This document shows, in pieces, positions 1-64,000 of a stretch of DNA of 64,000 bases; within the stretch, counting starts at the first letter, position 1, and each line of letters begins with the position of its first letter. The position numbers were made by a program, and so were the translations under genes. This DNA comes from Methanosarcina barkeri MS (GTDB taxonomy: Archaea; Halobacteriota; Methanosarcinia; Methanosarcinales; Methanosarcinaceae). Where the stretch lies: the NCBI RefSeq assembly GCF_000970025.1, contig NZ_CP009528.1:1723168-1787167 (forward strand). The letters are read 5' to 3'. The notes beneath the pieces are model-generated. The model was not told the origin of the DNA, searched no databases, and worked only from the letters and a program-made list of their open reading frames with translations.

Positions 1-93
1 AACGGTTCCATGTATCATGGAGATGCTCCAGGTAACATGTCAATGCCCCCTGAAGGAGCTCCTCAGGCAGGAAATGCAGATAACATGTCATAA
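1..93 (+). CDS. 3' end of an unknown protein (partial)
   Basis: Frame 1 is open from the window edge to a TAA at 91-93 and encodes a 30-residue tail rich in Met, Gly, Pro, Asn and Ala, ending in NADNMS. No domain can be seen in this piece. The composition suggests a flexible C-terminus. A perfect hairpin follows 8 bases after the stop, which fits a real gene end. Function cannot be named without the upstream sequence. Confidence 0.5.
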   Translation, partial: NGSMYHGDAPGNMSMPPEGAPQAGNADNMS

Positions 94-100
94 TTTGACT

Positions 101-122
101 AGTTGAAACATGGCTTTCAACT
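101..122 (+). terminator. Hairpin after the partial gene
   Basis: AGTTGAAA at 101-108 pairs perfectly with TTTCAACT at 115-122 around a 6-base loop, directly after the stop at 93. This could end or stabilise the upstream transcript. A second inverted pair lies just downstream: TTTACTACC at 162-170 and GGTAGTAAA at 212-220, in the leader of the next small ORF. Confidence 0.4.
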
Positions 123-233
123 GGTTAAACAAGGCTAAAAGGTAGTTGATTAAATAACAGGTTTACTACCTTTACCTTGACTTTTTGATTATGCTTTAAA
201 TTTCTCGCATCGGTAGTAAAGGTTTATCCTTAA

Positions 234-440
234 TTGTTAGAGAGAATCAAAAACAATATCTTAGAAGATATTGAAGAGATATTCTATTTTAGGTGTGATT
301 CTTGTCAGAGTAGCTATAAAAATGCCCTAAAAATCTTATCCGTACTGAAACTGTCTGAAAATCACATGGAAGCCAGAATTACCGAAGCAAGGGCCAGAGA
401 AGCGTTAAATGCATCTGCAAAAATAACAGAGATTGTTTAA
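234..440 (+). CDS. Small hypothetical protein with CxxC
   Basis: A 68-residue ORF opened by TTG, with no convincing Shine-Dalgarno sequence. It is mostly helical and charged, with a CDSC pair near residue 21 and a C-terminal helix rich in Ala, Glu and Arg. The single CxxC could be a redox pair or half of a metal site. I do not recognise the family. The protein-like composition supports it as real; the weak start and short length argue against. The next gene runs in the opposite direction and converges on it. Confidence 0.4.
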   Translation: MLERIKNNILEDIEEIFYFRCDSCQSSYKNALKILSVLKLSENHMEARITEARAREALNASAKITEIV

Positions 441-475
441 ATTATGGTTTTTAGCTTTATATTTTTCTCTCTATA

Positions 476-1939
476 TCAAGAAAAATATTTTTTCTTTATA
501 ATATATAGCCCCAGGGATATGATGCCACTCACTACTGCAATAATAATACCAGCAACTATTGGATGTTCCAATACAGATTTTTTGGAACTTAGATCTTGAC
601 CTATTAGTGTGAAAGAAGAGGATGTACTTGGTCTAAACTGATTATTGCCTTTATATCTTGCTATTATCGAATGTGAGCCATTTGAAAGCAATGAAGTATC
701 CAAAATTGCTTGTCCATCACTTAAAGTTTCAGTTCCTATGGATGTGGCCCCTTCCATGAAGGTGACTGTGCCTGAAGGTTTTTCTGTTACTTGAGACGTT
801 GCACTAACTGTAGCAGTAAGTGTTCTTGATTCCCCAACAAGAAATCGATTGGGTGAAGAAGTTAAAGTAGTCATTGTTTCCACTCTGGATCCTGGAACAG
901 AACCTATAAACTGACCTAAACCAGAAGGAAGAATTCCTACAGAAATTGGCTGGCCCATAACTGTTTTGGTTTCAGTGTCAATTACAGAAACAGTGCCTCC
1001 AAGATCATCAGTGGTGCCGGAATTTGTCACATATATCTTTGTTCCATTTTTGTTGACTGCAACTCCACAAGGATTTTTTCCTACAGTTATATTTGTAACA
1101 TCTTTTGTGGTTGTGTTAATCACAGAGACTGTGCCCATGGGAGTGTTATGGTTTGCCACATATACCCATTTTTCATCTGGTGTGACTGCAATTCCATGAG
1201 GATCTTTTCCTGCAGTTAAATTGTCTGTAACTTCATTGGTTATTGTGTTAATTACAGAAACATTGCTACTCTCCATGTTCGTGACATATACTTTTGTTCC
1301 ATTCTTGTTGACCGCAACTCCATAGGGTTTGACTCCTACGTTTACCGTCTTTGTAACATTGTTCGTTACTGTGTTAATCACAGAGATAGTATTGCTGCCG
1401 GTGTTAGCCACATATATCCTTGATCCGTCCGGGGTGATTGCAATTCCGCAAGGGTCGGTTCCTACAGGTATATCAGAAGCTTTGTTGGTTATTAGGTCAA
1501 CTGCACGGACTTTTCCATTCAATAATTTTGCCACATATACTTTTTGTTCATACGGATAGATTGCAACTCCAGCAGGTTTGCCTGGTTTGCCTTCTTCTAC
1601 ATTCATCGATGTAACCTCTTCGGTGGCCGTATCAATTATGGAAACAGTACGTCCGGGAATGTCGTCATTACCAAAGTTAGTCACATATACCTTTGTTCCA
1701 TCAAGGCTAATTGCAACACCCACAGGAACATTTCCCACAGGCACCGTGGAGATAACAGCGTCAGTTGTTGTGTTAATCACAGAAACAGTATTGCTTTTTT
1801 CATTAGGCACATATGCATATTCAGCGGACAAGTCGCTATGCGCAGTAGCCACCAACTCTATAGATGAAATAATAATTAAAAGTAAGAGAAAAGCTGTTGA
1901 AGTTAAAAACAGTGAGTATGATTTGTCCCCCTTTCTCAT
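476..1939 (-). CDS. YVTN beta-propeller surface protein
   Basis: 487 residues. An N-terminal hydrophobic signal segment (about residues 10-33) is followed by about seven repeats of roughly 42 residues carrying the YVTN/YVAN signature and a recurring SVINT strand, which builds a beta-propeller. An Ig-like domain follows at about 355-445 (TLTSSPN to FTLIG), then a C-terminal membrane helix (about 462-482) and a Lys-rich stop-transfer end. Such proteins are exported and anchored in the cell envelope; Methanosarcina has large families of them. The role is probably structural or adhesive, with no enzymatic motif seen. ATG start with a GGATG stretch 7 bases upstream. Confidence 0.9.
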   Translation of the reverse strand: MRKGDKSYSLFLTSTAFLLLLIIISSIELVATAHSDLSAEYAYVPNEKSNTVSVINTTTDAVISTVPVGNVPVGVAISLDGTKVYVTNFGNDDIPGRTVSIIDTATEEVTSMNVEEGKPGKPAGVAIYPYEQKVYVAKLLNGKVRAVDLITNKASDIPVGTDPCGIAITPDGSRIYVANTGSNTISVINTVTNNVTKTVNVGVKPYGVAVNKNGTKVYVTNMESSNVSVINTITNEVTDNLTAGKDPHGIAVTPDEKWVYVANHNTPMGTVSVINTTTKDVTNITVGKNPCGVAVNKNGTKIYVTNSGTTDDLGGTVSVIDTETKTVMGQPISVGILPSGLGQFIGSVPGSRVETMTTLTSSPNRFLVGESRTLTATVSATSQVTEKPSGTVTFMEGATSIGTETLSDGQAILDTSLLSNGSHSIIARYKGNNQFRPSTSSSFTLIGQDLSSKKSVLEHPIVAGIIIAVVSGIISLGLYIIKKKYFS

Positions 1940-2318
1940 TTATGTTACATCCTTAAAATATAATATATATAAATTAGATTTCGCAAATAAGTTTGAGATG
2001 TTTTGAATTTGAATTTATAAAATTCTTAGATTTAAGGAGATCTTTTAGGGATAATGTTCAATTTTAGTTATGTTTTAGACAACTAGTGATTTTATTTTAT
2101 TGATTTTTCTTTTAAATTGCTTAAATCGGAGTAATTTGTAACATCAAAATAATATACTTAGTAATATATAATACTGAGCAATATAATATTTAATAACAGG
2201 AACATTAAGTAAAGATAAAACGTACTGAGCCTGCTAAAAATACCAATTTGACTACACTTACTACCTCTTTATTATTTCATTTGCAAGACTATCAGATCCA
2301 GCAGAGCATCTAGATCAG

Positions 2319-2430
2319 AAAGGCTTTTGCCTTTAAACCAGAAGAGACCCAAATTCGTTTACTCCTTGCTACAATTTCTTCATAAACGAATTTATGGAAC
2401 CTGATTCTGTGAGATTCTTCACTCAGGTTC
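2319..2430 (+). other. Cluster of three hairpins upstream of the PEP-enzyme gene
   Basis: The 759-base gap 1940-2698 is AT-rich but contains three consecutive inverted repeats. AAAGGC/GCCTTT (2319-2334) has a TTTT loop. AAATTCGTTTA/TAAACGAATTT (2351-2361 with 2383-2393) is an 11 bp perfect stem. GAACCTGA/TCAGGTTC (2397-2404 with 2423-2430) is an 8 bp stem. Together they suggest a small RNA or a structured leader. The next start codon is 269 bases away, so linkage to that gene is uncertain. Nothing else in the gap is recognisable. Confidence 0.35.
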
Positions 2431-2698
2431 TCTGTATAATGTAATGGTTTTCGGGATTGTAGCTTTTAACGAAGTCTTTGAAACAGAATATTTCATCGGT
2501 ATCAAAAATGACTTTTCTTTGTGTACTCTTTGGCCTGAAGTAATACAATATCTACTAAAAATTTAAAGGTAAAATGAGTTGTAGAGAAAAATTAAGGGGA
2601 TTTGAGAATCTCCTGCTTTGCGGACAAGCATATAAGTCCTATACTATAAAATCATAATAATATAAAAACCAGGATTTCATTTTTCGAGGTGTATTAGC

Positions 2699-5386
2699 AT
2701 GAGCGTTTATGTAATGCACTTTAATGAAGTCGATAGGACAAACTTGCCCGAAGTCGGGGGAAAAGGTGCTAATCTGGGAGAAATGGTCAAAGCAGGATTT
2801 CCTGTTCCGCCTGGATTTTGCATTACAACGTCGGCTTACTGTGATTTTATTGCAGCAAGCAATGAGATAAACAAATTTTTTGATTTGCTGGATCAGTTGA
2901 AACTGGGTCAACCGGGCGAAATTAGCAAGCTGGGAAAACTGATCAGGGACCATTTATTAACCATCCCCATATCCCAAACAATAAAATTTTCTATCCTTGA
3001 TGCATGGAAAATAGTAGGAGAAGAAAAAGCTTATGCCGTTCGGTCCAGCGCTACAGCCGAAGATTTGCCAACTGCCTCTTTTGCCGGCCAGCAGGAGACC
3101 TATTTGAACGTAAAGGGAATGGATCAACTCCTTCAGGCTGTGCGGAAATGCTGGAGTTCTTTATTTACTGACAGGGCAATTATCTACCGAATTAAAAACG
3201 GATTTGACCACCGTTCAGTCTATTTATCTATAGTGGTTCAGCAAATGATATTTCCGGAGGTTTCCGGGCTTATGTTTACCGTAGACCCTGTCACCGGGCA
3301 CAGGAATACTATTTCCATTGATGCCAGCTTTGGGTTGGGTGAAGCTCTTGTCTCAGGAATTGTTTCAGCCGACTCTTATCAGGTCCGCGAGAACCAGATT
3401 GTTAAAAAGCAAATCGCAGAAAAGAAGAAAGCTGTTTATCCGGTCACAGAAGGAGGAACAGTAACCAGAGAACTTGCTCCTGAACTCCAAAAAAAGCAGG
3501 TCCTCTCTGATGATAAAATTCTGGAACTAGCCCAACTTGGTCAAAGGATAGAAAAACACTACTGCTCAGAGCAAGACATTGAGTGGTGTCTGGCAGGGAA
3601 CAGGTTCTATATCTTACAGAGCCGTCCTATAACCACTCTTTATCCTATTCCTAAAGGATATAATGATAAACTTCATGTATTTTTATCTATTGCTCACCTG
3701 CAAATGATGACAGATGCCATGAAACCTATGGGGATTTCTGTTTTTTGGGAGATATTTCCCTTTGAAAAAGACTCCGTACCCTTTCCCGATTCAGTGATCG
3801 TAGAAGCGGGAGGAAGGCTTTTTTATGACGTTACTCCCCTTTTGTACAGTAAGGCTCTTCGGCGGTATTTTATCTGGAGAATTGCTATTGTAGACGAACT
3901 AATGAGAGGTGCCCTGGAAAAAATAGTATCAAGCGAGATATTTCAACAAGAAGCAAAAGCAAACAAAGATACAACTAGACAGGTTTTTAAATTATTCAAA
4001 CCGATTCTTCCGCTCTATTTAAAGGGTATCCCGATTATTGTTAACAATTTATTTTTCCTCGATCCCTCGGGCATCATTGAACGAGCCACAGTTCCTCCAG
4101 AAAAAATAATCGATAAGCATAGGCACTGCATTATGCAGGCCTCAGGGGTAGAGCGAATTAAAAGCGTTCAGGAAAGTATGGGTAAGTTGCTACAGGAACT
4201 GATTGGCAGCATGATGTACGTACCGTTACCATTCATTGTCCTGCCCATTGCCAGACGGTTGACCAGATTATGGCTGGATGAGAATCTTGATGTTGATACG
4301 CTGAATAAATCCCTGCCTGGTAACGTGACCGTTGAGATGGGATTAATGATTGGGGATCTGGCCGACACCGCGCGAAAATATCCTGAAGTGGTAGATTATC
4401 TGGAAAAATCGGAAGACAGCACTTTCTATCATGACACTTTCTATCAGGGTCTCAGTAAAGTAAAGGGTGGAGATATATTCGGGACCGAACTGGACAGGTT
4501 CATGGAACTGTATGGCATGCGCTGCCCGGGTGAAATCGATATTTCAAACGTTCGATGGTGGGAAGCCCCTACCCTTCTTGTTCCATCTATTATAAACCAT
4601 ATTAAAATCAATGCTCCGGGCGAGCACCGAAAACGGTTCAGACAGGGCAGAAAAGAAGCGCAGGAAGTCGTACAAAAACTTATGGAAAGTATTAGCAACG
4701 CCTCTGCCGGAAGACTCAAATCAAGATTGATGTTCAGGCTTCTTTCCATTTACCGAAATTCTACAGGCTTGCGTGAATTTCCCAAGTATGTTATTGTTCG
4801 ATTTTTTGATATATATCGCCAGGCTATCCTGATAGAGGCACGAGCTTTACATAAAAGAGGAGTCCTGGAGAAAGAAGAAGATGTATTTTATCTGTATCTC
4901 GATGAGTTGGTTGCATTGTTAGAAAATCATTTTAGTGAGGACCTGACGCGGCTTATAGACTCCCGTAAAAAAGCTTGCGAGCAGTACCAGAAAATGACTC
5001 CTCCCAGGGTTATGACCAGCGAAGGAGAATTTATTACAGGTGTAAGGAGCGATGTTGAGGCTCCTAAAGGGGCTTTAATCGGGACTCCTGTTTCTGCTGG
5101 GGTTGCGGAAGGGTACGTAAAAGTTATCCTCAGACCTGAAGCCGTAAAATTGAATAAAGGGGATATTTTAGTAGCGCCTTTTACTGATCCTGGCTGGACT
5201 CCACTGTTTTATTCCGTTGAAGCCCTGGTGGTTGAGATTGGGGGTATGATGACACATGGTTCTGTAATTGCGCGAGAGTATGGTATTCCTGCAGTCGTCG
5301 GTATAGAAAATGCAACCAAAATCTTAAAAGACGGCCAGTACGTCCGTGTTGATGGTACCAGGGGTTTTGTACAGATCCTGAAGTGA
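2699..5386 (+). CDS. Rifampicin phosphotransferase-like PEP-utilising enzyme
   Basis: 895 residues in three parts, as in the PEP synthase superfamily. The N-terminal ATP-grasp part (about 1-320) has GGKGANLGEM, AVRSSATAEDLP and the LQSRPITT end. A long middle region (about 330-780) is not found in classical PpsA. The C-terminal swivelling phosphohistidine domain has GGMMTHGSVIAREYG, with catalytic His at 853. The order (ATP-binding, substrate, His at the far C-terminus) and the FTDPGWTPLF motif match rifampicin phosphotransferases (about 870 residues) better than PpsA, whose His is central and followed by a TIM barrel. The substrate in an archaeon is unknown, since archaeal RNA polymerase is not a rifampicin target. 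It is often annotated as PEP synthase. Confidence 0.85.
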   Translation: MSVYVMHFNEVDRTNLPEVGGKGANLGEMVKAGFPVPPGFCITTSAYCDFIAASNEINKFFDLLDQLKLGQPGEISKLGKLIRDHLLTIPISQTIKFSILDAWKIVGEEKAYAVRSSATAEDLPTASFAGQQETYLNVKGMDQLLQAVRKCWSSLFTDRAIIYRIKNGFDHRSVYLSIVVQQMIFPEVSGLMFTVDPVTGHRNTISIDASFGLGEALVSGIVSADSYQVRENQIVKKQIAEKKKAVYPVTEGGTVTRELAPELQKKQVLSDDKILELAQLGQRIEKHYCSEQDIEWCLAGNRFYILQSRPITTLYPIPKGYNDKLHVFLSIAHLQMMTDAMKPMGISVFWEIFPFEKDSVPFPDSVIVEAGGRLFYDVTPLLYSKALRRYFIWRIAIVDELMRGALEKIVSSEIFQQEAKANKDTTRQVFKLFKPILPLYLKGIPIIVNNLFFLDPSGIIERATVPPEKIIDKHRHCIMQASGVERIKSVQESMGKLLQELIGSMMYVPLPFIVLPIARRLTRLWLDENLDVDTLNKSLPGNVTVEMGLMIGDLADTARKYPEVVDYLEKSEDSTFYHDTFYQGLSKVKGGDIFGTELDRFMELYGMRCPGEIDISNVRWWEAPTLLVPSIINHIKINAPGEHRKRFRQGRKEAQEVVQKLMESISNASAGRLKSRLMFRLLSIYRNSTGLREFPKYVIVRFFDIYRQAILIEARALHKRGVLEKEEDVFYLYLDELVALLENHFSEDLTRLIDSRKKACEQYQKMTPPRVMTSEGEFITGVRSDVEAPKGALIGTPVSAGVAEGYVKVILRPEAVKLNKGDILVAPFTDPGWTPLFYSVEALVVEIGGMMTHGSVIAREYGIPAVVGIENATKILKDGQYVRVDGTRGFVQILK

Positions 5387-5454
5387 AAATAATCTTAATC
5401 AGGCAAGTTCAAAAAGGGCAGGACAATTCTGTTTTAACTTAAGGTAGGAAGTTT

Positions 5455-5660
5455 TTCATCTAATTTTGTACTATAAGTTCTTCATCTAATTTTGTACTAT
5501 AAGTTCTTCATCTAATTTTGTACTATAAGTTCTTCATCTAATTTTGTACTATAAGTTCTTCATCTAATTTTGTACTATAAGTTCTTCATCTAATTTTGTA
5601 CTATAAGTTCTTCATCTAATTTTGTACTATAAGTTCTTCATCTAATTTTGTACCATAAAG
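5455..5660. repeat. 26-bp tandem repeat, about 8 copies
   Basis: A 26-base unit beginning TTCATCTAATTTTGTACT is repeated head to tail, with copies starting at 5455, 5481, 5507, 5533, 5559, 5585, 5611 and 5637. The first seven are identical; the last carries a T to C change and is incomplete. There are no spacers, so this is a minisatellite and not a CRISPR array. It lies in the 629-base gap between the PEP enzyme and the antiporter. The remainder of the gap is AT-rich, with two short duplications near 5815-5870. Confidence 0.95.
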
Positions 5661-6015
5661 TGCTTTCACTTTTACTGGAAAAATGTATATACTAATGGAG
5701 CTAGTAATGGAATAATAATCAAAAAAGAATACTAAGGGGTACAGAGCAAATTATACCGAAAAATAAGCACATTGCTGAAAAATATCTTCTACTGCTCAGG
5801 ATTTAACTTTAGTGTTAATCTCATGAGTTTTAATCTCATGAATTGTCAAAATTTTTTGTCAAAATTTTTTTGGACCTGAACTCTGGCTGATCGCGGGTAC
5901 GAGATCTTAGGTACGATATCTTAAGATGTATGCCTTGAACTTTTCATAATTCAACAATTCAATTCACATTAAATATTTTAATTAAAACGTTTATTTATTA
6001 GTAGGGAAGCCCTAA

Positions 6016-7854
6016 ATGATCGAACCTATATTTTTAATGGAAATAATTGTTGCCTTGCTCGTTCTATCCATGCTGGCACAGGTCCTTACCCACTATTCTC
6101 AGATACCTTTTATAATCTTTCTGTTTATTGAAGGAATAATAGTAGGACCCGAGGTTCTAAACCTATTAAACCCGGCTCTTTACTCTGATGTGCTAAGTGC
6201 TATTGTTTCGATCTGCGTGTCTGTGATTGTCTTTGACGGAGGATTCCAGATCGACTGGAAGCACATGAGAGGGGTTAAAAAAAGTGTTATTAAATTAAGT
6301 ACATTAGGAGTTTTTATCACTTTTATTGGGATAACCATACTGACACATCTTCTTATAAATATCTCTCTCCCGATTGCTGCTCTTTTTGGCGCTCTTGTTA
6401 CTGCAACTGGTCCTAGTGTTGTTGGTCCAATAATCAGGAACATCGGGATTTGCCATAGGGTTGCCAAAATTCTGGAATTTGAGAGTGTCTTAAACGATGC
6501 TGTAAGTGTAATTCTAACTGCACTGGTTTTTGAATGGATTACAGCTGAGATTTCCGGAACTGGTGCAGTACTTTTTATGCTGCAACGAGTTGGGATGGGG
6601 TTAATTATAGGGAGCTTATGTGGGTTTATTCTACGCTGGTTTTTTACCAGAGGTATATCCATTAGCAAACAGCCTGCAAGGTTGTTCACTCTCACTTTTA
6701 TCTTTGCTTGCTATGTATTGTCAGAAACTATAGGCAATGAGTCGGGGATTCTTGCAGTGGCTGTCTTTGGGATTATTATGGGATCTACCGAATTTCCCCA
6801 GAAGAAGATGATAGAAGAATTCAATAACAACCTAGCGGTTTTAATGATCTCTCTGATCTTCATCTTGCTTGCTGCAATGCTCAAGTTCTGGTACATCATG
6901 GAGATCGGGCTAAAAGGGATTGCCCTTGTCTTGCTTATAGCACTATTTGTCCGTCCTGTAGCTGTATTTATCTCGATGCGGAGTTCAAAAATAAGTACTA
7001 AAGAAAAAATGTTCATATCTTTTGTGGGACCAAGGGGAGTAGTTCCTACTTCGATCGCAACTTATTTTGCAATCAAACTGGATGAAATGGGAATTGCAGG
7101 AGGCCAAACTATTGTAGGACTGGTCTTCCTGACCGTTATTATTACTGTTTTCCTGACAGGTAGTATGTCAAAAAAAGTAGCTCAGATACTGGAGATAATT
7201 CCTATGGAAATTTTGATTATTGGAGGAGGAAAAATAGGCCGTATCCTTGCCGAAAGGTTTGATAACAGAGGAGAAAATGTGTCAGTTATAGACATCTCGG
7301 AGGAGGAATGCAACAAATGCAGGGAATTAGGGATCAGGACTGTTCAGGGTAATGCAGCAGATATAAGCGTTCTGAAAAAAGCCGGGATTGAAAATGCCAA
7401 ATATGTAGTTGTAACTACAAAAAAGGATGATGCGAATCTTCTTTTTTGCCAGATTGCAAAGGCAAAGTTTGGATTTAAGGGAGAACAATTAATTGTTAGG
7501 GTAAATTACGTAGAAAATCTTCCGGCATTCTGGGATCTCGGAATTCGGGCGATGAGCACTACAATGACAACTGCTGCGGTCATGGAAAATATGATTGGTG
7601 GGAATAACCTGTTTTCTATGTGTGAAATCGGAAACAAAGGGAATATTATGGAAGTCAGGGTTACCAATCCAAAGGTTGTGGGAAAGGCGATAAAGGAAAT
7701 TAATTTTCCAGAAAAAAGCCTCATGGTTATGATACAACGGGGAAGTGAATCACTTATCGCACATAGCAATTTGATACTTGAATATAACGATATTGCAACG
7801 ATTATTGCTGAGAAGAGTTCAGGTAAGAGTATTGCTGATATGCTGTTTAGATAA
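6016..7854 (+). CDS. CPA-family Na+/H+ antiporter with RCK (TrkA) domain
   Basis: 612 residues. Residues 1-393 form a membrane domain of about 12-13 helices of the monovalent cation:proton antiporter type, with FDGGFQ, LNDAVSV and GPRGVVPTS motifs typical of NhaP/CPA1 proteins. A cytoplasmic TrkA-N (Rossmann) domain follows from about 397, with the nucleotide loop GGGKIG at 403-408, then a TrkA-C-like tail (about 525-610). It should exchange Na+ or K+ for protons, with gating by nucleotide or ligand at the RCK domain. It stands alone in its transcription unit. Start ATG; the upstream AGGGAAG is a fair Shine-Dalgarno sequence. Confidence 0.92.
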   Translation: MIEPIFLMEIIVALLVLSMLAQVLTHYSQIPFIIFLFIEGIIVGPEVLNLLNPALYSDVLSAIVSICVSVIVFDGGFQIDWKHMRGVKKSVIKLSTLGVFITFIGITILTHLLINISLPIAALFGALVTATGPSVVGPIIRNIGICHRVAKILEFESVLNDAVSVILTALVFEWITAEISGTGAVLFMLQRVGMGLIIGSLCGFILRWFFTRGISISKQPARLFTLTFIFACYVLSETIGNESGILAVAVFGIIMGSTEFPQKKMIEEFNNNLAVLMISLIFILLAAMLKFWYIMEIGLKGIALVLLIALFVRPVAVFISMRSSKISTKEKMFISFVGPRGVVPTSIATYFAIKLDEMGIAGGQTIVGLVFLTVIITVFLTGSMSKKVAQILEIIPMEILIIGGGKIGRILAERFDNRGENVSVIDISEEECNKCRELGIRTVQGNAADISVLKKAGIENAKYVVVTTKKDDANLLFCQIAKAKFGFKGEQLIVRVNYVENLPAFWDLGIRAMSTTMTTAAVMENMIGGNNLFSMCEIGNKGNIMEVRVTNPKVVGKAIKEINFPEKSLMVMIQRGSESLIAHSNLILEYNDIATIIAEKSSGKSIADMLFR

Positions 7855-8358
7855 GTTTAAGCGAGATTCGAACATATTATAAAATTGCAAATTAATTCAT
7901 AAACGAATATGATATTCTTTGAATAACATGCACAAACAATGGAAGCGCTTTCAGATAACAGCATTTTCATGCTAATAAAGTAAGTGTAAATAAACAGGAT
8001 AACATAGCAGAAGATAGTAAACAGTAGTAAACGAAAAAACACATACCTCCTCAAACTTCTAATTTCTTTTCCTTATATATCTAAAGCTCTATTATTTTTG
8101 TCTTGTTCTCCAATTAATGGTGTTCGCGCAGAATGGGAAAAATCAATTTTATGGAAAACATTACATTTTTTAATGAAGGACATTATCTTTTGCACATTAG
8201 CGAGATTGATGTCTAAGGTATACGAATGAAGAAATAAATAAGGGAGGAATTTTTAGCAAAGTACTGCATTTCTAAGTTCTTATTAAAAACAAGATCAAAT
8301 GCATTGGTTGTGGAAAAACTTACCCCTTATATGCGGCAGAGTTAAGGTACTAAATAAT
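7855..8358. other. Intergenic gap with a possible zinc-ribbon gene scrap
   Basis: Mostly AT-rich. At 8291-8353 a short open stretch ends in TAA and reads KIKCIGCGKTYPLYAAELRY. This resembles the N-terminal zinc ribbon of threonine-synthase-like proteins, but an upstream stop leaves no start codon, so it is at best a remnant. A hydrophobic 65-codon ORF on the minus strand (7857-8054) was not accepted. No RNA gene was recognised. Confidence 0.3.
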
Positions 8359-9357
8359 TCATGCTATCTGATTCAAGATTTCTTCTATTCTGGAAACCAG
8401 AGGTTTTTCAGTCTTTACGTATATATAAGCAGGGAGCCCTGATCTGGAAAAATTCTGGAAGAGCTTCATTGCCAGGCTGTTAATTCGGGGAAATTCTCTG
8501 ATTTTCTCATTTGCAAACAAACTAATTACTCTGTCAAAGCTCCAGACATTCGTAGTGAAATTATAATCTTCTCTTAACTGTTGATCCATGGAAAAAATAA
8601 GCTCAATCCAGGAACTCCATTCTTTTGTAAGATGTTGCCTGGTTCCTCCTTCAACTACAATATAAGAACTTCCTTTTTTAATATTTTCAAAAAATTCCCT
8701 GAAAGTTTCACCTTTTGCAAGGGTATAAACAGCTCCCATACCTCCTGTATGACTATCTGTAGTCGCAGCAATCCCTTTTCCGTATTTTCTGGCTAGTGTT
8801 GCAACCATAAGGTTTTTTTCCGTTAAGTTCTGCATGTTATATTCAACAACGGGAAATTGCTTTATAAGTTCAGGTACAGCCCACAGATTAGGTTGTTCTC
8901 CGCCTACAAACTGAAAGGGATGGTTATACATATGGGGGAGATCGTGAGTCCTTAGATAGCGGATAAAGCTTTTAAAATCGCATTCCTGATTTGCAATCAA
9001 CTCAAGTTCCTTAAATTCTTCCGAATCAAATTTAAAAACATTAATGTGTAGGGTATGTCCTATATGTTCAGGATCACTAATTGAGATCTCAACTCCTGGA
9101 ACCAGTCCTTCTTTATCCCAACCAAGCAGATCGTAAGCTTTGACAGTATCATGGTCGGTAAAAGTAACAAAATCAAGTCCTTGCGACCTTGCGTTTTCAA
9201 AAAGAACTGCAGGATGCATTGCCTGCACGGAAGGAACATCATAGGAACAGGAAGAATGTACATGCAGATCCACTTTCTTCCATCCTTCCTGAAGAAGAGT
9301 TTCTGCAACTTCAGCGCTTACAGTTGTTTTAGCATCGTTTCCGGTTTTTCCTTGCAT
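8359..9357 (-). CDS. PHP-domain metal-dependent hydrolase
   Basis: About 332 residues. The PHP signature DLHVHSSCSYD appears near residues 30-40, followed by TFTDHDT, the GVEIS metal-ligand strand, a HPF segment and ATTDSHTGG. This order matches PHP phosphoesterases of the TrpH/YciV and PHP-associated type, which bind two or three metal ions. The natural substrate is not evident; nucleotide or sugar phosphates are typical. The extra C-terminal region (about 240-332) is helical and unassigned. I prefer the ATG at 9357 to an in-frame TTG at 9363; neither has a strong Shine-Dalgarno sequence. Confidence 0.85.
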   Translation of the reverse strand: MQGKTGNDAKTTVSAEVAETLLQEGWKKVDLHVHSSCSYDVPSVQAMHPAVLFENARSQGLDFVTFTDHDTVKAYDLLGWDKEGLVPGVEISISDPEHIGHTLHINVFKFDSEEFKELELIANQECDFKSFIRYLRTHDLPHMYNHPFQFVGGEQPNLWAVPELIKQFPVVEYNMQNLTEKNLMVATLARKYGKGIAATTDSHTGGMGAVYTLAKGETFREFFENIKKGSSYIVVEGGTRQHLTKEWSSWIELIFSMDQQLREDYNFTTNVWSFDRVISLFANEKIREFPRINSLAMKLFQNFSRSGLPAYIYVKTEKPLVSRIEEILNQIA

Positions 9358-9363
9358 AAACAA

Positions 9364-9931
9364 GCACGACCATTTTATTCAGAAATTCCTTTTAGTGTAA
9401 AAGTTCAAGAATCCTATTCAATTAAAAGAATGCAAAAAGGCTATATAGATATTTTGCTAAAAAATTTATTTTTTTATTTATTATATATATTTCATGAGGG
9501 GTATATTGAGCATTAATACAAGTAAATATTATAAGTATAAAATCGAAAAAATTTATATATAAAAAGGAAAAATAATAAAGAAATAATAAATAATCGTGAT
9601 TATATGAAACAAATCGTGATTATGCGGTCCATTTACTATAATATCTTGACAATTTCGAGTTAACGTTCAAAAATAAAATAGCTTTTGGAATGAACTCTAA
9701 ATATAAGTTTTCCACAGGTTCGGGTCTTGCTTTTAAAACTAATTCTTGACGCCTTATTGCTGCAGAAAAATCTCTTCATGTACTCTGGCAAAATGTTTAA
9801 ATATCTTTATTCTAATTATATATAGAAATTGAGTATAACTTATAGTTTTATTCATTAATATTTATATTAGCTTAAAAATACTTATATTAGCTAAAAATAT
9901 ACTGGATACTGACCGCGGAGCAATAACCTGG
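9364..9931. other. AT-rich gap before the TnpB-like gene
   Basis: No gene, tRNA or long repeat is seen. Several TATA-like stretches occur (9540-9600 and 9810-9900). The 12-mer AAATCTCTTCAT at 9768-9779 recurs in the duplicated leader elements near 13951 and 15715, so a third, very diverged copy may lie here. Confidence 0.3.
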
Positions 9932-11323
9932 ATGCTACTGACCTATAAAATCAAGCACAATCAAAATTTTTCAGAGGAACTCCGAAAGGCTCGAAAGGTT
10001 GCTGAGTTCTGTATTAAACATCAGACTCAAAACCGAAGCCTTAACTCGCCTCCAATACAAAAATCTATTTCTTCTCTTCCTTCTTCCCCTTCACCCTCGT
10101 TATCTACTTTTTCTGAGTTTTCTCAGGACTTTTCGATTATTTCTTCTGCTCGTTCTCTCGGTTCTCTGTCTGCGCCCAATTCACTTCCGGTATCTGGACA
10201 TCTTTCATCGAGGAATGTAAAGCATATAGGCTTGAAGTCAGTTATTTCCGGCCAGATTATCAAAAAATATTCCCGAAACCAGAACTTCAGATCTGCAAAG
10301 AATGTGAAATTGATCATTCCTTCGCGGGCGGTTCGTATTGACAGGGAGGAGCAAACCATTACAATTCCCTGTTTGAAACTTCTGCTGAACTATCATTTTT
10401 CCAACAACTTTTCAAAAATTTCCCAGATAGAAATCGATAACATCTATGCTTATGTAGCAGTTGTCTTCCCGGACGACGAGCTCAAAAATTCAGAGCACTA
10501 TATAGGAGTTGATCGCAACACTAAAGGACATATTGCAGTTGTAGCGGATCCTGAATCCGGAAAAATCTGGAAGTTAGGAAAAATGCGATACCATACGCAT
10601 AAAAAATATGAAAACATAAAAAAACGGCTCTATAATATGGGCAGAAGTAAAGAATTAAAAGCTGTAGAAATTAGGGAAAAAAATATTGTAAAGGACTTGA
10701 ACCATAAAATCAGCCGAAAGATTGTGGATGTCGCCCTGTACAACGGATGCGGGATCAAACTGGAAAACCTTAAAGGAATACGAAAACTCAATAGCAAGAT
10801 TGGAGATGCAGGAAAAGACGAGAAAAATAAAAGTAAAAACAGAAAAAGGGAAAAAAATAGAGACAAAAATATAAGTAAAGAAATTAGCAAAAACTCTCTC
10901 AAAAGTAAAAGTACATCTGAAAAACAATCCTGGTCAAGTGAATACTCCCTGAACAGCTGGTCTTTTCAGCAACTTCAGCAGTTTATTGAATACAAAGCCA
11001 GGCTGCGAGGAGTAGAGGTAGTTTATATCGATCCCCATGCGACTAGCAAAAAATGCAGCCGCTGCGGACATATAGGCAACCGACATAGTAAGCAATTTGA
11101 GTGTCCACACTGCGGACACGTTGACCATGCCGATGTCAACGCCGCCTTTAATATAGCGTTGACGCCAAAAGGCAGCGGTCAATTCTCTGCAGAAAGAGAT
11201 GCAGGGAAAGGGAGCACTGACACCCCTCGACGGGTCCTGGACCGTACCATCTTCAGTAAACGTACAACCAGAAAAAAAACTTCTCCACAGTTTGCGTGGG
11301 AAGTATGTCAGTTTTTAAATTAA
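9932..11323 (+). CDS. Stand-alone TnpB-like (IS1341/IS605 OrfB) protein
   Basis: 463 residues. The RuvC-like triad appears complete: D194 (GVDRNTKG), E278 (IKLENLKG) and D401 ([11 protein letters not shown]). A zinc ribbon (C375, C378, C391, C394) lies between the second and third motifs, the usual TnpB order. TnpB proteins are RNA-guided nucleases that travel with IS200/IS605 elements. No TnpA lies nearby, so this is an IS1341-type orphan. Two insertions are unusual: a Ser/Pro-rich stretch (about 36-90) and a Lys/Asn/Glu-rich one (about 294-328) between RuvC-II and the zinc ribbon. TnpB guide RNAs usually overlap the 3' end, so 11150-11456 is the place to look. Element ends were not identified. 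Confidence 0.88.
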
Positions 11324-11456
11324 GACCTGTTACAGACTTCTTTTTTGTAATGTATACATATGAAAGCATGTTAACAACTTCCTAAGGTATAAAAAAACTT
11401 ACGGGAACATAAAAAATAATAAAAGGGAAATAATCCCTGTCAATTAACTCACATTT

Positions 11457-13241
11457 TCAGGCAGTTTCGGCTGCTTTTCGAGTCTCATTAATTTTTGTCT
11501 CATTAATTTTTGTTCCATTTACAAGTGAAAGTGCTTCACAGGGAATATAGACTTTACCAGTTGCTGGAGCATAGACGACTATTCCTTCTAACTCATGCGC
11601 TACACCATTCTTGATAAGAATATTCGTGTCCACTGGCAGTTTGGCATCTCCAATTTCCAGCACAGGGTTTGAGGAATTCGTCATATTTAGCAAGTATTCA
11701 TTTTTATCCAGTTTTCCATCTCCGTTATCTTTGGAGAAAATCTTATCCACATCAATAAAGAGTTGCGAGTTAGTCTTGTTAAGGTCAAATCCGAGTTCTT
11801 TAGCTATGTGTCCTGCAATTTCTGTATTATCAACATGGCCTGTTAGATCGTCAGGACCATAAGCCCACAGAGGGACATCATCTCCAGAATGTCCGTGAGT
11901 AGTCCAGCCAATTACTGTGTGATTGCGGCTGATTACCTCGCTAATTGCATAGTCAAGTGAGAGGCCTTTTCCATCGTTGTAGAGCTTAAGAATTTCAGCT
12001 ATGTCCTCATCAGTAGCATCAATTCCCCACCAGGTTTTTAGCTGTTTTTTGATATTTTCGGATGAAAGATCTGTCCCTATTTCTGTCTCAAGACCTGTGG
12101 AACTGAGTTTCATACCTTTGAGAGGTGCAATGACATCTTCTACGGTTGTGGATGTATAATTGGGGTCAGAGTAGCTGCCAATGGTCATGCCGCCTGTATT
12201 ATGATCCGGAAAAGCTAGAACCAGAGTATGCCCGTCTTTTTTAGCAAAATTAACTGCAGCCTTAACAGCTTTATCAAAAGCCAGGAAATCGGTTACAGCA
12301 TAGTTAGGGTCATTGGCGTGGTCTGCCCAGTCAACCTGGCTGCCTTCAACCATCAGGAAAAAGCCATTTTTATCCTGAGATAACAGTTCGATGGACTTAT
12401 TGGTCATTTCTGCAAGAGAAGGCTGTTCAGGTGCAAGTGAAGAACGATCTATATCCGGCATCATGTGGCTACTGGCAAAAAGACCCCAGGCTCTCCCAGT
12501 TGTAAGGTTCATCATTTCGTCTCTGCTGTCAACATACTGGTAGTCTCTGTCAAGAAGTACTTTTGTCAGGTTTTCTCCATCTGTCCTCTTTCCTCCTTCA
12601 GCTACAGGTATGAGATAACTTGAACCGCCACCAAAAACCACATCAACGTTTTCATAAACCATCTGTTTCATGATTTCGGTTTCATTATCTCTGTTATCAA
12701 CATGAGCAGCAAAAGCTGCAGGTGTGGCATGGCTTACGCGGGAGGTTGCTACAAGTCCTGTAGATTTGCCTTCGAGTTTTGAACCTTCAAGCACTGTTGC
12801 AAGCGGTCTGTATTGTAGTTCTTCAGGTGGGATTTCCAGTGTACTTAAAACAGAACTATTACTTGGCCCTACGCTTAAAAAACCGTTAGTAGTTTTATAT
12901 CCCGCAGCAAATGCTGTTGCGGCTGAAGAAGAATCAGTGATGACTGAGTCCGTACTATAAGTAGATACTGTTCCAGTTACCATATTATCAAGCTCAAGAG
13001 GCTTTCCGCTATACCAGCGAGCTAAAGTCTCCACACTTTGGGAACAACCATCAGGAATCAGGACGATCACGTTCTTTATTTTAGCTTCCGGCGTTATAGG
13101 AAATTTGCAGTTAGTAGAGTTCGTGAAATTAACGCTAGAATTCGAACCAAATTGTGCAGCTGCTGCAGAACCAATATTTCCCAGCAGCAAAAGTCCTATT
13201 ATTGAAATAATTACTAAAGTATCGGTTTCCTTAGTCTCCAT
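11457..13241 (-). CDS. Secreted alkaline phosphatase with EF-hand-like loop
   Basis: 594 residues. An N-terminal hydrophobic signal segment (about 9-28, ending SAAAA) is followed by the alkaline phosphatase fold: LIPDG (metal Asp 64), TDSSSAATAFAAG with the nucleophile Ser 104, VSHATPAAFAAH, EGSQVDWADHAND and the late GWTTHGHSGDDVP metal site. It hydrolyses phosphate monoesters outside the membrane using zinc and magnesium. A C-terminal insertion holds DVDKIFSKDNGDGKLDKNE, an EF-hand-like calcium loop, and the last 80 residues are an extra domain. ATG start with a GAGG Shine-Dalgarno sequence 8 bases upstream. It may be induced by phosphate limitation, but no operator was identified. Confidence 0.93.
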   Translation of the reverse strand: METKETDTLVIISIIGLLLLGNIGSAAAAQFGSNSSVNFTNSTNCKFPITPEAKIKNVIVLIPDGCSQSVETLARWYSGKPLELDNMVTGTVSTYSTDSVITDSSSAATAFAAGYKTTNGFLSVGPSNSSVLSTLEIPPEELQYRPLATVLEGSKLEGKSTGLVATSRVSHATPAAFAAHVDNRDNETEIMKQMVYENVDVVFGGGSSYLIPVAEGGKRTDGENLTKVLLDRDYQYVDSRDEMMNLTTGRAWGLFASSHMMPDIDRSSLAPEQPSLAEMTNKSIELLSQDKNGFFLMVEGSQVDWADHANDPNYAVTDFLAFDKAVKAAVNFAKKDGHTLVLAFPDHNTGGMTIGSYSDPNYTSTTVEDVIAPLKGMKLSSTGLETEIGTDLSSENIKKQLKTWWGIDATDEDIAEILKLYNDGKGLSLDYAISEVISRNHTVIGWTTHGHSGDDVPLWAYGPDDLTGHVDNTEIAGHIAKELGFDLNKTNSQLFIDVDKIFSKDNGDGKLDKNEYLLNMTNSSNPVLEIGDAKLPVDTNILIKNGVAHELEGIVVYAPATGKVYIPCEALSLVNGTKINETKINETRKAAETA

Positions 13242-13827
13242 AAAATTACCTCAACATTGGGAATAATTTTTAAATTTATGATTTAACACAATATAAAAAA
13301 TACAAATCCCAATTTTAAAAAAGAAGCCAGCTGTATTTGAATCTTTCACATATAGAATATATGCAGATTCATACTCAATATTTGTGAAAAATGGCTATGT
13401 AACTCTATTTTGCGGTATCAGCTATTTATTAAAATATTTAGGATATATACTCATTTATATACTTGATAGTTTTCCATAAACTGTATACAAAAGGACAATA
13501 CTACAGTCTAAATAAACTTCCTACTAAAATTAAAAAATTCAGAATAGACAACATAATCTGAAAAATGGGTTAAATTCCAGACATCATCCTGTTGATCACA
13601 TTACTTTCAAACCAAAAACCAGAAACTGAGATTCTCTGCGGAGGCAGCTTTTGTAGAACATTAGATGGTTGCTTAAAGATATTTTCTATTCAGAGGCAAA
13701 GATTTTGGCACATAAATTTTTGGCACATAAATTTTTGGTAAATAAATTTTTGGTAAATATATCTATTTTTGAGTAATATATTAATATCTAGCTCAATAAT
13801 TATATAGAATATAAAAAAATATATAAG

Positions 13828-13963
13828 AAATGAGCGTTATTACTTAGTAGCGTGGGACCAGAACATACTACAAATAGACCAGAAAACATGTTAACATCTA
13901 TTAAACCCAAATTTCCTGTGATACTCTCTTTTAAATTGGATTTTGCCTCTAAATCTCTTCATT
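13828..13963 (+). repeat. Duplicated leader element, copy A
   Basis: A 37-base block at 13828-13864 (core GCGTGGGACCAGAAC) matches 15576-15612 at 32 of 37 positions. Both copies are followed by an ATAGRCCAGAAAA block and, about 125-140 bases from the start, by AAATCTCTTCATT and a T-rich stretch. Copy A lies in the 853-base gap upstream of the glycosyltransferase gene; its last block ends about 130 bases before that start. It could be a small RNA, a conserved promoter/leader or an old mobile repeat. The rest of the gap (13242-14094) is AT-rich. Confidence 0.6.
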
Positions 13964-14094
13964 CTATTTTTGAAAATATACAACTGATTCGTGCAGAATA
14001 GATTATGTTTACGCAAATTGTTTTTGAAAATATTAAGTTCACAGATAATGGTTTAGAGTAATGGAAGAAAGGTATATACTGGGATTGAAATAAA

Positions 14095-15267
14095 ATGAAA
14101 GTTTTACTTTTCATGTGTGGAGAAGGGCTTGGCCACACAAGTCGCTGCCTTGCTTTGGGAAAAGAGTTTCTGACTGCCAGGCACGAGGTATACTTTGGGG
14201 CATATGGGTACTCAAAAAAGCTAGTAGAAAAAACAGGGTATCAGGCATATGAGATCCCTCCTGAAATAAGGCTAGCTGGAGAATCCGGAATTTTTGATGT
14301 CAAAAAATCTATTAAAGAAACCTTCAAGAGTATTTCCATTTCAGGGTTCAGAAAGCTTTTAAGGTTGATTGAGGATCTCAAACCTGATATTGTACTTTCG
14401 GATGGTTACTATACAGGCATCCTTGCTGCGCAGACAAAAAAGATTCCTGTGTATTTTATTGGCCACCAGTTCAATATGGTGGAGTTTTTTCAGAACCAGG
14501 ATTTTCTAGTAACAGTAGCAGGAAAACTAGTTAAGAGTTTTTACAATTATATATTCAGAAGCGTAGATGGCATTATTGTGCCTGATTTTCCTCTTCCATA
14601 CTCTGTAAACAGAAAAAACTTCAATTTTAATAAAAGTATCAATAATACCATTTTTTTCAGCGGCCCCCTCATCCGGTGCAAATATAGTGAAGTCGAATCA
14701 AAAATCTTCCAGTGCCCAAACGTCCTTTCAACCATCGGTGCTTTCGGATACAGAGCAACCATATTCAGGAGCATACTTGAGGCTGCAAAACTGGACCATA
14801 CTATCCATTATACCTTTATTTCAGGGCCCGAAATAAATCCCAAGCAGTTTTCAAAAATCTCGGAAAATGTTGAGTTTACAGGCTTTACGGAAAATCCTTT
14901 TCCTTATTACAAAGGCTCTGACTTGGTAATCACTGCAGGAGGACATGGAACAATCCTTGAAAGCCTTTCTTTTGGACTCCCTGTGCTTTCTTTTCCGGAC
15001 GAAAAGCATATTGAACAGGAAAATAACGCAACTGTAATTGAAGAAGAGGGATATGGGAAGAGAATGAGCTACCTTGCAGAGCCGGAAACTATTCTTGCCT
15101 GTATTAGAGGAATTCTGGAAAAGGAAGAATACCACAAAAAGACCAGAAGATTGAGAGAACTTGCAGAGGAACTTAACGGACCTGCAACTGTAAGAAGATT
15201 TCTTGAAGAAAAGGTTAAAGAAAGATTTAATGAAAAAAGGAAAAAGAATCGAAAGTGGAAAAATTAG
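14095..15267 (+). CDS. MJ1255-type glycosyltransferase (GT-B)
   Basis: 390 residues. The N-terminus MKVLLFMCGEGLGHTSRCL has the GLGH(T/S)-R motif of the MJ1255/TIGR00661 family, which is related to MurG and UDP-glycosyltransferases. The C-terminal half has VTFTGF-like FTGFTENP and the nucleotide-sugar site ITAGGHGTILESLSFGLP (about 280-297). It should transfer a sugar from a nucleotide donor to a lipid or small acceptor at the membrane face; the acceptor is unknown. The end is very Lys/Arg-rich. ATG start with only a weak Shine-Dalgarno sequence. It follows leader element A and precedes element B. Confidence 0.85.
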   Translation: MKVLLFMCGEGLGHTSRCLALGKEFLTARHEVYFGAYGYSKKLVEKTGYQAYEIPPEIRLAGESGIFDVKKSIKETFKSISISGFRKLLRLIEDLKPDIVLSDGYYTGILAAQTKKIPVYFIGHQFNMVEFFQNQDFLVTVAGKLVKSFYNYIFRSVDGIIVPDFPLPYSVNRKNFNFNKSINNTIFFSGPLIRCKYSEVESKIFQCPNVLSTIGAFGYRATIFRSILEAAKLDHTIHYTFISGPEINPKQFSKISENVEFTGFTENPFPYYKGSDLVITAGGHGTILESLSFGLPVLSFPDEKHIEQENNATVIEEEGYGKRMSYLAEPETILACIRGILEKEEYHKKTRRLRELAEELNGPATVRRFLEEKVKERFNEKRKKNRKWKN

Positions 15268-15575
15268 GGCTCGATGTAGACATCCTCTGAAAGAAAGAAG
15301 AGCGAACATATAGAGAAATTAATGAAAGAGCAGCAAAAAAGAAAGTGATCTGGAGCAGACCATTTATTTTACGTACTATGAACAGAACAAAAAACTAAGC
15401 TGATTAGAAACACAGGATTTTTAAGTGATTTTTTTGCAAAAAAGGTATTATTTGGAGGATAATATTTCCCAAAATCTTCAAAAGGAACATAGAAAAATAA
15501 AAAATATTGTTTTTAATACTAAAAATAATACTTAATAAAACTATGTTATAGAAAAAACAAAAATCGATCTACAAA

Positions 15576-15727
15576 AAATGAGTATTATTGATTAGTAACG
15601 TGGGACCAGAACCTATTAACAGACTAGAAATATACGAATAGGCCAGAAAAGTATGCCTGCACAAGGAACTTAATTAATTATCCCATGTTACTTATTTTAC
15701 AGTGGCCAGGGCTCAAATCTCTTCATT
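15576..15727 (+). repeat. Duplicated leader element, copy B
   Basis: Second copy of the element described at 13828. The conserved 37-base block is 15576-15612, the CCAGAAAA block is near 15642-15650 and AAATCTCTTCATT is 15715-15727, followed by a run of T. It lies in the 774-base gap before the metallophosphoesterase gene, about 315 bases from the chosen start. The remaining gap sequence is AT-rich with strong TATA-like stretches at 15900-15990. Confidence 0.6.
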
Positions 15728-16041
15728 TTCTTTTTTTATGGCCATGATTTAATAAGTTGACGTCTTCCAGACCTTTACATACTTGCGTTTTGCGTCTCAA
15801 TTCCCAAATATGAATTTCTGTTTTCTCGCAGATTATTTCGGAACACGTTCAGCCAAAAAAAATCGAATATCAAAGAAAAATTCACTCGATTAGATATCTT
15901 ATTTTGTATATAGAAACTATACTTAATATATTAATTATTTTTTTCTTTTGTATATATTGACTAAATCGAATAACTATATATAACTCTATTAATTATTATT
16001 CTCAACGTTGAAACGCGAATAAGTAATGCAGAGGAATAGAA

Positions 16042-16785
16042 ATTAAAAAAATAGTACATATTTCAGACATTCATTTTTCAGAGGCATATTATGTGCCTGA
16101 GATTGCAAATTCCATGCTTGAAAACATAAACAGGAACTTTCCAGATATTGTAGTAATCACTGGCGACCTGACGGAAAACGGGCTTGCAGCCGAGTATAAT
16201 GGGGCAAAGAAATTCATCGATAGGATTGAATGCAAAAACAAGGTGATAGTTCCAGGAAACCATGACTCCAGAAACGCTGGTTACCTCTTTTTTGAGGATC
16301 TTTTCAAAACCAGATCGACTTCTGGGCACTTTGGAGAGGTCACTGTATTAGGGCTTGATTCTTCCCAGCCGGAACTTGACGAAGGGCATATCGGAAGGGA
16401 GAATTACAACTGGATAGAGAATGCTTTCTTAGTAAACGGTTTCAAAGTTTTTGCCCTTCACCACCATCTTATTTCGATCCCCAGAACTGGCAGGGGAAAT
16501 AATGTACTTGTAGATGCTGGAGATGTTCTGGAACTCCTGGATCGCTCAGGTGTCAATCTTGTGCTCTGCGGGCACTGGCACATCCCCTGGGTCTGGAGAT
16601 TAAACGACATGCTTGTAATCAGTGCGGGAACTGTCTGTTCTTCTAAAGTTCGTGGAAAAATGTCTCAGTGTTACAATTTGATTGAGATTGATGCACCAGA
16701 ATCCGATTGCAAGCGCTGGCATCTGCAAGTTTACAGAGTTTTTTCAAGAGGAGAAAAGGAGAAGGTTGTTGATAGTATACTATAA
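16042..16785 (+). CDS. Metallophosphoesterase with apparent non-canonical (ATT) start
   Basis: Calcineurin-type phosphoesterase. Motifs in order are HISDIHF (metal Asp/His), VVITGDLTENG, VPGNHDSR, FALHHHL and LCGHWHIPW, so the set is complete and an active metal-dependent phosphatase is expected. The first standard start codon (GTG 16093) would cut off the essential DxH motif. The frame stays open upstream to 16027, and ATT at 16042 follows GAGG (16031-16034) by 7 bases, giving 247 residues beginning IKKIVHISDIHF. I choose that start. ATA 16036 or a mutated start are alternatives. Substrate unknown. It is the second gene behind a duplicated leader element. Confidence 0.8.
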   Translation: MKKIVHISDIHFSEAYYVPEIANSMLENINRNFPDIVVITGDLTENGLAAEYNGAKKFIDRIECKNKVIVPGNHDSRNAGYLFFEDLFKTRSTSGHFGEVTVLGLDSSQPELDEGHIGRENYNWIENAFLVNGFKVFALHHHLISIPRTGRGNNVLVDAGDVLELLDRSGVNLVLCGHWHIPWVWRLNDMLVISAGTVCSSKVRGKMSQCYNLIEIDAPESDCKRWHLQVYRVFSRGEKEKVVDSIL

Positions 16786-17469
16786 TTAAGCAAAATAAAG
16801 TTAGAAAAATATGAGGTCCAGTGCCTGAGAAGTATCTCGTTCCTTCTCCTTAATAACTTAAAAAGTAAACAATATTTTAAAAATTTATAATCACCTTCTC
16901 CTTTTTTGCCTGAATACCAGGAATTTGCCTGGATACTAGGAATAATATATGCAATTACTATTGATGCACAATTTATGAGTCTTCTTTTCAGATCTCTTTT
17001 CTTCTTTGCAAATAATTATTTGCTCATTTTCATCTATTCCTAAACATATTATTGATCTGGTAATTGAAATCGATCTGATTAACAAATCCACTGATGAATG
17101 CGATTTCAAAAATCACCCAATTCTGGAACTAAATCAATTTTTTAGGGGAAAATGAGAGGATAATTCGTTATTATCAAATTTGTATTTTAAAACTCTAATA
17201 TTCAGATCGGAGATCACTACATGTAGTATTTGAAGCTGCTATGAGTGTTTTAGTCTTCAATCAGTTAGCTTACGTTCGAGAGTATATTAGATTTTCATAG
17301 TTAGTTACCAGTAGTAATAAATAAATTCAATTCAATAGTATCCAATACCAGTATATAGACTCAAAATTACTATCTGCTCTTTTATCAATAGGAATAATTT
17401 TAATATGAACGGTATAACTGTTGACTAAAGTCAGATTAATCAATATATTTTTGAAGTGGTGGGTATAAG
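16786..17469. other. Intergenic gap without recognised gene
   Basis: 684 bases, AT-rich. A small direct repeat of about 17 bases (GCCTGAATACCAGGAAT versus GCCTGGATACTAGGAAT) lies at 16908-16941. No protein-like ORF, tRNA or strong hairpin was found. Confidence 0.4.
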
Positions 17470-18417
17470 GTGGCATATCAATATGTAAATACTTTAAGCT
17501 CTGGAAATCCTTTCAGAGATTGGCTTGTTGAGAAAGTTGTAACAGATCGGCTTAAGAATAAGCATTGTTTGGTTGATGTTTATAAATCAAATTCTTCTCA
17601 TACTGTCTGCAAGTATCATTTCAAGGGCCAGCATTACAGTGTAGTGGCAAAGTTTTTTTCGGAACCTACAGGACAACTGAAAAATTATAACGCTTATAAA
17701 GGTATGATGAAGGAATATAGGAATCTGGAAAGAGCCTCTTCAATAATAAATGTTGCAAAACCGCTTGCAGTAAATAAAAAATTTAACTGTGCACTTGTAA
17801 CCGAGTACATACCAGGTAAATCCTTGGGCTGGTACATAAAACATGAAAAAAAACTCGATGAACGGCTTACTGCCATTGCACATATGCTTCGCCGGCTTCA
17901 CGATAATACAACGTCCTCTTACAATAAGGAAAACGAATTTAAAAATTATCATGAGGTTCTGGGCCATCTGAAACTAGATCATGATACCAGAAAGACTTTT
18001 AATAAACTGCTTGGAAAATGGTGGTACAGTTCGTGGCTCGATAGGGAATGCGGCTGTATGGTTCACAGGGATGTCAATCCTTCCAATTATATATTTTATG
18101 AAGGTAAGCCTTATGCAATTGATTTTGAAAGCTCCTGGTCGCATGCTCATCCTGTAAGAGACCTGGGAATTCTCACTGCAGAACTTAAGAACGAATTCAA
18201 ATGGTATAAAGGAGGAAGCTGGAAAGCCGAACCATACATAGGAAACTTCCTCTGGGAATATAGCAATGATGAAAAGGACTTTACCTATATTACCAAAGTT
18301 TTGCCTTTTTTCATGAGTATAGGTCTACTTCGTTCAGCGCGCATTCATCGAGGCAGCCACAGAAATTATCTAATAAAAGAAGCACGTAAGTGTTTAAAAG
18401 CGATTAATAAAGGTTAA
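17470..18417 (+). CDS. APH/RIO-like small-molecule or protein kinase
   Basis: 315 residues. The catalytic loop VHRDVNPSNYIF (about 198-209) and the metal-binding IDFES (about 216-220) are those of the aminoglycoside phosphotransferase/choline kinase-like fold. The hinge-like LVTEYIPGKSLGWYI lies near residue 106. A conserved ATP-binding lysine may be VVAKFF near 59. It should use ATP to phosphorylate a small molecule or protein; the substrate is unknown. GTG start with a GGTGGG Shine-Dalgarno sequence about 8 bases upstream. No linked gene on the same transcript was found. Confidence 0.75.
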   Translation: MAYQYVNTLSSGNPFRDWLVEKVVTDRLKNKHCLVDVYKSNSSHTVCKYHFKGQHYSVVAKFFSEPTGQLKNYNAYKGMMKEYRNLERASSIINVAKPLAVNKKFNCALVTEYIPGKSLGWYIKHEKKLDERLTAIAHMLRRLHDNTTSSYNKENEFKNYHEVLGHLKLDHDTRKTFNKLLGKWWYSSWLDRECGCMVHRDVNPSNYIFYEGKPYAIDFESSWSHAHPVRDLGILTAELKNEFKWYKGGSWKAEPYIGNFLWEYSNDEKDFTYITKVLPFFMSIGLLRSARIHRGSHRNYLIKEARKCLKAINKG

Positions 18418-18548
18418 AATGAGTTTATTCTGAGGATATGCTAAAGGATATAGCATTTCAAATTCATTATTTCTTTTTTTTCAATTTATTGCTCCAAAAT
18501 ATCTCCTTTTTTCTAAGAGGTAATTTCTGTATCTTGTATTTGATAGAC

Positions 18549-18598
18549 TTAGACGGTTGAGCTGGGAAATCAATAGCATTAAACCTTCAACTGTCTAA
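18549..18598. terminator. Long imperfect hairpin after the kinase gene
   Basis: TTAGACGGTTGA (18549-18560) pairs with TCAACTGTCTAA (18587-18598), 11 of 12 positions, around a 26-base loop. It lies about 130 bases after the kinase stop and might be a transcript end or part of a longer structured RNA. Confidence 0.3.
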
Positions 18599-18757
18599 AG
18601 TAAAAAGTAGTTCATAACGCCGAATGTGCTTGAGCTTATATTTCAAGTGAGAAAATTCTTTGTGATAAGGAACACGTACTTTACAACTAGTTAGTACAGT
18701 TTATTACTATATTGTATATATCCAAAAAATATATAATAAATTTATTCTATTTATATC

Positions 18758-18907
18758 TTGAAAGGTTTCTAGTACCTTCAACCAGATCTCTATGGGCTGC
18801 AGGCATCTCTTCCCCTGCAGCTCACAAATTTAATAAGAACAGTAAATGAAGGAAAGTCAACCGGCTGTACATTTGGGAATACTGTGACTTTGCAGTATTG
18901 CCCAAAT
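18758..18907 (+). ncRNA. Structured leader upstream of small zinc-ribbon gene (candidate)
   Basis: Three successive hairpins. TTGAAAGGT/ACCTTCAA spans 18758-18781. GGGCTGCAGG/CCTGCAGCTC spans 18794-18823 with one wobble pair. ATTTGGGAATACTG pairs with CAGTATTGCCCAAAT (18871-18907) with one bulge. The GC-rich second stem stands out in AT-rich surroundings. A TATA-like tract precedes the cluster (18710-18750), and the zinc-ribbon ORF starts 82 bases after it. This could be a cis-acting leader or an independent small RNA; no known riboswitch class was recognised. The rest of the 18418-18989 gap holds the hairpin at 18549. Confidence 0.45.
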
Positions 18908-18989
18908 TATGAAGGTTTCTACAGAACTCTAAAATCCTTTATTTAAGGTTCTATTCAGATAACTATCCATTTACCAGGGAGGTTTATTT

Positions 18990-19130
18990 ACGAAAAGTCT
19001 AAATATTTGTCCTGAGTGCCATTCAATCCTGAAAATAAGTCAAGGCGGCGAAACTCAATACTGTCCTGTGTGTAAATACTGGACAAAGATAGGTACTGCA
19101 AGGCTTGATTCAATCATGATTTACGAATAA
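18990..19130 (+). CDS. 46-residue zinc-ribbon protein, apparent ACG start
   Basis: The frame encodes CPEC (C7, C10) and CPVC (C25, C28), a complete four-cysteine zinc ribbon, then a short tail ending SIMIYE. GGGAGG lies at 18977-18982, and 7 bases after it comes ACG, exactly where ATG would be expected. No ATG, GTG or TTG occurs in frame between the upstream stop (18960) and the first cysteine. The gene therefore either uses ACG or lost its start by one T to C change. Small zinc ribbons of this kind are common in methanogens and may bind nucleic acid. The stop is followed by a G-rich then T-rich stretch (19141-19166) that could terminate. Confidence 0.6.
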   Translation, partial: TKSLNICPECHSILKISQGGETQYCPVCKYWTKIGTARLDSIMIYE

Positions 19131-19919
19131 GGGACCTGTACGGAGGGGGCCGGTTTTTCTATTTTTTGTAGTGTATGTAAAACAAAATGAAACGCAGGTT
19201 TATATTGGTAAAATTAGCTTCGCGGTAGATGTGAAAGTAAATGTGATAGCGTCAAGTTAGATTTTAGGGTTACATAGATCAATGGGAGTTTAAAAGTTTA
19301 ATGATCATGGAACAGTTACTGAAAACTCAAGTAGAAAGACAGCCCTCAAATCCAGGCAAAAAAGGTAGATTTACTTCTATTAACTTCTCTTGTTAAACTT
19401 TATTTCAATTTATAGACATAACCAATTTAATCTCACTTTTCAAAATATGCTACATTCCATTTTTAATTCTTTTTAATTTTTTTCTTATCTAGTTCAACTT
19501 TCAAGGATATTTCCTTCACGGATATTTCCAAACTTGGAACTTACATAAAGCAAAAGCGATTACTGGCTTAATTGATGAGGCTCAAAAATCCACATAAAAC
19601 CTAAAACATGATATAGTGAAACCAGAGTAATAGAAAAGTTCAGTCATGAAATATGAGATGCCATAGCTTGTCACTCAGGTGTTCATAAGGGTTCGGGAAC
19701 TTCAAACCAACAAGCCAGCTTAAATCCCTACCATTTCTATTTTTAGGTTTCGAATTACAAAAAGACTATATAGAAACGAAAAACTATATATTGATATTTA
19801 CATATAATAATAGTATTTCCAAAATATCTATATACTTAAAGAGGAATATCAAGATTAATTAACCATACTATAGAGAACCCAAAATTCATAATAAAGTCTA
19901 AAATAAACGGAGGAAATCC
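19131..19919. other. Intergenic gap without a supported gene
   Basis: 789 bases. A run of G and T at 19141-19166 may terminate the zinc-ribbon transcript. A 29-codon ORF begins ATG GAA CAG at 19311 and ends near 19400, but has no well-placed Shine-Dalgarno sequence and no recognisable motif. A short repeat of GGATATTTCC occurs twice near 19505-19530. The rest is AT-rich. Confidence 0.35.
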
Positions 19920-20573
19920 ATGCTTCAAAACGGAAAAATTAAAGGCTTAATCTTTGATTGTTACAAAACCCTTATTGACATCAAAACTGACGAAAGAAGT
20001 CGAGAGACAAACGAAAGAGTTAGCAAGTGGCTGCTTTATCAGGGAGTGAGGATAGAGTCCGAGAGGCTCAGGGAAGAATACAAATGGAAAATCATAGGCA
20101 GACTAGGCAATTCAGGCCAGCAGCACCCGGACATTCGTATAGAAGAGATCTTTGCGGAAATTTGTGCCGAAAACGCCTTTAAAGAAATAGATCCCTATTG
20201 GCTTGGAATTGAGACAGCAAAGGTCTTCAGAACGGCATCTATAAGAAAACTTGAAGCTTACCCTCAGAGCCTGCGTCTGCTTAAAAAATATAAAAATGTA
20301 CCGAAGTGCATTGTTTCCAATGCCCAGAGAGTTTTTACGGAACATGAACTGCGCTTTCTGGGTCTGTATGATCGCTTTAATTTTACAATTATGTCTTCGG
20401 ACCACTGTATAAAGAAACCTGATACCCGGCTCTTTAAGATGGCTCTCGACGGTCTCGGGCTTGAGCCATGGGAAGTGCTCTCTATCGGCGACACTCCAGA
20501 AAACGATATTTATCCACCTCAAAGTCTCGGAATGAACGCGATGCACATCCGGGATGCCTGGAGATATGCATAA
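19920..20573 (+). CDS. HAD-family hydrolase, haloacid-dehalogenase-like
   Basis: 217 residues with the HAD motifs in order: LIFDCYKTL (nucleophile Asp 13), CIVSNAQ (motif II Ser), KKPDTRLF (motif III Lys) and SIGDTPENDI (motif IV). Motif I is DxY in place of the DxD of typical phosphatases, which is the pattern of L-2-haloacid dehalogenase-like members. Phosphatase or dehalogenase activity remains open. ATG start with a GGAGG Shine-Dalgarno sequence 7 bases upstream. A decayed IS begins about 80 bases after its stop. Confidence 0.88.
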   Translation: MLQNGKIKGLIFDCYKTLIDIKTDERSRETNERVSKWLLYQGVRIESERLREEYKWKIIGRLGNSGQQHPDIRIEEIFAEICAENAFKEIDPYWLGIETAKVFRTASIRKLEAYPQSLRLLKKYKNVPKCIVSNAQRVFTEHELRFLGLYDRFNFTIMSSDHCIKKPDTRLFKMALDGLGLEPWEVLSIGDTPENDIYPPQSLGMNAMHIRDAWRYA

Positions 20574-20656
20574 CTCTGTCCACATTCATGACTAATACTC
20601 CAAAAAGTAAAATGTCAGTAAATCTCTTACTGTCGACTTTGAATAAGTAATTATAC

Positions 20657-21850
20657 ATCCTGACTTTGACAGTATCCACTAATTGTTACTGAATATTTCC
20701 CTTCTTTTTTATCCCAAATGGACTTGACAATTTGTTTAAATTTATAAAAATTTGTTATATATTCTATGTAATTCCATTCATTTTTGCTACTATCAAGCTA
20801 TTGATCTTATCAAAATTCGCAAAAATGTAATTTTTGACTCCATTTATCTTGAACTTGACTGTAAGTGTCAAATTCTTCAAGCTTTTTTTAATGAATTTTG
20901 TTACGTGTTTCATCCCTTCAAATTCATATCGCATCAGCGACATGAATAATTGAGCAATAAAGCCAAGGATGATAGCTCCATAAATGCTATCATCCGACCA
21001 CACTCTCAACGGTTTAATGTTGATTTCGTTCTTCAATGAATGGAATATTTCTCAATAAAATCCTTTTTTCTGTATGTTATCAACGCATCTTCAAGTGTCA
21101 AATCTCTGTTTGATTTCAGACAGAAAAATCCTTCTCTCCCATTAATCAGTGAAGCTTTCAATAGTTCTATAACTTCCTTGTCACTAAGCTCTTCGAGCTT
21201 AGTTCTAAAAGAGTAATTAATCTCAATCTTTACTCTGAAATTCATTATTTACTCTGCGTTTCTTAGGAAGCTTTTTGTTATCTATGACAGCTTTTAACTC
21301 ACTGACTCCAACTGTTCTCTACAACTTGTCAGGTTTGTGATCTCTGCTATATCCGAATTTACCAAGATTGGCCTTAGTCCCGTGAAGAACTATACTCGTC
21401 CAATCCAGGTTTATGTTCGTCTCTTCAAAACCATAAGTAGAAAATAGAGAGTCCAGAATATCACACAGAATTTCCTCTTTGTTACGTCCCAAAAGCTCAA
21501 GAGTTCTGTAAAGAACTCTTTCGTGAAAACTTTCAAGATTTAAGATATCCAGAATCTCTTTCTGATTTAACCATTTGCCAGCTTCTTTGATACTAAAATT
21601 ATCAGTTAATTTGTAGCTTAACAAACCGATTACTAAACTATTGAGATCAAGACCCTTACTTTTATGTTTACTAAAAATATCACAGAAATTAAGCTTTTCA
21701 TAAAAATATTGGACAGCAAGAATAGATCCGATAGGAACACATATATTCTTGTTAGGAATTGTAGGAAGGCTCTCTGTTTTGTGATGTTCATTGGATCGAA
21801 TCATACAAAACAGAGAGCACTTATTTTTATGTAACTGTCAAAGTCAGGAT
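20657..21850 (-). mobile_element. Decayed DDE insertion sequence with 17-bp terminal inverted repeats
   Basis: ATCCTGACTTTGACAGT at 20657-20673 is perfectly repeated in inverted orientation at 21834-21850. The 1194 bases between them hold fragments of one transposase on the minus strand. IS1634-like elements usually approach 1.7-2 kb, so the middle has been lost. No clear target duplication remains at the flanks. Confidence 0.8.
20764..21804 (-). pseudogene. IS1634/IS4-type transposase, broken into fragments
   Basis: The 5' fragment (21319-21804) has the DUF4277-like N-terminus (PIGSILAVQYFYEKL, LNSLVIGLLSYKLTDN) and the first part of the DDE domain up to DWTSIVLHGTKANLGKFGYS and RDHKPDKL, where a stop appears. 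The next fragment (21033-21245) and the last (20764-21036) correspond to the C-terminal half (KKDFIEKYSIH, KPLRVWSDDSIYGAIILGF, LFMSLMRYE). The central catalytic portion is missing and the frames no longer join, so it cannot be active. Confidence 0.8.
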
Positions 21851-22017
21851 TCATATGCACATTCGGACTCCTGGAGTCAAAAAATGAATAAATTATTTCT
21901 GCAATTTATGCTTTTTTGGGAATCCTTTTTCTGGCAGTCCTGCTTTCAAAACCCTTTCGGTCAAAGCTTGCGAGTTTCCAGACAGATATGAACATGGTTG
22001 CAATCTCGTTTTTAAGG

Positions 22018-22257
22018 TCAGGAATAACTCTGATAACCCGGCACAACTCGTTTTCGGAAGAGGCCTATATGGGCTTTTTTAATCTTGTCTTTCTTAGGCT
22101 TCTGGTTTTGCTCCTGTATGCAGGGTACTTCTGCAACAAAATACTCCATTGCTATATTTTCATGGCCCATCTGTCGTAGTACAAGACTTACTTTCTTCCG
22201 ATACTCTCCCAGATCCTTAAACGTAGAAAATACAAATTTATAGTCTATTTTGTCCAC
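22018..22257 (-). pseudogene. DUF4062 domain fragment
   Basis: 79 codons from a GTG. The first 45 residues (FVFSTFKDLGEYRKKV, LRQMGHENIAMEYF) resemble the start of DUF4062, normally about 85 residues at the N-terminus of much larger STAND-NTPase or effector-like proteins. After residue 50 the sequence turns Lys-rich and stops. No continuation was found between here and the IS edge at 21850, although a membrane-like stretch on the plus strand at 21916-22040 looks like another scrap. I read this as the stub of a lost accessory gene. Confidence 0.5.
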
Positions 22258-22421
22258 TAATTATCTAGCTAATCTTTCCTGAAATAAAAGTGTGAGGTAG
22301 TTAAATCTTTTGAATTTGTTTGATTTTTAAAATTACCTCTCATGCCCTTCTTGTAGCATGGACGAAAATACGTTAACCTTACAATCCATGACCAGAGGTT
22401 GCCCAACCAAAAGCTATTTAA

Positions 22422-22440
22422 TTAGGCAATGACTAACTAA
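22422..22440. promoter_or_regulatory. Possible MarR operator
   Basis: TTAG at 22422-22425 and CTAA at 22433-22436 form an inverted pair 16-34 bases before the MarR start, with another CTAA at 22437-22440. A similar pair, TTAG at 22898 and CTAA at 22913, lies in front of lon. The motif is short and the link to MarR is inference only. Confidence 0.25.
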
Positions 22441-22455
22441 CGACTAAGATCCAGC

Positions 22456-22875
22456 ATGACAGAGAAAAAAGAGCATTTATTATTAGTCTTTGAAAACCTG
22501 TTCAAAACCCAAAGAGAATGCTCCTGTGATATCCTCTCTGAATGTGGGTTATCAGATATCACTGTAAAACAGATCGGATATCTGAAGCTTATTGATGATA
22601 ATGGGGACGTGACTTTTAGCAGGCTTGCTAGGATCACTAGAAACTCAAAGCCAACCATCACAGAGATGGTGAACAAATTCGTGAAAATGGACTGCGTGTA
22701 CAAAGAAAAGTCCTCAAAAGACGGAAGAATTTTTTACATTCGCCTGACGGAAAAAGGACGGAGAATAGCTCGTGCCGAAGAAAACGCATTGTTGAGGGTC
22801 ATTGAAAAAATGGCAGATTCTCTGGACGAGAAAGAAATTGACACGCTTATCGACCTCCTGGAAAAGGTGTGGTAA
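22456..22875 (+). CDS. MarR-family transcriptional regulator
   Basis: 139 residues with the MarR winged-helix order: a dimerisation helix, then DITVKQIGYLKLI, the recognition-helix region FSRLARITRNSKPTITEMVNKFV and the beta-wing KDGRIFYIRLTEKGRRIA. It probably represses its own gene and possibly the Lon gene 85 bases downstream on the same strand. The ligand is unknown. ATG start with weak Shine-Dalgarno. It sits at the edge of the decayed mobile region. Confidence 0.85.
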   Translation: MTEKKEHLLLVFENLFKTQRECSCDILSECGLSDITVKQIGYLKLIDDNGDVTFSRLARITRNSKPTITEMVNKFVKMDCVYKEKSSKDGRIFYIRLTEKGRRIARAEENALLRVIEKMADSLDEKEIDTLIDLLEKVW

Positions 22876-22960
22876 TTTTTTTTGTTCGGCGAAAAAGTTA
22901 GGTTAATTCAAACTAAATAATTGGACTAACCTGGAAAACAGAGATAACAAATTTAGAAAA

Positions 22961-25369
22961 ATGAGACGATTGACAATGTATCCAGAACAACCCGATGAAA
23001 CCAGAGAAAGCATCGTAATGCCGCTTTTTGAGGTAGTTGTCTACCCAAAAAGCCGGGCCAAATTTCTTGCTGACAAAGTCACAGGGGAAATACTCCTAAA
23101 TGACATGAAAAACGCCGAATCTGTATCTGCCATCGGGCTGACTGTAAAGAGCGGCACAAAGGCTTCAGAACTATCCGAAGAGAACCTGTATAAGATTGGA
23201 AACTTGCTTAAGATTACATATGTACAGCCTGCTGATGACGGATATCTCGTTGTCGCAAAGGCTATCGAAAGGGTAGAGGCTATATCTCTGTATCGGAAGA
23301 ATGGGCTGTTCTACACAACTTACAGGCCTGTCCATGATCTGCCGGATTTCGATGAGGACGCTGAAACTGAGGTACTGGCAAATATAAAAAAGACAATTCA
23401 CGAGATCAGTGCCCGGTTCCAGGGTTCTGAACAATTTACCAAGTCAATCGATAAGATGGACTCCATTGACCAGATAATGGGATTTGCCATGCCGTACATA
23501 CCCGTAAAACTTGCCGAAAAGCAGAGACTCCTGGAGCTTGCCTCGGTTCGCGAAAGGTATCTTCTGTTCCTTCACATTCTGACAAAGCATAAAGAAAATA
23601 TCAATCTCCAGATCGAAATGGCAAAAAAAGTCACTGACAAAATAAGCAAGTCCAATAGAGAGGCAATGCTCCGTGAGCAACTGAAAGTGATTCAGGAAGA
23701 GCTCAACGAAGGTGGTGACTCGGTTTCAGGCGATGCTGCATACAGGGAGAAAATTGAAAACTCAACTATGCCTGATGAGGTAAAAAAGAAGGCATTTTCC
23801 GAATTAAAGAAACTAGAAACCGGAGGCAGTCACAATCCTGAAGCCCCTGTTATAAGGAATTATCTTGACCTCCTGCTCGACCTTCCCTGGGTAACCGAGG
23901 AGAAAAAGAGCATCGATATTGAAGAAGCCCGTCGTGTGCTTGAAAGCAACCACAACGGACTTGAAAAGGTTAAGGAGAGAATAATCCAGCACCTGGCAGT
24001 TATGAAATTAAAACACGAGAAGCAGGGCTCAATTCTGCTCCTGATTGGACCGCCCGGAACCGGTAAAACAAGCCTTGGGAAAAGCATTGCAGATGCTTTG
24101 GGCAGAAAATATGTCCGGATCAGCCTCGGAGGTGTCAAAGACGAAGCCGAAATCCGGGGACACAGGCGGACATACATCGGTGCCCTTCCCGGAAGGATTA
24201 TTCAGGGTATGAGAAAAGCAGGCACGAAAAATCCTGTGTTTATTCTTGACGAAGTTGATAAGCTTTCAGCTTCTTACTCTGGAGACCCGGCAAGTGCTCT
24301 CCTGGAAGTCCTTGACCCTGAACAGAACAGCACGTTCTCAGACCACTATCTGGAAATCCCATATGACCTGTCCGATGTCCTGTTCATAGCTACAGCCAAC
24401 TCTATGGCAAGTATCCCCTGGCCGCTTCTCGACAGGATGGAGACCATTGAGATCTCAGGTTACACAAAGAATGAGAAACTTGCAATTGCAAAAGATCACC
24501 TGGTGCCCTGCATACTGGAAGACCACGGCCTTGATGCAGAGAAACTTAAAATTGAAGATGAAGCCCTGAAAGTAATCATCGATAAATACACTCGCGAAGC
24601 CGGAGTCCGGGGGCTTAAAAAGCAGCTTGCTAAGACTGCAAGGTTTGTGTCTGAAAAGATCGTGTCAGGCAAGGCCGACCTTCCTTATGTGGTCAGGGCG
24701 GATATGCTCAAAGAAATTCTCGGAAAAGAGATAATCCGGCAGGAAGAAGCCAGAAAAGAAAATGTACCCGGCGTGGTTACAGGACTTGCATGGACGCCTG
24801 TGGGAGGAGATATTCTCTTCATAGAAGGCACATTTATGCCAGGCAGTGGAAAACTCACACTTACAGGCCAGCTTGGGGATGTAATGAAAGAGTCTGCAAA
24901 GATATCGTTGAGCCTTGTAAGGTCACGGCTTGCAAACACTGCAAACAGCTTTGACTTCACTTCAAGTGATATTCACATCCATGTACCCTCAGGTGCAACC
25001 CCAAAAGACGGCCCGTCAGCAGGCGTAACCCTCTTTACCGCCCTTACATCCCTGATAATCGGAAAAGCGGTTGACCCCAAACTTGCCATGACAGGGGAAA
25101 TAACGTTGAGCGGTGCAGTACTGCCTGTTGGAGGCATAAAAGAGAAAGTTCTGGCAGCCCACAGGGCAGGCATAAAGAAGATAATCCTGCCAAAAGAAAA
25201 CGAAAGAGACCTTGAAGATGTGCCTGAAGATGCCAGAAACAAACTTCAGTTCGTGCCTGTGGAGACCATCGAAGAAGTCTTGAGAGAAGCCTTGGATATT
25301 GATCTACCCAGGCCGGTAGTACCATCCTTATATCCTGGAAGCAGTTATGCACCTGCGCATAGTGCATAA
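22961..25369 (+). CDS. lon: ATP-dependent protease LonA (bacterial type)
   Basis: 802 residues. N-terminal LAN substrate domain (about 15-210), a coiled region, AAA+ module with Walker A GPPGTGKT (363-370) and Walker B FILDEVD (427-433), then the protease domain with catalytic Ser 686 (DGPSAG) and Lys 729 (GGIKEK). No membrane helices interrupt the AAA+ module, so this is soluble bacterial-type LonA and not archaeal membrane LonB. It degrades damaged and regulatory proteins. It was probably acquired from bacteria, a common pattern in Methanosarcina. An in-frame ATG at 22976 is an alternative start; neither has a strong Shine-Dalgarno sequence. MarR lies just upstream and may control it. Confidence 0.95.
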   Translation: MRRLTMYPEQPDETRESIVMPLFEVVVYPKSRAKFLADKVTGEILLNDMKNAESVSAIGLTVKSGTKASELSEENLYKIGNLLKITYVQPADDGYLVVAKAIERVEAISLYRKNGLFYTTYRPVHDLPDFDEDAETEVLANIKKTIHEISARFQGSEQFTKSIDKMDSIDQIMGFAMPYIPVKLAEKQRLLELASVRERYLLFLHILTKHKENINLQIEMAKKVTDKISKSNREAMLREQLKVIQEELNEGGDSVSGDAAYREKIENSTMPDEVKKKAFSELKKLETGGSHNPEAPVIRNYLDLLLDLPWVTEEKKSIDIEEARRVLESNHNGLEKVKERIIQHLAVMKLKHEKQGSILLLIGPPGTGKTSLGKSIADALGRKYVRISLGGVKDEAEIRGHRRTYIGALPGRIIQGMRKAGTKNPVFILDEVDKLSASYSGDPASALLEVLDPEQNSTFSDHYLEIPYDLSDVLFIATANSMASIPWPLLDRMETIEISGYTKNEKLAIAKDHLVPCILEDHGLDAEKLKIEDEALKVIIDKYTREAGVRGLKKQLAKTARFVSEKIVSGKADLPYVVRADMLKEILGKEIIRQEEARKENVPGVVTGLAWTPVGGDILFIEGTFMPGSGKLTLTGQLGDVMKESAKISLSLVRSRLANTANSFDFTSSDIHIHVPSGATPKDGPSAGVTLFTALTSLIIGKAVDPKLAMTGEITLSGAVLPVGGIKEKVLAAHRAGIKKIILPKENERDLEDVPEDARNKLQFVPVETIEEVLREALDIDLPRPVVPSLYPGSSYAPAHSA

Positions 25370-25423
25370 ACGTTAAGAAATGCAGGATTGGGATTACAGT
25401 CTCCAGACCATAATACCCATCCA

Positions 25424-25475
25424 ATTTTTCCTCCTGATTTTTCCTCCTGATTTTTCCTCCTAATTTTTCCTCCTG
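25424..25475. repeat. 13-bp tandem repeat, 4 copies
   Basis: The unit ATTTTTCCTCCTG is repeated at 25424, 25437, 25450 and 25463, the third copy ending in A. On the minus strand it reads as repeated AGGAGG-like sequence but no gene starts there. The rest of the 507-base gap 25370-25876 is AT-rich and holds nothing else recognisable. Confidence 0.9.
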
Positions 25476-25876
25476 ATTTCTTTCTAATTTTTTCTCCCAG
25501 TTTTTTACACAAACTTTGAGAAAACGGCCTTTTTCGTCATAGAAAAACATGCAAAATGGCATCGAGAATGAAATTATTGTTTTAATTAACTTAAATTAAC
25601 TAGGTTATATTCATCAAACTCAGGAAAAAAACGGCTCTTTTACGGCTCTGGACTGTTGTTAGAGTCTAATTTACAAAACCGGAACTCTGCCAAAGCCAAA
25701 AAATCAAAAATCGCCATTTTTGAAGTTAAAAACACAAAGATTAGGGGAGATAGATCTTAGTTTATTTTTTTGATGTTTTTTATTCAGGCAATTCTTTCAG
25801 TTTTACTGCATAAATTTTATAATATATAAAACATTAATCATGTAGTAGCAGACAATCAACATGAAGCACGATCAAT

Positions 25877-26365
25877 ATGAAGCAGTTAGTTATATTATCG
25901 ATTCTGATTATAGCTGTGCTTTTTACAGCTGGTTGTACTGAGCCAAACTCTACTCAAGAGTCTCATGATAATGGCTATGTTGTCAATACAACCGAACTTG
26001 GGCAGATAAATACATCCCTTGAGGAAGGTCCGGTTTTTTTGAAACTCGGCGCTGAATGGTGTGGGCCATGTCAGAAAATGGAGCCCATCCTTCAGGAACT
26101 GGCAAATAAATATGAAGGAAAAGCAACGATCATGTCCGTAGATATTGACCAAAGCCCTGAATTTATTGAGTATTTTGGAGTAAACTCTATTCCTGACTCC
26201 TGTGTGATCATAGGTATTGAAAACGGGGAATACGTATATATGCAAGAGGCTGGAAATGCCAGTAAGGACAGGTTCACGGCCAGAATTCTTGGACTCAGGG
26301 ATGAGCAAGAATTCGAAAAAGTTCTGGATCTAGCGCTCCAGAAAGAAAAGGTCAAATCCAAATAA
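25877..26365 (+). CDS. Thioredoxin-like lipoprotein (CGPC)
   Basis: 162 residues. Signal peptide with lipobox FTAGC, so Cys 20 is the likely lipid-modified residue. A thioredoxin fold follows with the active site WCGPC (C62, C65), the DIDQSPEF strand and the Ile-Pro (IPDS) cis-proline loop. It should act as a membrane-anchored extracytoplasmic thiol-disulfide oxidoreductase or reductant carrier. A paralogue at 56446 has the same architecture with a CEEC site. The UbiB-like gene downstream converges on it. ATG start, with poor Shine-Dalgarno. Confidence 0.9.
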   Translation: MKQLVILSILIIAVLFTAGCTEPNSTQESHDNGYVVNTTELGQINTSLEEGPVFLKLGAEWCGPCQKMEPILQELANKYEGKATIMSVDIDQSPEFIEYFGVNSIPDSCVIIGIENGEYVYMQEAGNASKDRFTARILGLRDEQEFEKVLDLALQKEKVKSK

Positions 26366-26444
26366 AATCCGTTTTTTGCAGTAAAATTTCAAATTTCATA
26401 ATTTTTCATGCTATCTATTTTTCCGCAAAGTATACATTGGAAAA

Positions 26445-28124
26445 TCACATCCGACCTGTCTTGAATACATTATATATAAGCCACAGTCCAAAGATACTGG
26501 CAATAACGAAACTGAATGTGCCAAGAAAAGGCACACCCCAAACAAGAGGTCTCATATGTGTCTGAATGACCAGAGAAGAAGCGACAATCATAGCAGAGAT
26601 GATCAGACTGATAGATAACCGATTACTTGCAACGTCAATCTCGGACACCAGCTTTTTACCTTCCTCAGATTCAAGTTTTATATTTAAATAGCCATTTTCA
26701 GCATGATCAAGTATATGTGAAATTTTATTCGGGGCTTTTCGAAAGAGACGCGTCCAGCTTGAAATATTGCTATATGCCTTACGAGCCAGGTTTTGTGGAT
26801 AAAAACGCTTTTTCAATTCATTTTTTGCATAAGGTTCGAGAAGTTCGCTAAAATTTAAATCCGGGTCCATTATGAGTCCAAAACCCTCAACAGCCACTAT
26901 ACCTCTAACCAGTAAGACTATGTTATGAGGCATAGTAACCTGATGATCCCTTAAGATACCTATTAGTTCTTCGATTATCATAGAGGCATCAAGCTTTTTC
27001 AGAGCTTTACCATAGTATTTGGAGCGAAAAGATTCAACATCCTCTTTCAATAACCTTGTGTCTGCATAGGAATCTATACAACCCATATCTCTGAGTAACT
27101 CGACGAATAAAGAACTATCTCCATTAACTAAAGCTACCATGCCATCCAGAAATATATCGCATACTTCTGAGGAAAGGTGACCTGCCATTCCAAAATCAAG
27201 AAAAGCTACGTTCCCGTCTTCCATTATAAGGATGTTTCCGGGATGCAGGTCTGCATGGAAAAATCCATCTTCAAATACCTGCTGCATGAAAGCTTCTATG
27301 ACTACAGAAGCTATATTACTCCTATCAAATCCCTGTCTGTCCAGTAAATCCACACGGCTACTTTTTATACCTTTGATATATTCCAGCGTCAACACACGTG
27401 TGTTTGTATAGTCCCAGTAAACCCGTGGAATATGGATCTGACTATTCTCTCTGAAATTGTCTGCAAAACGGTCTGCGTTCCAGCCTTCCTGAGTATAATC
27501 TATTTCTGCAAGAATACTGCGAGATAACTCATCAACAAGCTCAATTGGTCTGTATAATCTCGCTTCTGGCATATGTTCATCAACAAGTCTGGCTATACTG
27601 TACATAATGTCCAGGTCAGATTCTATTACTTCCTTTATGCCAGGACGCTGGACTTTCACAACAACCTCATCGCCATCTTTTATCCTTGCCCTGTGCACCT
27701 GCCCAATAGATGCACAGGCAAGTGGTTTTTTCTCAAAACACTCATATAATTCTTCAATGGGATGGCCGAGTTCTTCTCTTATAATTAGCTCGACTTCTTC
27801 AAACTCAAAAGAAGGCGCTTCATCCTGAAGTTTTGCAAACTCGGCAGCATATTCCAGAGGAATAAGGTCATGCCTCATGCTCAGTAATTGACCTAATTTA
27901 ATGTAGGTCGGACCCAGTTCCTCGAATATCTTACGTACTCTAACCGGACCTGAAGTATTGAGCCTGTCCACCTTATCTTTATTGTTAAACTTATAGGTCA
28001 AGTCCCTGATACTGCTCAAACCTATCTTTTCAACAACATATCCAAACCCATACTTCTGGAGAACCTCGATTATCTGGCCATATCGTTTCAACATGGCATA
28101 GCGATGAAGCCTTTTACGTATCAT
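26445..28124 (-). CDS. ABC1/UbiB-family atypical kinase
   Basis: 559 residues. The KxGQ motif (YIKLGQLLSMR) replaces the usual glycine-rich loop, followed by ACASIGQVHRA, VVVKVQRPG (ATP lysine), HADLHPGNIL (catalytic loop) and FLDFGMAG. Two C-terminal membrane helices (about 505-522 and 530-553) anchor it. Bacterial and mitochondrial relatives support ubiquinone synthesis through an ATPase activity; in Methanosarcina a role in methanophenazine or other isoprenoid lipid metabolism is possible but is inference. It forms a single-gene unit on the minus strand. ATG start. Confidence 0.92.
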   Translation of the reverse strand: MIRKRLHRYAMLKRYGQIIEVLQKYGFGYVVEKIGLSSIRDLTYKFNNKDKVDRLNTSGPVRVRKIFEELGPTYIKLGQLLSMRHDLIPLEYAAEFAKLQDEAPSFEFEEVELIIREELGHPIEELYECFEKKPLACASIGQVHRARIKDGDEVVVKVQRPGIKEVIESDLDIMYSIARLVDEHMPEARLYRPIELVDELSRSILAEIDYTQEGWNADRFADNFRENSQIHIPRVYWDYTNTRVLTLEYIKGIKSSRVDLLDRQGFDRSNIASVVIEAFMQQVFEDGFFHADLHPGNILIMEDGNVAFLDFGMAGHLSSEVCDIFLDGMVALVNGDSSLFVELLRDMGCIDSYADTRLLKEDVESFRSKYYGKALKKLDASMIIEELIGILRDHQVTMPHNIVLLVRGIVAVEGFGLIMDPDLNFSELLEPYAKNELKKRFYPQNLARKAYSNISSWTRLFRKAPNKISHILDHAENGYLNIKLESEEGKKLVSEIDVASNRLSISLIISAMIVASSLVIQTHMRPLVWGVPFLGTFSFVIASIFGLWLIYNVFKTGRM

Positions 28125-28349
28125 AATGTCATTAGCCTGGAATTTTTATGGGGGTTGTTAATTTATTTTTATAATAAGTTAACAGGATATATTATATATC
28201 TTTAGTTATCCCTATTTCAGAGTTCCTGTTTCTTATCTCGCTTTCATATTTTTCAAATTATTTACAAACTCTGGATTCCGGGAGATAAAGAAATTGCTTA
28301 AGCTTCAGGCAGGCAGATAAAGAATTTGCTTAAGCTTCAGGCAGTTTCA

Positions 28350-29333
28350 TCACATCATTAAAGAAGTGTGAAAAAATTCAAAGGTGTCCACCGCTTCAGG
28401 AGGAAGTCCCATTTCTTCAAACATCTCCCTAAAAAATGCGCGATATTTTTTTTCAGGTATCGATTCTCTGACGCTTCCGACATGCATTATGATTTCAAGC
28501 CTGACCTTTCCTGAAGAATCAAGTTCAACTATATACTTGTTTCCTATGTACCTGTTACCTATGTACCTGTTCTCCTTATCATAAGTCACGATCCCTGCCT
28601 TTGGGACAAAATACCTTACTGAACCTACCTGGTTCCCGTCCTTTAAAAAAATTTCTTTCGTATCTGAGCCTATCTTGGGGTATCCATAAAAACCCAAAAC
28701 GTAATTGTCGTAACTGGAATCATCACTGTTTTCCGTAAAATACGCATGTACAGCCGGAAAATCCGGAGACTCATTCACCTGTATTTCGGCGTCCCATGTC
28801 TGATTTTGTGCAGCTTTTTTCAGAGCCTCAAGATACTTTTCCGAAGCTTTTTCATCCGAGCCGAAGAGGAGCCCTAATTTTTCAAGCATCCAGGAGTCAT
28901 CAGGAAATTCCGATAGCTGTAAAGGGGATTCGGGATCGGAATGGCTAAAATTCGAGACTGCAATACAGGTTTTAATCCCGGTTTCAGTTCCGTTTTCACA
29001 TACAAAGACCATAAGCTCGGAGTCATCTTTATAGTTAAGCCTTATATTCTGCACAAGAGCAGCACTTCCGAAGTTTTCCCGGACTTCAGGGACATCTCCT
29101 GGTTCAAAGCCCGAAAAGTTTCCGGGCCAGGGCCATGAACCTTCTATTTCATAACCAGCTTTCTCCGCTTTCGTAAGTACGGAATTGTAGGCAAAAGACC
29201 CAATATCAACTTCTTCGGAGTAATACCAGGAACTGTCAAGTAACTCCATTAATAAGAAAGGGCCGTAGAGAAACAGCATAAATAGAATGAGTGGGAGCAA
29301 TAATAATATTAGTATGGCTTTTTGCTTATTCAT
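28350..29333 (-). CDS. Membrane-anchored hypothetical protein
   Basis: 327 residues. One N-terminal hydrophobic anchor (about 7-31) is followed by a soluble, acidic extracytoplasmic domain rich in aromatic residues, with several N-x-S/T sites. I do not recognise the fold. The segment ENRYIGNRYIGNKYIVELD contains a small in-frame duplication (RYIGN). The C-terminus REMFEEMGLPPEAVDTFEF looks helical. It shares the minus strand with the UbiB gene 225 bases downstream but has no clear operon link. Confidence 0.75.
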   Translation of the reverse strand: MNKQKAILILLLLPLILFMLFLYGPFLLMELLDSSWYYSEEVDIGSFAYNSVLTKAEKAGYEIEGSWPWPGNFSGFEPGDVPEVRENFGSAALVQNIRLNYKDDSELMVFVCENGTETGIKTCIAVSNFSHSDPESPLQLSEFPDDSWMLEKLGLLFGSDEKASEKYLEALKKAAQNQTWDAEIQVNESPDFPAVHAYFTENSDDSSYDNYVLGFYGYPKIGSDTKEIFLKDGNQVGSVRYFVPKAGIVTYDKENRYIGNRYIGNKYIVELDSSGKVRLEIIMHVGSVRESIPEKKYRAFFREMFEEMGLPPEAVDTFEFFHTSLMM

Positions 29334-29582
29334 GAAACTCTCAACTCTGGAAAAGCGTCAGTGGACTGGGAGGCTGTTAGTGTCCCTTAGATGTAGAATC
29401 TTAAAAATACTGGAATTATAATTCGGAGTTTTTCATATTATTATATGAAATAGGTCAACTTAATAAATAATTTATACATTTCCACTACTGATTTAAAAAA
29501 TTATCTATAATCAGAGAAAAAAGCGCAGGTAGACCAAAAAATCTATCTTGGAAACTTCCCCAGGGTTCAGCAGCCTGCCTAT

Positions 29583-29666
29583 TGTGATGTTATTTGTGAT
29601 GTTATTTGTGATGTTATTTGTGATGTTATTTGTAATGTTATGTATGATGTTATGTGTGATGTTATT
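29583..29666. repeat. 12-bp tandem repeat, 7 copies
   Basis: The unit TGTGATGTTATT runs head to tail; copies 5 and 6 carry one to three substitutions. It lies in the 643-base gap 29334-29976 between two divergently transcribed genes. Confidence 0.9.
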
Positions 29667-29783
29667 TTTCCTCCTTATCTTTTCGGTTGAAATTCACTAC
29701 TTTGACTTTTGAGAAACACTTTCTAAAAAACGGTTTTTAGTTCCAGATTTTCTGTTTCTGGCTATTGAGAGGATACTGTAGTA

Positions 29784-29876
29784 ATCTGTAACGTAGTAAA
29801 ACCTATAACTTTTCAAAGTTTTCAGATAAAACTCGTCCATGATCCTAATGATCTGTAACGTAGTGAAACCTATAAC
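29784..29876. repeat. Pair of 26-bp direct repeats upstream of the flavoprotein gene
   Basis: The 26 bases at 29784-29809 (starting ATCTGTAACGTAGTAAAACC) recur at 29851-29876 with one A to G change. The centre-to-centre distance is 67 bases, and the second copy ends 100 bases before the flavoprotein start. They could be binding sites for a regulator or a local duplication. Confidence 0.75.
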
Positions 29877-29976
29877 CATAGTGATCACATAGAGAAAACT
29901 AAGGTACTTATATTGCCTAAAGTGCCGATATTGCGAATACAAATGCAAAAGAAGTTGAAAATATGAGGTAAAAATT

Positions 29977-30672
29977 ATGAAAGTGATAGCGATAAACGGA
30001 AGTCCTCGAAAGAACTGGAACACAGCTACCCTGCTGGAAAAAGCTCTTGAAGGCGCAGCTTCGGAAGGTGCAGAAACAGAATTAATCCACCTTTATGATC
30101 TCAACTTTAAAGGCTGCATAAGTTGTTTTGCCTGCAAATTAAGAGGTGGAAAAAGCTTTGGAAAGTGCGCAGTAAAGGATGAACTGACATCTATGCTGGA
30201 AAGGCTGGAGGACGTCGGTGCTGTAATACTTGGATCGCCAATTTACCTTGGAAATTCCACAGGAGAAATGCGGTCATTTATGGAGCGCTATATATTCCCA
30301 TATATAACCTACTCTATTGACACACAGACATTTTATCCCAGAAATATTCCTGTTGGTTTCATCTACACTATGAACATCACTGAGGACCTTTTTGAGCTGG
30401 TTGGGACTAATAAGCTTATTGAGTCAAATGAATGGGTTGCAACAAGGATATTTGGGTATTCCGAATCGTTATGCAGCACCGATACATACCAGTTTGATGA
30501 TTATTCAAAATACGCTTCGTCTATTTTCAATCCTGAGGAAAAGGCAAAAAGGCGAGAAGAAGTGTTTCCGCAGGACTGCCAGAAAGCTTTTGAGATGGGA
30601 GCCAGGTTTGTTAAGCTGCAAAAAGCTCTGGAGGCCAGAAGTAGAGTGAATGACAGAGATCAAAAAGGATAA
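29977..30672 (+). CDS. NADPH-dependent FMN reductase / iron-sulfur flavoprotein-like
   Basis: 231 residues. The flavodoxin-like FMN site is INGSPRKNWNTATLL at the N-terminus, followed by GSPIYLGNSTGEMRSFMER. Between them lies CISCFAC then a Cys ten residues on (CX2CX2CX10C), resembling the compact cluster-binding motif of Methanosarcina Isf, although the last spacing is longer than the usual 4-7. It probably transfers electrons or reduces quinones, O2 or peroxide in the cytoplasm. ATG start with GAGGT 8 bases upstream. A convergent terminator hairpin follows. Confidence 0.85.
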   Translation: MKVIAINGSPRKNWNTATLLEKALEGAASEGAETELIHLYDLNFKGCISCFACKLRGGKSFGKCAVKDELTSMLERLEDVGAVILGSPIYLGNSTGEMRSFMERYIFPYITYSIDTQTFYPRNIPVGFIYTMNITEDLFELVGTNKLIESNEWVATRIFGYSESLCSTDTYQFDDYSKYASSIFNPEEKAKRREEVFPQDCQKAFEMGARFVKLQKALEARSRVNDRDQKG

Positions 30673-30761
30673 AGCCAACGGCATTCTCTTTTGTGACAAA
30701 GTCAATTCTAAATCTATACCTTATCAGAACAGGCGAAATAATATAACTTTTAAAAGCGATT

Positions 30762-30780
30762 CCGCCAGCTTACCTGGCGG
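30762..30780. terminator. Convergent terminator hairpin
   Basis: CCGCCAG (30762-30768) pairs perfectly with CTGGCGG (30774-30780), loop CTTAC, followed by TGTCTTTT. It sits in the 141-base space between the convergent flavoprotein and MFS genes and could serve both. Confidence 0.65.
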
Positions 30781-30813
30781 TGTCTTTTATAAGGGTTTTA
30801 AGACATTATAAAG

Positions 30814-32055
30814 TTAAGCAATTCCCTTTACGCCTCTTTTCTGTATAACAAACCATGCCGTAAACACCAGAGCTCCGCAAACTATGACCGTGGTTCCGAG
30901 CACAGGGATTTTATCCGCCCATTCCAGAGAGATAAACCACATGCTCACAGCCCCAAAGATGAAATAGGTAAAAATCAGCAGGGAAGAAGCTGAACCTATA
31001 TCCTGGTCAACCTGTTCCAGCGCAAGGTTATTGCTGGGAGGACGGCTTAAACCCAGGGAAAACGAAACCATAAACATGGAAAGAGCAAAGCTCCAGGGAC
31101 CATGTTGTCCCATAAAAAGTAGGAAAATACCGCCCAGAAAAACTCCCGCAAATGCGATTGTCATCAAGTGCTTTGAATTCACTCTTCTTGTTAACCGAAG
31201 GCAAGAGAAGGCACCGGTCATAATGGCAAGGGCATTTAAGGCAAAAAAGTAGCTGTATTTTTGCTCGCTCAGGCCAAACTCGTTAATATAGATGGCAGAA
31301 GAACCTGCAATGAAGCTAAACAATGGGAAAAAACTGACTGACATGACTAGAACCATGATCATATACGGGGGATTGAGCAGCAATCTGCCGTAGGTATTAA
31401 TGACCTGAGATAAAGGAGTTTCAGATACTTCTGGTAGTGTTTCCGGAAAGTGGAGAACGCCAAACATTGCGATAATTCCCATGAATGCCTCCATTAAGAA
31501 TATCCAGTGCCAGGACATATACAGAAGAATCCACCCGCCAATGATCGGAGCAAGCATGGGGGCAAGGCCCATGATTACAGCTATATATGCAAGAATTCTT
31601 TCTCTTTCTGAACCCACGAAAATATCTTTTGTCATTGCCATGGATATAGAGGAACCGGCAGCAGCTCCTGCAGCTTGCAGTATGCGAGTACCTATCAGCA
31701 TGGGAGCACCAGAAACAAAAGCACCTAGCAGACTTGTCACTATGTACACTGCAAGCCCGACAAGGAGAGGACGTCGACGTCCATAACGGTCAGAAATCGG
31801 GCCGTAGAAGAGAAGGAAAAGCCCATAGGTCACAAAGAAAAAAACCAGGTTCAAGTTAATTAGCGATAGAGAGACGTTCCAGCTTTTGGCCAGATCGGGA
31901 AGGGCCGGTAAAATCATGTCTGTGGTAAGAGGAGGAAAGGCAGACAGAAGTGCCAGAAGCGGCACGGTCACTTTCAAATTTTTTTGTATTCTGTCTTTAG
32001 AAGTATTTGTTTTTTGTTTGAAAGCCATAGCTAAATCCTTTATCATTATTGTCAT
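30814..32055 (-). CDS. MFS drug efflux transporter, Bcr/CflA type
   Basis: 413 residues with about 12 membrane helices. The first half has PALPDLAKSW, the loop motif GPISDRYGRRRPLL and RILQAAGAAAGSSISMA, typical of the Bcr/CflA (DHA1) group. It exports drugs or small metabolites by proton antiport. The first two codons with ATG (MTIM) leave the exact start open. It is divergent from the hydrolase gene at 32241, so the two may share a regulatory region. Confidence 0.92.
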   Translation of the reverse strand: MTIMIKDLAMAFKQKTNTSKDRIQKNLKVTVPLLALLSAFPPLTTDMILPALPDLAKSWNVSLSLINLNLVFFFVTYGLFLLFYGPISDRYGRRRPLLVGLAVYIVTSLLGAFVSGAPMLIGTRILQAAGAAAGSSISMAMTKDIFVGSERERILAYIAVIMGLAPMLAPIIGGWILLYMSWHWIFLMEAFMGIIAMFGVLHFPETLPEVSETPLSQVINTYGRLLLNPPYMIMVLVMSVSFFPLFSFIAGSSAIYINEFGLSEQKYSYFFALNALAIMTGAFSCLRLTRRVNSKHLMTIAFAGVFLGGIFLLFMGQHGPWSFALSMFMVSFSLGLSRPPSNNLALEQVDQDIGSASSLLIFTYFIFGAVSMWFISLEWADKIPVLGTTVIVCGALVFTAWFVIQKRGVKGIA

Positions 32056-32240
32056 TAGAAGGTTATAAATGGAAGTTATAAATGGAAGTTATTAGTCCAA
32101 AATATAGTTACAGATGCAACTATGTCGTATGAATACCGAAGGAATATAATTGTATATAACAGTTACGATAGTAAGAATGAAGCCCGGCTAATTTGATACT
32201 CTTTTATAACTAAGTCAAAAAAACAGAACCGGATGCTAAA

Positions 32241-33038
32241 ATGAAAAATTATACAAACATGAATAATCTGAAAAAATACGGAAATCCACCTTTTAGTCTT
32301 GCTGTAATCCACGGCGGCCCGGGAGCTCCAGGGGAAATGGCACCTGTTGCAAGAGAACTCTCCGTTTTTGGAGGCGTACTTGAACCGCTTCAAACCGCAG
32401 TAACTATTGAAGAGCAGGTCAGGGAGCTAAAGGAAATTCTGGAAGGTCACGGCGACCTACCGGTTACATTAATTGGTTTTTCCTGGGGTGCAATGCTCAG
32501 CTTTATTTTTACTGCCCGGCATCCCCATCTAGTAAAAAAGCTAATACTTATCGGGAGCGGCCCATACGAAGAAAAATATGCTGCGCGCATAAAGAAAACC
32601 CGGATAAACAGGCTCGGAAAAGAAGATCTGGAGAACTTCGTTTGCCTGACCGAAACCCTTGATGATCCTTCAGCTAAAAACCTGAATGAAACCCTGTGCA
32701 ATTTTGGAAAATTAATGTCGAAAACTGATACTTATGATCCTCTTCCCTATGAAGATGAAGTTCTTGAGTGCAACTACGAGAGCTTCAAAGGCGTATGGGA
32801 AGAAGCAAGTGAACTGAGAAGCCGAGGAAAGCTACTCAAAATCGGAAAAGAAATCCACTGCCCGGTAGTTGCGATTCATGGCGACTATGACCCGCATCCA
32901 TTTGAAGGAGTTAAAGAACCTCTTTCTCGGACTTTGAAGGATTTCAAGTTTTTTTTGCTGGAAAAATGCGGACATCAGCCCTGGATTGAGAAGGAAGCAA
33001 AGGAGAAATTTTACAGTTTACTGAGGAACGAAATTTAA
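32241..33038 (+). CDS. Alpha/beta hydrolase
   Basis: 265 residues. The oxyanion segment HGGPGAPGE (about 24-32), the nucleophile elbow GFSWGA with Ser 81, a late Asp in HGDYDPHPF and His in KCGHQPWIE form a complete catalytic triad. The HGGPG motif recalls prolyl aminopeptidases, but the family is broad and the substrate cannot be told. It lies upstream of, and on the same strand as, a LysE-type exporter, separated by a purine-rich repeat region. ATG start, with a weak Shine-Dalgarno sequence. Confidence 0.85.
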   Translation: MKNYTNMNNLKKYGNPPFSLAVIHGGPGAPGEMAPVARELSVFGGVLEPLQTAVTIEEQVRELKEILEGHGDLPVTLIGFSWGAMLSFIFTARHPHLVKKLILIGSGPYEEKYAARIKKTRINRLGKEDLENFVCLTETLDDPSAKNLNETLCNFGKLMSKTDTYDPLPYEDEVLECNYESFKGVWEEASELRSRGKLLKIGKEIHCPVVAIHGDYDPHPFEGVKEPLSRTLKDFKFFLLEKCGHQPWIEKEAKEKFYSLLRNEI

Positions 33039-33039
33039 G

Positions 33040-33205
33040 TAAAAAAGGAAAAGTTGGAAAGAGGGACAACGGGAAAAAAGAAAAAACAAAAAAGGAACAG
33101 TAGGAAAGAGAATAAATAAAAAAAGAACAGTGGGAAAGAGCAAAGGGAAAAAGGGGAAAAACAAAAAAAGGAATAGTGGGAAAGAGCAAAAACAAAAAAG
33201 GAACA
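33040..33205 (+). repeat. Purine-rich degenerate tandem repeat
   Basis: Nearly pure A and G on the plus strand. A degenerate unit AAAAAAGGAACAGTGGGAAA followed by GAG appears about four times (near 33090, 33120, 33165, 33195). The last copy runs into the start of the LysE gene and makes an artificial N-terminal extension possible. Confidence 0.8.
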
Positions 33206-33841
33206 GTGAGACCCTTGATAGAACAATCTCAGTTAATCTATTTTATTGCAGCCTCTGCGGCACTTACGCTTCTTCCGGGACCTGATATTCTATTCGTAAT
33301 TACTCAGAGCATTTCGCAGGGCAAAAAGGCAGGAATTGCAACAGCATCCGGCCTCTCTACCGGCGTACTCGCCCATACTACCGCAGCCGCAATCGGAGTT
33401 TCTGCCCTTATATATAAGTCTGCTCTTGCTTTTGAAATTGTAAAATACGCGGGTGCAGTTTATCTACTCTACCTTGCCTGGCACGCCTTAAAAGAAAGTG
33501 AAGAGCTAGTATCTTCGGCTCCTGTTAGGGAAACCAACACTTTTGCCCTCTACAGGCGCGGTATCTTTATGAACGTTTTAAACCCTAAGGTTGCTCTATT
33601 CTTCCTCGCCTTCCTGCCCCAGTTTGTAAACATAGGTTCGGGAAATGTCCCCATGCAGATGATATTTCTGGGAATAATTTTCATGGTTCAGGCCTGGCTG
33701 ATCTTTTCCGCTGTTTCGGTTTTTGCCGGAACCGTTGGAGAAAGAATAATACAGAAGCCAGGAGTTGGTAGATATATTAACTGGGGAAAAGCCGGAATTT
33801 TTACATTCATTGGGATAAAACTTGCATTGTCTCATAAATGA
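33206..33841 (+). CDS. LysE/RhtB-family exporter
   Basis: About 211 residues with six membrane helices. The N-terminal signature TLLPGPDILFVITQSISQGKK and the GRAGIATASG-like GIATASGLSTG are characteristic of LysE/RhtB amino-acid exporters, and NVLNPKVALFFLAFLPQF is the second family motif. It exports amino acids or related compounds. The frame is open from 33176, but those first codons lie inside the purine-rich repeat. GTG 33206 places the protein start just before the first helix and is preceded by AGGAA; TTG 33215 is also possible. Confidence 0.9.
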   Translation: MRPLIEQSQLIYFIAASAALTLLPGPDILFVITQSISQGKKAGIATASGLSTGVLAHTTAAAIGVSALIYKSALAFEIVKYAGAVYLLYLAWHALKESEELVSSAPVRETNTFALYRRGIFMNVLNPKVALFFLAFLPQFVNIGSGNVPMQMIFLGIIFMVQAWLIFSAVSVFAGTVGERIIQKPGVGRYINWGKAGIFTFIGIKLALSHK

Positions 33842-33926
33842 ACCAGAAAGCGATGAGAACTATGAAAAGTAGCATGAAAGTTAGCAGTTAAAACTGGCCA
33901 TTGTTAAAAAACTAACCGTAGAGCCG

Positions 33927-34031
33927 TTATAGAAAACAAAATACGAAAAGCTTTGGTATACTTTCATCTTTAATTTCATCCGGATTGATGTCCAGCGAAG
34001 CCAGAGATTTTTTTAAAGCTTCGAGTTCCAT
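33927..34031 (-). CDS. 34-residue ORF, probably a truncated gene start
   Basis: ATG at 34031 on the minus strand is preceded by GGAG with a 6-base gap. The product begins MELEALKKSLASLDINPD, which reads like a genuine protein N-terminus, then loses character (LFVFCFL) and stops. It may be the 5' stub of a decayed gene or a real micropeptide. The rest of the 402-base gap 33842-34243 shows nothing else. Confidence 0.35.
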   Translation of the reverse strand: MELEALKKSLASLDINPDEIKDESIPKLFVFCFL

Positions 34032-34243
34032 TTTTTACTCCAAAATATGATAAAGGAAAATGGAACAACTATTATATTTATTATGTGATTAAAAATACAT
34101 TACTGCTTTTACCCATACAATTTGAAGAGGATACCTTTTTTATCACTACCAATAATTGTAGGACAGTCTGTACAGGAGGGAAAAAGAGAATCATTTCTTT
34201 TTCTCTCTTCCTATAGTTCATTTTTCTAAAGCTAGCCGGTTTT

Positions 34244-35356
34244 TTACTCTTTCTTTGCTCCTAAGTTCTTCCTGCTAATTTTTCCTCTTTTCTCTTTTTC
34301 CTGATCCAGACTTTTCTTTAGTATCTCACTTGTTGGCTTTTTTCTTGTCCACACATTTCGCTTCGCTTTCGGCTTCTCTTCTCCCATTCTTTCTTCTTCC
34401 TCTTCTTCGAGAGATATTCCGAGCTTAGAATTCACGGAAGCCAGAGCTTTTCTAGCCTCGAAATTGTCCGGATCGATCCGGAGGGCTCTTTCAAGAGCTC
34501 CAAGAGCTTCTTCATTCTTATCCAGGCCGGAAAGGGCCATGCCTTTGCAGTACCAGGCATCGGAAGAATCAGGTTTGATTGAAATCGCTTTGCTGCAGGC
34601 TGCAATAGTTCTTTTGAATTTGCCAAGTTTTAGGTGGACAAGACCTTTCCCTATCCAGGTCTTTGCATTATCAGGGTTTATTTTGAGAGCAGCGTCATAA
34701 GCTATCATGGCTTCCACAGGCCTGTCCAGGCTGTAGAGGGCAAATCCTTTCCCCACCAGGACTCTTGCAAGGTTCGGGTTAAGCTTAAGCGCGGCGTCAT
34801 AGGCTTCTATAGCCTCTTCATATCGGCCCATATCTGCAAGCACAGAACCTTTTGCGTGCCAGGCTCCTGCAAGCTTCGGATTGGCAGAAAGAGCTTTTTC
34901 AGAATCTTTAAGGGCTTTTTCGTGCTGCTTTAGTCTGCAAAGTACTGAAGTTTTGAGATTCCAGGTTTTATCGCTGTCAGGTTTTATTTCGAGCAACCTG
35001 TCAAAGACCTGTAATGCATCTCCTTCCCTGTTGAGCTGCAGGAGCACAAAACCTTTTTCGTAAAGGTAGTGAGGGTTTTCAGGCTCGATTTCAAGAGCTT
35101 TTTTAATCGCCTTTAGGGAGGCACTATACCTCCTATGCTTTAGAAACACTGCTGCCTTGCCAGCCCAGGCTGCAGCATCCTCCGGGTTTTTCTCAAGGGC
35201 CTTTTCGTGTGCTGCAAGGGCTTTGTCCAGCCGGTCATAAGCTGTCTCAGTGGTTTTGTCGGTTCTACTTGTTCTCTTGCTTGTTTTGCCTGTCTTGTTT
35301 GTTCTACCCGGTTTTCCTGTTCGTACGCTTCTATTTTCTTTAAAATCATTTGCCAT
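34244..35356 (-). CDS. Tetratricopeptide-repeat protein
   Basis: 370 residues. After a basic, Thr/Lys-rich N-terminus (about 1-37) there are about eight TPR units of 34 residues (about 38-305) with the W/L-G-Y-A-P pattern, for example AWHAKGSVLADMGRYEEAIEAYDAALKLNP split across two helices. The C-terminus (about 310-370) is very charged and likely disordered. TPR arrays mediate protein-protein binding; partner unknown. Methanosarcina encodes many such proteins. No signal peptide was seen, so it is probably cytoplasmic. It is a single-gene unit. Confidence 0.92.
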   Translation of the reverse strand: MANDFKENRSVRTGKPGRTNKTGKTSKRTSRTDKTTETAYDRLDKALAAHEKALEKNPEDAAAWAGKAAVFLKHRRYSASLKAIKKALEIEPENPHYLYEKGFVLLQLNREGDALQVFDRLLEIKPDSDKTWNLKTSVLCRLKQHEKALKDSEKALSANPKLAGAWHAKGSVLADMGRYEEAIEAYDAALKLNPNLARVLVGKGFALYSLDRPVEAMIAYDAALKINPDNAKTWIGKGLVHLKLGKFKRTIAACSKAISIKPDSSDAWYCKGMALSGLDKNEEALGALERALRIDPDNFEARKALASVNSKLGISLEEEEEERMGEEKPKAKRNVWTRKKPTSEILKKSLDQEKEKRGKISRKNLGAKKE

Positions 35357-35748
35357 AATATCAGTTCCATATGATTTAATTTAGAGTGATTATTCTTTGC
35401 AAAGAGAATTCGGTACACGCCCCAACTCCCCGGATGGATGATAAGTTCTCCGGGAAATCTTGTTTCAAACTCCGTTTTCTTATTTCAATCTGATCCTGTT
35501 ATATTTTAAGTTCAGAGTGCTGGATTGCTCTACAGAAAAGAAAAACTTGCCTTTGAGTACAAATTTATCTTGACTTTGTCAGATTAAACAGTTACTCCAA
35601 TCGTTGTTAGCGATTTCACTACAAACGATTTCTTTGGCATACGATGTCTAATGATGACGCTTTACCTTGTGATGTGACATAGTCAAGTTATCTATTCATA
35701 TCTTTTTCATTTAAATGGTGTTCATTATAATAAGATACTTGTCAACTA

Positions 35749-35916
35749 GGTAGTCATTACAGGGTAGTCATTATAAGGTAGTCATTACAAGGTAATTATT
35801 ACAAGGTAGTCATTACAAGGTAGTCATTACAGGGTAGTCGTTACAGGGTAGTCGTTACAGGGTAGTCGTTACAGGGTAGTCATTACAGGGTAGTCATTAC
35901 AGGGTAGTCAGTATAA
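35749..35916. repeat. 14-bp tandem repeat, 12 copies
   Basis: The unit GGTAGTCATTACAG is repeated twelve times in register, with scattered substitutions (A/G at position 8, AG/AA at the end). The array fills part of the 754-base gap 35357-36110; its flanks are AT-rich with no ORF or RNA recognised. Confidence 0.95.
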
Positions 35917-36110
35917 AGATAAACGTATGAATCTACTGAGCCTATAAACACAGAAAAAGTGAACTGTGACTCGATAGAACAGGCCAGTAAAGCTATTTTG
36001 TAGATTTACAAAAACTCTTACTCTACTTTAACTCTTACTCTACTTTATATGTCAGAACCTCAAATAACCTGTTAAAATGATCTAATCTTTTTTCCCTTTT
36101 ATCTCAACCT

Positions 36111-36920
36111 TTGAAACCTCCTCTTTTCGAACCCGGTGAGCCTCGTTTCTGGGACGACCCGCACATCTCGAAAAGCATGCTCGAAGCCCACTTTAACCAG
36201 GCCCATGATGGGGCTAGCCGAAGAAATGCTGAGATCGAAAAAACAGTTTTCCATCTCATAACCTCAAGAGTTCTGAAAAAAGGAGACCGAATACTTGATC
36301 TCGGCTGCGGGCCAGGGCTGTACAGCAGCAGGCTGTGTTTTGAAGGCATGAAAGTAACTGGCATTGACCTTTCCAGACGGTCTATAGATTATGCGCGAGC
36401 TCAGGCTGAAAGAGATGGGCATGATATCGATTATATCTGTGCAGACTTTTTCAATATCGATTATAAAGAGACTTTTGATGCTGTTCTTCAAGTCTATGGG
36501 GAAATCTGTACCTTTTCCGACGAAAAACGTGACCTTCTCCTGAGCCTTGTTCACAGGGCACTTAAAGAAAACGGAATTTTCATCTTTGACGTGTCAACAA
36601 GAGAGCTACGCATGCAAGAAGGGCTCAAAAACAGGTGGTATTTCTCTGAAGGTGGATTCTGGAGACCAGGCAGGCACCTTGTGCTGGAAGAAGGATTTGA
36701 CTATCCTGAAAATGATACCTGGCTAAATCAGTATATAATCATGGATGAAGATGGGGAAGTAAAGGTCTACAGACTCTGGTTTCATGATTATTCCCTTGAG
36801 AAAATAAGCAGGGTTCTTGAGCAGAATGGATTTAGAGTTGAAAATGCATGGAACAGTCTATCCGGAGAGTTCTACAGGAAAGGCGGAGACTGGATAGCGA
36901 TAGATGCAAGAAAAGTATAG
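36111..36920 (+). CDS. Class I SAM-dependent methyltransferase
   Basis: 269 residues. The SAM-binding motif I ILDLGCGPGLY (about 61-71), an acidic GIDLSRRSI strand end and ICADFF (motif II-like) give a class I Rossmann methyltransferase. The middle VYGEICTFSDEKRD and FIFDVST fit small-molecule methyltransferases. The substrate is unknown. TTG start with little Shine-Dalgarno support; the N-terminus KPPLFEPGEPRFWDDPHIS looks native. It is followed by the tail of a decayed hydrolase gene. Confidence 0.85.
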   Translation: MKPPLFEPGEPRFWDDPHISKSMLEAHFNQAHDGASRRNAEIEKTVFHLITSRVLKKGDRILDLGCGPGLYSSRLCFEGMKVTGIDLSRRSIDYARAQAERDGHDIDYICADFFNIDYKETFDAVLQVYGEICTFSDEKRDLLLSLVHRALKENGIFIFDVSTRELRMQEGLKNRWYFSEGGFWRPGRHLVLEEGFDYPENDTWLNQYIIMDEDGEVKVYRLWFHDYSLEKISRVLEQNGFRVENAWNSLSGEFYRKGGDWIAIDARKV

Positions 36921-36996
36921 ACGAATATGGAGAAATATACGACATATATGTAGATAAGTTACCAAGTGTCGATAAGTTTCAGTCACAATTGACGAA

Positions 36997-37125
36997 ATGA
37001 GAAAGATAAAGCCTGATTATGTCGTACCTATGCACTGTACGGGCTGGAAAGCCATAAATCGGTTTGCAGAAGCAATGCCAGAAAAATTCCTGCTATAAGG
37101 TTGGCACAACTTATGTATTCAATGA
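36997..37125 (+). pseudogene. C-terminal scrap of an MBL-fold hydrolase
   Basis: From ATG 36997 the frame reads MRKIKPDYVVPMHCTGWKA then INRFAEAMPEKFLL and stops at 37098. A shifted frame continues KVGTTYVFN. This matches the C-terminus of metallo-beta-lactamase-fold proteins annotated as dihydropterin-aminobenzene phosphate synthases, which contain PxHCTG. About 200 upstream residues are absent, so it is a frameshifted remnant. Confidence 0.7.
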
Positions 37126-37181
37126 AAATTAACAGAATCCCTTAATAGACATCTTAATTTGAGGAATTGAGTCCACAAATT

Positions 37182-37577
37182 TTAATGTCCCTTTAACATA
37201 GCCATAAAAATCACCATTAGCATACATGCGAAAGAAAAGACAAGCACAAAAATTGCCTTTTTCTGTTCTTTTTCTTGTTCTCTGGATAGTTGATCTGGTG
37301 CTCCTTTTATATACAGCACAAAAATTAATGGCCCTAAGACTGATTCTATCCAGAAGAAATACTTAATGTCTTCATAAGATGTCATCCCAGTCATGATCAA
37401 TAAGATTTGCGCAATTATAAGCCATATTAGAACAATATAAATTTTGAGACTAGTCATTTTATTTAAAGAAAGAAATTTGGAATTATTTTTGCTATGTTGA
37501 ATATTAGTTTTAGAATCTGTCAATTGTACAACACCGTTATCTATTAAGAATATAATGTTTAAAAACTTTTTTATCAA
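37182..37577 (-). CDS. Small three-helix membrane protein, unknown
   Basis: Up to 131 residues. Three hydrophobic helices are clear: about 45-63 (IYIVLIWLIIAQILLIMTG), 72-90 and 106-127. An internal ATG (MTSLKIYIV, near residue 41) could be the true start, since the first 40 residues are polar and AT-rich in coding. No family is recognised and no Shine-Dalgarno sequence is evident. The base composition is more AT-rich than the core genes, as for other accessory genes here. Confidence 0.5.
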   Translation of the reverse strand: MIKKFLNIIFLIDNGVVQLTDSKTNIQHSKNNSKFLSLNKMTSLKIYIVLIWLIIAQILLIMTGMTSYEDIKYFFWIESVLGPLIFVLYIKGAPDQLSREQEKEQKKAIFVLVFSFACMLMVIFMAMLKGH

Positions 37578-37698
37578 AGTTCAAAATATTATTATTAAGT
37601 ATGCAGTTTCTATTGGGCAGTCTCAACTAAATACTTCAATCAACAAACTTCAATCAATAATAGTGATACAGACTCATGCTGGCCTTTAATAGGAAATA

Positions 37699-37857
37699 TT
37701 ATCGGCATTTAAATTTTGATGCTGTCTTCATGATATTGATTCCAACGGCATATTCCGAACTTTTTCCAGATTTGAATTGAGGAAGATCCCTTTTTTTACA
37801 TTGCCTTTTTCGTATAACTTGCACAGGTGACCTGAACTTGACAAGCAGGGAATACAT
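37699..37857 (-). CDS. 52-residue basic ORF (doubtful)
   Basis: ATG 37857 follows AAGGGG closely. The product is basic (VQVIRKRQCKKRDLPQF) with no recognised motif. It lies in a 1.6-kb gene-poor region, and a decayed gene is possible. Confidence 0.2.
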   Translation of the reverse strand: MYSLLVKFRSPVQVIRKRQCKKRDLPQFKSGKSSEYAVGINIMKTASKFKCR

Positions 37858-37872
37858 ATGCCCCTTAAATGT

Positions 37873-38001
37873 TCACTCCTTACATATTTCCAGAAACTTG
37901 CCTACGGTTAATAAATCTCCAGTCCTGCAATTTTCTGCCAACCGCAGGCTATCAAAGTTTTGTCTTAAATTATTTGGAAGCAGTTCTCTAAAGTAGTTCT
38001 C
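37873..38001 (-). pseudogene. Possible gene remnant
   Basis: A 42-codon open stretch on the minus strand without a good start, reading RELLPNNLRQNFDSLRLAE and ending LLTVGKFLEICKE. The composition is protein-like, suggesting the tail of a lost gene. Together with the small ORF at 37699 it is the only coding-like sequence in 37578-38090. Confidence 0.3.
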
Positions 38002-38093
38002 TCAGTTTGCGTAAAATAATAATTATTATATGTATTATAAAGTAGCAAAAAGAAAATCAAAAATGTTAAATATTAGTTTGTAATATAGTAAAG

Positions 38094-38149
38094 TGTCTCT
38101 ACCAAACAGACACGAGTAGCATAACCAAGTGTCTCTCCGAATAGACACG
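38094..38149. other. Two tandem copies of a small hairpin
   Basis: GTGTCT pairs with AGACAC at 38094-38114 and again at 38130-38149, the starts 36 bases apart. Both share GTGTCTCT at the left and AGACACGA at the right with different loops. This could be a duplicated protein- or RNA-binding site. The rest of 38150-39182 is AT-rich apart from the MITE-like repeat at 38443; a 70-codon hydrophobic ORF on the minus strand (38831-39043) was not accepted. Confidence 0.4.
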
Positions 38150-38442
38150 ATCTAAATCGCCTCCTAGATTGTTGAAAGCACCAGAATCTCTTTTTGCCCC
38201 TGCCTGCGAAATAAAACAGACAGGGACCAGGGTGCTGAATAACTAATAAGAAATCAAGGGGCAGGTTGTTGAATAAGGAATCAAGAAATCAAATTTAAGG
38301 TGTTTTATCTGTCTGCAAGCCATGGAATATATTCTCTACACATTGCTTCTATTTGACAGAGTAGTTAAATTTAAGTATTCTTTTTAATGACAAGTTTTTT
38401 ATGTTTTTTCGTATATAAATCTTTAATTATCTGATTGAGTCC

Positions 38443-38559
38443 ATCCCAAAACTAATTTTATCCTCAAATTAGTAAAATTTCAAAATTATTTTCGTGATCA
38501 AAAAATCTATTACTTATTGTATATATGGGATTCAGAAAAATCATTTTGAGTTTTGGGAT
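38443..38559. mobile_element. MITE-like element (candidate)
   Basis: ATCCCAAAACT at 38443-38453 is perfectly inverted at 38549-38559. The 117-base unit is AT-rich and has no ORF. Short non-autonomous elements with such ends are plausible, but no target duplication could be defined. Confidence 0.35.
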
Positions 38560-39182
38560 CAGCTCATTATGAATATTTATTTGAAACTAGGTTACATTAC
38601 ATTTTTCCGTGATTGATTATCTCATATTCTACACTATATACTTGAATTGAAACCAGAGGTTAAAACCCTCTAAAATCTAATTAAAGCTTTTTTGATTAAA
38701 CTTTCTTTACTAAATTGCACTTTTTAGAGTAAAGTTAGTAATGATTTATAAAAAGTGGAAAGTATTTTATACTCGGTCATACATTTTTAATAATACTTAC
38801 ACGGTTGAGCATAAGTCATCCGGCAAAACATTAAAAATATCTAAAACATGCACTTTCAAATAAATTTATACTTACTTTATTTTGGGCTCCAAGCGTGCGA
38901 GTATTATCAACTAATTCCTCCGAGATTCTTATTAAAAAATAACAGAAATATACTGAAATAAAAACGGTAGTTATAGAGATGCTCTCGAAAATAAACTGAA
39001 ACAATGCTGTTTGTTCAATTGGATAACATGTCAGGGGAATCATTATCCATAAACAACTTTGTAAAAGTTCTGAACTGCTTTTCTGTCCAGATTAAAGAAG
39101 AGCAAATGCTGGTTTCTTTGAGATGTACTTCTGAATGATCAATACAGCGAAAGAGCTTATGCGATAAATGTTCAGGAGTAAG

Positions 39183-40811
39183 ATGTACATGTCAGAAATA
39201 TTAGATGACTCTTTTGAGCCAAAGGCAGTGCATGACCATTTTATGGAACTAACAACAAAATATCACCCATCTGGTGAGGAAAACCAGGTCCGTGAGTATG
39301 TTATAGAATGTGCCGAAAAGATAGAAGGTGTAGAAGTCATTCATTACGATCCCGGAGCTAAAGATCCCGGAGAAAGAGTAATTGTTCTTCGTAGAAAGGG
39401 CTCAGGGGACTATGCCAGTGATCCTTATGTCACTCTACAGGCTCACATGGATATGGTATGTTACCCTGACAGAACCATCGAATTTCCCTTACATGTCTTT
39501 GGTTATCTTGATAACGAAAGTGCAAAATGGATAAAAGCAGGAGATGAGAACAGTGTCACCGATCCATCATTGGGTACCACCCTGGGTGCAGATGATGGAA
39601 TTGGAGTAGCAACTATACTTGCCCTTCTGGAAGATGAGAACCTCAAAGACTACCCAATTGAATGCTTATTTACTGTTCAGGAAGAAACCGATATGGGTGG
39701 AGCTGCAGGTTTTGACAAAAATCTCTTGATCGGTAGAAAGTACATAAATCTCGATGCAGAAGATGCAAATATAATTATTTACGGCAGTGCAGCAGGGCAG
39801 GATGTCCAGTTCGAAGGGAATGTTATCTTAGAAGCTGTTACAACTGATTTTGTTACCCTGGAATTGTCGATCTCAGGGCTTCTTGGAGGGCACTCCGGTG
39901 TTGATATCAACAAAGGGAGACTTAATGCTATTAAAGTTATTGCCGAGGCTCTTATCCGGCTTAACAAAAGACTTACAAACCTTGATGGCACAGCAGGCAA
40001 ATGCATCACAAGCTATGACCTGCGCCTGATTTCATTAAACTCATTGAAAAAGGACGAAATAGAAAAGAAAAATCCAGTAGTAAACAAAATTCCGACCTGG
40101 ATTGTCGCGAGAATAGCTATTCCAAGAAGCGAGAAAGACAATTTTAAAAATGATTTTAAGGCATATATTGCCGCTTTAAAGAGACAGTTTCCTGAGGAGA
40201 AGAATTTTGAATGTAGTGTTGAAGAGGTAAGTTCTGAAGATGTGATTTCATTCCAGAAATCTCTTGATAAAGCGTCGACAGATGCACTTCTTTGCTTACT
40301 TCGACAGATACCACACGGCATCATCCGCATGATTCCAAAAATCACTGACGTTGTGGAGACATCAAGCAACCTGGCAGCTGTTAATTTATTTGGACTAAAG
40401 GAAGACAAAATAACAATTAAATCCTTAAACCGCAGCTCAGACGAAAATTCATTGGGTGAGCTTGTCCAAATTCAAGAAATCATAGGTAAAATATTCAATT
40501 ATCAAGTAAATGCAGAAAAAGCTTCTCCTATTTGGCAACCAAAAGACGAATCTGACCTGGTTGATAAAGCAGAAGATGTGTATAAGGATAAAGAACTATA
40601 TGGCGATGAGACCAAAGCAACCGTAATCCATGCAGGCCTTGAATGTTGCTATATTGTAGAAAAATACGGTGACTCTATGGATTGCATTTCCATAGGGCCT
40701 ACTATAGTAAACCCTCATACAGGAGGCGAACGCCTTAAGGCGGACACAGTGAAAACCTTCTACAAGGCAGTAAGCACTCTTATTCAGGAACTCTTTAAGA
40801 AAAGTGCATAA
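39183..40811 (+). CDS. Aminoacyl-histidine dipeptidase-like (PepD) peptidase
   Basis: About 542 residues. M20-family metal-binding motifs are present: LQAHMDMVC (first metal His and Asp), GADDGIG (bridging Asp), LFTVQEETDMGG (catalytic Glu) and a late PTIVNPHTGGE (final metal His). The length and these motif contexts match bacterial PepD (cytosolic nonspecific dipeptidase, about 485-540). It hydrolyses Xaa-His and other dipeptides in the cytoplasm. An earlier ATG at 39168 exists, but AGGAG at 39174-39178 points to ATG 39183 or 39189. A glutamate decarboxylase gene follows 113 bases later on the same strand. Confidence 0.9.
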   Translation: MYMSEILDDSFEPKAVHDHFMELTTKYHPSGEENQVREYVIECAEKIEGVEVIHYDPGAKDPGERVIVLRRKGSGDYASDPYVTLQAHMDMVCYPDRTIEFPLHVFGYLDNESAKWIKAGDENSVTDPSLGTTLGADDGIGVATILALLEDENLKDYPIECLFTVQEETDMGGAAGFDKNLLIGRKYINLDAEDANIIIYGSAAGQDVQFEGNVILEAVTTDFVTLELSISGLLGGHSGVDINKGRLNAIKVIAEALIRLNKRLTNLDGTAGKCITSYDLRLISLNSLKKDEIEKKNPVVNKIPTWIVARIAIPRSEKDNFKNDFKAYIAALKRQFPEEKNFECSVEEVSSEDVISFQKSLDKASTDALLCLLRQIPHGIIRMIPKITDVVETSSNLAAVNLFGLKEDKITIKSLNRSSDENSLGELVQIQEIIGKIFNYQVNAEKASPIWQPKDESDLVDKAEDVYKDKELYGDETKATVIHAGLECCYIVEKYGDSMDCISIGPTIVNPHTGGERLKADTVKTFYKAVSTLIQELFKKSA

Positions 40812-40924
40812 CGCGTTAATTGGAAGCATAAACTCTGCATCCTCTTGTTTTTTATTTTTTCTTTATTTATCAAAGTAAGCTGGAAAAGGCAGAGTGTTTT
40901 ACAAATGTTTTAGGGGTTGAAGTT

Positions 40925-42331
40925 ATGATTTCAAAGAAAGTAAATCTGGAAACTTTAGATGAGTCTAAAAAGTATCGTGTTGGTGCATACAGTGCCAGAT
41001 ATATCCAAAAGGTCAAAGAAAAAGGAATTCCCAAGTACGAATTCCCTGAAAAAGGGATGAGTCCAAGAGCTGCTTATCAACTGGTACATGATGAACAGAG
41101 TCTCGACGGCAATCCCTTCCTGAATCTGGCAAGTTTTGTCAACACATGGATGGAACCAGAAGCAGACAAGCTTGTCATGGAAAACATAAATAAAAATATC
41201 ATAGATATTTTCGAATATCCTCAAACTGACAAAGTTATTCACAGGAATATTGTGAATATGCTTGGGCGTCTTTTTAATGGGCATCATACCGAATTCATGG
41301 GTACGGCAACAGCAGGCTCTTCAGAAGCTATAATGCTGGGTTTGCTGGCTCACAAATGGAGCTGGAAAAACTCAGGGCGAGGCACAGGCAAACCAAACAT
41401 AATTTTTGGAAACGATGCTCACGTTTGCTGGGATAAATTTGCCAAATACTTTGACGTCGAAGCTAGAAAAATTCCTATAGACAAAGACAGACGTACAATT
41501 ACGGCAGATGCTGTCTCAGAGCAGATTGATGAGAACACAATCTGTGTTGGTTGCGTTTTGGGAACAACTTTTACAGGAGAAATCGATCCTGTAAAGGATA
41601 TTAATGATTTACTTTTGGGATACAAGGAAGAAAAAGGCTGGGACATACCCATCCACATAGATGCTGCAAGTGGCGGCTTCATATTGCCATTTACCGAACC
41701 TGATTTTGAGTGGGACTTCAGACTGGAAAGAGTAAAATCGATAAACGTTTCAGGACATAAATACGGATTGACTTATCCGGGCCTTGGCTGGCTTATTTTC
41801 CGTGATGAAAGTGACCTTCCCGAAGACCTGATTTTCCATGTGAACTACCTCGGAGAAATGGAAGATTCGTACACCCTGAACTTTTCAGGAGGCAGTGCGA
41901 TGGTTGCGGCCCAATATTACAATATTTTAAGATTCGGAAAAGCTGGTTATACCGGAATAATGAAGAATATCCTTGAGGTTTCTCAGGATCTTGCTGAGAG
42001 GGTTGACAGACTGGGCCGTTTCGAAATGCTGAACAAAGGAGAAAGACTTCCTATAATTGCTTTCAAGCAAAAAGAGGAAACTGGTTATTCCCTGCAGCAG
42101 CTCTCGTACAAGCTAAGAGAGAAGGGCTGGATAGTTCCCGCCTACTGTCTTCCAGAAAATGCGGCGGATATCGAGATAATGCGCATTGTCATAAGAGAAA
42201 ATTTCACTCCGGATATGGCAGCAATTCTTGTAAACGATATCGAAAATGCATGTCAGTTTTTTAAAAATGGTAGAAAATCCGAAACAAAAAAACCCTGCCC
42301 GCCTGATGATGGTATGGTCCATATTTGCTGA
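40925..42331 (+). CDS. gadB: Glutamate decarboxylase (PLP-dependent)
   Basis: 468 residues, the usual length for GadB. The N-terminal YSARY and FVNTWMEPEAD segments, TATAGSSEAIMLG (PLP phosphate), HIDAASGGFI and the PLP lysine in NVSGHKYG (Lys 279) are those of group II decarboxylases of the Gad subgroup. The reaction converts glutamate to GABA, consuming a proton. This long form differs from the archaeal tyrosine decarboxylase MfnA (about 380 residues). The C-terminal His-containing tail (DDGMVHIC) resembles the pH-responsive tail of bacterial GadB. No Gad antiporter is nearby. Transfer from bacteria is likely. Confidence 0.92.
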   Translation: MISKKVNLETLDESKKYRVGAYSARYIQKVKEKGIPKYEFPEKGMSPRAAYQLVHDEQSLDGNPFLNLASFVNTWMEPEADKLVMENINKNIIDIFEYPQTDKVIHRNIVNMLGRLFNGHHTEFMGTATAGSSEAIMLGLLAHKWSWKNSGRGTGKPNIIFGNDAHVCWDKFAKYFDVEARKIPIDKDRRTITADAVSEQIDENTICVGCVLGTTFTGEIDPVKDINDLLLGYKEEKGWDIPIHIDAASGGFILPFTEPDFEWDFRLERVKSINVSGHKYGLTYPGLGWLIFRDESDLPEDLIFHVNYLGEMEDSYTLNFSGGSAMVAAQYYNILRFGKAGYTGIMKNILEVSQDLAERVDRLGRFEMLNKGERLPIIAFKQKEETGYSLQQLSYKLREKGWIVPAYCLPENAADIEIMRIVIRENFTPDMAAILVNDIENACQFFKNGRKSETKKPCPPDDGMVHIC

Positions 42332-42423
42332 AAATTTGCACCTCAGCAATCTTATTTTTTAGAAAAGAGCGAATAAGATAACTTTTGAATTAGATAACCT
42401 TATACCCACCCTATCTGCGCGAT

Positions 42424-42441
42424 AAACCGGCTCAACGGTTT
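42424..42441. terminator. Hairpin of an AACCGG-N4-CGGTT type
   Basis: AAACCG (42424-42429) pairs with CGGTTT (42436-42441), and the block GGCTCAACGGTT is repeated at once afterwards. A related hairpin, TCAACCG/CGGTTGA, lies at 45033-45052, and both follow an ACCCTATC sequence, so this is a dispersed element. It lies between the convergent gad and FGE-like genes. Confidence 0.5.
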
Positions 42442-42514
42442 CGGCTCAACGGTTGTTCCAAATTAAAATTGCGCTGGCGAATACCGACACAGGAAATGCT
42501 GTATTTCATTGGAA

Positions 42515-43603
42515 TTAAATATCCTTAACCACTCGAAATCCCAGACTATTTAACCTTTTATCCTGAGCCACAAAAAGTCTTTCAGCCGACCGACAGCATC
42601 CTGCATTTCCGTTCCAGCCTCCGCCTCTCCTTACTCTCACTGGAGTGGATACACTTGGAAGGGCGTTTTCCCATGCCCCTCCATCTATCGGGGCGCCTTT
42701 GTAACTGATATGGTACTCGTCCTGTACCCATTCTCCTGCATTTCCATAAATATCATAAAGCCCCCAGGGATTTGGCTTTTTCAGGCCGACCGGATGGGTT
42801 GCAAACCCGGAATTCTCCAGAAACCAGGCATATTCTGAAAGTTTCGATCCATCGTCTCCAAAAAAGTAAGCGGTTTCAGTTCCTGCTCTGGCTGCATATT
42901 CCCATTCGGCTTCAGTTGGAAGGCGGTAGATTCGGGAAATTCCATCGACATTTTCCAGAGCATTAAGTTTCCGGAAAAAGACCTTAATCTCATCCCATGA
43001 AACATTTTCAACAGGATGCTTTTCGCCCTTAAAATATGCAGGATTGTTACCCATGACTTTCTGCCATTGCTCCTGTGTCACCGGATACCTGCTAAGGTAA
43101 AAAGGTTTTTTGATTGTTACTTTATGCACAGGACTTTCCCAGAGCTTTCTTCTTTTTTCACGCATTGGAGAGCCCATGTTAAATTCTCCGGCAGAAATCA
43201 GAATAAACTCCATTCCAATAGAGTTAATTATTGAGCTGCCGGACAAATTCTTGATTGAGTTATTCAGTGAGTTATTCAGTGAGTTATTCAGTGAGTTATT
43301 CAGTGAGTTATTCAGTGAGTTATTCAGTGAGTTATTCAGTGAGTTATTCAGTGAGTTATTCAGTGAGTTATTCAGTGAGTTATTCAATGAACTACTTATT
43401 GGGTCATTGGCCTGGTTGTTTATTGAGTCACTCATTGAGTTACGGACTGCGTTGTTCATTGGGTTATTCACCGGAACACCGCAACTGTGGATTGAATTAC
43501 TGATTGAGCTATTAGCCAAACCGTCAGGTCTTAGAGGTTCAATTTCTTCAGAACCTTTGCAGTGTGAAGAATATTTTTTTTCAGAAATCAGTGTTCTCAC
43601 CAC
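42515..43603 (-). CDS. FGE/SUMF1-family protein with NNSL repeat tract
   Basis: 362 residues. The C-terminal domain (about 130-360) is the formylglycine-generating enzyme-sulfatase type: FNMGSPMREK, YPVTQEQWQKVMG, HPVENVSW, YRLPTEAEWEYAARAG, NPWGLYDIYGNAGEWVQD and RRGGGW, ending SLGFRVV. Many such proteins are not true FGEs, and the paired cysteines of the active site are not clear here (only CCRSAER), so the function is open. The N-terminal part has about eleven exact NNSL units within an Asn/Ser-rich stretch, coded by a 12-bp tandem repeat. No signal peptide was seen. Confidence 0.88.
   Translation of the reverse strand: MVRTLISEKKYSSHCKGSEEIEPLRPDGLANSSISNSIHSCGVPVNNPMNNAVRNSMSDSINNQANDPISSSLNNSLNNSLNNSLNNSLNNSLNNSLNNSLNNSLNNSLNNSLNNSIKNLSGSSIINSIGMEFILISAGEFNMGSPMREKRRKLWESPVHKVTIKKPFYLSRYPVTQEQWQKVMGNNPAYFKGEKHPVENVSWDEIKVFFRKLNALENVDGISRIYRLPTEAEWEYAARAGTETAYFFGDDGSKLSEYAWFLENSGFATHPVGLKKPNPWGLYDIYGNAGEWVQDEYHISYKGAPIDGGAWENALPSVSTPVRVRRGGGWNGNAGCCRSAERLFVAQDKRLNSLGFRVVKDI
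43257..43388 (-). repeat. 12-bp coding tandem repeat, 11 copies
   Basis: GAGTTATTCAGT (plus strand) is repeated eleven times with only the last copy changed. It lies inside the FGE-like gene and codes NNSL. Because the unit is a multiple of three, copy-number changes would keep the reading frame. Confidence 0.95.
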
Positions 43604-43835
43604 GTTGATTTAAGAACCAAAAAAATACTATAAGAACAAGAAATATACTTTAAGATTTATCTTTTTTGTTGTTACTACTTCTAAAACCAATAAAACTGTA
43701 CTGATCAAACCTTGCATACACAACATAACATACAACATAAAATACAATAAAATAGTTAAAAACCAATGATCCATAATCAAAAAGTTTTTATGATATTGGT
43801 ATAGAGGCAAAGGTAGAGACCGGAAGTGAGCAAAA

Positions 43836-44632
43836 ATGAAACACTGCCTTCTTAACCTGATTCTTTTTTCTGGAAGAAGAAAAGATATTCTACTACTCTT
43901 AAAGGAAAAACCAAGAGACGTTGATGAGATAAAAGAATTGCTTAATGTGAATGCCAGTTCGATCCAGCTCCATATGAAAAAAATGAAAGATTCCGGCCTG
44001 ATAACCCAAAAAGGCAAAATTTACAGTTTGTCCGAGATTGGAGAGATAATAGTTGAAAATATGCAGCCCCTGCTCAGTACGACTGAGACCTTAGGAGAAA
44101 ATACTGAATACTGGCTGAGCCACGATTTAAGCTCGATTCCTGAGTTCCTGCTGGAGAGAATCGGCGAACTAGGGCACTGCGAGCTACTGGAACCTGACGT
44201 CGGACACCTTTTTGAAACCCCAAAAATACTCCGGGATAGTATTCTAAGCTCAAGGAGACCCTAACCTTTGTATCCTATTTTCACCCTCAAGCTCCTTCAA
44301 TTTATACCGAACTTGCGGAGACGGGAGCTGAAATTGTACTCTGTATGACCGAAAGTGTTGCACAGCGTTTATTTTTAAATAATCGTATAGAAGCAGAGAA
44401 ACTGTCCAGAGCAGTTAACTCCAGGCTTTTTATATCACGAAGGCCGACAACAATCCCATCCCTGATTGTAACGGATAAGATCATTGCATTTAAACTCTTT
44501 GAAAACAATGGAAAGTTAAGGGACCAGCTAATCCTGTCTTCTGGAGAAAGAGCACTATGCTGGGGAAAGGAACTTTTCAGGTACTATCTGGAAGCAGCCG
44601 AACCTCTGAATGAGAAATCGTTTTTTCAGTAA
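43836..44632 (+). pseudogene. FilR1/DUF1724-type winged-helix regulator, frameshifted
   Basis: The first frame (43836-44264) has an N-terminal winged helix (RRKDILLLLKEKPRDVDEI, SSIQLHMKKMKDSGLI) and the start of the C-terminal effector domain, then stops after SSRRP. A second frame overlaps at about 44240-44264 and continues KETLTFVSYFHPQAPSIY through ETGAEIVLCMTESV to 44632. The two halves joined give one normal-length Methanosarcina regulator of about 265 residues, so a single-base indel has broken the gene. A programmed frameshift or sequencing error cannot be excluded. Confidence 0.75.
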
Positions 44633-44888
44633 CACCTGATTAAGGCCCCGATTGATACTAATTCAGATATCCAGTAACAGATAACGGACATACTCTAGCG
44701 GATATACTCTATGAAAGCTTTGTCCTTGAAATCCAAGCCTGCGAAGAATTAAAAAACAAACTGGATATTCAGTCATTCATAGTCTTTCTTGGACTTGCCG
44801 GGCACATCCTGAAATTCGTACCTTTGTCCTATTTTTTCAGTGACTGCCTCTGCAAGCGCATCTAGGATGTCACTCAAGCCTTTTCAAA

Positions 44889-44977
44889 CAACCCTTTTTA
44901 AAAAAAACTGCTTGCCCGCAACCCTTTTAAAAAAAACTGCTTGCCCGCAACCCTTTTAAAAAAAATGCTTGACCGAA
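44889..44977. repeat. 29-30-bp tandem repeat, 3 copies
   Basis: A unit of CAACCCTTTT, an A-run and CTGCTTGCCC starts at 44889, 44919 and 44948; the third is degenerate. It lies in the 516-base gap 44633-45148, whose other contents are AT-rich plus the hairpin at 45033. Confidence 0.85.
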
Positions 44978-45032
44978 AACCCCGAAAAACGTTTGAGTTT
45001 GAAAATCTTATTTCCAAACCCTATCGGAGTGA

Positions 45033-45052
45033 TCAACCGGCGTAACGGTTGA
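45033..45052. terminator. AACCGG-type hairpin, second copy
   Basis: TCAACCG (45033-45039) pairs with CGGTTGA (45046-45052), loop GCGTAA, followed by TTTATAA. It is similar to the hairpin at 42424. It lies about 95 bases before the next gene, so it may also be part of that leader. Confidence 0.5.
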
Positions 45053-45148
45053 TTTATAACCAATTATAAAAACCTGAAAAATAGTAAATTGGGAATATAA
45101 GTAAAATTTCTAGATAAAGGCAAAATTAAAATAAAAAGGAGGCAGGTC

Positions 45149-45775
45149 ATGAAATTCTGGTTGCTCAAAGCTGCAGGCACCCTGGAAGATGAAGAACTGA
45201 TTCTGGAAAACAGTGTAATTACAATAGGGTGGGCTGAATTCCCGGATTTGTCAGGCGTTAGAAATGAGGCACAGGTAAAGAAAATAATGCTCGAGAAATA
45301 TCCCGGGATGCAGGAAGAGCGTAGTTCTGCCTGGACAGGAGAGATATACTCATTTATCACAAAAATAAAGAAAGGAGACTTTGTGGCAGTTCCACTAAAA
45401 ACCAGGAACGAGATGCTGATTGGAAAAGTTACCGGAGACTATGAGTATCGGCAGATCAGTGATTTTATCAGACATATCAGGAGTGTGAGTTGGTCTAAAA
45501 CGATCCCGAAGGGAGATTTCGAGGAAGAATATGATGTTGACCTCAGTTCTCCTGAGACACTTTCCCTTATAGAAGCAGGCCCTGAAAAATTTTTAGAGAT
45601 AACTGAGATAAAAACCCTGGGGGTCCTTCTTGAAGAGCTTAACTTTACTCTTGATGAACTTGGTTCCCTGAAAGAAAGGTTGCTTGAACTTACTTACAGG
45701 CTAGCTGAGACTGAAGAGATTTCCGAAGTCAGAAAAATCGCAGCCGAAATGGGGAAAATGCTGAAAGAAAAGTGA
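45149..45775 (+). CDS. Stand-alone Mrr-N/EVE-like domain protein
   Basis: 208 residues. The first 130 (FWLLKAAG, VITIGWAEFPDLS, IYSFITKIKKGDFVAVPLK, IGKVTGDYEYR) resemble the N-terminal domain found ahead of the Mrr-type nuclease in some restriction-like proteins. Here no nuclease domain follows; instead there is a helical tail with a Leu-rich segment (about 155-205). It could bind modified DNA or nucleotides, or act with a partner. No restriction or methylase gene is adjacent. ATG start with a perfect GGAGG Shine-Dalgarno sequence. Family assignment is from recognition only. Confidence 0.65.
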   Translation: MKFWLLKAAGTLEDEELILENSVITIGWAEFPDLSGVRNEAQVKKIMLEKYPGMQEERSSAWTGEIYSFITKIKKGDFVAVPLKTRNEMLIGKVTGDYEYRQISDFIRHIRSVSWSKTIPKGDFEEEYDVDLSSPETLSLIEAGPEKFLEITEIKTLGVLLEELNFTLDELGSLKERLLELTYRLAETEEISEVRKIAAEMGKMLKEK

Positions 45776-45900
45776 AGGAAAAAAGAGAGAAGAGAGAAGA
45801 AAAAGAGGAAAATGAAAGAAAAGAATCGGAGGGAAAATGAAAGGAAAGAATCAGAGGAAAAATAGAAGAGAAGAAAAGAAAAGAAAAGGAGAGAAGAGTC
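45776..45900 (+). repeat. Purine-rich low-complexity tract
   Basis: Almost only A and G, built from degenerate GAAAGAAAAGAA and GAGGGAAAATGAAAG units. It lies directly after the stop of the Mrr-N-like gene and before the convergent pheT. Confidence 0.85.
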
Positions 45901-45947
45901 TCTTCTCAACTGTCTCTTCTCAACTTAAAATCTATTTTTAACCAATA

Positions 45948-47576
45948 TTAAACAATAAGGTCATTGAGGTCAAGTTCAAACCCGACAACTGCGTATCCAA
46001 GGGCAAAATTGTTTATGACCTCAGGATGGAATTCTCCAAAGACTCCGAGTTTTTTGCCATTGACATAAACATCAGCCCGCCTGCCTTCAAGGAATGCAGG
46101 ATCTTCGGACTCTTTTACCTTGTAGGGAAGCATCATTTCCCTCATCAGAGCGTCTACAACCTCATAGATCTCGGTAAAGTTGGCCTGCGGGTGAATCGAG
46201 ACTGCAGCTACGTGCTGGCCGGTTATTTCGTTATTTACGACCTCGCCGAACTCGAAAATCTTCTGAGGCAATTCCCTGTGCTGATTTAAGGCAAGAATTT
46301 CAAGGAGGTTCGGAAGCAGGTTTGTCCGAATCATTGTCTGGTCTTCGCTGATCGGGTGAAGCACATAGGTAACATCATCCGTTTTTGGCCTGCACATGTT
46401 ATCGAAGTTAATTTTTTCGCTGGTAAGCGTAAACGGCATGACCTCATAGTAGCCGAGCCCTACCATTATCTCGTTTACGGGAGCGCGAAGCAGGGAAATC
46501 GGGTGAGACTTTCCTGGGGTATAGGTTTCAGGAATCTTTACTTTAATATTTTCATATCCATAACCTTTGGCAATATCTTCTACAAGGTCGTAGTTATGAA
46601 GAATATCGGCCCTGTAAGCCGGGACTTTTACCTCGATGGTTTCTTCGTCAAGGGCTTTTGCTCCAAAGCGCATTCTCTCAAGTTGTTTAACAATTTCTTC
46701 GATGGAGAGTTCCATGCCCAGAAGGTCTTTTACTTCAGTTTTTGTAAGGAACCTGGTTTTTGGTTCAAGGTCAGGCAGGATAAGTTCTCCGGAATCGGGC
46801 CTGATAACCTTTACGAATTCGATCTGGCCACCTCTTTCCGCAAGGGCGGTAACAACAATATTCAGGGCGGTATAAACGGCTTCTCCAAGTCCAGTAACAT
46901 CAATAAAGAGGTCGGTTGTGCTCTCGGTCACACTTGTAAGTGTCCCGTTAATGATAGGCGGGAAGGACAGCACATTATCGTCTGAGTCCAGGATTATTGG
47001 ATATTTCTCAAAGCCCCTGACAAGATGGGCAAACCTCGTGCCTTTTGGGTGCTTTTCCAGGATTTCGGTCATGCTCATTTTTTCAGTGTAGTCCAGTGGC
47101 ACGAACTCGAAACTCGGGTCTACAGCCATATACCTGAAAGGCGGCTTAACGTTCGAAATATCATGCACGCCTATAGACACTTTTTTCCTGTTTCTTCCAA
47201 GCCCCCAGTGCAGGTCTTCCTGAAGGTCCATAAGGGATTTTATGGACGAAGATGTGAATTTTATGCCCCTTACAACCGCACACCCGAGAAAAGGCCTGAT
47301 TCTAAGTATCTCCTCACTAACCGAGATTGAAACCTTTGGAGGCTTTATCTCATACTCTGACAGTCCGGTCTCGATGTCCAGGAAACCCCGCATTGCCCTG
47401 GCTGCTCCTTCTACACTGTAAAGGTCAGGCCTGTCAGGGAAAAACTCGATATCTATAGATTCCTCTTCAACTCTTTCGATATCGGCCCCTATCATGGGCG
47501 CTCTTTTTATAATGGTTTCCTTATCGGTTCCTGTGAGTTTTTCTAGGTCGTCGTACTGTAAGGTAATTACTGGCAT
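45948..47576 (-). CDS. pheT: Phenylalanyl-tRNA synthetase beta subunit
   Basis: 542 residues, the archaeal-type length. It begins [16 protein letters not shown] and has the B3/B4 region ([19 protein letters not shown]), the B5 domain ([18 protein letters not shown]) and the class II-like core ([29 protein letters not shown]). It pairs with PheS to charge tRNA-Phe. PheS is not in this window beside it, so the subunits are encoded apart. It is a housekeeping gene with vertical, archaeal character. ATG start with GGGGATGA upstream. Confidence 0.97.
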
Positions 47577-48474
47577 TGGTGATTCATCCCCAAGAGATGT
47601 GGAAATCTAATATCAATCGTAACGTTTACACTTAATATTTAGAAAGAATCAAGAACATAATGTATTAAAAAATGTTTAGAGATCCCTTCTTTTAGGTGTA
47701 ACTCATCGTGAGAATAACTATAATTTAACTCCCAAAATACTCTACTTTAGATTTAATGCTTTTGTTTGTGAGGTGTTTGAAGAATCTCAGTGTGATCTTG
47801 AAACTCTGGAAAGCCTGTAGGCTGAAAACTCGATTGGATTGAAAGCCACGGGGGCGAGTTTGTTCCAGAGTCCCTTATATAGCAGGCACAGAAGGATGTC
47901 TTAATATTCAACCAATTCTACAACTGGGCAATAAGTATTTTTGACTTTAAATTCAGGTAGGAAATTCTTCCAAAATTCAGGTGTGAATTCTTTATAGCTA
48001 ATACTTTACTCCCAACCATGAAATTAAACACATTCTTGAGCCTGCCTGCTAGAATCAACTTTGCAGGTCTAAAAATTGTAAGAAATAAGCTAGAAACAAA
48101 AAATAAGCTAGAAGCACCTGGGACAGCAATGTTCTGGAGATTAATATTGCTGTCTTGATTGTAAGATCAAAACAATTACTTTTAATACATTTTAGTTTAA
48201 ATTAACATTCAGAGCCTAAAAAGCAAATTTATATTAAAATTTGTGTATATAAATGCTTAAATGTTTTCAATATCTCTATAGCTAGCCAATAAACTAACCT
48301 AATATAGAGAATACTGGAATGTTTGAACAGAAATTACTTGCTTGATATCTGTAATTAAGTACACAAACATTGTGATTTCAATTCCAGTATTAAGGCAGTT
48401 AAAGATATAATGCTATAATTTTTCAGTTAACTGGAAAGTTCTTTAAGTAAGTGGATTCGCTAGGTGAATTGAGG
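47577..48474. other. Gene-free gap upstream of the DUF4214 gene
   Basis: About 900 bases, AT-rich. A short plus-strand stretch near 47750-47820 reads FVCEVFEESQCDLETLESL before a stop and could be a gene scrap. No RNA gene, long repeat or strong hairpin was recognised. Confidence 0.35.
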
Positions 48475-49713
48475 ATGGGACAGAATTTTGATGAATTTAT
48501 CAATTATTGCTATAGCAAGATCTTAGGTAGAGTTCCTGATTCTGAAGGGAAAGAACATTATATTGACTTATTGAACAAAGGTGTACCAAAACATGAAGTC
48601 TTAGTATCTTTTTTGAACTCTAATGAATATGCAGGGCGCCTAAAAAATCCCTCAGTAGAACCTCATGAAAGTTTGAAATCAGAGCAGAATTTTGACGAAT
48701 TTATCAGTTATTGTTACAGCAGAATTTTAGGCAGAATTCCTGATCCTGAAGGAAGAGAATATTATACCAAAATATTGAATGAAGGTACACCAAAACACGA
48801 AATCTTAGTATCTTTTTTGAATTCCGATGAATATGCTGAGCGCGTAAAGTATCTCATGAGTCCTACAATTAAATTTGCTCCTCCAGGACATTTTTACTCT
48901 CCATTAACAAATCTGGATGACATCTTGGACTTATATCAAAAAATCGACAAATTCCGGAACCCGACTGGAATTGAGATTAATGGTGATAAGCAGATAGAAT
49001 TACTAAAACAATTCCAGAAATATATTTCCGTAATCCCGTTTGGAGATGGTTTCAAGCAGAACAATACCAGGTATTTTTTTAACGGAGACGAATGGTATAG
49101 TTACGGGGACGCAATTGTATTATTTTGCATGATCAATTACTTTAAACCAAAAAGGCTTATAGAAGTAGGATCAGGTTATTCGTCAACTGTTACTCTGGAC
49201 ACCTGCGAACTGTTAAACCTTAAAACGAAGATAACTTTTATTGAGCCTTATCCAGAGCTTGTTTTAAGCCTATTGTCTGACCGAGATGATCCTGATAAGC
49301 TTCTTTTGAGAAAAGGGGTTCAAACTGTAGATTTGTCTTTTTTTGAAGAGCTGAACAGTGGGGATATTCTGTTTGTAGATAGTTCTCATGTTGTGAAATT
49401 TGGGAGCGATGTTCTTTTTATTCTTACCGAAGTACTTCCCCGTCTGAAACCTGGTGTGATTATCCATTTTCACGATATCTTCTGGCCATTTGAATACCCT
49501 ATTGAATGGCTGGAACAGGGTTCTGCATGGAATGAAGCATACTTCTTAAAGGCATTACTTATAAATAATAAAAATTACGAAATTTTATATTTTAATGACT
49601 ATATGGGGCAAATGAATCACGATCTTGTGAAGGAATACATGCCACTGGCATTGAAAAATTCGGGATGTGGAATCTGGTTAAAGAAACTTGAGTCTGAATC
49701 CTCTGTTGTTTGA
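48475..49713 (+). CDS. Two DUF4214 repeats fused to a class I methyltransferase
   Basis: About 412 residues. Two near-identical DUF4214 units (about 1-55 and 70-125) each carry FDEFI-YCYS-ILGR-PD-EG and LVSFLNS-EYA. DUF4214 occurs with glycosyltransferases, methyltransferases and surface-sugar enzymes. The C-terminal half (about 150-400) has a Rossmann motif RLIEVGSGYSSTVTLD, TFIEPYPEL, DILFVDSSHV and FHDIFWPFEYP, matching SAM-dependent methyltransferases of the Methyltransf_24 type. It probably modifies a surface sugar or lipid. GTG at 48451 is an alternative start; GGTGA lies before ATG 48475. Confidence 0.82.
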   Translation: MGQNFDEFINYCYSKILGRVPDSEGKEHYIDLLNKGVPKHEVLVSFLNSNEYAGRLKNPSVEPHESLKSEQNFDEFISYCYSRILGRIPDPEGREYYTKILNEGTPKHEILVSFLNSDEYAERVKYLMSPTIKFAPPGHFYSPLTNLDDILDLYQKIDKFRNPTGIEINGDKQIELLKQFQKYISVIPFGDGFKQNNTRYFFNGDEWYSYGDAIVLFCMINYFKPKRLIEVGSGYSSTVTLDTCELLNLKTKITFIEPYPELVLSLLSDRDDPDKLLLRKGVQTVDLSFFEELNSGDILFVDSSHVVKFGSDVLFILTEVLPRLKPGVIIHFHDIFWPFEYPIEWLEQGSAWNEAYFLKALLINNKNYEILYFNDYMGQMNHDLVKEYMPLALKNSGCGIWLKKLESESSVV

Positions 49714-50246
49714 AAAAGTATAAAGCAGCAATTAATATAAACTGTTGACAGCTTTCATCCTGCGTTGAACCTTGAAGACATATAAAAGATCCTTGCTAAG
49801 ATTGATATCTCTTGGTAAATATTATTTGCAGTCCTGTTCCTCAGATCATGAAAGCAATCTTTCAGGACAAAAAATTTCTCCCGTTATCACAGGTTCTGGA
49901 AACTCAGATCTCCTATGAGCTAGAATCTACAGCTTTGCGTCTCTTTATACTCTTTATATAATCTTTGCAGTTTTGAGTGTTTATCTTATTTTACTCCTTT
50001 AGTTTTCATTATGCGAATTTGGAAAAATTTGGCAACATGTGGACAGAAAGCGTCAAGAATAGCCGGAGGTCAGAGTGTCCATATAGTGAGAACGGAAAAG
50101 GGATTCCTAATCGTTTTTTGAACCTGTGAATACTTTTGTAAATGGATTTTCATTTTTTCAGAGATTCTGTAGGGCAAACTATACCTTTATTAACTTTTAT
50201 AAATAATAAGAAGCTCTCTTCCTTCAAATCAGGAGACAACCGAAAA
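49714..50246. other. Gap before rnhB, nothing recognised
   Basis: 533 bases. The frame of rnhB is open from ATG 50142, but the 35 extra residues do not fit the family and precede a better start. No other feature was seen. Confidence 0.4.
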
Positions 50247-50918
50247 ATGATGATCGCAGGAATTGATGAAGCCGGAAAAGGCCCTGTAATCGGGCCCATG
50301 TGCATAGGAGGCGTAAAAATTGAGGAATCCAGAGAACATATCCTCAAAGTGCTAGGGGTTGCGGATTCCAAGAAACTGACTCCCAGAAAAAGGGAACAGC
50401 TTGCAGCCCAAATTAAAAAACACGCAGACGGCTTTTTTGTTCTTGAGGTCAGCCCTTCTCAGATTGACGAACTCCGGAAAATTATGACAATGAACGAGAT
50501 AATGGTGGTCTGTTTTTCAAAAGTGCTCGAACAGTTAAAGCCTGACCTCTTATATGCCGATGCTGCTGATGTCAATGAAGAACGTTTTGCAACCAACATC
50601 CGCAAGCAATACTCAAAAACCAACCCTGAACATGCAAAAGAAATAGAAATAATTTCCATGCATCAGGCCGATGCTACTTATCCCGTTGTATCGGCAGCCT
50701 CAATTATTGCGAAGGTACGCAGGGATGAGCTTATCGAAGAGCTTAAGAAAGAATGGGGCCTCGACTTCGGTAGCGGTTACCCCTCAGACCCGAAGACAAG
50801 AGGATTCCTGTTGAACTGGGGAAAAGAGCACTCAGGGAAGTTCCCTGAAATAGTCAGGCAGTCCTGGCAGACTGTAGAAAATATCCGGGAAGAACTAAAA
50901 AAAGCCGAACTGAAGTAA
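50247..50918 (+). CDS. rnhB: Ribonuclease HII
   Basis: 223 residues. It begins MMIAGIDEAGKGPVIGPM, with the active-site Asp-Glu pair (D7, E8) of RNase HII. LLYADAADV supplies the third acid, and SAASIIAKVRRDELIEEL and GSGYPSDPKTRGFL complete the family pattern. It removes RNA from RNA/DNA hybrids and single ribonucleotides during replication and repair. AGGAG at 50231-50235 lies 11 bases before ATG 50247, which matches the conserved N-terminus; the upstream ATG 50142 is rejected. Confidence 0.96.
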   Translation: MMIAGIDEAGKGPVIGPMCIGGVKIEESREHILKVLGVADSKKLTPRKREQLAAQIKKHADGFFVLEVSPSQIDELRKIMTMNEIMVVCFSKVLEQLKPDLLYADAADVNEERFATNIRKQYSKTNPEHAKEIEIISMHQADATYPVVSAASIIAKVRRDELIEELKKEWGLDFGSGYPSDPKTRGFLLNWGKEHSGKFPEIVRQSWQTVENIREELKKAELK

Positions 50919-51010
50919 GTATTAGAGAAACTACAAAAAAGTTCTGAAAAATAAAAGAAAGAAAAATGCGGAGATATAAAAAATAAAATTGGAATATATA
51001 TTCGAAATTT

Positions 51011-51709
51011 TTAGAAATTCTCAGTAATATAATCCACCATGGACTCGAAAACTCGTAGACCATCGTCTGAGCCCAGGATCGATTCGGAAGCTCTTTCCGG
51101 ATGGGGCATGAGACCTAAGATATTTCTTGAAGTGTTTACAACTCCTGCAATATTTTCTAGAGAACCATTAGGATTAGCTGCATCCGTTACTTTTCCGTTT
51201 TCATCCACATAACGGAAGACAACCTGCTCGTTTTCGTCAAGCTCGGCCAGAGTTTTCTCTTCGGCATAGAACTGACCTTCCATATGGGCAATAGGCATTC
51301 TGATAACTTCACCTTTCCTGAACTTCGAGGTGAAAGGCGTATCAACGGTCTCTACCCTGAGGTTAGTCCAATGGCACCGGAATTTCGGGTACTCATTAGT
51401 TGTCAGAGCACCCTCAAGCACCCGGGCTTCGGTAAGAATCTGAAAGCCGTTGCAGATCCCAAGCACAGGCTTACCTTCGGCTGCGAGTTTTTTTACTGAG
51501 TTCATTATTGGAGTGCGGGCTGCAATTGCTCCTGCCCTGAGATAGTCTCCGTAGGAGAATCCTCCAGGGACGACGACTCCGTCAAAACCTGTCAGATCTT
51601 CTTGTTTGTACCAGACAGTCTCGGCGTCCACACCCACAACGTCTTTAAGGACATGCAGGACGTCCTGGTCGCAGTTTGTGCCTCCGAACTGAAGTATGGC
51701 AATTTTCAT
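51011..51709 (-). CDS. purQ: FGAM synthase, glutaminase subunit PurQ
   Basis: 232 residues. Class I glutamine amidotransferase motifs: VVVPGGFSYGDYLRAGAIAA, the nucleophile in PVLGICNGFQIL and the His-Glu pair in LMPHPERASE. It releases ammonia from glutamine for the PurL step of purine synthesis, with PurS bridging the subunits. It lies 63 bases downstream of purS on the same strand, so the two are cotranscribed. ATG start with GAGGG 7 bases upstream. Confidence 0.97.
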   Translation of the reverse strand: MKIAILQFGGTNCDQDVLHVLKDVVGVDAETVWYKQEDLTGFDGVVVPGGFSYGDYLRAGAIAARTPIMNSVKKLAAEGKPVLGICNGFQILTEARVLEGALTTNEYPKFRCHWTNLRVETVDTPFTSKFRKGEVIRMPIAHMEGQFYAEEKTLAELDENEQVVFRYVDENGKVTDAANPNGSLENIAGVVNTSRNILGLMPHPERASESILGSDDGLRVFESMVDYITENF

Positions 51710-51772
51710 TTTTTTCCCTCAATTTTCAAAGCTTTGGCTTTTTCTTATGCCTTAGTCGCTTATCCACACGCC

Positions 51773-52024
51773 TCAGTTAAGTTCCTTGAGCTCGATTGTA
51801 TAATTATGGATAATTGGGTTTGCAATAAGTTTCTGGCACATCTCATCAACTTTCTGGTTTGCAATCTCGGCAGACTCGGCCTCAAGCACGATTTCATAAA
51901 GCTTTGCGGTCTTTACGCTACTGACCTGGTAGCCAAGTTGTCCGAGGGCCCTTTTTGCGGTAGTGCCTTCCGGGTCAAGCATACCTGCTTTCTGTTCAAT
52001 TCTAACTGTTGCCTGGTACTGCAT
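51773..52024 (-). CDS. purS: FGAM synthase subunit PurS
   Basis: 83 residues, the normal size. MQYQATVRIEQKAGMLDPEG and the central TAKRALGQLGY plus VSSVKTAKLYEI are the conserved PurS segments. PurS dimers join PurQ to PurL in the three-part FGAM synthase of archaea and Gram-positive bacteria. First gene of the purS-purQ pair. ATG start with GAGG 7 bases upstream. PurL is not in the window. Confidence 0.96.
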   Translation of the reverse strand: MQYQATVRIEQKAGMLDPEGTTAKRALGQLGYQVSSVKTAKLYEIVLEAESAEIANQKVDEMCQKLIANPIIHNYTIELKELN

Positions 52025-52619
52025 TTATAAACCTCAATTTTAAATTTTGAAATTAACTGAATGTCCCCACTTTTCGGGACTCGAATGCGGGATTAAATAA
52101 GATAAGTAAATAATTCTCATTTTCACCATACTAATTATAAGGTATTTGATTTATTTTTTGGCGAGAATTATAGTGTTAGGTTTTCCTAATGTGTCTTTTG
52201 TTTATTTTTGGACGTTAGCTGGTTCTTATCGCCTTACCAGCGCCGATTTCAAGGGAAATAAGGATAAAACATATTTAATCTTATGGGTTTCAGTTTGTTT
52301 TGGCTGCTGTGGCTGGTTGAGTACTAAAAATAGAGATTTCAATTGAGTCCTGAATGCTTATAGGCTCTCTAAATATCATTGAAATGGTCATTTTCTGGCT
52401 CATTTTTAAAACTCAAAACTTCCTATAAGGCTCAAAAATCATCTTAAAATCCAAATATTACTCTAAAAATTAAAACTTATTTTAAAAATCTAAATATTTT
52501 ACGGGTCTCTGGGGCAACAAGGCTTACTTTAAAAAGGCGCACGTGGCTACATCAGGTCGGACTTTACTGTATAAAAAATACACTTGCTGGAGTTTTTTGT
52601 CTATCAAGCGATAAAACAA

Positions 52620-52703
52620 GGATAAACTGAGGATAAACTGAGGATAAACTGAGGATAAACTGAGGATAAACTGAGGATAAACTGAGGATAAACTGAGGAT
52701 AAA
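52620..52703. repeat. 11-bp tandem repeat, 7 copies
   Basis: GGATAAACTGA is repeated seven times from 52620 to 52696, followed by a broken eighth copy. It lies in the 797-base gap 52025-52821, otherwise AT-rich. A 66-codon ORF at 52146 was not accepted. Confidence 0.93.
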
Positions 52704-52821
52704 ACTACGCGAGAGGCCACTTCAGCCAATTATGAAAGTTTTGTATGAATTTTAAGGAGACAAAAAAATAAAAAAATAACTGTGGGAAGTTTTAACTTCC
52801 CTTACTTCTTATTACTCAGAC

Positions 52822-53112
52822 TTAGTTCAGTATCTGATTAATTTTGCTGTAAAAATCTATGATAACACCAGTTGCCTCATTGTCCATGTTCAGTTGGAAA
52901 GTTCGGATTTGCTTACCCAGGGGTTTTTCCTGAACAATACCTGAAAGAACCAAAGGTGTAATAACTCTTGATACGCTGGAATGAGACAGACCAGTTTCTT
53001 CAGCTATCCCTGAAAGATAGGTTGGTTCGTTCTGGTTTTTTATCAAGTTCTTAAGAACTGTCATCTGTGCGGTTTTTCCAAATATTTTTTCCATTGAATC
53101 CATTGATATCAT
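52822..53112 (-). CDS. Small winged-helix regulator
   Basis: 96 residues. A helix-turn-helix is clear: QMTVLKNLIKNQNEPTYLSG, then EETGLSHSSVSRVITPLVLSG as recognition helix and a wing (IVQEKPLGKQIRTFQLN). The C-terminal helix probably dimerises. It resembles ArsR/MarR-like regulators common in Methanosarcina. It is divergent from ilvD, whose start is 227 bases away, so local control of ilvD or self-control is possible but unproven. No ligand-binding residues are recognised. Confidence 0.8.
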   Translation of the reverse strand: MISMDSMEKIFGKTAQMTVLKNLIKNQNEPTYLSGIAEETGLSHSSVSRVITPLVLSGIVQEKPLGKQIRTFQLNMDNEATGVIIDFYSKINQILN

Positions 53113-53339
53113 CTCAGAGGTGGCTATTCTCTATAAGTGATTTCCAGTTCCAATAACTGTTGACGGTTAATAAACTTATCTTCTAATTTAATAGGTTAGA
53201 GATCTGTACGAATACTCTTAATATCTGGATTCTCTACTTTATCGAGAATGTTTAATCTCTCTAATTTAGCTTCAAGCGCGTAAGTCGTATATATATTATA
53301 ACTTTTTATCTTCACTACGAGATTTTATGGAGATTTAAT

Positions 53340-55001
53340 ATGAGAAGCGATATCATCAAAGAGGGACCGGAAAAGGCTCCCAATCGCTCACTTCTAAAAG
53401 CGACCGGAGTCACAGATTCCGAGATGAGAAAGCCGTTTATTGCAGTTGTCAATTCCTGGAACGATATAATTCCTGGTCATATGCACCTTAACAAACTTGC
53501 TGAGGCTGTAAAAGCCGGAATCAGGAATGCCGGAGGAGTTCCTTTTGAATTCTCTACCATAGGAGTCTGCGACGGTATTGCAATGGGGCACGAGGGTATG
53601 AAATATTCCCTTCCCAGCAGAGAAATTATTGAAGATACAATTGAACTGATGGTTCAAGCTCATCAGTTTGATGGTATGGTCCTCATTCCCACATGTGACA
53701 AGATTGTGCCAGGTCACCTTATGGCAGCAGGCAGACTTGATATCCCTGCAATTGTTGTAACCGGAGGGCCTATGCTCCCTGGATACATCGATGACGGTTA
53801 CAAGGATTTCATTTCAGTCTCCGAAGGAGTAGGGGCTCATAGAGTAGGCAAGATTTCAGACGACGATCTTAAAAGACTTGAAAATTTTGCATGTAATGGA
53901 GCCGGGTCCTGCGCAGGGATGTTTACTGCAAATACTATGGCCTGCATGACCGAAGCGCTTGGCCTGAGTCTTCCGGGCTGTGCAACTGCTCATGCAGTGG
54001 ATGCAAAAAAGGTCCGAATTGCCAAGGAATCCGGTGAGCGTATTGTCGAAATGGTTAAAGAGAACCTGACTCCCAGAAAGATTGTCACTTTTAAATCTTT
54101 TGAGAACGCCATAATGGTAGACATGGCAGTCGGAGGTAGCACAAATACCACGCTGCATCTTCCTGCCCTTGCCCATGAATTCGGGCTGAATCTCCCTCTT
54201 GATAAATTTGATGAACTGAGCCGGAAAACACCTCACTTGATCTCGCTTCGTCCTGGAGGGTCAAATTTTATGTTGCATTTTGACAGAGCAGGTGGAGTTC
54301 AGGCAATTATGCAGAGACTCTCCACGAAACTTCATCTGGAGCAATGTACTGTCAACGGCAAGACTATTGGGGAAAACCTGAAGGAACTGGACATTGTTAA
54401 TCCGAAGCTTAATAAAGAGATTATAGGAACTCTTGAAAATCCAATTCATGTTCAGGGAGGAATTGCAGTCCTTAAAGGCAGTCTTGCTCCTGGAGGTTCG
54501 GTTGTAAAACAAGCCGCAGTTGATCCCCGGATGCATGTTCATACAGGTCCTGCGCGGGTTTATGACGGCGAAAAAGCTGCTATGGAAAGTATCCTTGCAG
54601 GCAATGTGAAACCTGGAGACGTTGTAATTATACGATATGAAGGCCCGAAAGGTGGCCCTGGAATGCGGGAAATGCTTGCAGCTACAGCCGCACTTGGAGG
54701 TATGGGCCTGCTGGAATCGGTTGCTCTAATAACTGACGGACGTTTTTCCGGAGGTACTCGTGGACCCTGCATCGGTCATGTCTCCCCTGAAGCTATTGAA
54801 GGAGGGCCAATTGCTCTTGTGAAAGATGGAGATATGATTGAAATCAATATTCCTGAAAGAGCCCTGAACCTGAAAATTTCAGACGAAGAACTTAAGCAAC
54901 GGAAAGCTGCCTTCATACCTCCAAAAACTGAGGTCACAGGTTACCTTGCCAGGTACCAGCGCTCAGTCCATTCCGCAAACACAGGCGGGATAGTTGACTA
55001 A
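53340..55001 (+). CDS. ilvD: Dihydroxy-acid dehydratase
   Basis: 553 residues. It has the IlvD signature motifs [45 protein letters not shown] and GRFSGGTRG. The conserved cysteines in CDG, TCDK and GSCAG hold the iron-sulfur cluster. It dehydrates 2,3-dihydroxy-3-methylvalerate or isovalerate in branched-chain amino acid synthesis. Length and motifs are normal for archaea. ATG start preceded by GGAGA about 7 bases upstream. It is a single-gene unit, and an IS is inserted about 110 bases after its stop. Confidence 0.97.
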
Positions 55002-55109
55002 GTTGTCTGATTATGTTTAGAAGTATTGCGTGTTTGGAGAGCTTTTTTCTCCATTACTTTTTTTAATTATTTATTACTTCAAGTGCTTTTGTAGATATGA
55101 TTTTAGTAC

Positions 55110-56248
55110 TAGGACTTACGCAGTTAAAATGCCGAAAACTTGATATCTTTATAAATATACTTATGGCTTAGTGTTTCTCTAAAAACGTACGGAGTTATGG
55201 ACATAAATCCACCTAAGTGTACCGACATTGACTACATTAATTTTCTCATTGCGGCTTCTAACGTTTTTAGCTGTACTGAAGCTGCTAGATGTTATCCAGA
55301 CATAGCTAATGCTCCTTCTCATGATGCTTTTACTCGTTGCCTTCAAAGGCAACCTCCAGACACGGAAGCACTATGGGAGGAAGTAAAAAGTTATGTCAAG
55401 CTTAAGGGAGGATACCTAATTGTTGATGATTCAACATTAGATAAACCATACGCAGAAGAAATTGCTTTTGTTCGTCGTATGTGGAGTGGAAAACATCATC
55501 GTACTGTAAAGGGAATAGGCCTGGTTACCTTAGTTTGGACTGACGGTACAACCGTTATACCTATCGATTTTCGAATTTATAACATCGATGTAGACGACAA
55601 AACAAAGAATGACCATTTCCGTGATATGCTTGACAAGGCCGAAGAACGTGGTTTTAATCCCAAATTCGTTTTATTTGATACATGGTATGCAAGTGTGAAA
55701 AACCTTAAAGCCATTAGACAGAAAGAGTGGCATTTCCTTACAAGATTGAAAAATAATCGTTTGGTAAATCCTGACAACAAGGGAAATGTGCCACTTGAAA
55801 CAGTAGATATTCCTCCAAAAGGACGTGTGGTTCACCTCAAAGCATATGGATTTGTAAAGGTGTTTAGGATAGTTTCAAAAAATGGAGACACGCAACACTG
55901 GGTTACAGATGTGCAAGAGATGGATGAAGCAAAACGTGAAGATTTGGCAAAGAAGTCATGGAAAATTGAGGAATATCATAGGGGAATAAAACAGTTCTGT
56001 GGTGTCGAAAAATGTCAGGCAAGAAAGGAAGAATCACAAAGAGCACATATAATGTTCTCATTAAGAGCTTTTCTTAGACTGGAATTACAAAGAATCAAAA
56101 GTGGAATATCCTGGTTTGAAAGTGCTATGAAAATTAGAAGAGTGGCAGTGACAGAATACTTAAGGAATCCCCAATACACGTTAAATTAATTCAAATATTT
56201 GAAAGTTTGGAAAAAACAATATGCTAGGAGCCAACTGCGTAACTCCTA
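55110..56248 (+). mobile_element. Intact insertion sequence, 1139 bp, with target duplication
   Basis: TAGGACTTACGCAGTT at 55110-55125 is inverted at 56233-56248 with 15 of 16 matches. AGTAC flanks both ends (55105-55109 and 56249-56253), a 5-bp target duplication. One complete transposase ORF lies inside. The well-preserved ends and duplication point to a recent insertion. Confidence 0.9.
55197..56189 (+). CDS. IS4-superfamily DDE transposase
   Basis: 330 residues. LIVDDSTLDKPYAE carries the first catalytic Asp, ILFDTWYAS-like VLFDTWYAS the second, and WKIEEYHRGIKQFCGVEKCQAR the Glu of the Y-R-E-K type signature. The N-terminal helical region (CTEAARCY, HDAFTRCL) probably binds the ends. 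The ORF has no stops or frameshifts, so the element may be active. ATG start 87 bases inside the left end. It is distinct from the decayed element at 20657. Confidence 0.9.
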   Translation: MDINPPKCTDIDYINFLIAASNVFSCTEAARCYPDIANAPSHDAFTRCLQRQPPDTEALWEEVKSYVKLKGGYLIVDDSTLDKPYAEEIAFVRRMWSGKHHRTVKGIGLVTLVWTDGTTVIPIDFRIYNIDVDDKTKNDHFRDMLDKAEERGFNPKFVLFDTWYASVKNLKAIRQKEWHFLTRLKNNRLVNPDNKGNVPLETVDIPPKGRVVHLKAYGFVKVFRIVSKNGDTQHWVTDVQEMDEAKREDLAKKSWKIEEYHRGIKQFCGVEKCQARKEESQRAHIMFSLRAFLRLELQRIKSGISWFESAMKIRRVAVTEYLRNPQYTLN

Positions 56249-56445
56249 AGTACTTTTCTTTAGTAGTTATTCAATCCCTCAGTTATGGCTTAAACGTTAG
56301 TTATTTGGAATACGTATACACAAACAGATAGGTGGGAACTCAAATCGTTTAAATAAATAATTGATGTAAATATAATGTATATAACAGTGTGAACACTATA
56401 TCTGTATCACCTTTAAGGTCTTAAAAAAAATCAGTAATATAGTAG

Positions 56446-57000
56446 ATGGCAAATATGAATAAATTAGTTATACTATTGGTTCTCTTTGCGGCTGTGATCT
56501 TAGCAGCTGGCTGTATTAATAGTAAGACAAATGTCACGAATCCTCAGGATGCCCAGGAAAATTCTATAAATTCTCAGGAGATGCAGGAAAATTCCACGAA
56601 TTCTCAGGAAACACAGGAAAACAGTACTGTTGTAGAAATTACCCAACTGGATCAGATAAATACATCTCTCAAAAAAGGACCTGTTCTTTTGAAACTCGGA
56701 GCTGAGTGGTGTGAAGAGTGCCAGGAGTTAAACCCTGTTCTGGCTCAGGTTGCAACAGATTATGCAGGTAGAGCCACAGTTATGACCATAGATATAGATA
56801 AAAGTAAGAACCTTGCTAATTACTTTGGAATATATGTAATCCCTGACTCTTCTGTAATTATGGGCATTGAAAACGGGAAATATGTTTATATGCAGGAGGA
56901 TGGGAACGTTACTACTGAAAGATCAACGGCCAGGATTCTAAAAATAGAGGGTAAAGAAGTATACGAAAATGTACTGGATTTAGCTCTTCAGAAAGAATAA
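56446..57000 (+). CDS. Thioredoxin-like lipoprotein (CEEC)
   Basis: 184 residues. Signal peptide with lipobox LAAGC (Cys 23), then a Gln/Asn/Ser-rich linker with three imperfect copies of NSQEXQENS (about 31-61), then a thioredoxin domain with WCEEC (C89, C92), the DIDKSKN strand and IPDSSVIMGIENGKYVYMQE. It is a paralogue of the protein at 25877 (same IPDS and GIENG-YVYMQE segments) but with two acidic residues between the cysteines and a longer linker. It is probably a membrane-anchored thiol oxidoreductase outside the cell. The IS lies about 200 bases upstream. Confidence 0.9.
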   Translation: MANMNKLVILLVLFAAVILAAGCINSKTNVTNPQDAQENSINSQEMQENSTNSQETQENSTVVEITQLDQINTSLKKGPVLLKLGAEWCEECQELNPVLAQVATDYAGRATVMTIDIDKSKNLANYFGIYVIPDSSVIMGIENGKYVYMQEDGNVTTERSTARILKIEGKEVYENVLDLALQKE

Positions 57001-57040
57001 AATTAAATCTAATTATTTTACAGCCAAAACGTATTTCTTT

Positions 57041-57140
57041 TTTCTTTTTAAATCCAGCGTATTCTTTTTAAATCCAGCGTATTCTTTTTAAATCCAGCGT
57101 ATTCTTTTTAAATCCAGCGTATTCTTTTTAAATCCAGCGT
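57041..57140. repeat. 20-bp tandem repeat, 5 copies
   Basis: The unit ATTCTTTTTAAATCCAGCGT is repeated exactly from 57061 to 57140, with a first copy at 57041 differing by one base. It lies in the 398-base gap between the lipoprotein and the convergent radical SAM gene. Confidence 0.95.
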
Positions 57141-57398
57141 AAAGGAAAAAAACTGATTTCAGAAAGGTTGCCTATTGGTGCACTTGTATAACTTTTTGCT
57201 CCCAAACTCATAAAGCTTTGGAGCTATCTTTTCATTATCAGAAACTCGTTCAATTACTCAGAGTCCGGTATTTAGAGAAGTAATATTGAGGCTTGGAATT
57301 TACTCAATATAACTTAATATTAATACTCTGATCCGGGTTTCTTGTGGAGTCACAGATAATATTACTTTTATAATATGTTACGTTTTGAATTCCTGCAC

Positions 57399-59324
57399 TT
57401 ACTGTGGTTTGACTCCTTTCCTATCATCCTTTGAGCTTGATATTAAGGCTGGCAGGATGTTAAAAGGTTGAATAATCTCATTGTCGAAATTTTTAGTAGA
57501 GCCCTGCTTTGGCATCTCCATTTTGAGGTCATTATACAGTGTTTGTGTGTGTGGCCAAATACCAGAAGAAGGCCTGTGAAAAGACCTGTTAGGTCTTGCT
57601 TCCTTAAACCGCATACCATAAAACTGTAGATAAAAATCATCTGCTTCCTTTTTCAGGTCAACTTCAAGTTTTCCGGGATGCAACTTGTCTGCTATATACA
57701 TTAGTCCCAATATCCAGCGAGGGCTTCCAAAATCCCAGGAAGGCGGAATTTCATAGACCCTATGCTGCGTCACAGCATCGACATGTATTTCATATTTCTG
57801 GCACAGGGCATAGAACTCATCGAGAGGACGAGAAAGGAAACCGGAGACAAAAATAACCCCAGGATTGTGCTCATTGATAAAGGAAGGGGAAACACTTACA
57901 CCCAGTTTACCTTCCTTTTGAAGCTGCTTATTGATACTCACACCACCGGAAAATGTCACAAGGTTATTTTCCATTCTGCCGGCATTCAGGGCAAAGAAAG
58001 GAGAGCCCATGCAATAATACACATAATAACTACTTTTTCCTGCTGAAAGATTCTGGACAATTTTCAAGCGCTTATGAATGAAAGAAACAAGTTCTTCTCC
58101 TTTTTTCGGCATATTAGCTTTTTCAGCAATAAACCTGATGAACTCCAGATAAGAGTACGGCTGACGTATCATATAATGTATTTGTGTAAGGGTTTTGGGG
58201 TTTGAGACCTTACTCCAGACATCCATTAATTTATCCTCACCCCAGATATCCATTAGTTTATAATCGTCCAGTACTCCCAGGCATGTAAGTACTGCATGAA
58301 CCATACTGAAAGCCTGGCTTATACTGTAACTGTCTATTAAGCCTGCTTCACTGAAACCTTCAGTGGAAGCTTTACCCTGAACTGGAATGCTGTAACCGCA
58401 GCTACATTTGTGACTTACCCAGGGTTTTACAAGCCTGGAGCCAAAAGGCCTGTAAAATTCCCGCTCTATCAGGAGATTGCCACATTCAGGACAGTATGTG
58501 TTTAATAGTTTCGTGCCTGGCGAATTAAAGAGGTAGACAAAATCCAGATATCTGTGCAGGGCAGAACAAATTTTTTCCGCTTCTCCCACTGATGGCTCCA
58601 GTTCTATCGGGGCATAGCCGAAGGGCAGGAATCTCATGACATGCAACGGAATAGTAGAAGAGATATCAGATACTGCCTCTGCGACTTTTATAACATCATC
58701 TTCATTTCCCTTTGAATAAGCAACTGAAGTTTCAACATGCACTCCCATGTCAAAAAGTCTGGAAATGTTGCGAAAAACAGGAGTTGATGAAGTAACTCCA
58801 CAATTTTTATAACCTCTGTCAGAATAACCTTTAATTCCCACGTTCACAAAATCAACAAGCTGTCCAAACTCTTCTAAAGTTTCACTTGTAAAATAGCAGT
58901 TGGTTGAACAACCTACAAGTAAATTTTTTTCCTGTGCCTGTACTGCAAGGTCCCTGAAAAGATAGTAATTGGCAACAGGATCATTTATTGCTGAAACTAC
59001 GCCCAGGCACTCTTGTTGTAAGACCCTTTTCACTATTTCGGATGGACTGAGTGAGGATTGTTGGGACGGAGGTCTACTTGATGCTGGCATCCGTGCCATA
59101 CAACCAGGACACTGAAAATTACATCCTGTACTGAAAATTTGCAGGAACTTGCCTGAAGGATAAAAATGATGTAAAGGGACTGCTTCTATTGAAATTGGAT
59201 ATGCTCCCAGATATCCCATACCGGGGTACTGGGTTATTTTATTGCCAGTGCTTACATAAGTGCCACATCTGCCCATACTATGCTTATTGATTTCGCACCT
59301 GACTTCGCATATATTGCATTGCAT
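57399..59324 (-). CDS. Radical SAM protein with C-terminal solute-binding-like domain
   Basis: 641 residues. The N-terminus has an extra Cys group (C3, C6, C10, C20). The radical SAM motif is CNFQCPGC (C68, C72, C75), in the class related to pyruvate formate-lyase activators and AmmeMemoRadiSam proteins. A zinc-ribbon-like set CPEC and CSC follows near residues 260-310. The last 200 residues resemble the second lobe of BtuF/TroA-type binding proteins: INEHNPGVIFVSGF, VYEIPPSWDFGSPRWILGL, LHPGKLEVDLKKE and FYLQFYGM. No signal peptide is present, so the whole is cytoplasmic. It is divergent from vnfH, suggesting but not proving a nitrogenase-linked job. ATG start with strong GGAGG. Confidence 0.85.
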   Translation of the reverse strand: MQCNICEVRCEINKHSMGRCGTYVSTGNKITQYPGMGYLGAYPISIEAVPLHHFYPSGKFLQIFSTGCNFQCPGCMARMPASSRPPSQQSSLSPSEIVKRVLQQECLGVVSAINDPVANYYLFRDLAVQAQEKNLLVGCSTNCYFTSETLEEFGQLVDFVNVGIKGYSDRGYKNCGVTSSTPVFRNISRLFDMGVHVETSVAYSKGNEDDVIKVAEAVSDISSTIPLHVMRFLPFGYAPIELEPSVGEAEKICSALHRYLDFVYLFNSPGTKLLNTYCPECGNLLIEREFYRPFGSRLVKPWVSHKCSCGYSIPVQGKASTEGFSEAGLIDSYSISQAFSMVHAVLTCLGVLDDYKLMDIWGEDKLMDVWSKVSNPKTLTQIHYMIRQPYSYLEFIRFIAEKANMPKKGEELVSFIHKRLKIVQNLSAGKSSYYVYYCMGSPFFALNAGRMENNLVTFSGGVSINKQLQKEGKLGVSVSPSFINEHNPGVIFVSGFLSRPLDEFYALCQKYEIHVDAVTQHRVYEIPPSWDFGSPRWILGLMYIADKLHPGKLEVDLKKEADDFYLQFYGMRFKEARPNRSFHRPSSGIWPHTQTLYNDLKMEMPKQGSTKNFDNEIIQPFNILPALISSSKDDRKGVKPQ

Positions 59325-61104
<1,780 letters not shown>

Positions 61105-61121
61105 TTTAGGAGAGATGAATA

Positions 61122-61439
61122 ATGAAGATGGTCCGTGCCATATTACGTCCTGAATGGACTGAAGAAGTAACCGACGGACTCGCAGAAGCCGGTTATTACT
61201 CCCTTACAAAAATAAACGTTTTCGGAAGAGGGAAACAAAAAGGGATCACTGTTGGGGATGTGCACTACGATGAACTCGCAAAAACAATGATCATGATGGC
61301 TGTAGAAGACGAGGCTGTTGACAAGGTGATTAAAATAATTTCCGGAAAAGCATACACAGGCAACATGGGAGACGGAAAAATCTTTGTGAATACGATTGAA
61401 GCTGCATACACAATTAGTTCGGGTGAAAAAGGGTTATAA
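61122..61439 (+). CDS. nifI1: PII-family nitrogenase regulator NifI1 type
   Basis: 105 residues. It begins MKMVRAILRPEW and has GRGKQKGITVGDVHYDEL in the T-loop region and the C-terminal GDGKIFVNTIEAAYTISSGE of PII proteins. In methanogens NifI1 and NifI2 form a complex that blocks dinitrogenase when ammonia is present and is relieved by 2-oxoglutarate and ATP. Placement between H and D is diagnostic. It lies 17 bases after vnfH with an AGGAGA Shine-Dalgarno sequence. The T-loop lacks the Tyr of uridylylated GlnB. Confidence 0.93.
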   Translation: MKMVRAILRPEWTEEVTDGLAEAGYYSLTKINVFGRGKQKGITVGDVHYDELAKTMIMMAVEDEAVDKVIKIISGKAYTGNMGDGKIFVNTIEAAYTISSGEKGL

Positions 61440-61486
61440 GGAATAATATAATAACTAAAAAATTTTGAAAACCGGGAGGTTTTCAT

Positions 61487-64000
<2,514 letters not shown>

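Follow-up and report, generated by a model that had tools for sequence, protein, structure and literature searches.

A radical SAM enzyme fused to a FecB-type binding lobe: a candidate processing component of ModE-controlled molybdenum and tungsten acquisition, with a paralogue beside the vanadium nitrogenase genes of Methanosarcina barkeri

Several described systems resemble one part or another of the locus analysed here, which lies in a stretch of 64,000 nucleotides of the Methanosarcina barkeri MS chromosome (hereafter the window) and encodes an AmrS-like radical SAM enzyme fused to a binding-protein lobe. In Haemophilus influenzae, molybdate is imported by MolBC-A, a BtuCDF-like system (PMC4031551). 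The usual operon of the fusion likewise combines a FecB-type binding protein, a FecCD-type permease and an ATPase, and has a putative link to molybdate. To our knowledge, MolBCA has no radical SAM or methyltransferase partner. Binding proteins of the FecB/BtuF/MolA type (PF01497) share with the C-terminal half of the fusion its backbone helix and second lobe, with Z-scores of 20.1 for 4hn9 and 17.7 for MolA (3psa). Unlike them, the fusion has no signal peptide, is predicted to be cytoplasmic, is joined to an enzyme and, in its model, has a first lobe of helices only.

The N-terminal half aligns over its entire length with AmrS (AmmeMemoRadiSam, TIGR04337) and has the same N-terminal four-cysteine motif, CX3CX2C motif and C-terminal ribbon. 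It differs from AmrS in its score of 98.7 bits, below the family cut-off of 220, in the additional C-terminal lobe and in its setting among ABC importer genes. NifB, too, is a radical SAM enzyme encoded beside nitrogenase genes, whereas the fusion has no match to a NifB family in NCBIfam up to an E-value of 1 and most of its homologues lie away from nitrogenase. Finally, the ModE regulon of Escherichia coli is a counterpart on the level of control: the half-sites and the 8-bp spacing of the modA site recur at the loci described below, and M. barkeri encodes a protein with a ModE-like helix-turn-helix (HTH) and a Mop domain. The archaeal protein, however, stays below the ModE_repress cut-off, and the putative archaeal regulon takes in vnf, anf, fmd/fwd and the fusion operon.

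The two halves of the fusion protein

The fusion gene (57399..59324, minus strand) is an intact open reading frame of 641 amino acids, with an ATG start preceded by a GGGAGG ribosome-binding site, and has homologues in other genomes. Its radical SAM half (residues 1-311; 58392..59324, minus strand) is delimited by the match to TIGR04337, which covers residues 1-307, and by alignment with the AmrS of the same genome, the product of a separate AmrS-like gene (G000:C2:1821353); identity to the AmrS proteins of relatives is about 28-32%. The first-pass annotation of the window, made from the letters alone, had pointed to a CX3CX2C motif and two extra cysteine groups in this half, and both observations hold. 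The motif corresponds to C68/C72/C75, conserved in 62-63 of 64 homologues. The extra groups are C3/C6/C10/C20, an N-terminal CX2CX3CX9C, and C278/C281/C307/C309, a C-terminal CX2C...CXC ribbon; each of their cysteines is kept in 62 to 64 of the 64 homologues, and both groups prove to be AmrS features when AmrS sequences from this genome and its relatives are aligned. Membership in the radical SAM superfamily follows from PF04055 (Radical_SAM; 45.5 bits against a cut-off of 29.5, E = 1.2e-11), while the score of the second copy of the fusion in this genome, the operon copy, in TIGR04337 (86.4 bits) is likewise below the family cut-off. The protein starts directly with the cysteine motif (MQCNICEVRC); no export signal is found at the N-terminus, in accordance with the earlier reading, and hydropathy peaks inside the protein (1.53 at residue 334).

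The C-terminal half (residues 312-592; 57549..58391, minus strand) was assigned to a cytoplasmic FecB/BtuF-type domain by profile searches, Pfam, an AlphaFold2 model and structure matches, all of which agree with the second-lobe assignment first proposed from the motifs NPGVIFVSGF, VYEIPPSW, GSPRWILGL and LHPGKL, each present in the translation. On the window copy itself Pfam Peripla_BP_2 reaches an E-value of 0.006, under the family cut-off, and PF01497 is matched by 41 of 48 homologues. A single-sequence search of the PDB retrieved binding proteins at 2e-5 and a profile of 48 sequences at 5.9e-17, the profile matches beginning near the backbone helix and extending through the second lobe. 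Modelled from 48 diverse homologues, residues 312-592 reached a pLDDT of 85.7 and a pTM of 0.85; a full-length prediction from 17 close homologues was unusable (pLDDT 48). The structure comparison suggested by the first-pass annotation returned a binding-protein fold, with 4hn9, annotated as iron-binding, as the best match (Foldseek 3.9e-9; Z 20.1 over 223 residues), and YiuA, CeuE and the molybdate-related FecB-type protein MolA of H. influenzae as further ones. Backbone helix and second lobe are canonical in the model, which places the domain in the FecB/BtuF type. Two alpha/beta lobes, however, are not seen: since the model has no strands before its residue 123, the predicted first lobe is shortened and built of helices alone.

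Among plasmid records the two halves turned up only separately, as AmrS proteins on the one hand and ABC binding proteins on the other, the pattern expected of a fusion. In one genome (G369:C1:19689-21429) the gene is split into two overlapping reading frames at the domain border, which suggests that the halves are separable. Neither the fusion nor its putative molybdenum control was found described in the open-access literature. The joining of a cytoplasmic binding-protein lobe to a radical SAM enzyme, suspected from the start to be a new arrangement, is real and, as far as could be found, previously undescribed.

Gene neighbourhood and ModE-type operators

In Methanosarcinaceae the fusion is usually the middle gene of five co-directional genes, in the order exported FecB-type binding protein, SAM methyltransferase, fusion, FecCD permease and ABC ATPase, and this synteny extends across genera. 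In Methanomicrobia the methyltransferase adjoins the fusion in many loci and ABC genes are near in some. Most loci carry transporter subunits of the FecBCD type, and Mod-type subunits were seen in two. One locus, in a distant methanogen (L096, genome G339), reads modA, modB, WtpC/ModC-like ATPase, methyltransferase and fusion, all co-directional, with ModA and ModB scoring above their curated cut-offs; this is the single genome in which linkage to modA/modB was seen directly. In the other (L076:5156-7228, genome G169) the first operon gene is an in-frame fusion of ModA with a FecB-type protein, its ModA domain exceeding the TIGR01256 cut-off, although this locus, on a draft contig, has to be read with care. 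Nitrogenase genes are not adjacent to most homologues in the phylum and second-class surveys, and the operon form is retained in genomes without alternative nitrogenase.

Alignment of the intergenic regions between the fusion and vnfH from six genomes brought out a conserved dyad, GTTATGT-N8-ACATAAC, of which the window has three copies between the two genes. In the motif scan operator 1 (GTTATGTCTATTATTACATATC, 59575..59596) and operator 3 (GTTATGTTTAGTTGAACATACC, 60011..60032) have one mismatch each; operator 2 (GTTGTGACTATTTATACATAAC, 59701..59722; two mismatches) is the dyad conserved in all six vnf genomes. The E. coli modA promoter carries GTTATATTGTCGCCTACATAAC at a distance of 20 bases ahead of modA, one mismatch away from this pattern, and we take it to be the characterised ModE site. 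An NrpR-type operator, GGAA-N6-TTCC, was considered as a common element and set aside, as it occurs between the genes in only one of the six vnf genomes.

The same pattern marks the operons. With at most two mismatches, an operator lies within 200 bp of the first operon gene in 30 of 32 Methanosarcinaceae loci, against an expectation of 0.0013 per locus, and mostly 43-46 bp upstream of the start codon; positive offsets in a few loci probably come from the use of the longest reading-frame start. No operator of the strict form was found in the Methanomicrobia loci of the fusion, and control there is therefore different. Genome-wide, M. barkeri has 25 sites with at most two mismatches, little above the 18 of the reversed control, and thus only the better-matching sites are informative. 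Within the vnf locus these lie in the fusion/vnfH region and at the promoter from which the FecCD permease and binding-protein genes diverge; elsewhere they lie at the start of the second-fusion operon, at modA, in the mod/formylmethanofuran dehydrogenase region, at a second FecB-type binding protein and at the fmdE-fwdF-fwdA cluster. For one site (3314367) no connection to molybdenum is apparent. In genome G015 the pattern occurs 21 times with at most one mismatch and never in the reversed control; among these sites are those at fmdE, modA, fwdD, a WtpA-like gene and anf and vnf genes. The candidate regulator of M. barkeri scores 63.7 bits with its HTH in TIGR00637 (ModE_repress; cut-off 98.5) and 63.9 bits with its Mop domain in TIGR00638, above the cut-off of 55; a ModE-type HTH was matched in all eight genomes examined. 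As a separate observation, the operator-bearing fmdE-fwdF-fwdA cluster has as its neighbour another gene for a FecB-type binding protein (G000:C2:472324-474334, locus L152), which is likewise preceded by a ModE-type operator.

Distribution and the vnf-linked paralogue

Under strict thresholds, the fusion is matched in 35 of the 238 genomes surveyed from the window's own class, in 67 of 232 of a second class (that of G327) and in 52 of 393 of a sample of the phylum. Nearly all of these matches cover both halves, and a few in the phylum and second-class scans are partial or confined to the radical SAM half. A scan of genome contigs with restrictive patterns matched Methanosarcinaceae only, and the viral contigs searched held no relatives. 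In-frame stops were reported in some relatives of the phylum and second-class scans; those of three loci (L086-L088 in g20), where the called reading frames have 581 amino acids, were put down to alignments that run past the ordinary terminator close to their end. Methanomicrobia have a second subfamily of the fusion (L098, L106, L110, L112, L113, L114), whose C-terminal half is about 21-26% identical to that of the window; two divergent subfamilies are adjacent in G459, G369 and G593 (loci L106/L108), and in L098 NifD/NifK-type genes lie a few kb from the fusion.

The genome of M. barkeri MS contains two copies of the fusion, and the copy in the window was described early on as divergent from a vnf operon. 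This is confirmed by the neighbouring genes, all on the plus strand: vnfH (60259..61104; TIGR01287, 456 bits), which faces the fusion across the common control region, is followed by the nifI1-type (61122..61439) and nifI2-type (61487..61858) PII genes, both assigned by family clusters common to vnf loci, by vnfD (61879..63276; TIGR01860 VNFD, 1006.9 bits against a cut-off of 823.1, with ANFD below its own cut-off), by vnfG (63273..63611, likely ATG start at 63273; TIGR02930, 168.7 bits against 141.7, and PF03139) and by vnfK (63631..64000), which continues past the window end (TIGR02932, 906.5 bits on L021:15799-17181 against 873.95). VnfD, VnfG and VnfK thus exceed their NCBIfam cut-offs and beat the Anf models, and the nitrogenase is of the vanadium type.

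Within the window's class, ten genomes carry genes of the AnfG/VnfG family. Six of these, all Methanosarcina, have a vnf-type locus (G000, G002, G014, G015, G017, G175), and every one of the six has a fusion copy beside it and has also kept the operon copy. The linked copy is divergent from vnfH in five; in G015 its divergent neighbour is a nifH-type gene situated some 9 kb from vnfH. Two further Methanosarcina genomes, of the anf type by score (G011, G020), lack a copy linked to nitrogenase. In f7, two genomes with VnfG/AnfG-type genes (G220, G222) yielded no strong match to the fusion, and alternative nitrogenase is therefore not universally dependent on it. In the tree the vnf-linked copies group together as a single clade (support 100/99), apart from the operon copies. 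From this monophyly and the retained operon copy, the vnf linkage is read as a duplication within Methanosarcina, with the linked copy a derived paralogue retained together with vnf. Alignment of the two kinds of copies also delimits a C-terminal tail (residues 593-641; 57402..57548, minus strand), which is found in the vnf-linked copies of related species and missing from the operon copies and from the vnf copy of G015.

Around the linked copy some features were recorded in their own right. A lipoprotein-like reading frame with a CEEC thioredoxin-like motif (56446-57000) is conserved beside the vnf-linked fusion in related genomes. At 57036-57140 a 20-bp unit, TATTCTTTTTAAATCCAGCG, is repeated about five times in tandem, as judged by eye. 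At 59350-59400 a stretch of about 21 bp, AGCTAGAGTCATCCTGAACTA, is directly duplicated; of the six vnf control regions that were aligned, only the one from this genome shows it. A reading frame of 330 amino acids (55197-56189) looks like a transposase by eye and is missing from the syntenic loci of relatives. Downstream of the window, the vnf island (L022, G000:C2:1790001-1810000; likewise L157 in G015) contains an exported FecB-type protein within the string of vnf genes, an aconitase-small-subunit-like gene, two adjacent genes that resemble, by eye, a split homocitrate synthase, and a divergent FecCD/ATPase and binding-protein pair with two ModE-type operators between them.

A candidate role in metal acquisition

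Operators at 30 of the 32 operons, together with the modA/modB linkage in L096, make molybdenum-type control and transport the common denominator of the family, and regulation and neighbourhood together assign it to molybdenum/tungsten acquisition; that it belongs to a molybdenum/tungsten regulon is, we think, very probable. From its position opposite vnfH the first-pass annotation had suggested a role in metal or cofactor handling for vanadium nitrogenase. Its metal side is favoured by these operators and this linkage; its vnf specificity is not, because most homologues have no adjoining nitrogenase and the operon form exists without alternative nitrogenase. The neighbourhood survey itself gives the same divided answer, with a linked copy at all six Methanosarcina vnf loci and most homologues elsewhere without a nitrogenase neighbour. 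On balance, and with modest confidence, we favour the reading that the fusion is a cytoplasmic processing component of ModE-controlled molybdenum/tungsten acquisition, and that the paralogue in the window was recruited to vnf, most likely for vanadium. Whether the vnf-linked paralogue indeed serves vanadium seems to us an even question, the preference for vanadium over molybdenum being drawn from distribution.

Under this reading, molybdenum shortage would cause ModE to leave the promoters, and the transporter would take in complexed metal, as a chelate or thio-anion and not as the plain oxyanion. The complex would then be bound in the cytoplasm by the fused lobe, which is best explained as a receptor for an imported complex since it is intracellular, sits on a radical SAM enzyme and is encoded with an importer. 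The radical SAM domain, with the help of the methyltransferase, would alter or cleave the ligand, thereby passing the metal to cofactor assembly; the two enzymes may share this ligand as substrate. The vnf-linked copy, presumably expressed without molybdenum, would handle vanadium. That the ligand is processed by radical SAM chemistry is put forward tentatively and by analogy, and removal of the ligand from the imported metal complex as the preferred reaction is our guess.

The same genes could instead build a chelator: radical SAM enzyme and methyltransferase would make a metallophore, the lobe would hold the product or its metal complex, and the FecBCD-type importer would retrieve the loaded metallophore. 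The adjacency of methyltransferase and radical SAM genes in most loci is like that of biosynthetic clusters, chelates are the usual cargo of such importers and ModE-type control would fit equally well; yet the conserved operon, with its closely abutting genes, includes no precursor peptide, ligase or exporter, and a ligase-like reading frame (cluster c10, by eye) lies beside it in some Methanosarcina only, which makes this reading fairly unlikely. A protein maturase or chaperone, whose lobe would bind molybdenum, tungsten, vanadium or a cluster while the radical SAM half modified a partner or cofactor precursor, for example of formylmethanofuran dehydrogenase or nitrogenase, would agree with the co-regulation with fmd/fwd and vnf, and nitrogenase cofactor scaffolds belong to the same fold superfamily. 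There is also a weak similarity to TIGR04317, the radical SAM maturase family of tungsten enzymes (E-values of 1e-5 to 1.4e-7), but the scores of 24.9 and 31 bits are far from the cut-off of 380. The gene moreover accompanies transporter genes, not target enzymes, in most loci, and the fusion is missing from many genomes both of the genus and of the class, so that we regard a maturase as clearly unlikely.

Two further readings fare worse. A factor dedicated to vanadium nitrogenase alone, for metal or cofactor handling, would account for the linked copy at every Methanosarcina vnf locus, its absence from anf-only genomes and the single clade of linked copies; it is very unlikely given that the family is far wider than vnf, that each vnf genome also keeps the operon copy and that G220 and G222 are without a strong match. 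An ordinary accessory of iron, haem or corrinoid uptake, incidentally repressed by molybdenum, is suggested by the FecB/BtuF domain and the FecCD permease, both of which are common in iron and B12 uptake, and by the iron-binding annotation of 4hn9. Iron, haem, nickel and corrinoid complexes are also among the ligands of FecB-type domains, which counts against a molybdenum/tungsten reading. Nevertheless, ModE-type operators at nearly every Methanosarcinaceae operon and linkage to modA/modB would be unexpected for iron or B12, and we hold such an accessory to be highly improbable.

In a more far-reaching form of the preferred reading, which we consider possible if doubtful, methanogens would import molybdenum, tungsten and vanadium as thio-anions or with a metallophore through FecBCD-type transporters, the lobe-bearing radical SAM enzyme would unload them, and the vnf paralogue would have become vanadium-specific by duplication. 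If true, this would be an undescribed anaerobic, radical-based step of metal acquisition. Methanosarcina acetivorans is genetically tractable. The entry of vanadium into archaeal cells and the supply of molybdenum and tungsten in sulfidic, anoxic habitats are poorly known, and the fusion system offers a concrete candidate: a radical SAM enzyme tied by its control region and neighbours to molybdenum/tungsten homeostasis, with one branch of the family also tied to vanadium nitrogenase. The system further suggests that a binding-protein lobe can find a second use within cells, as the substrate receptor of an enzyme.
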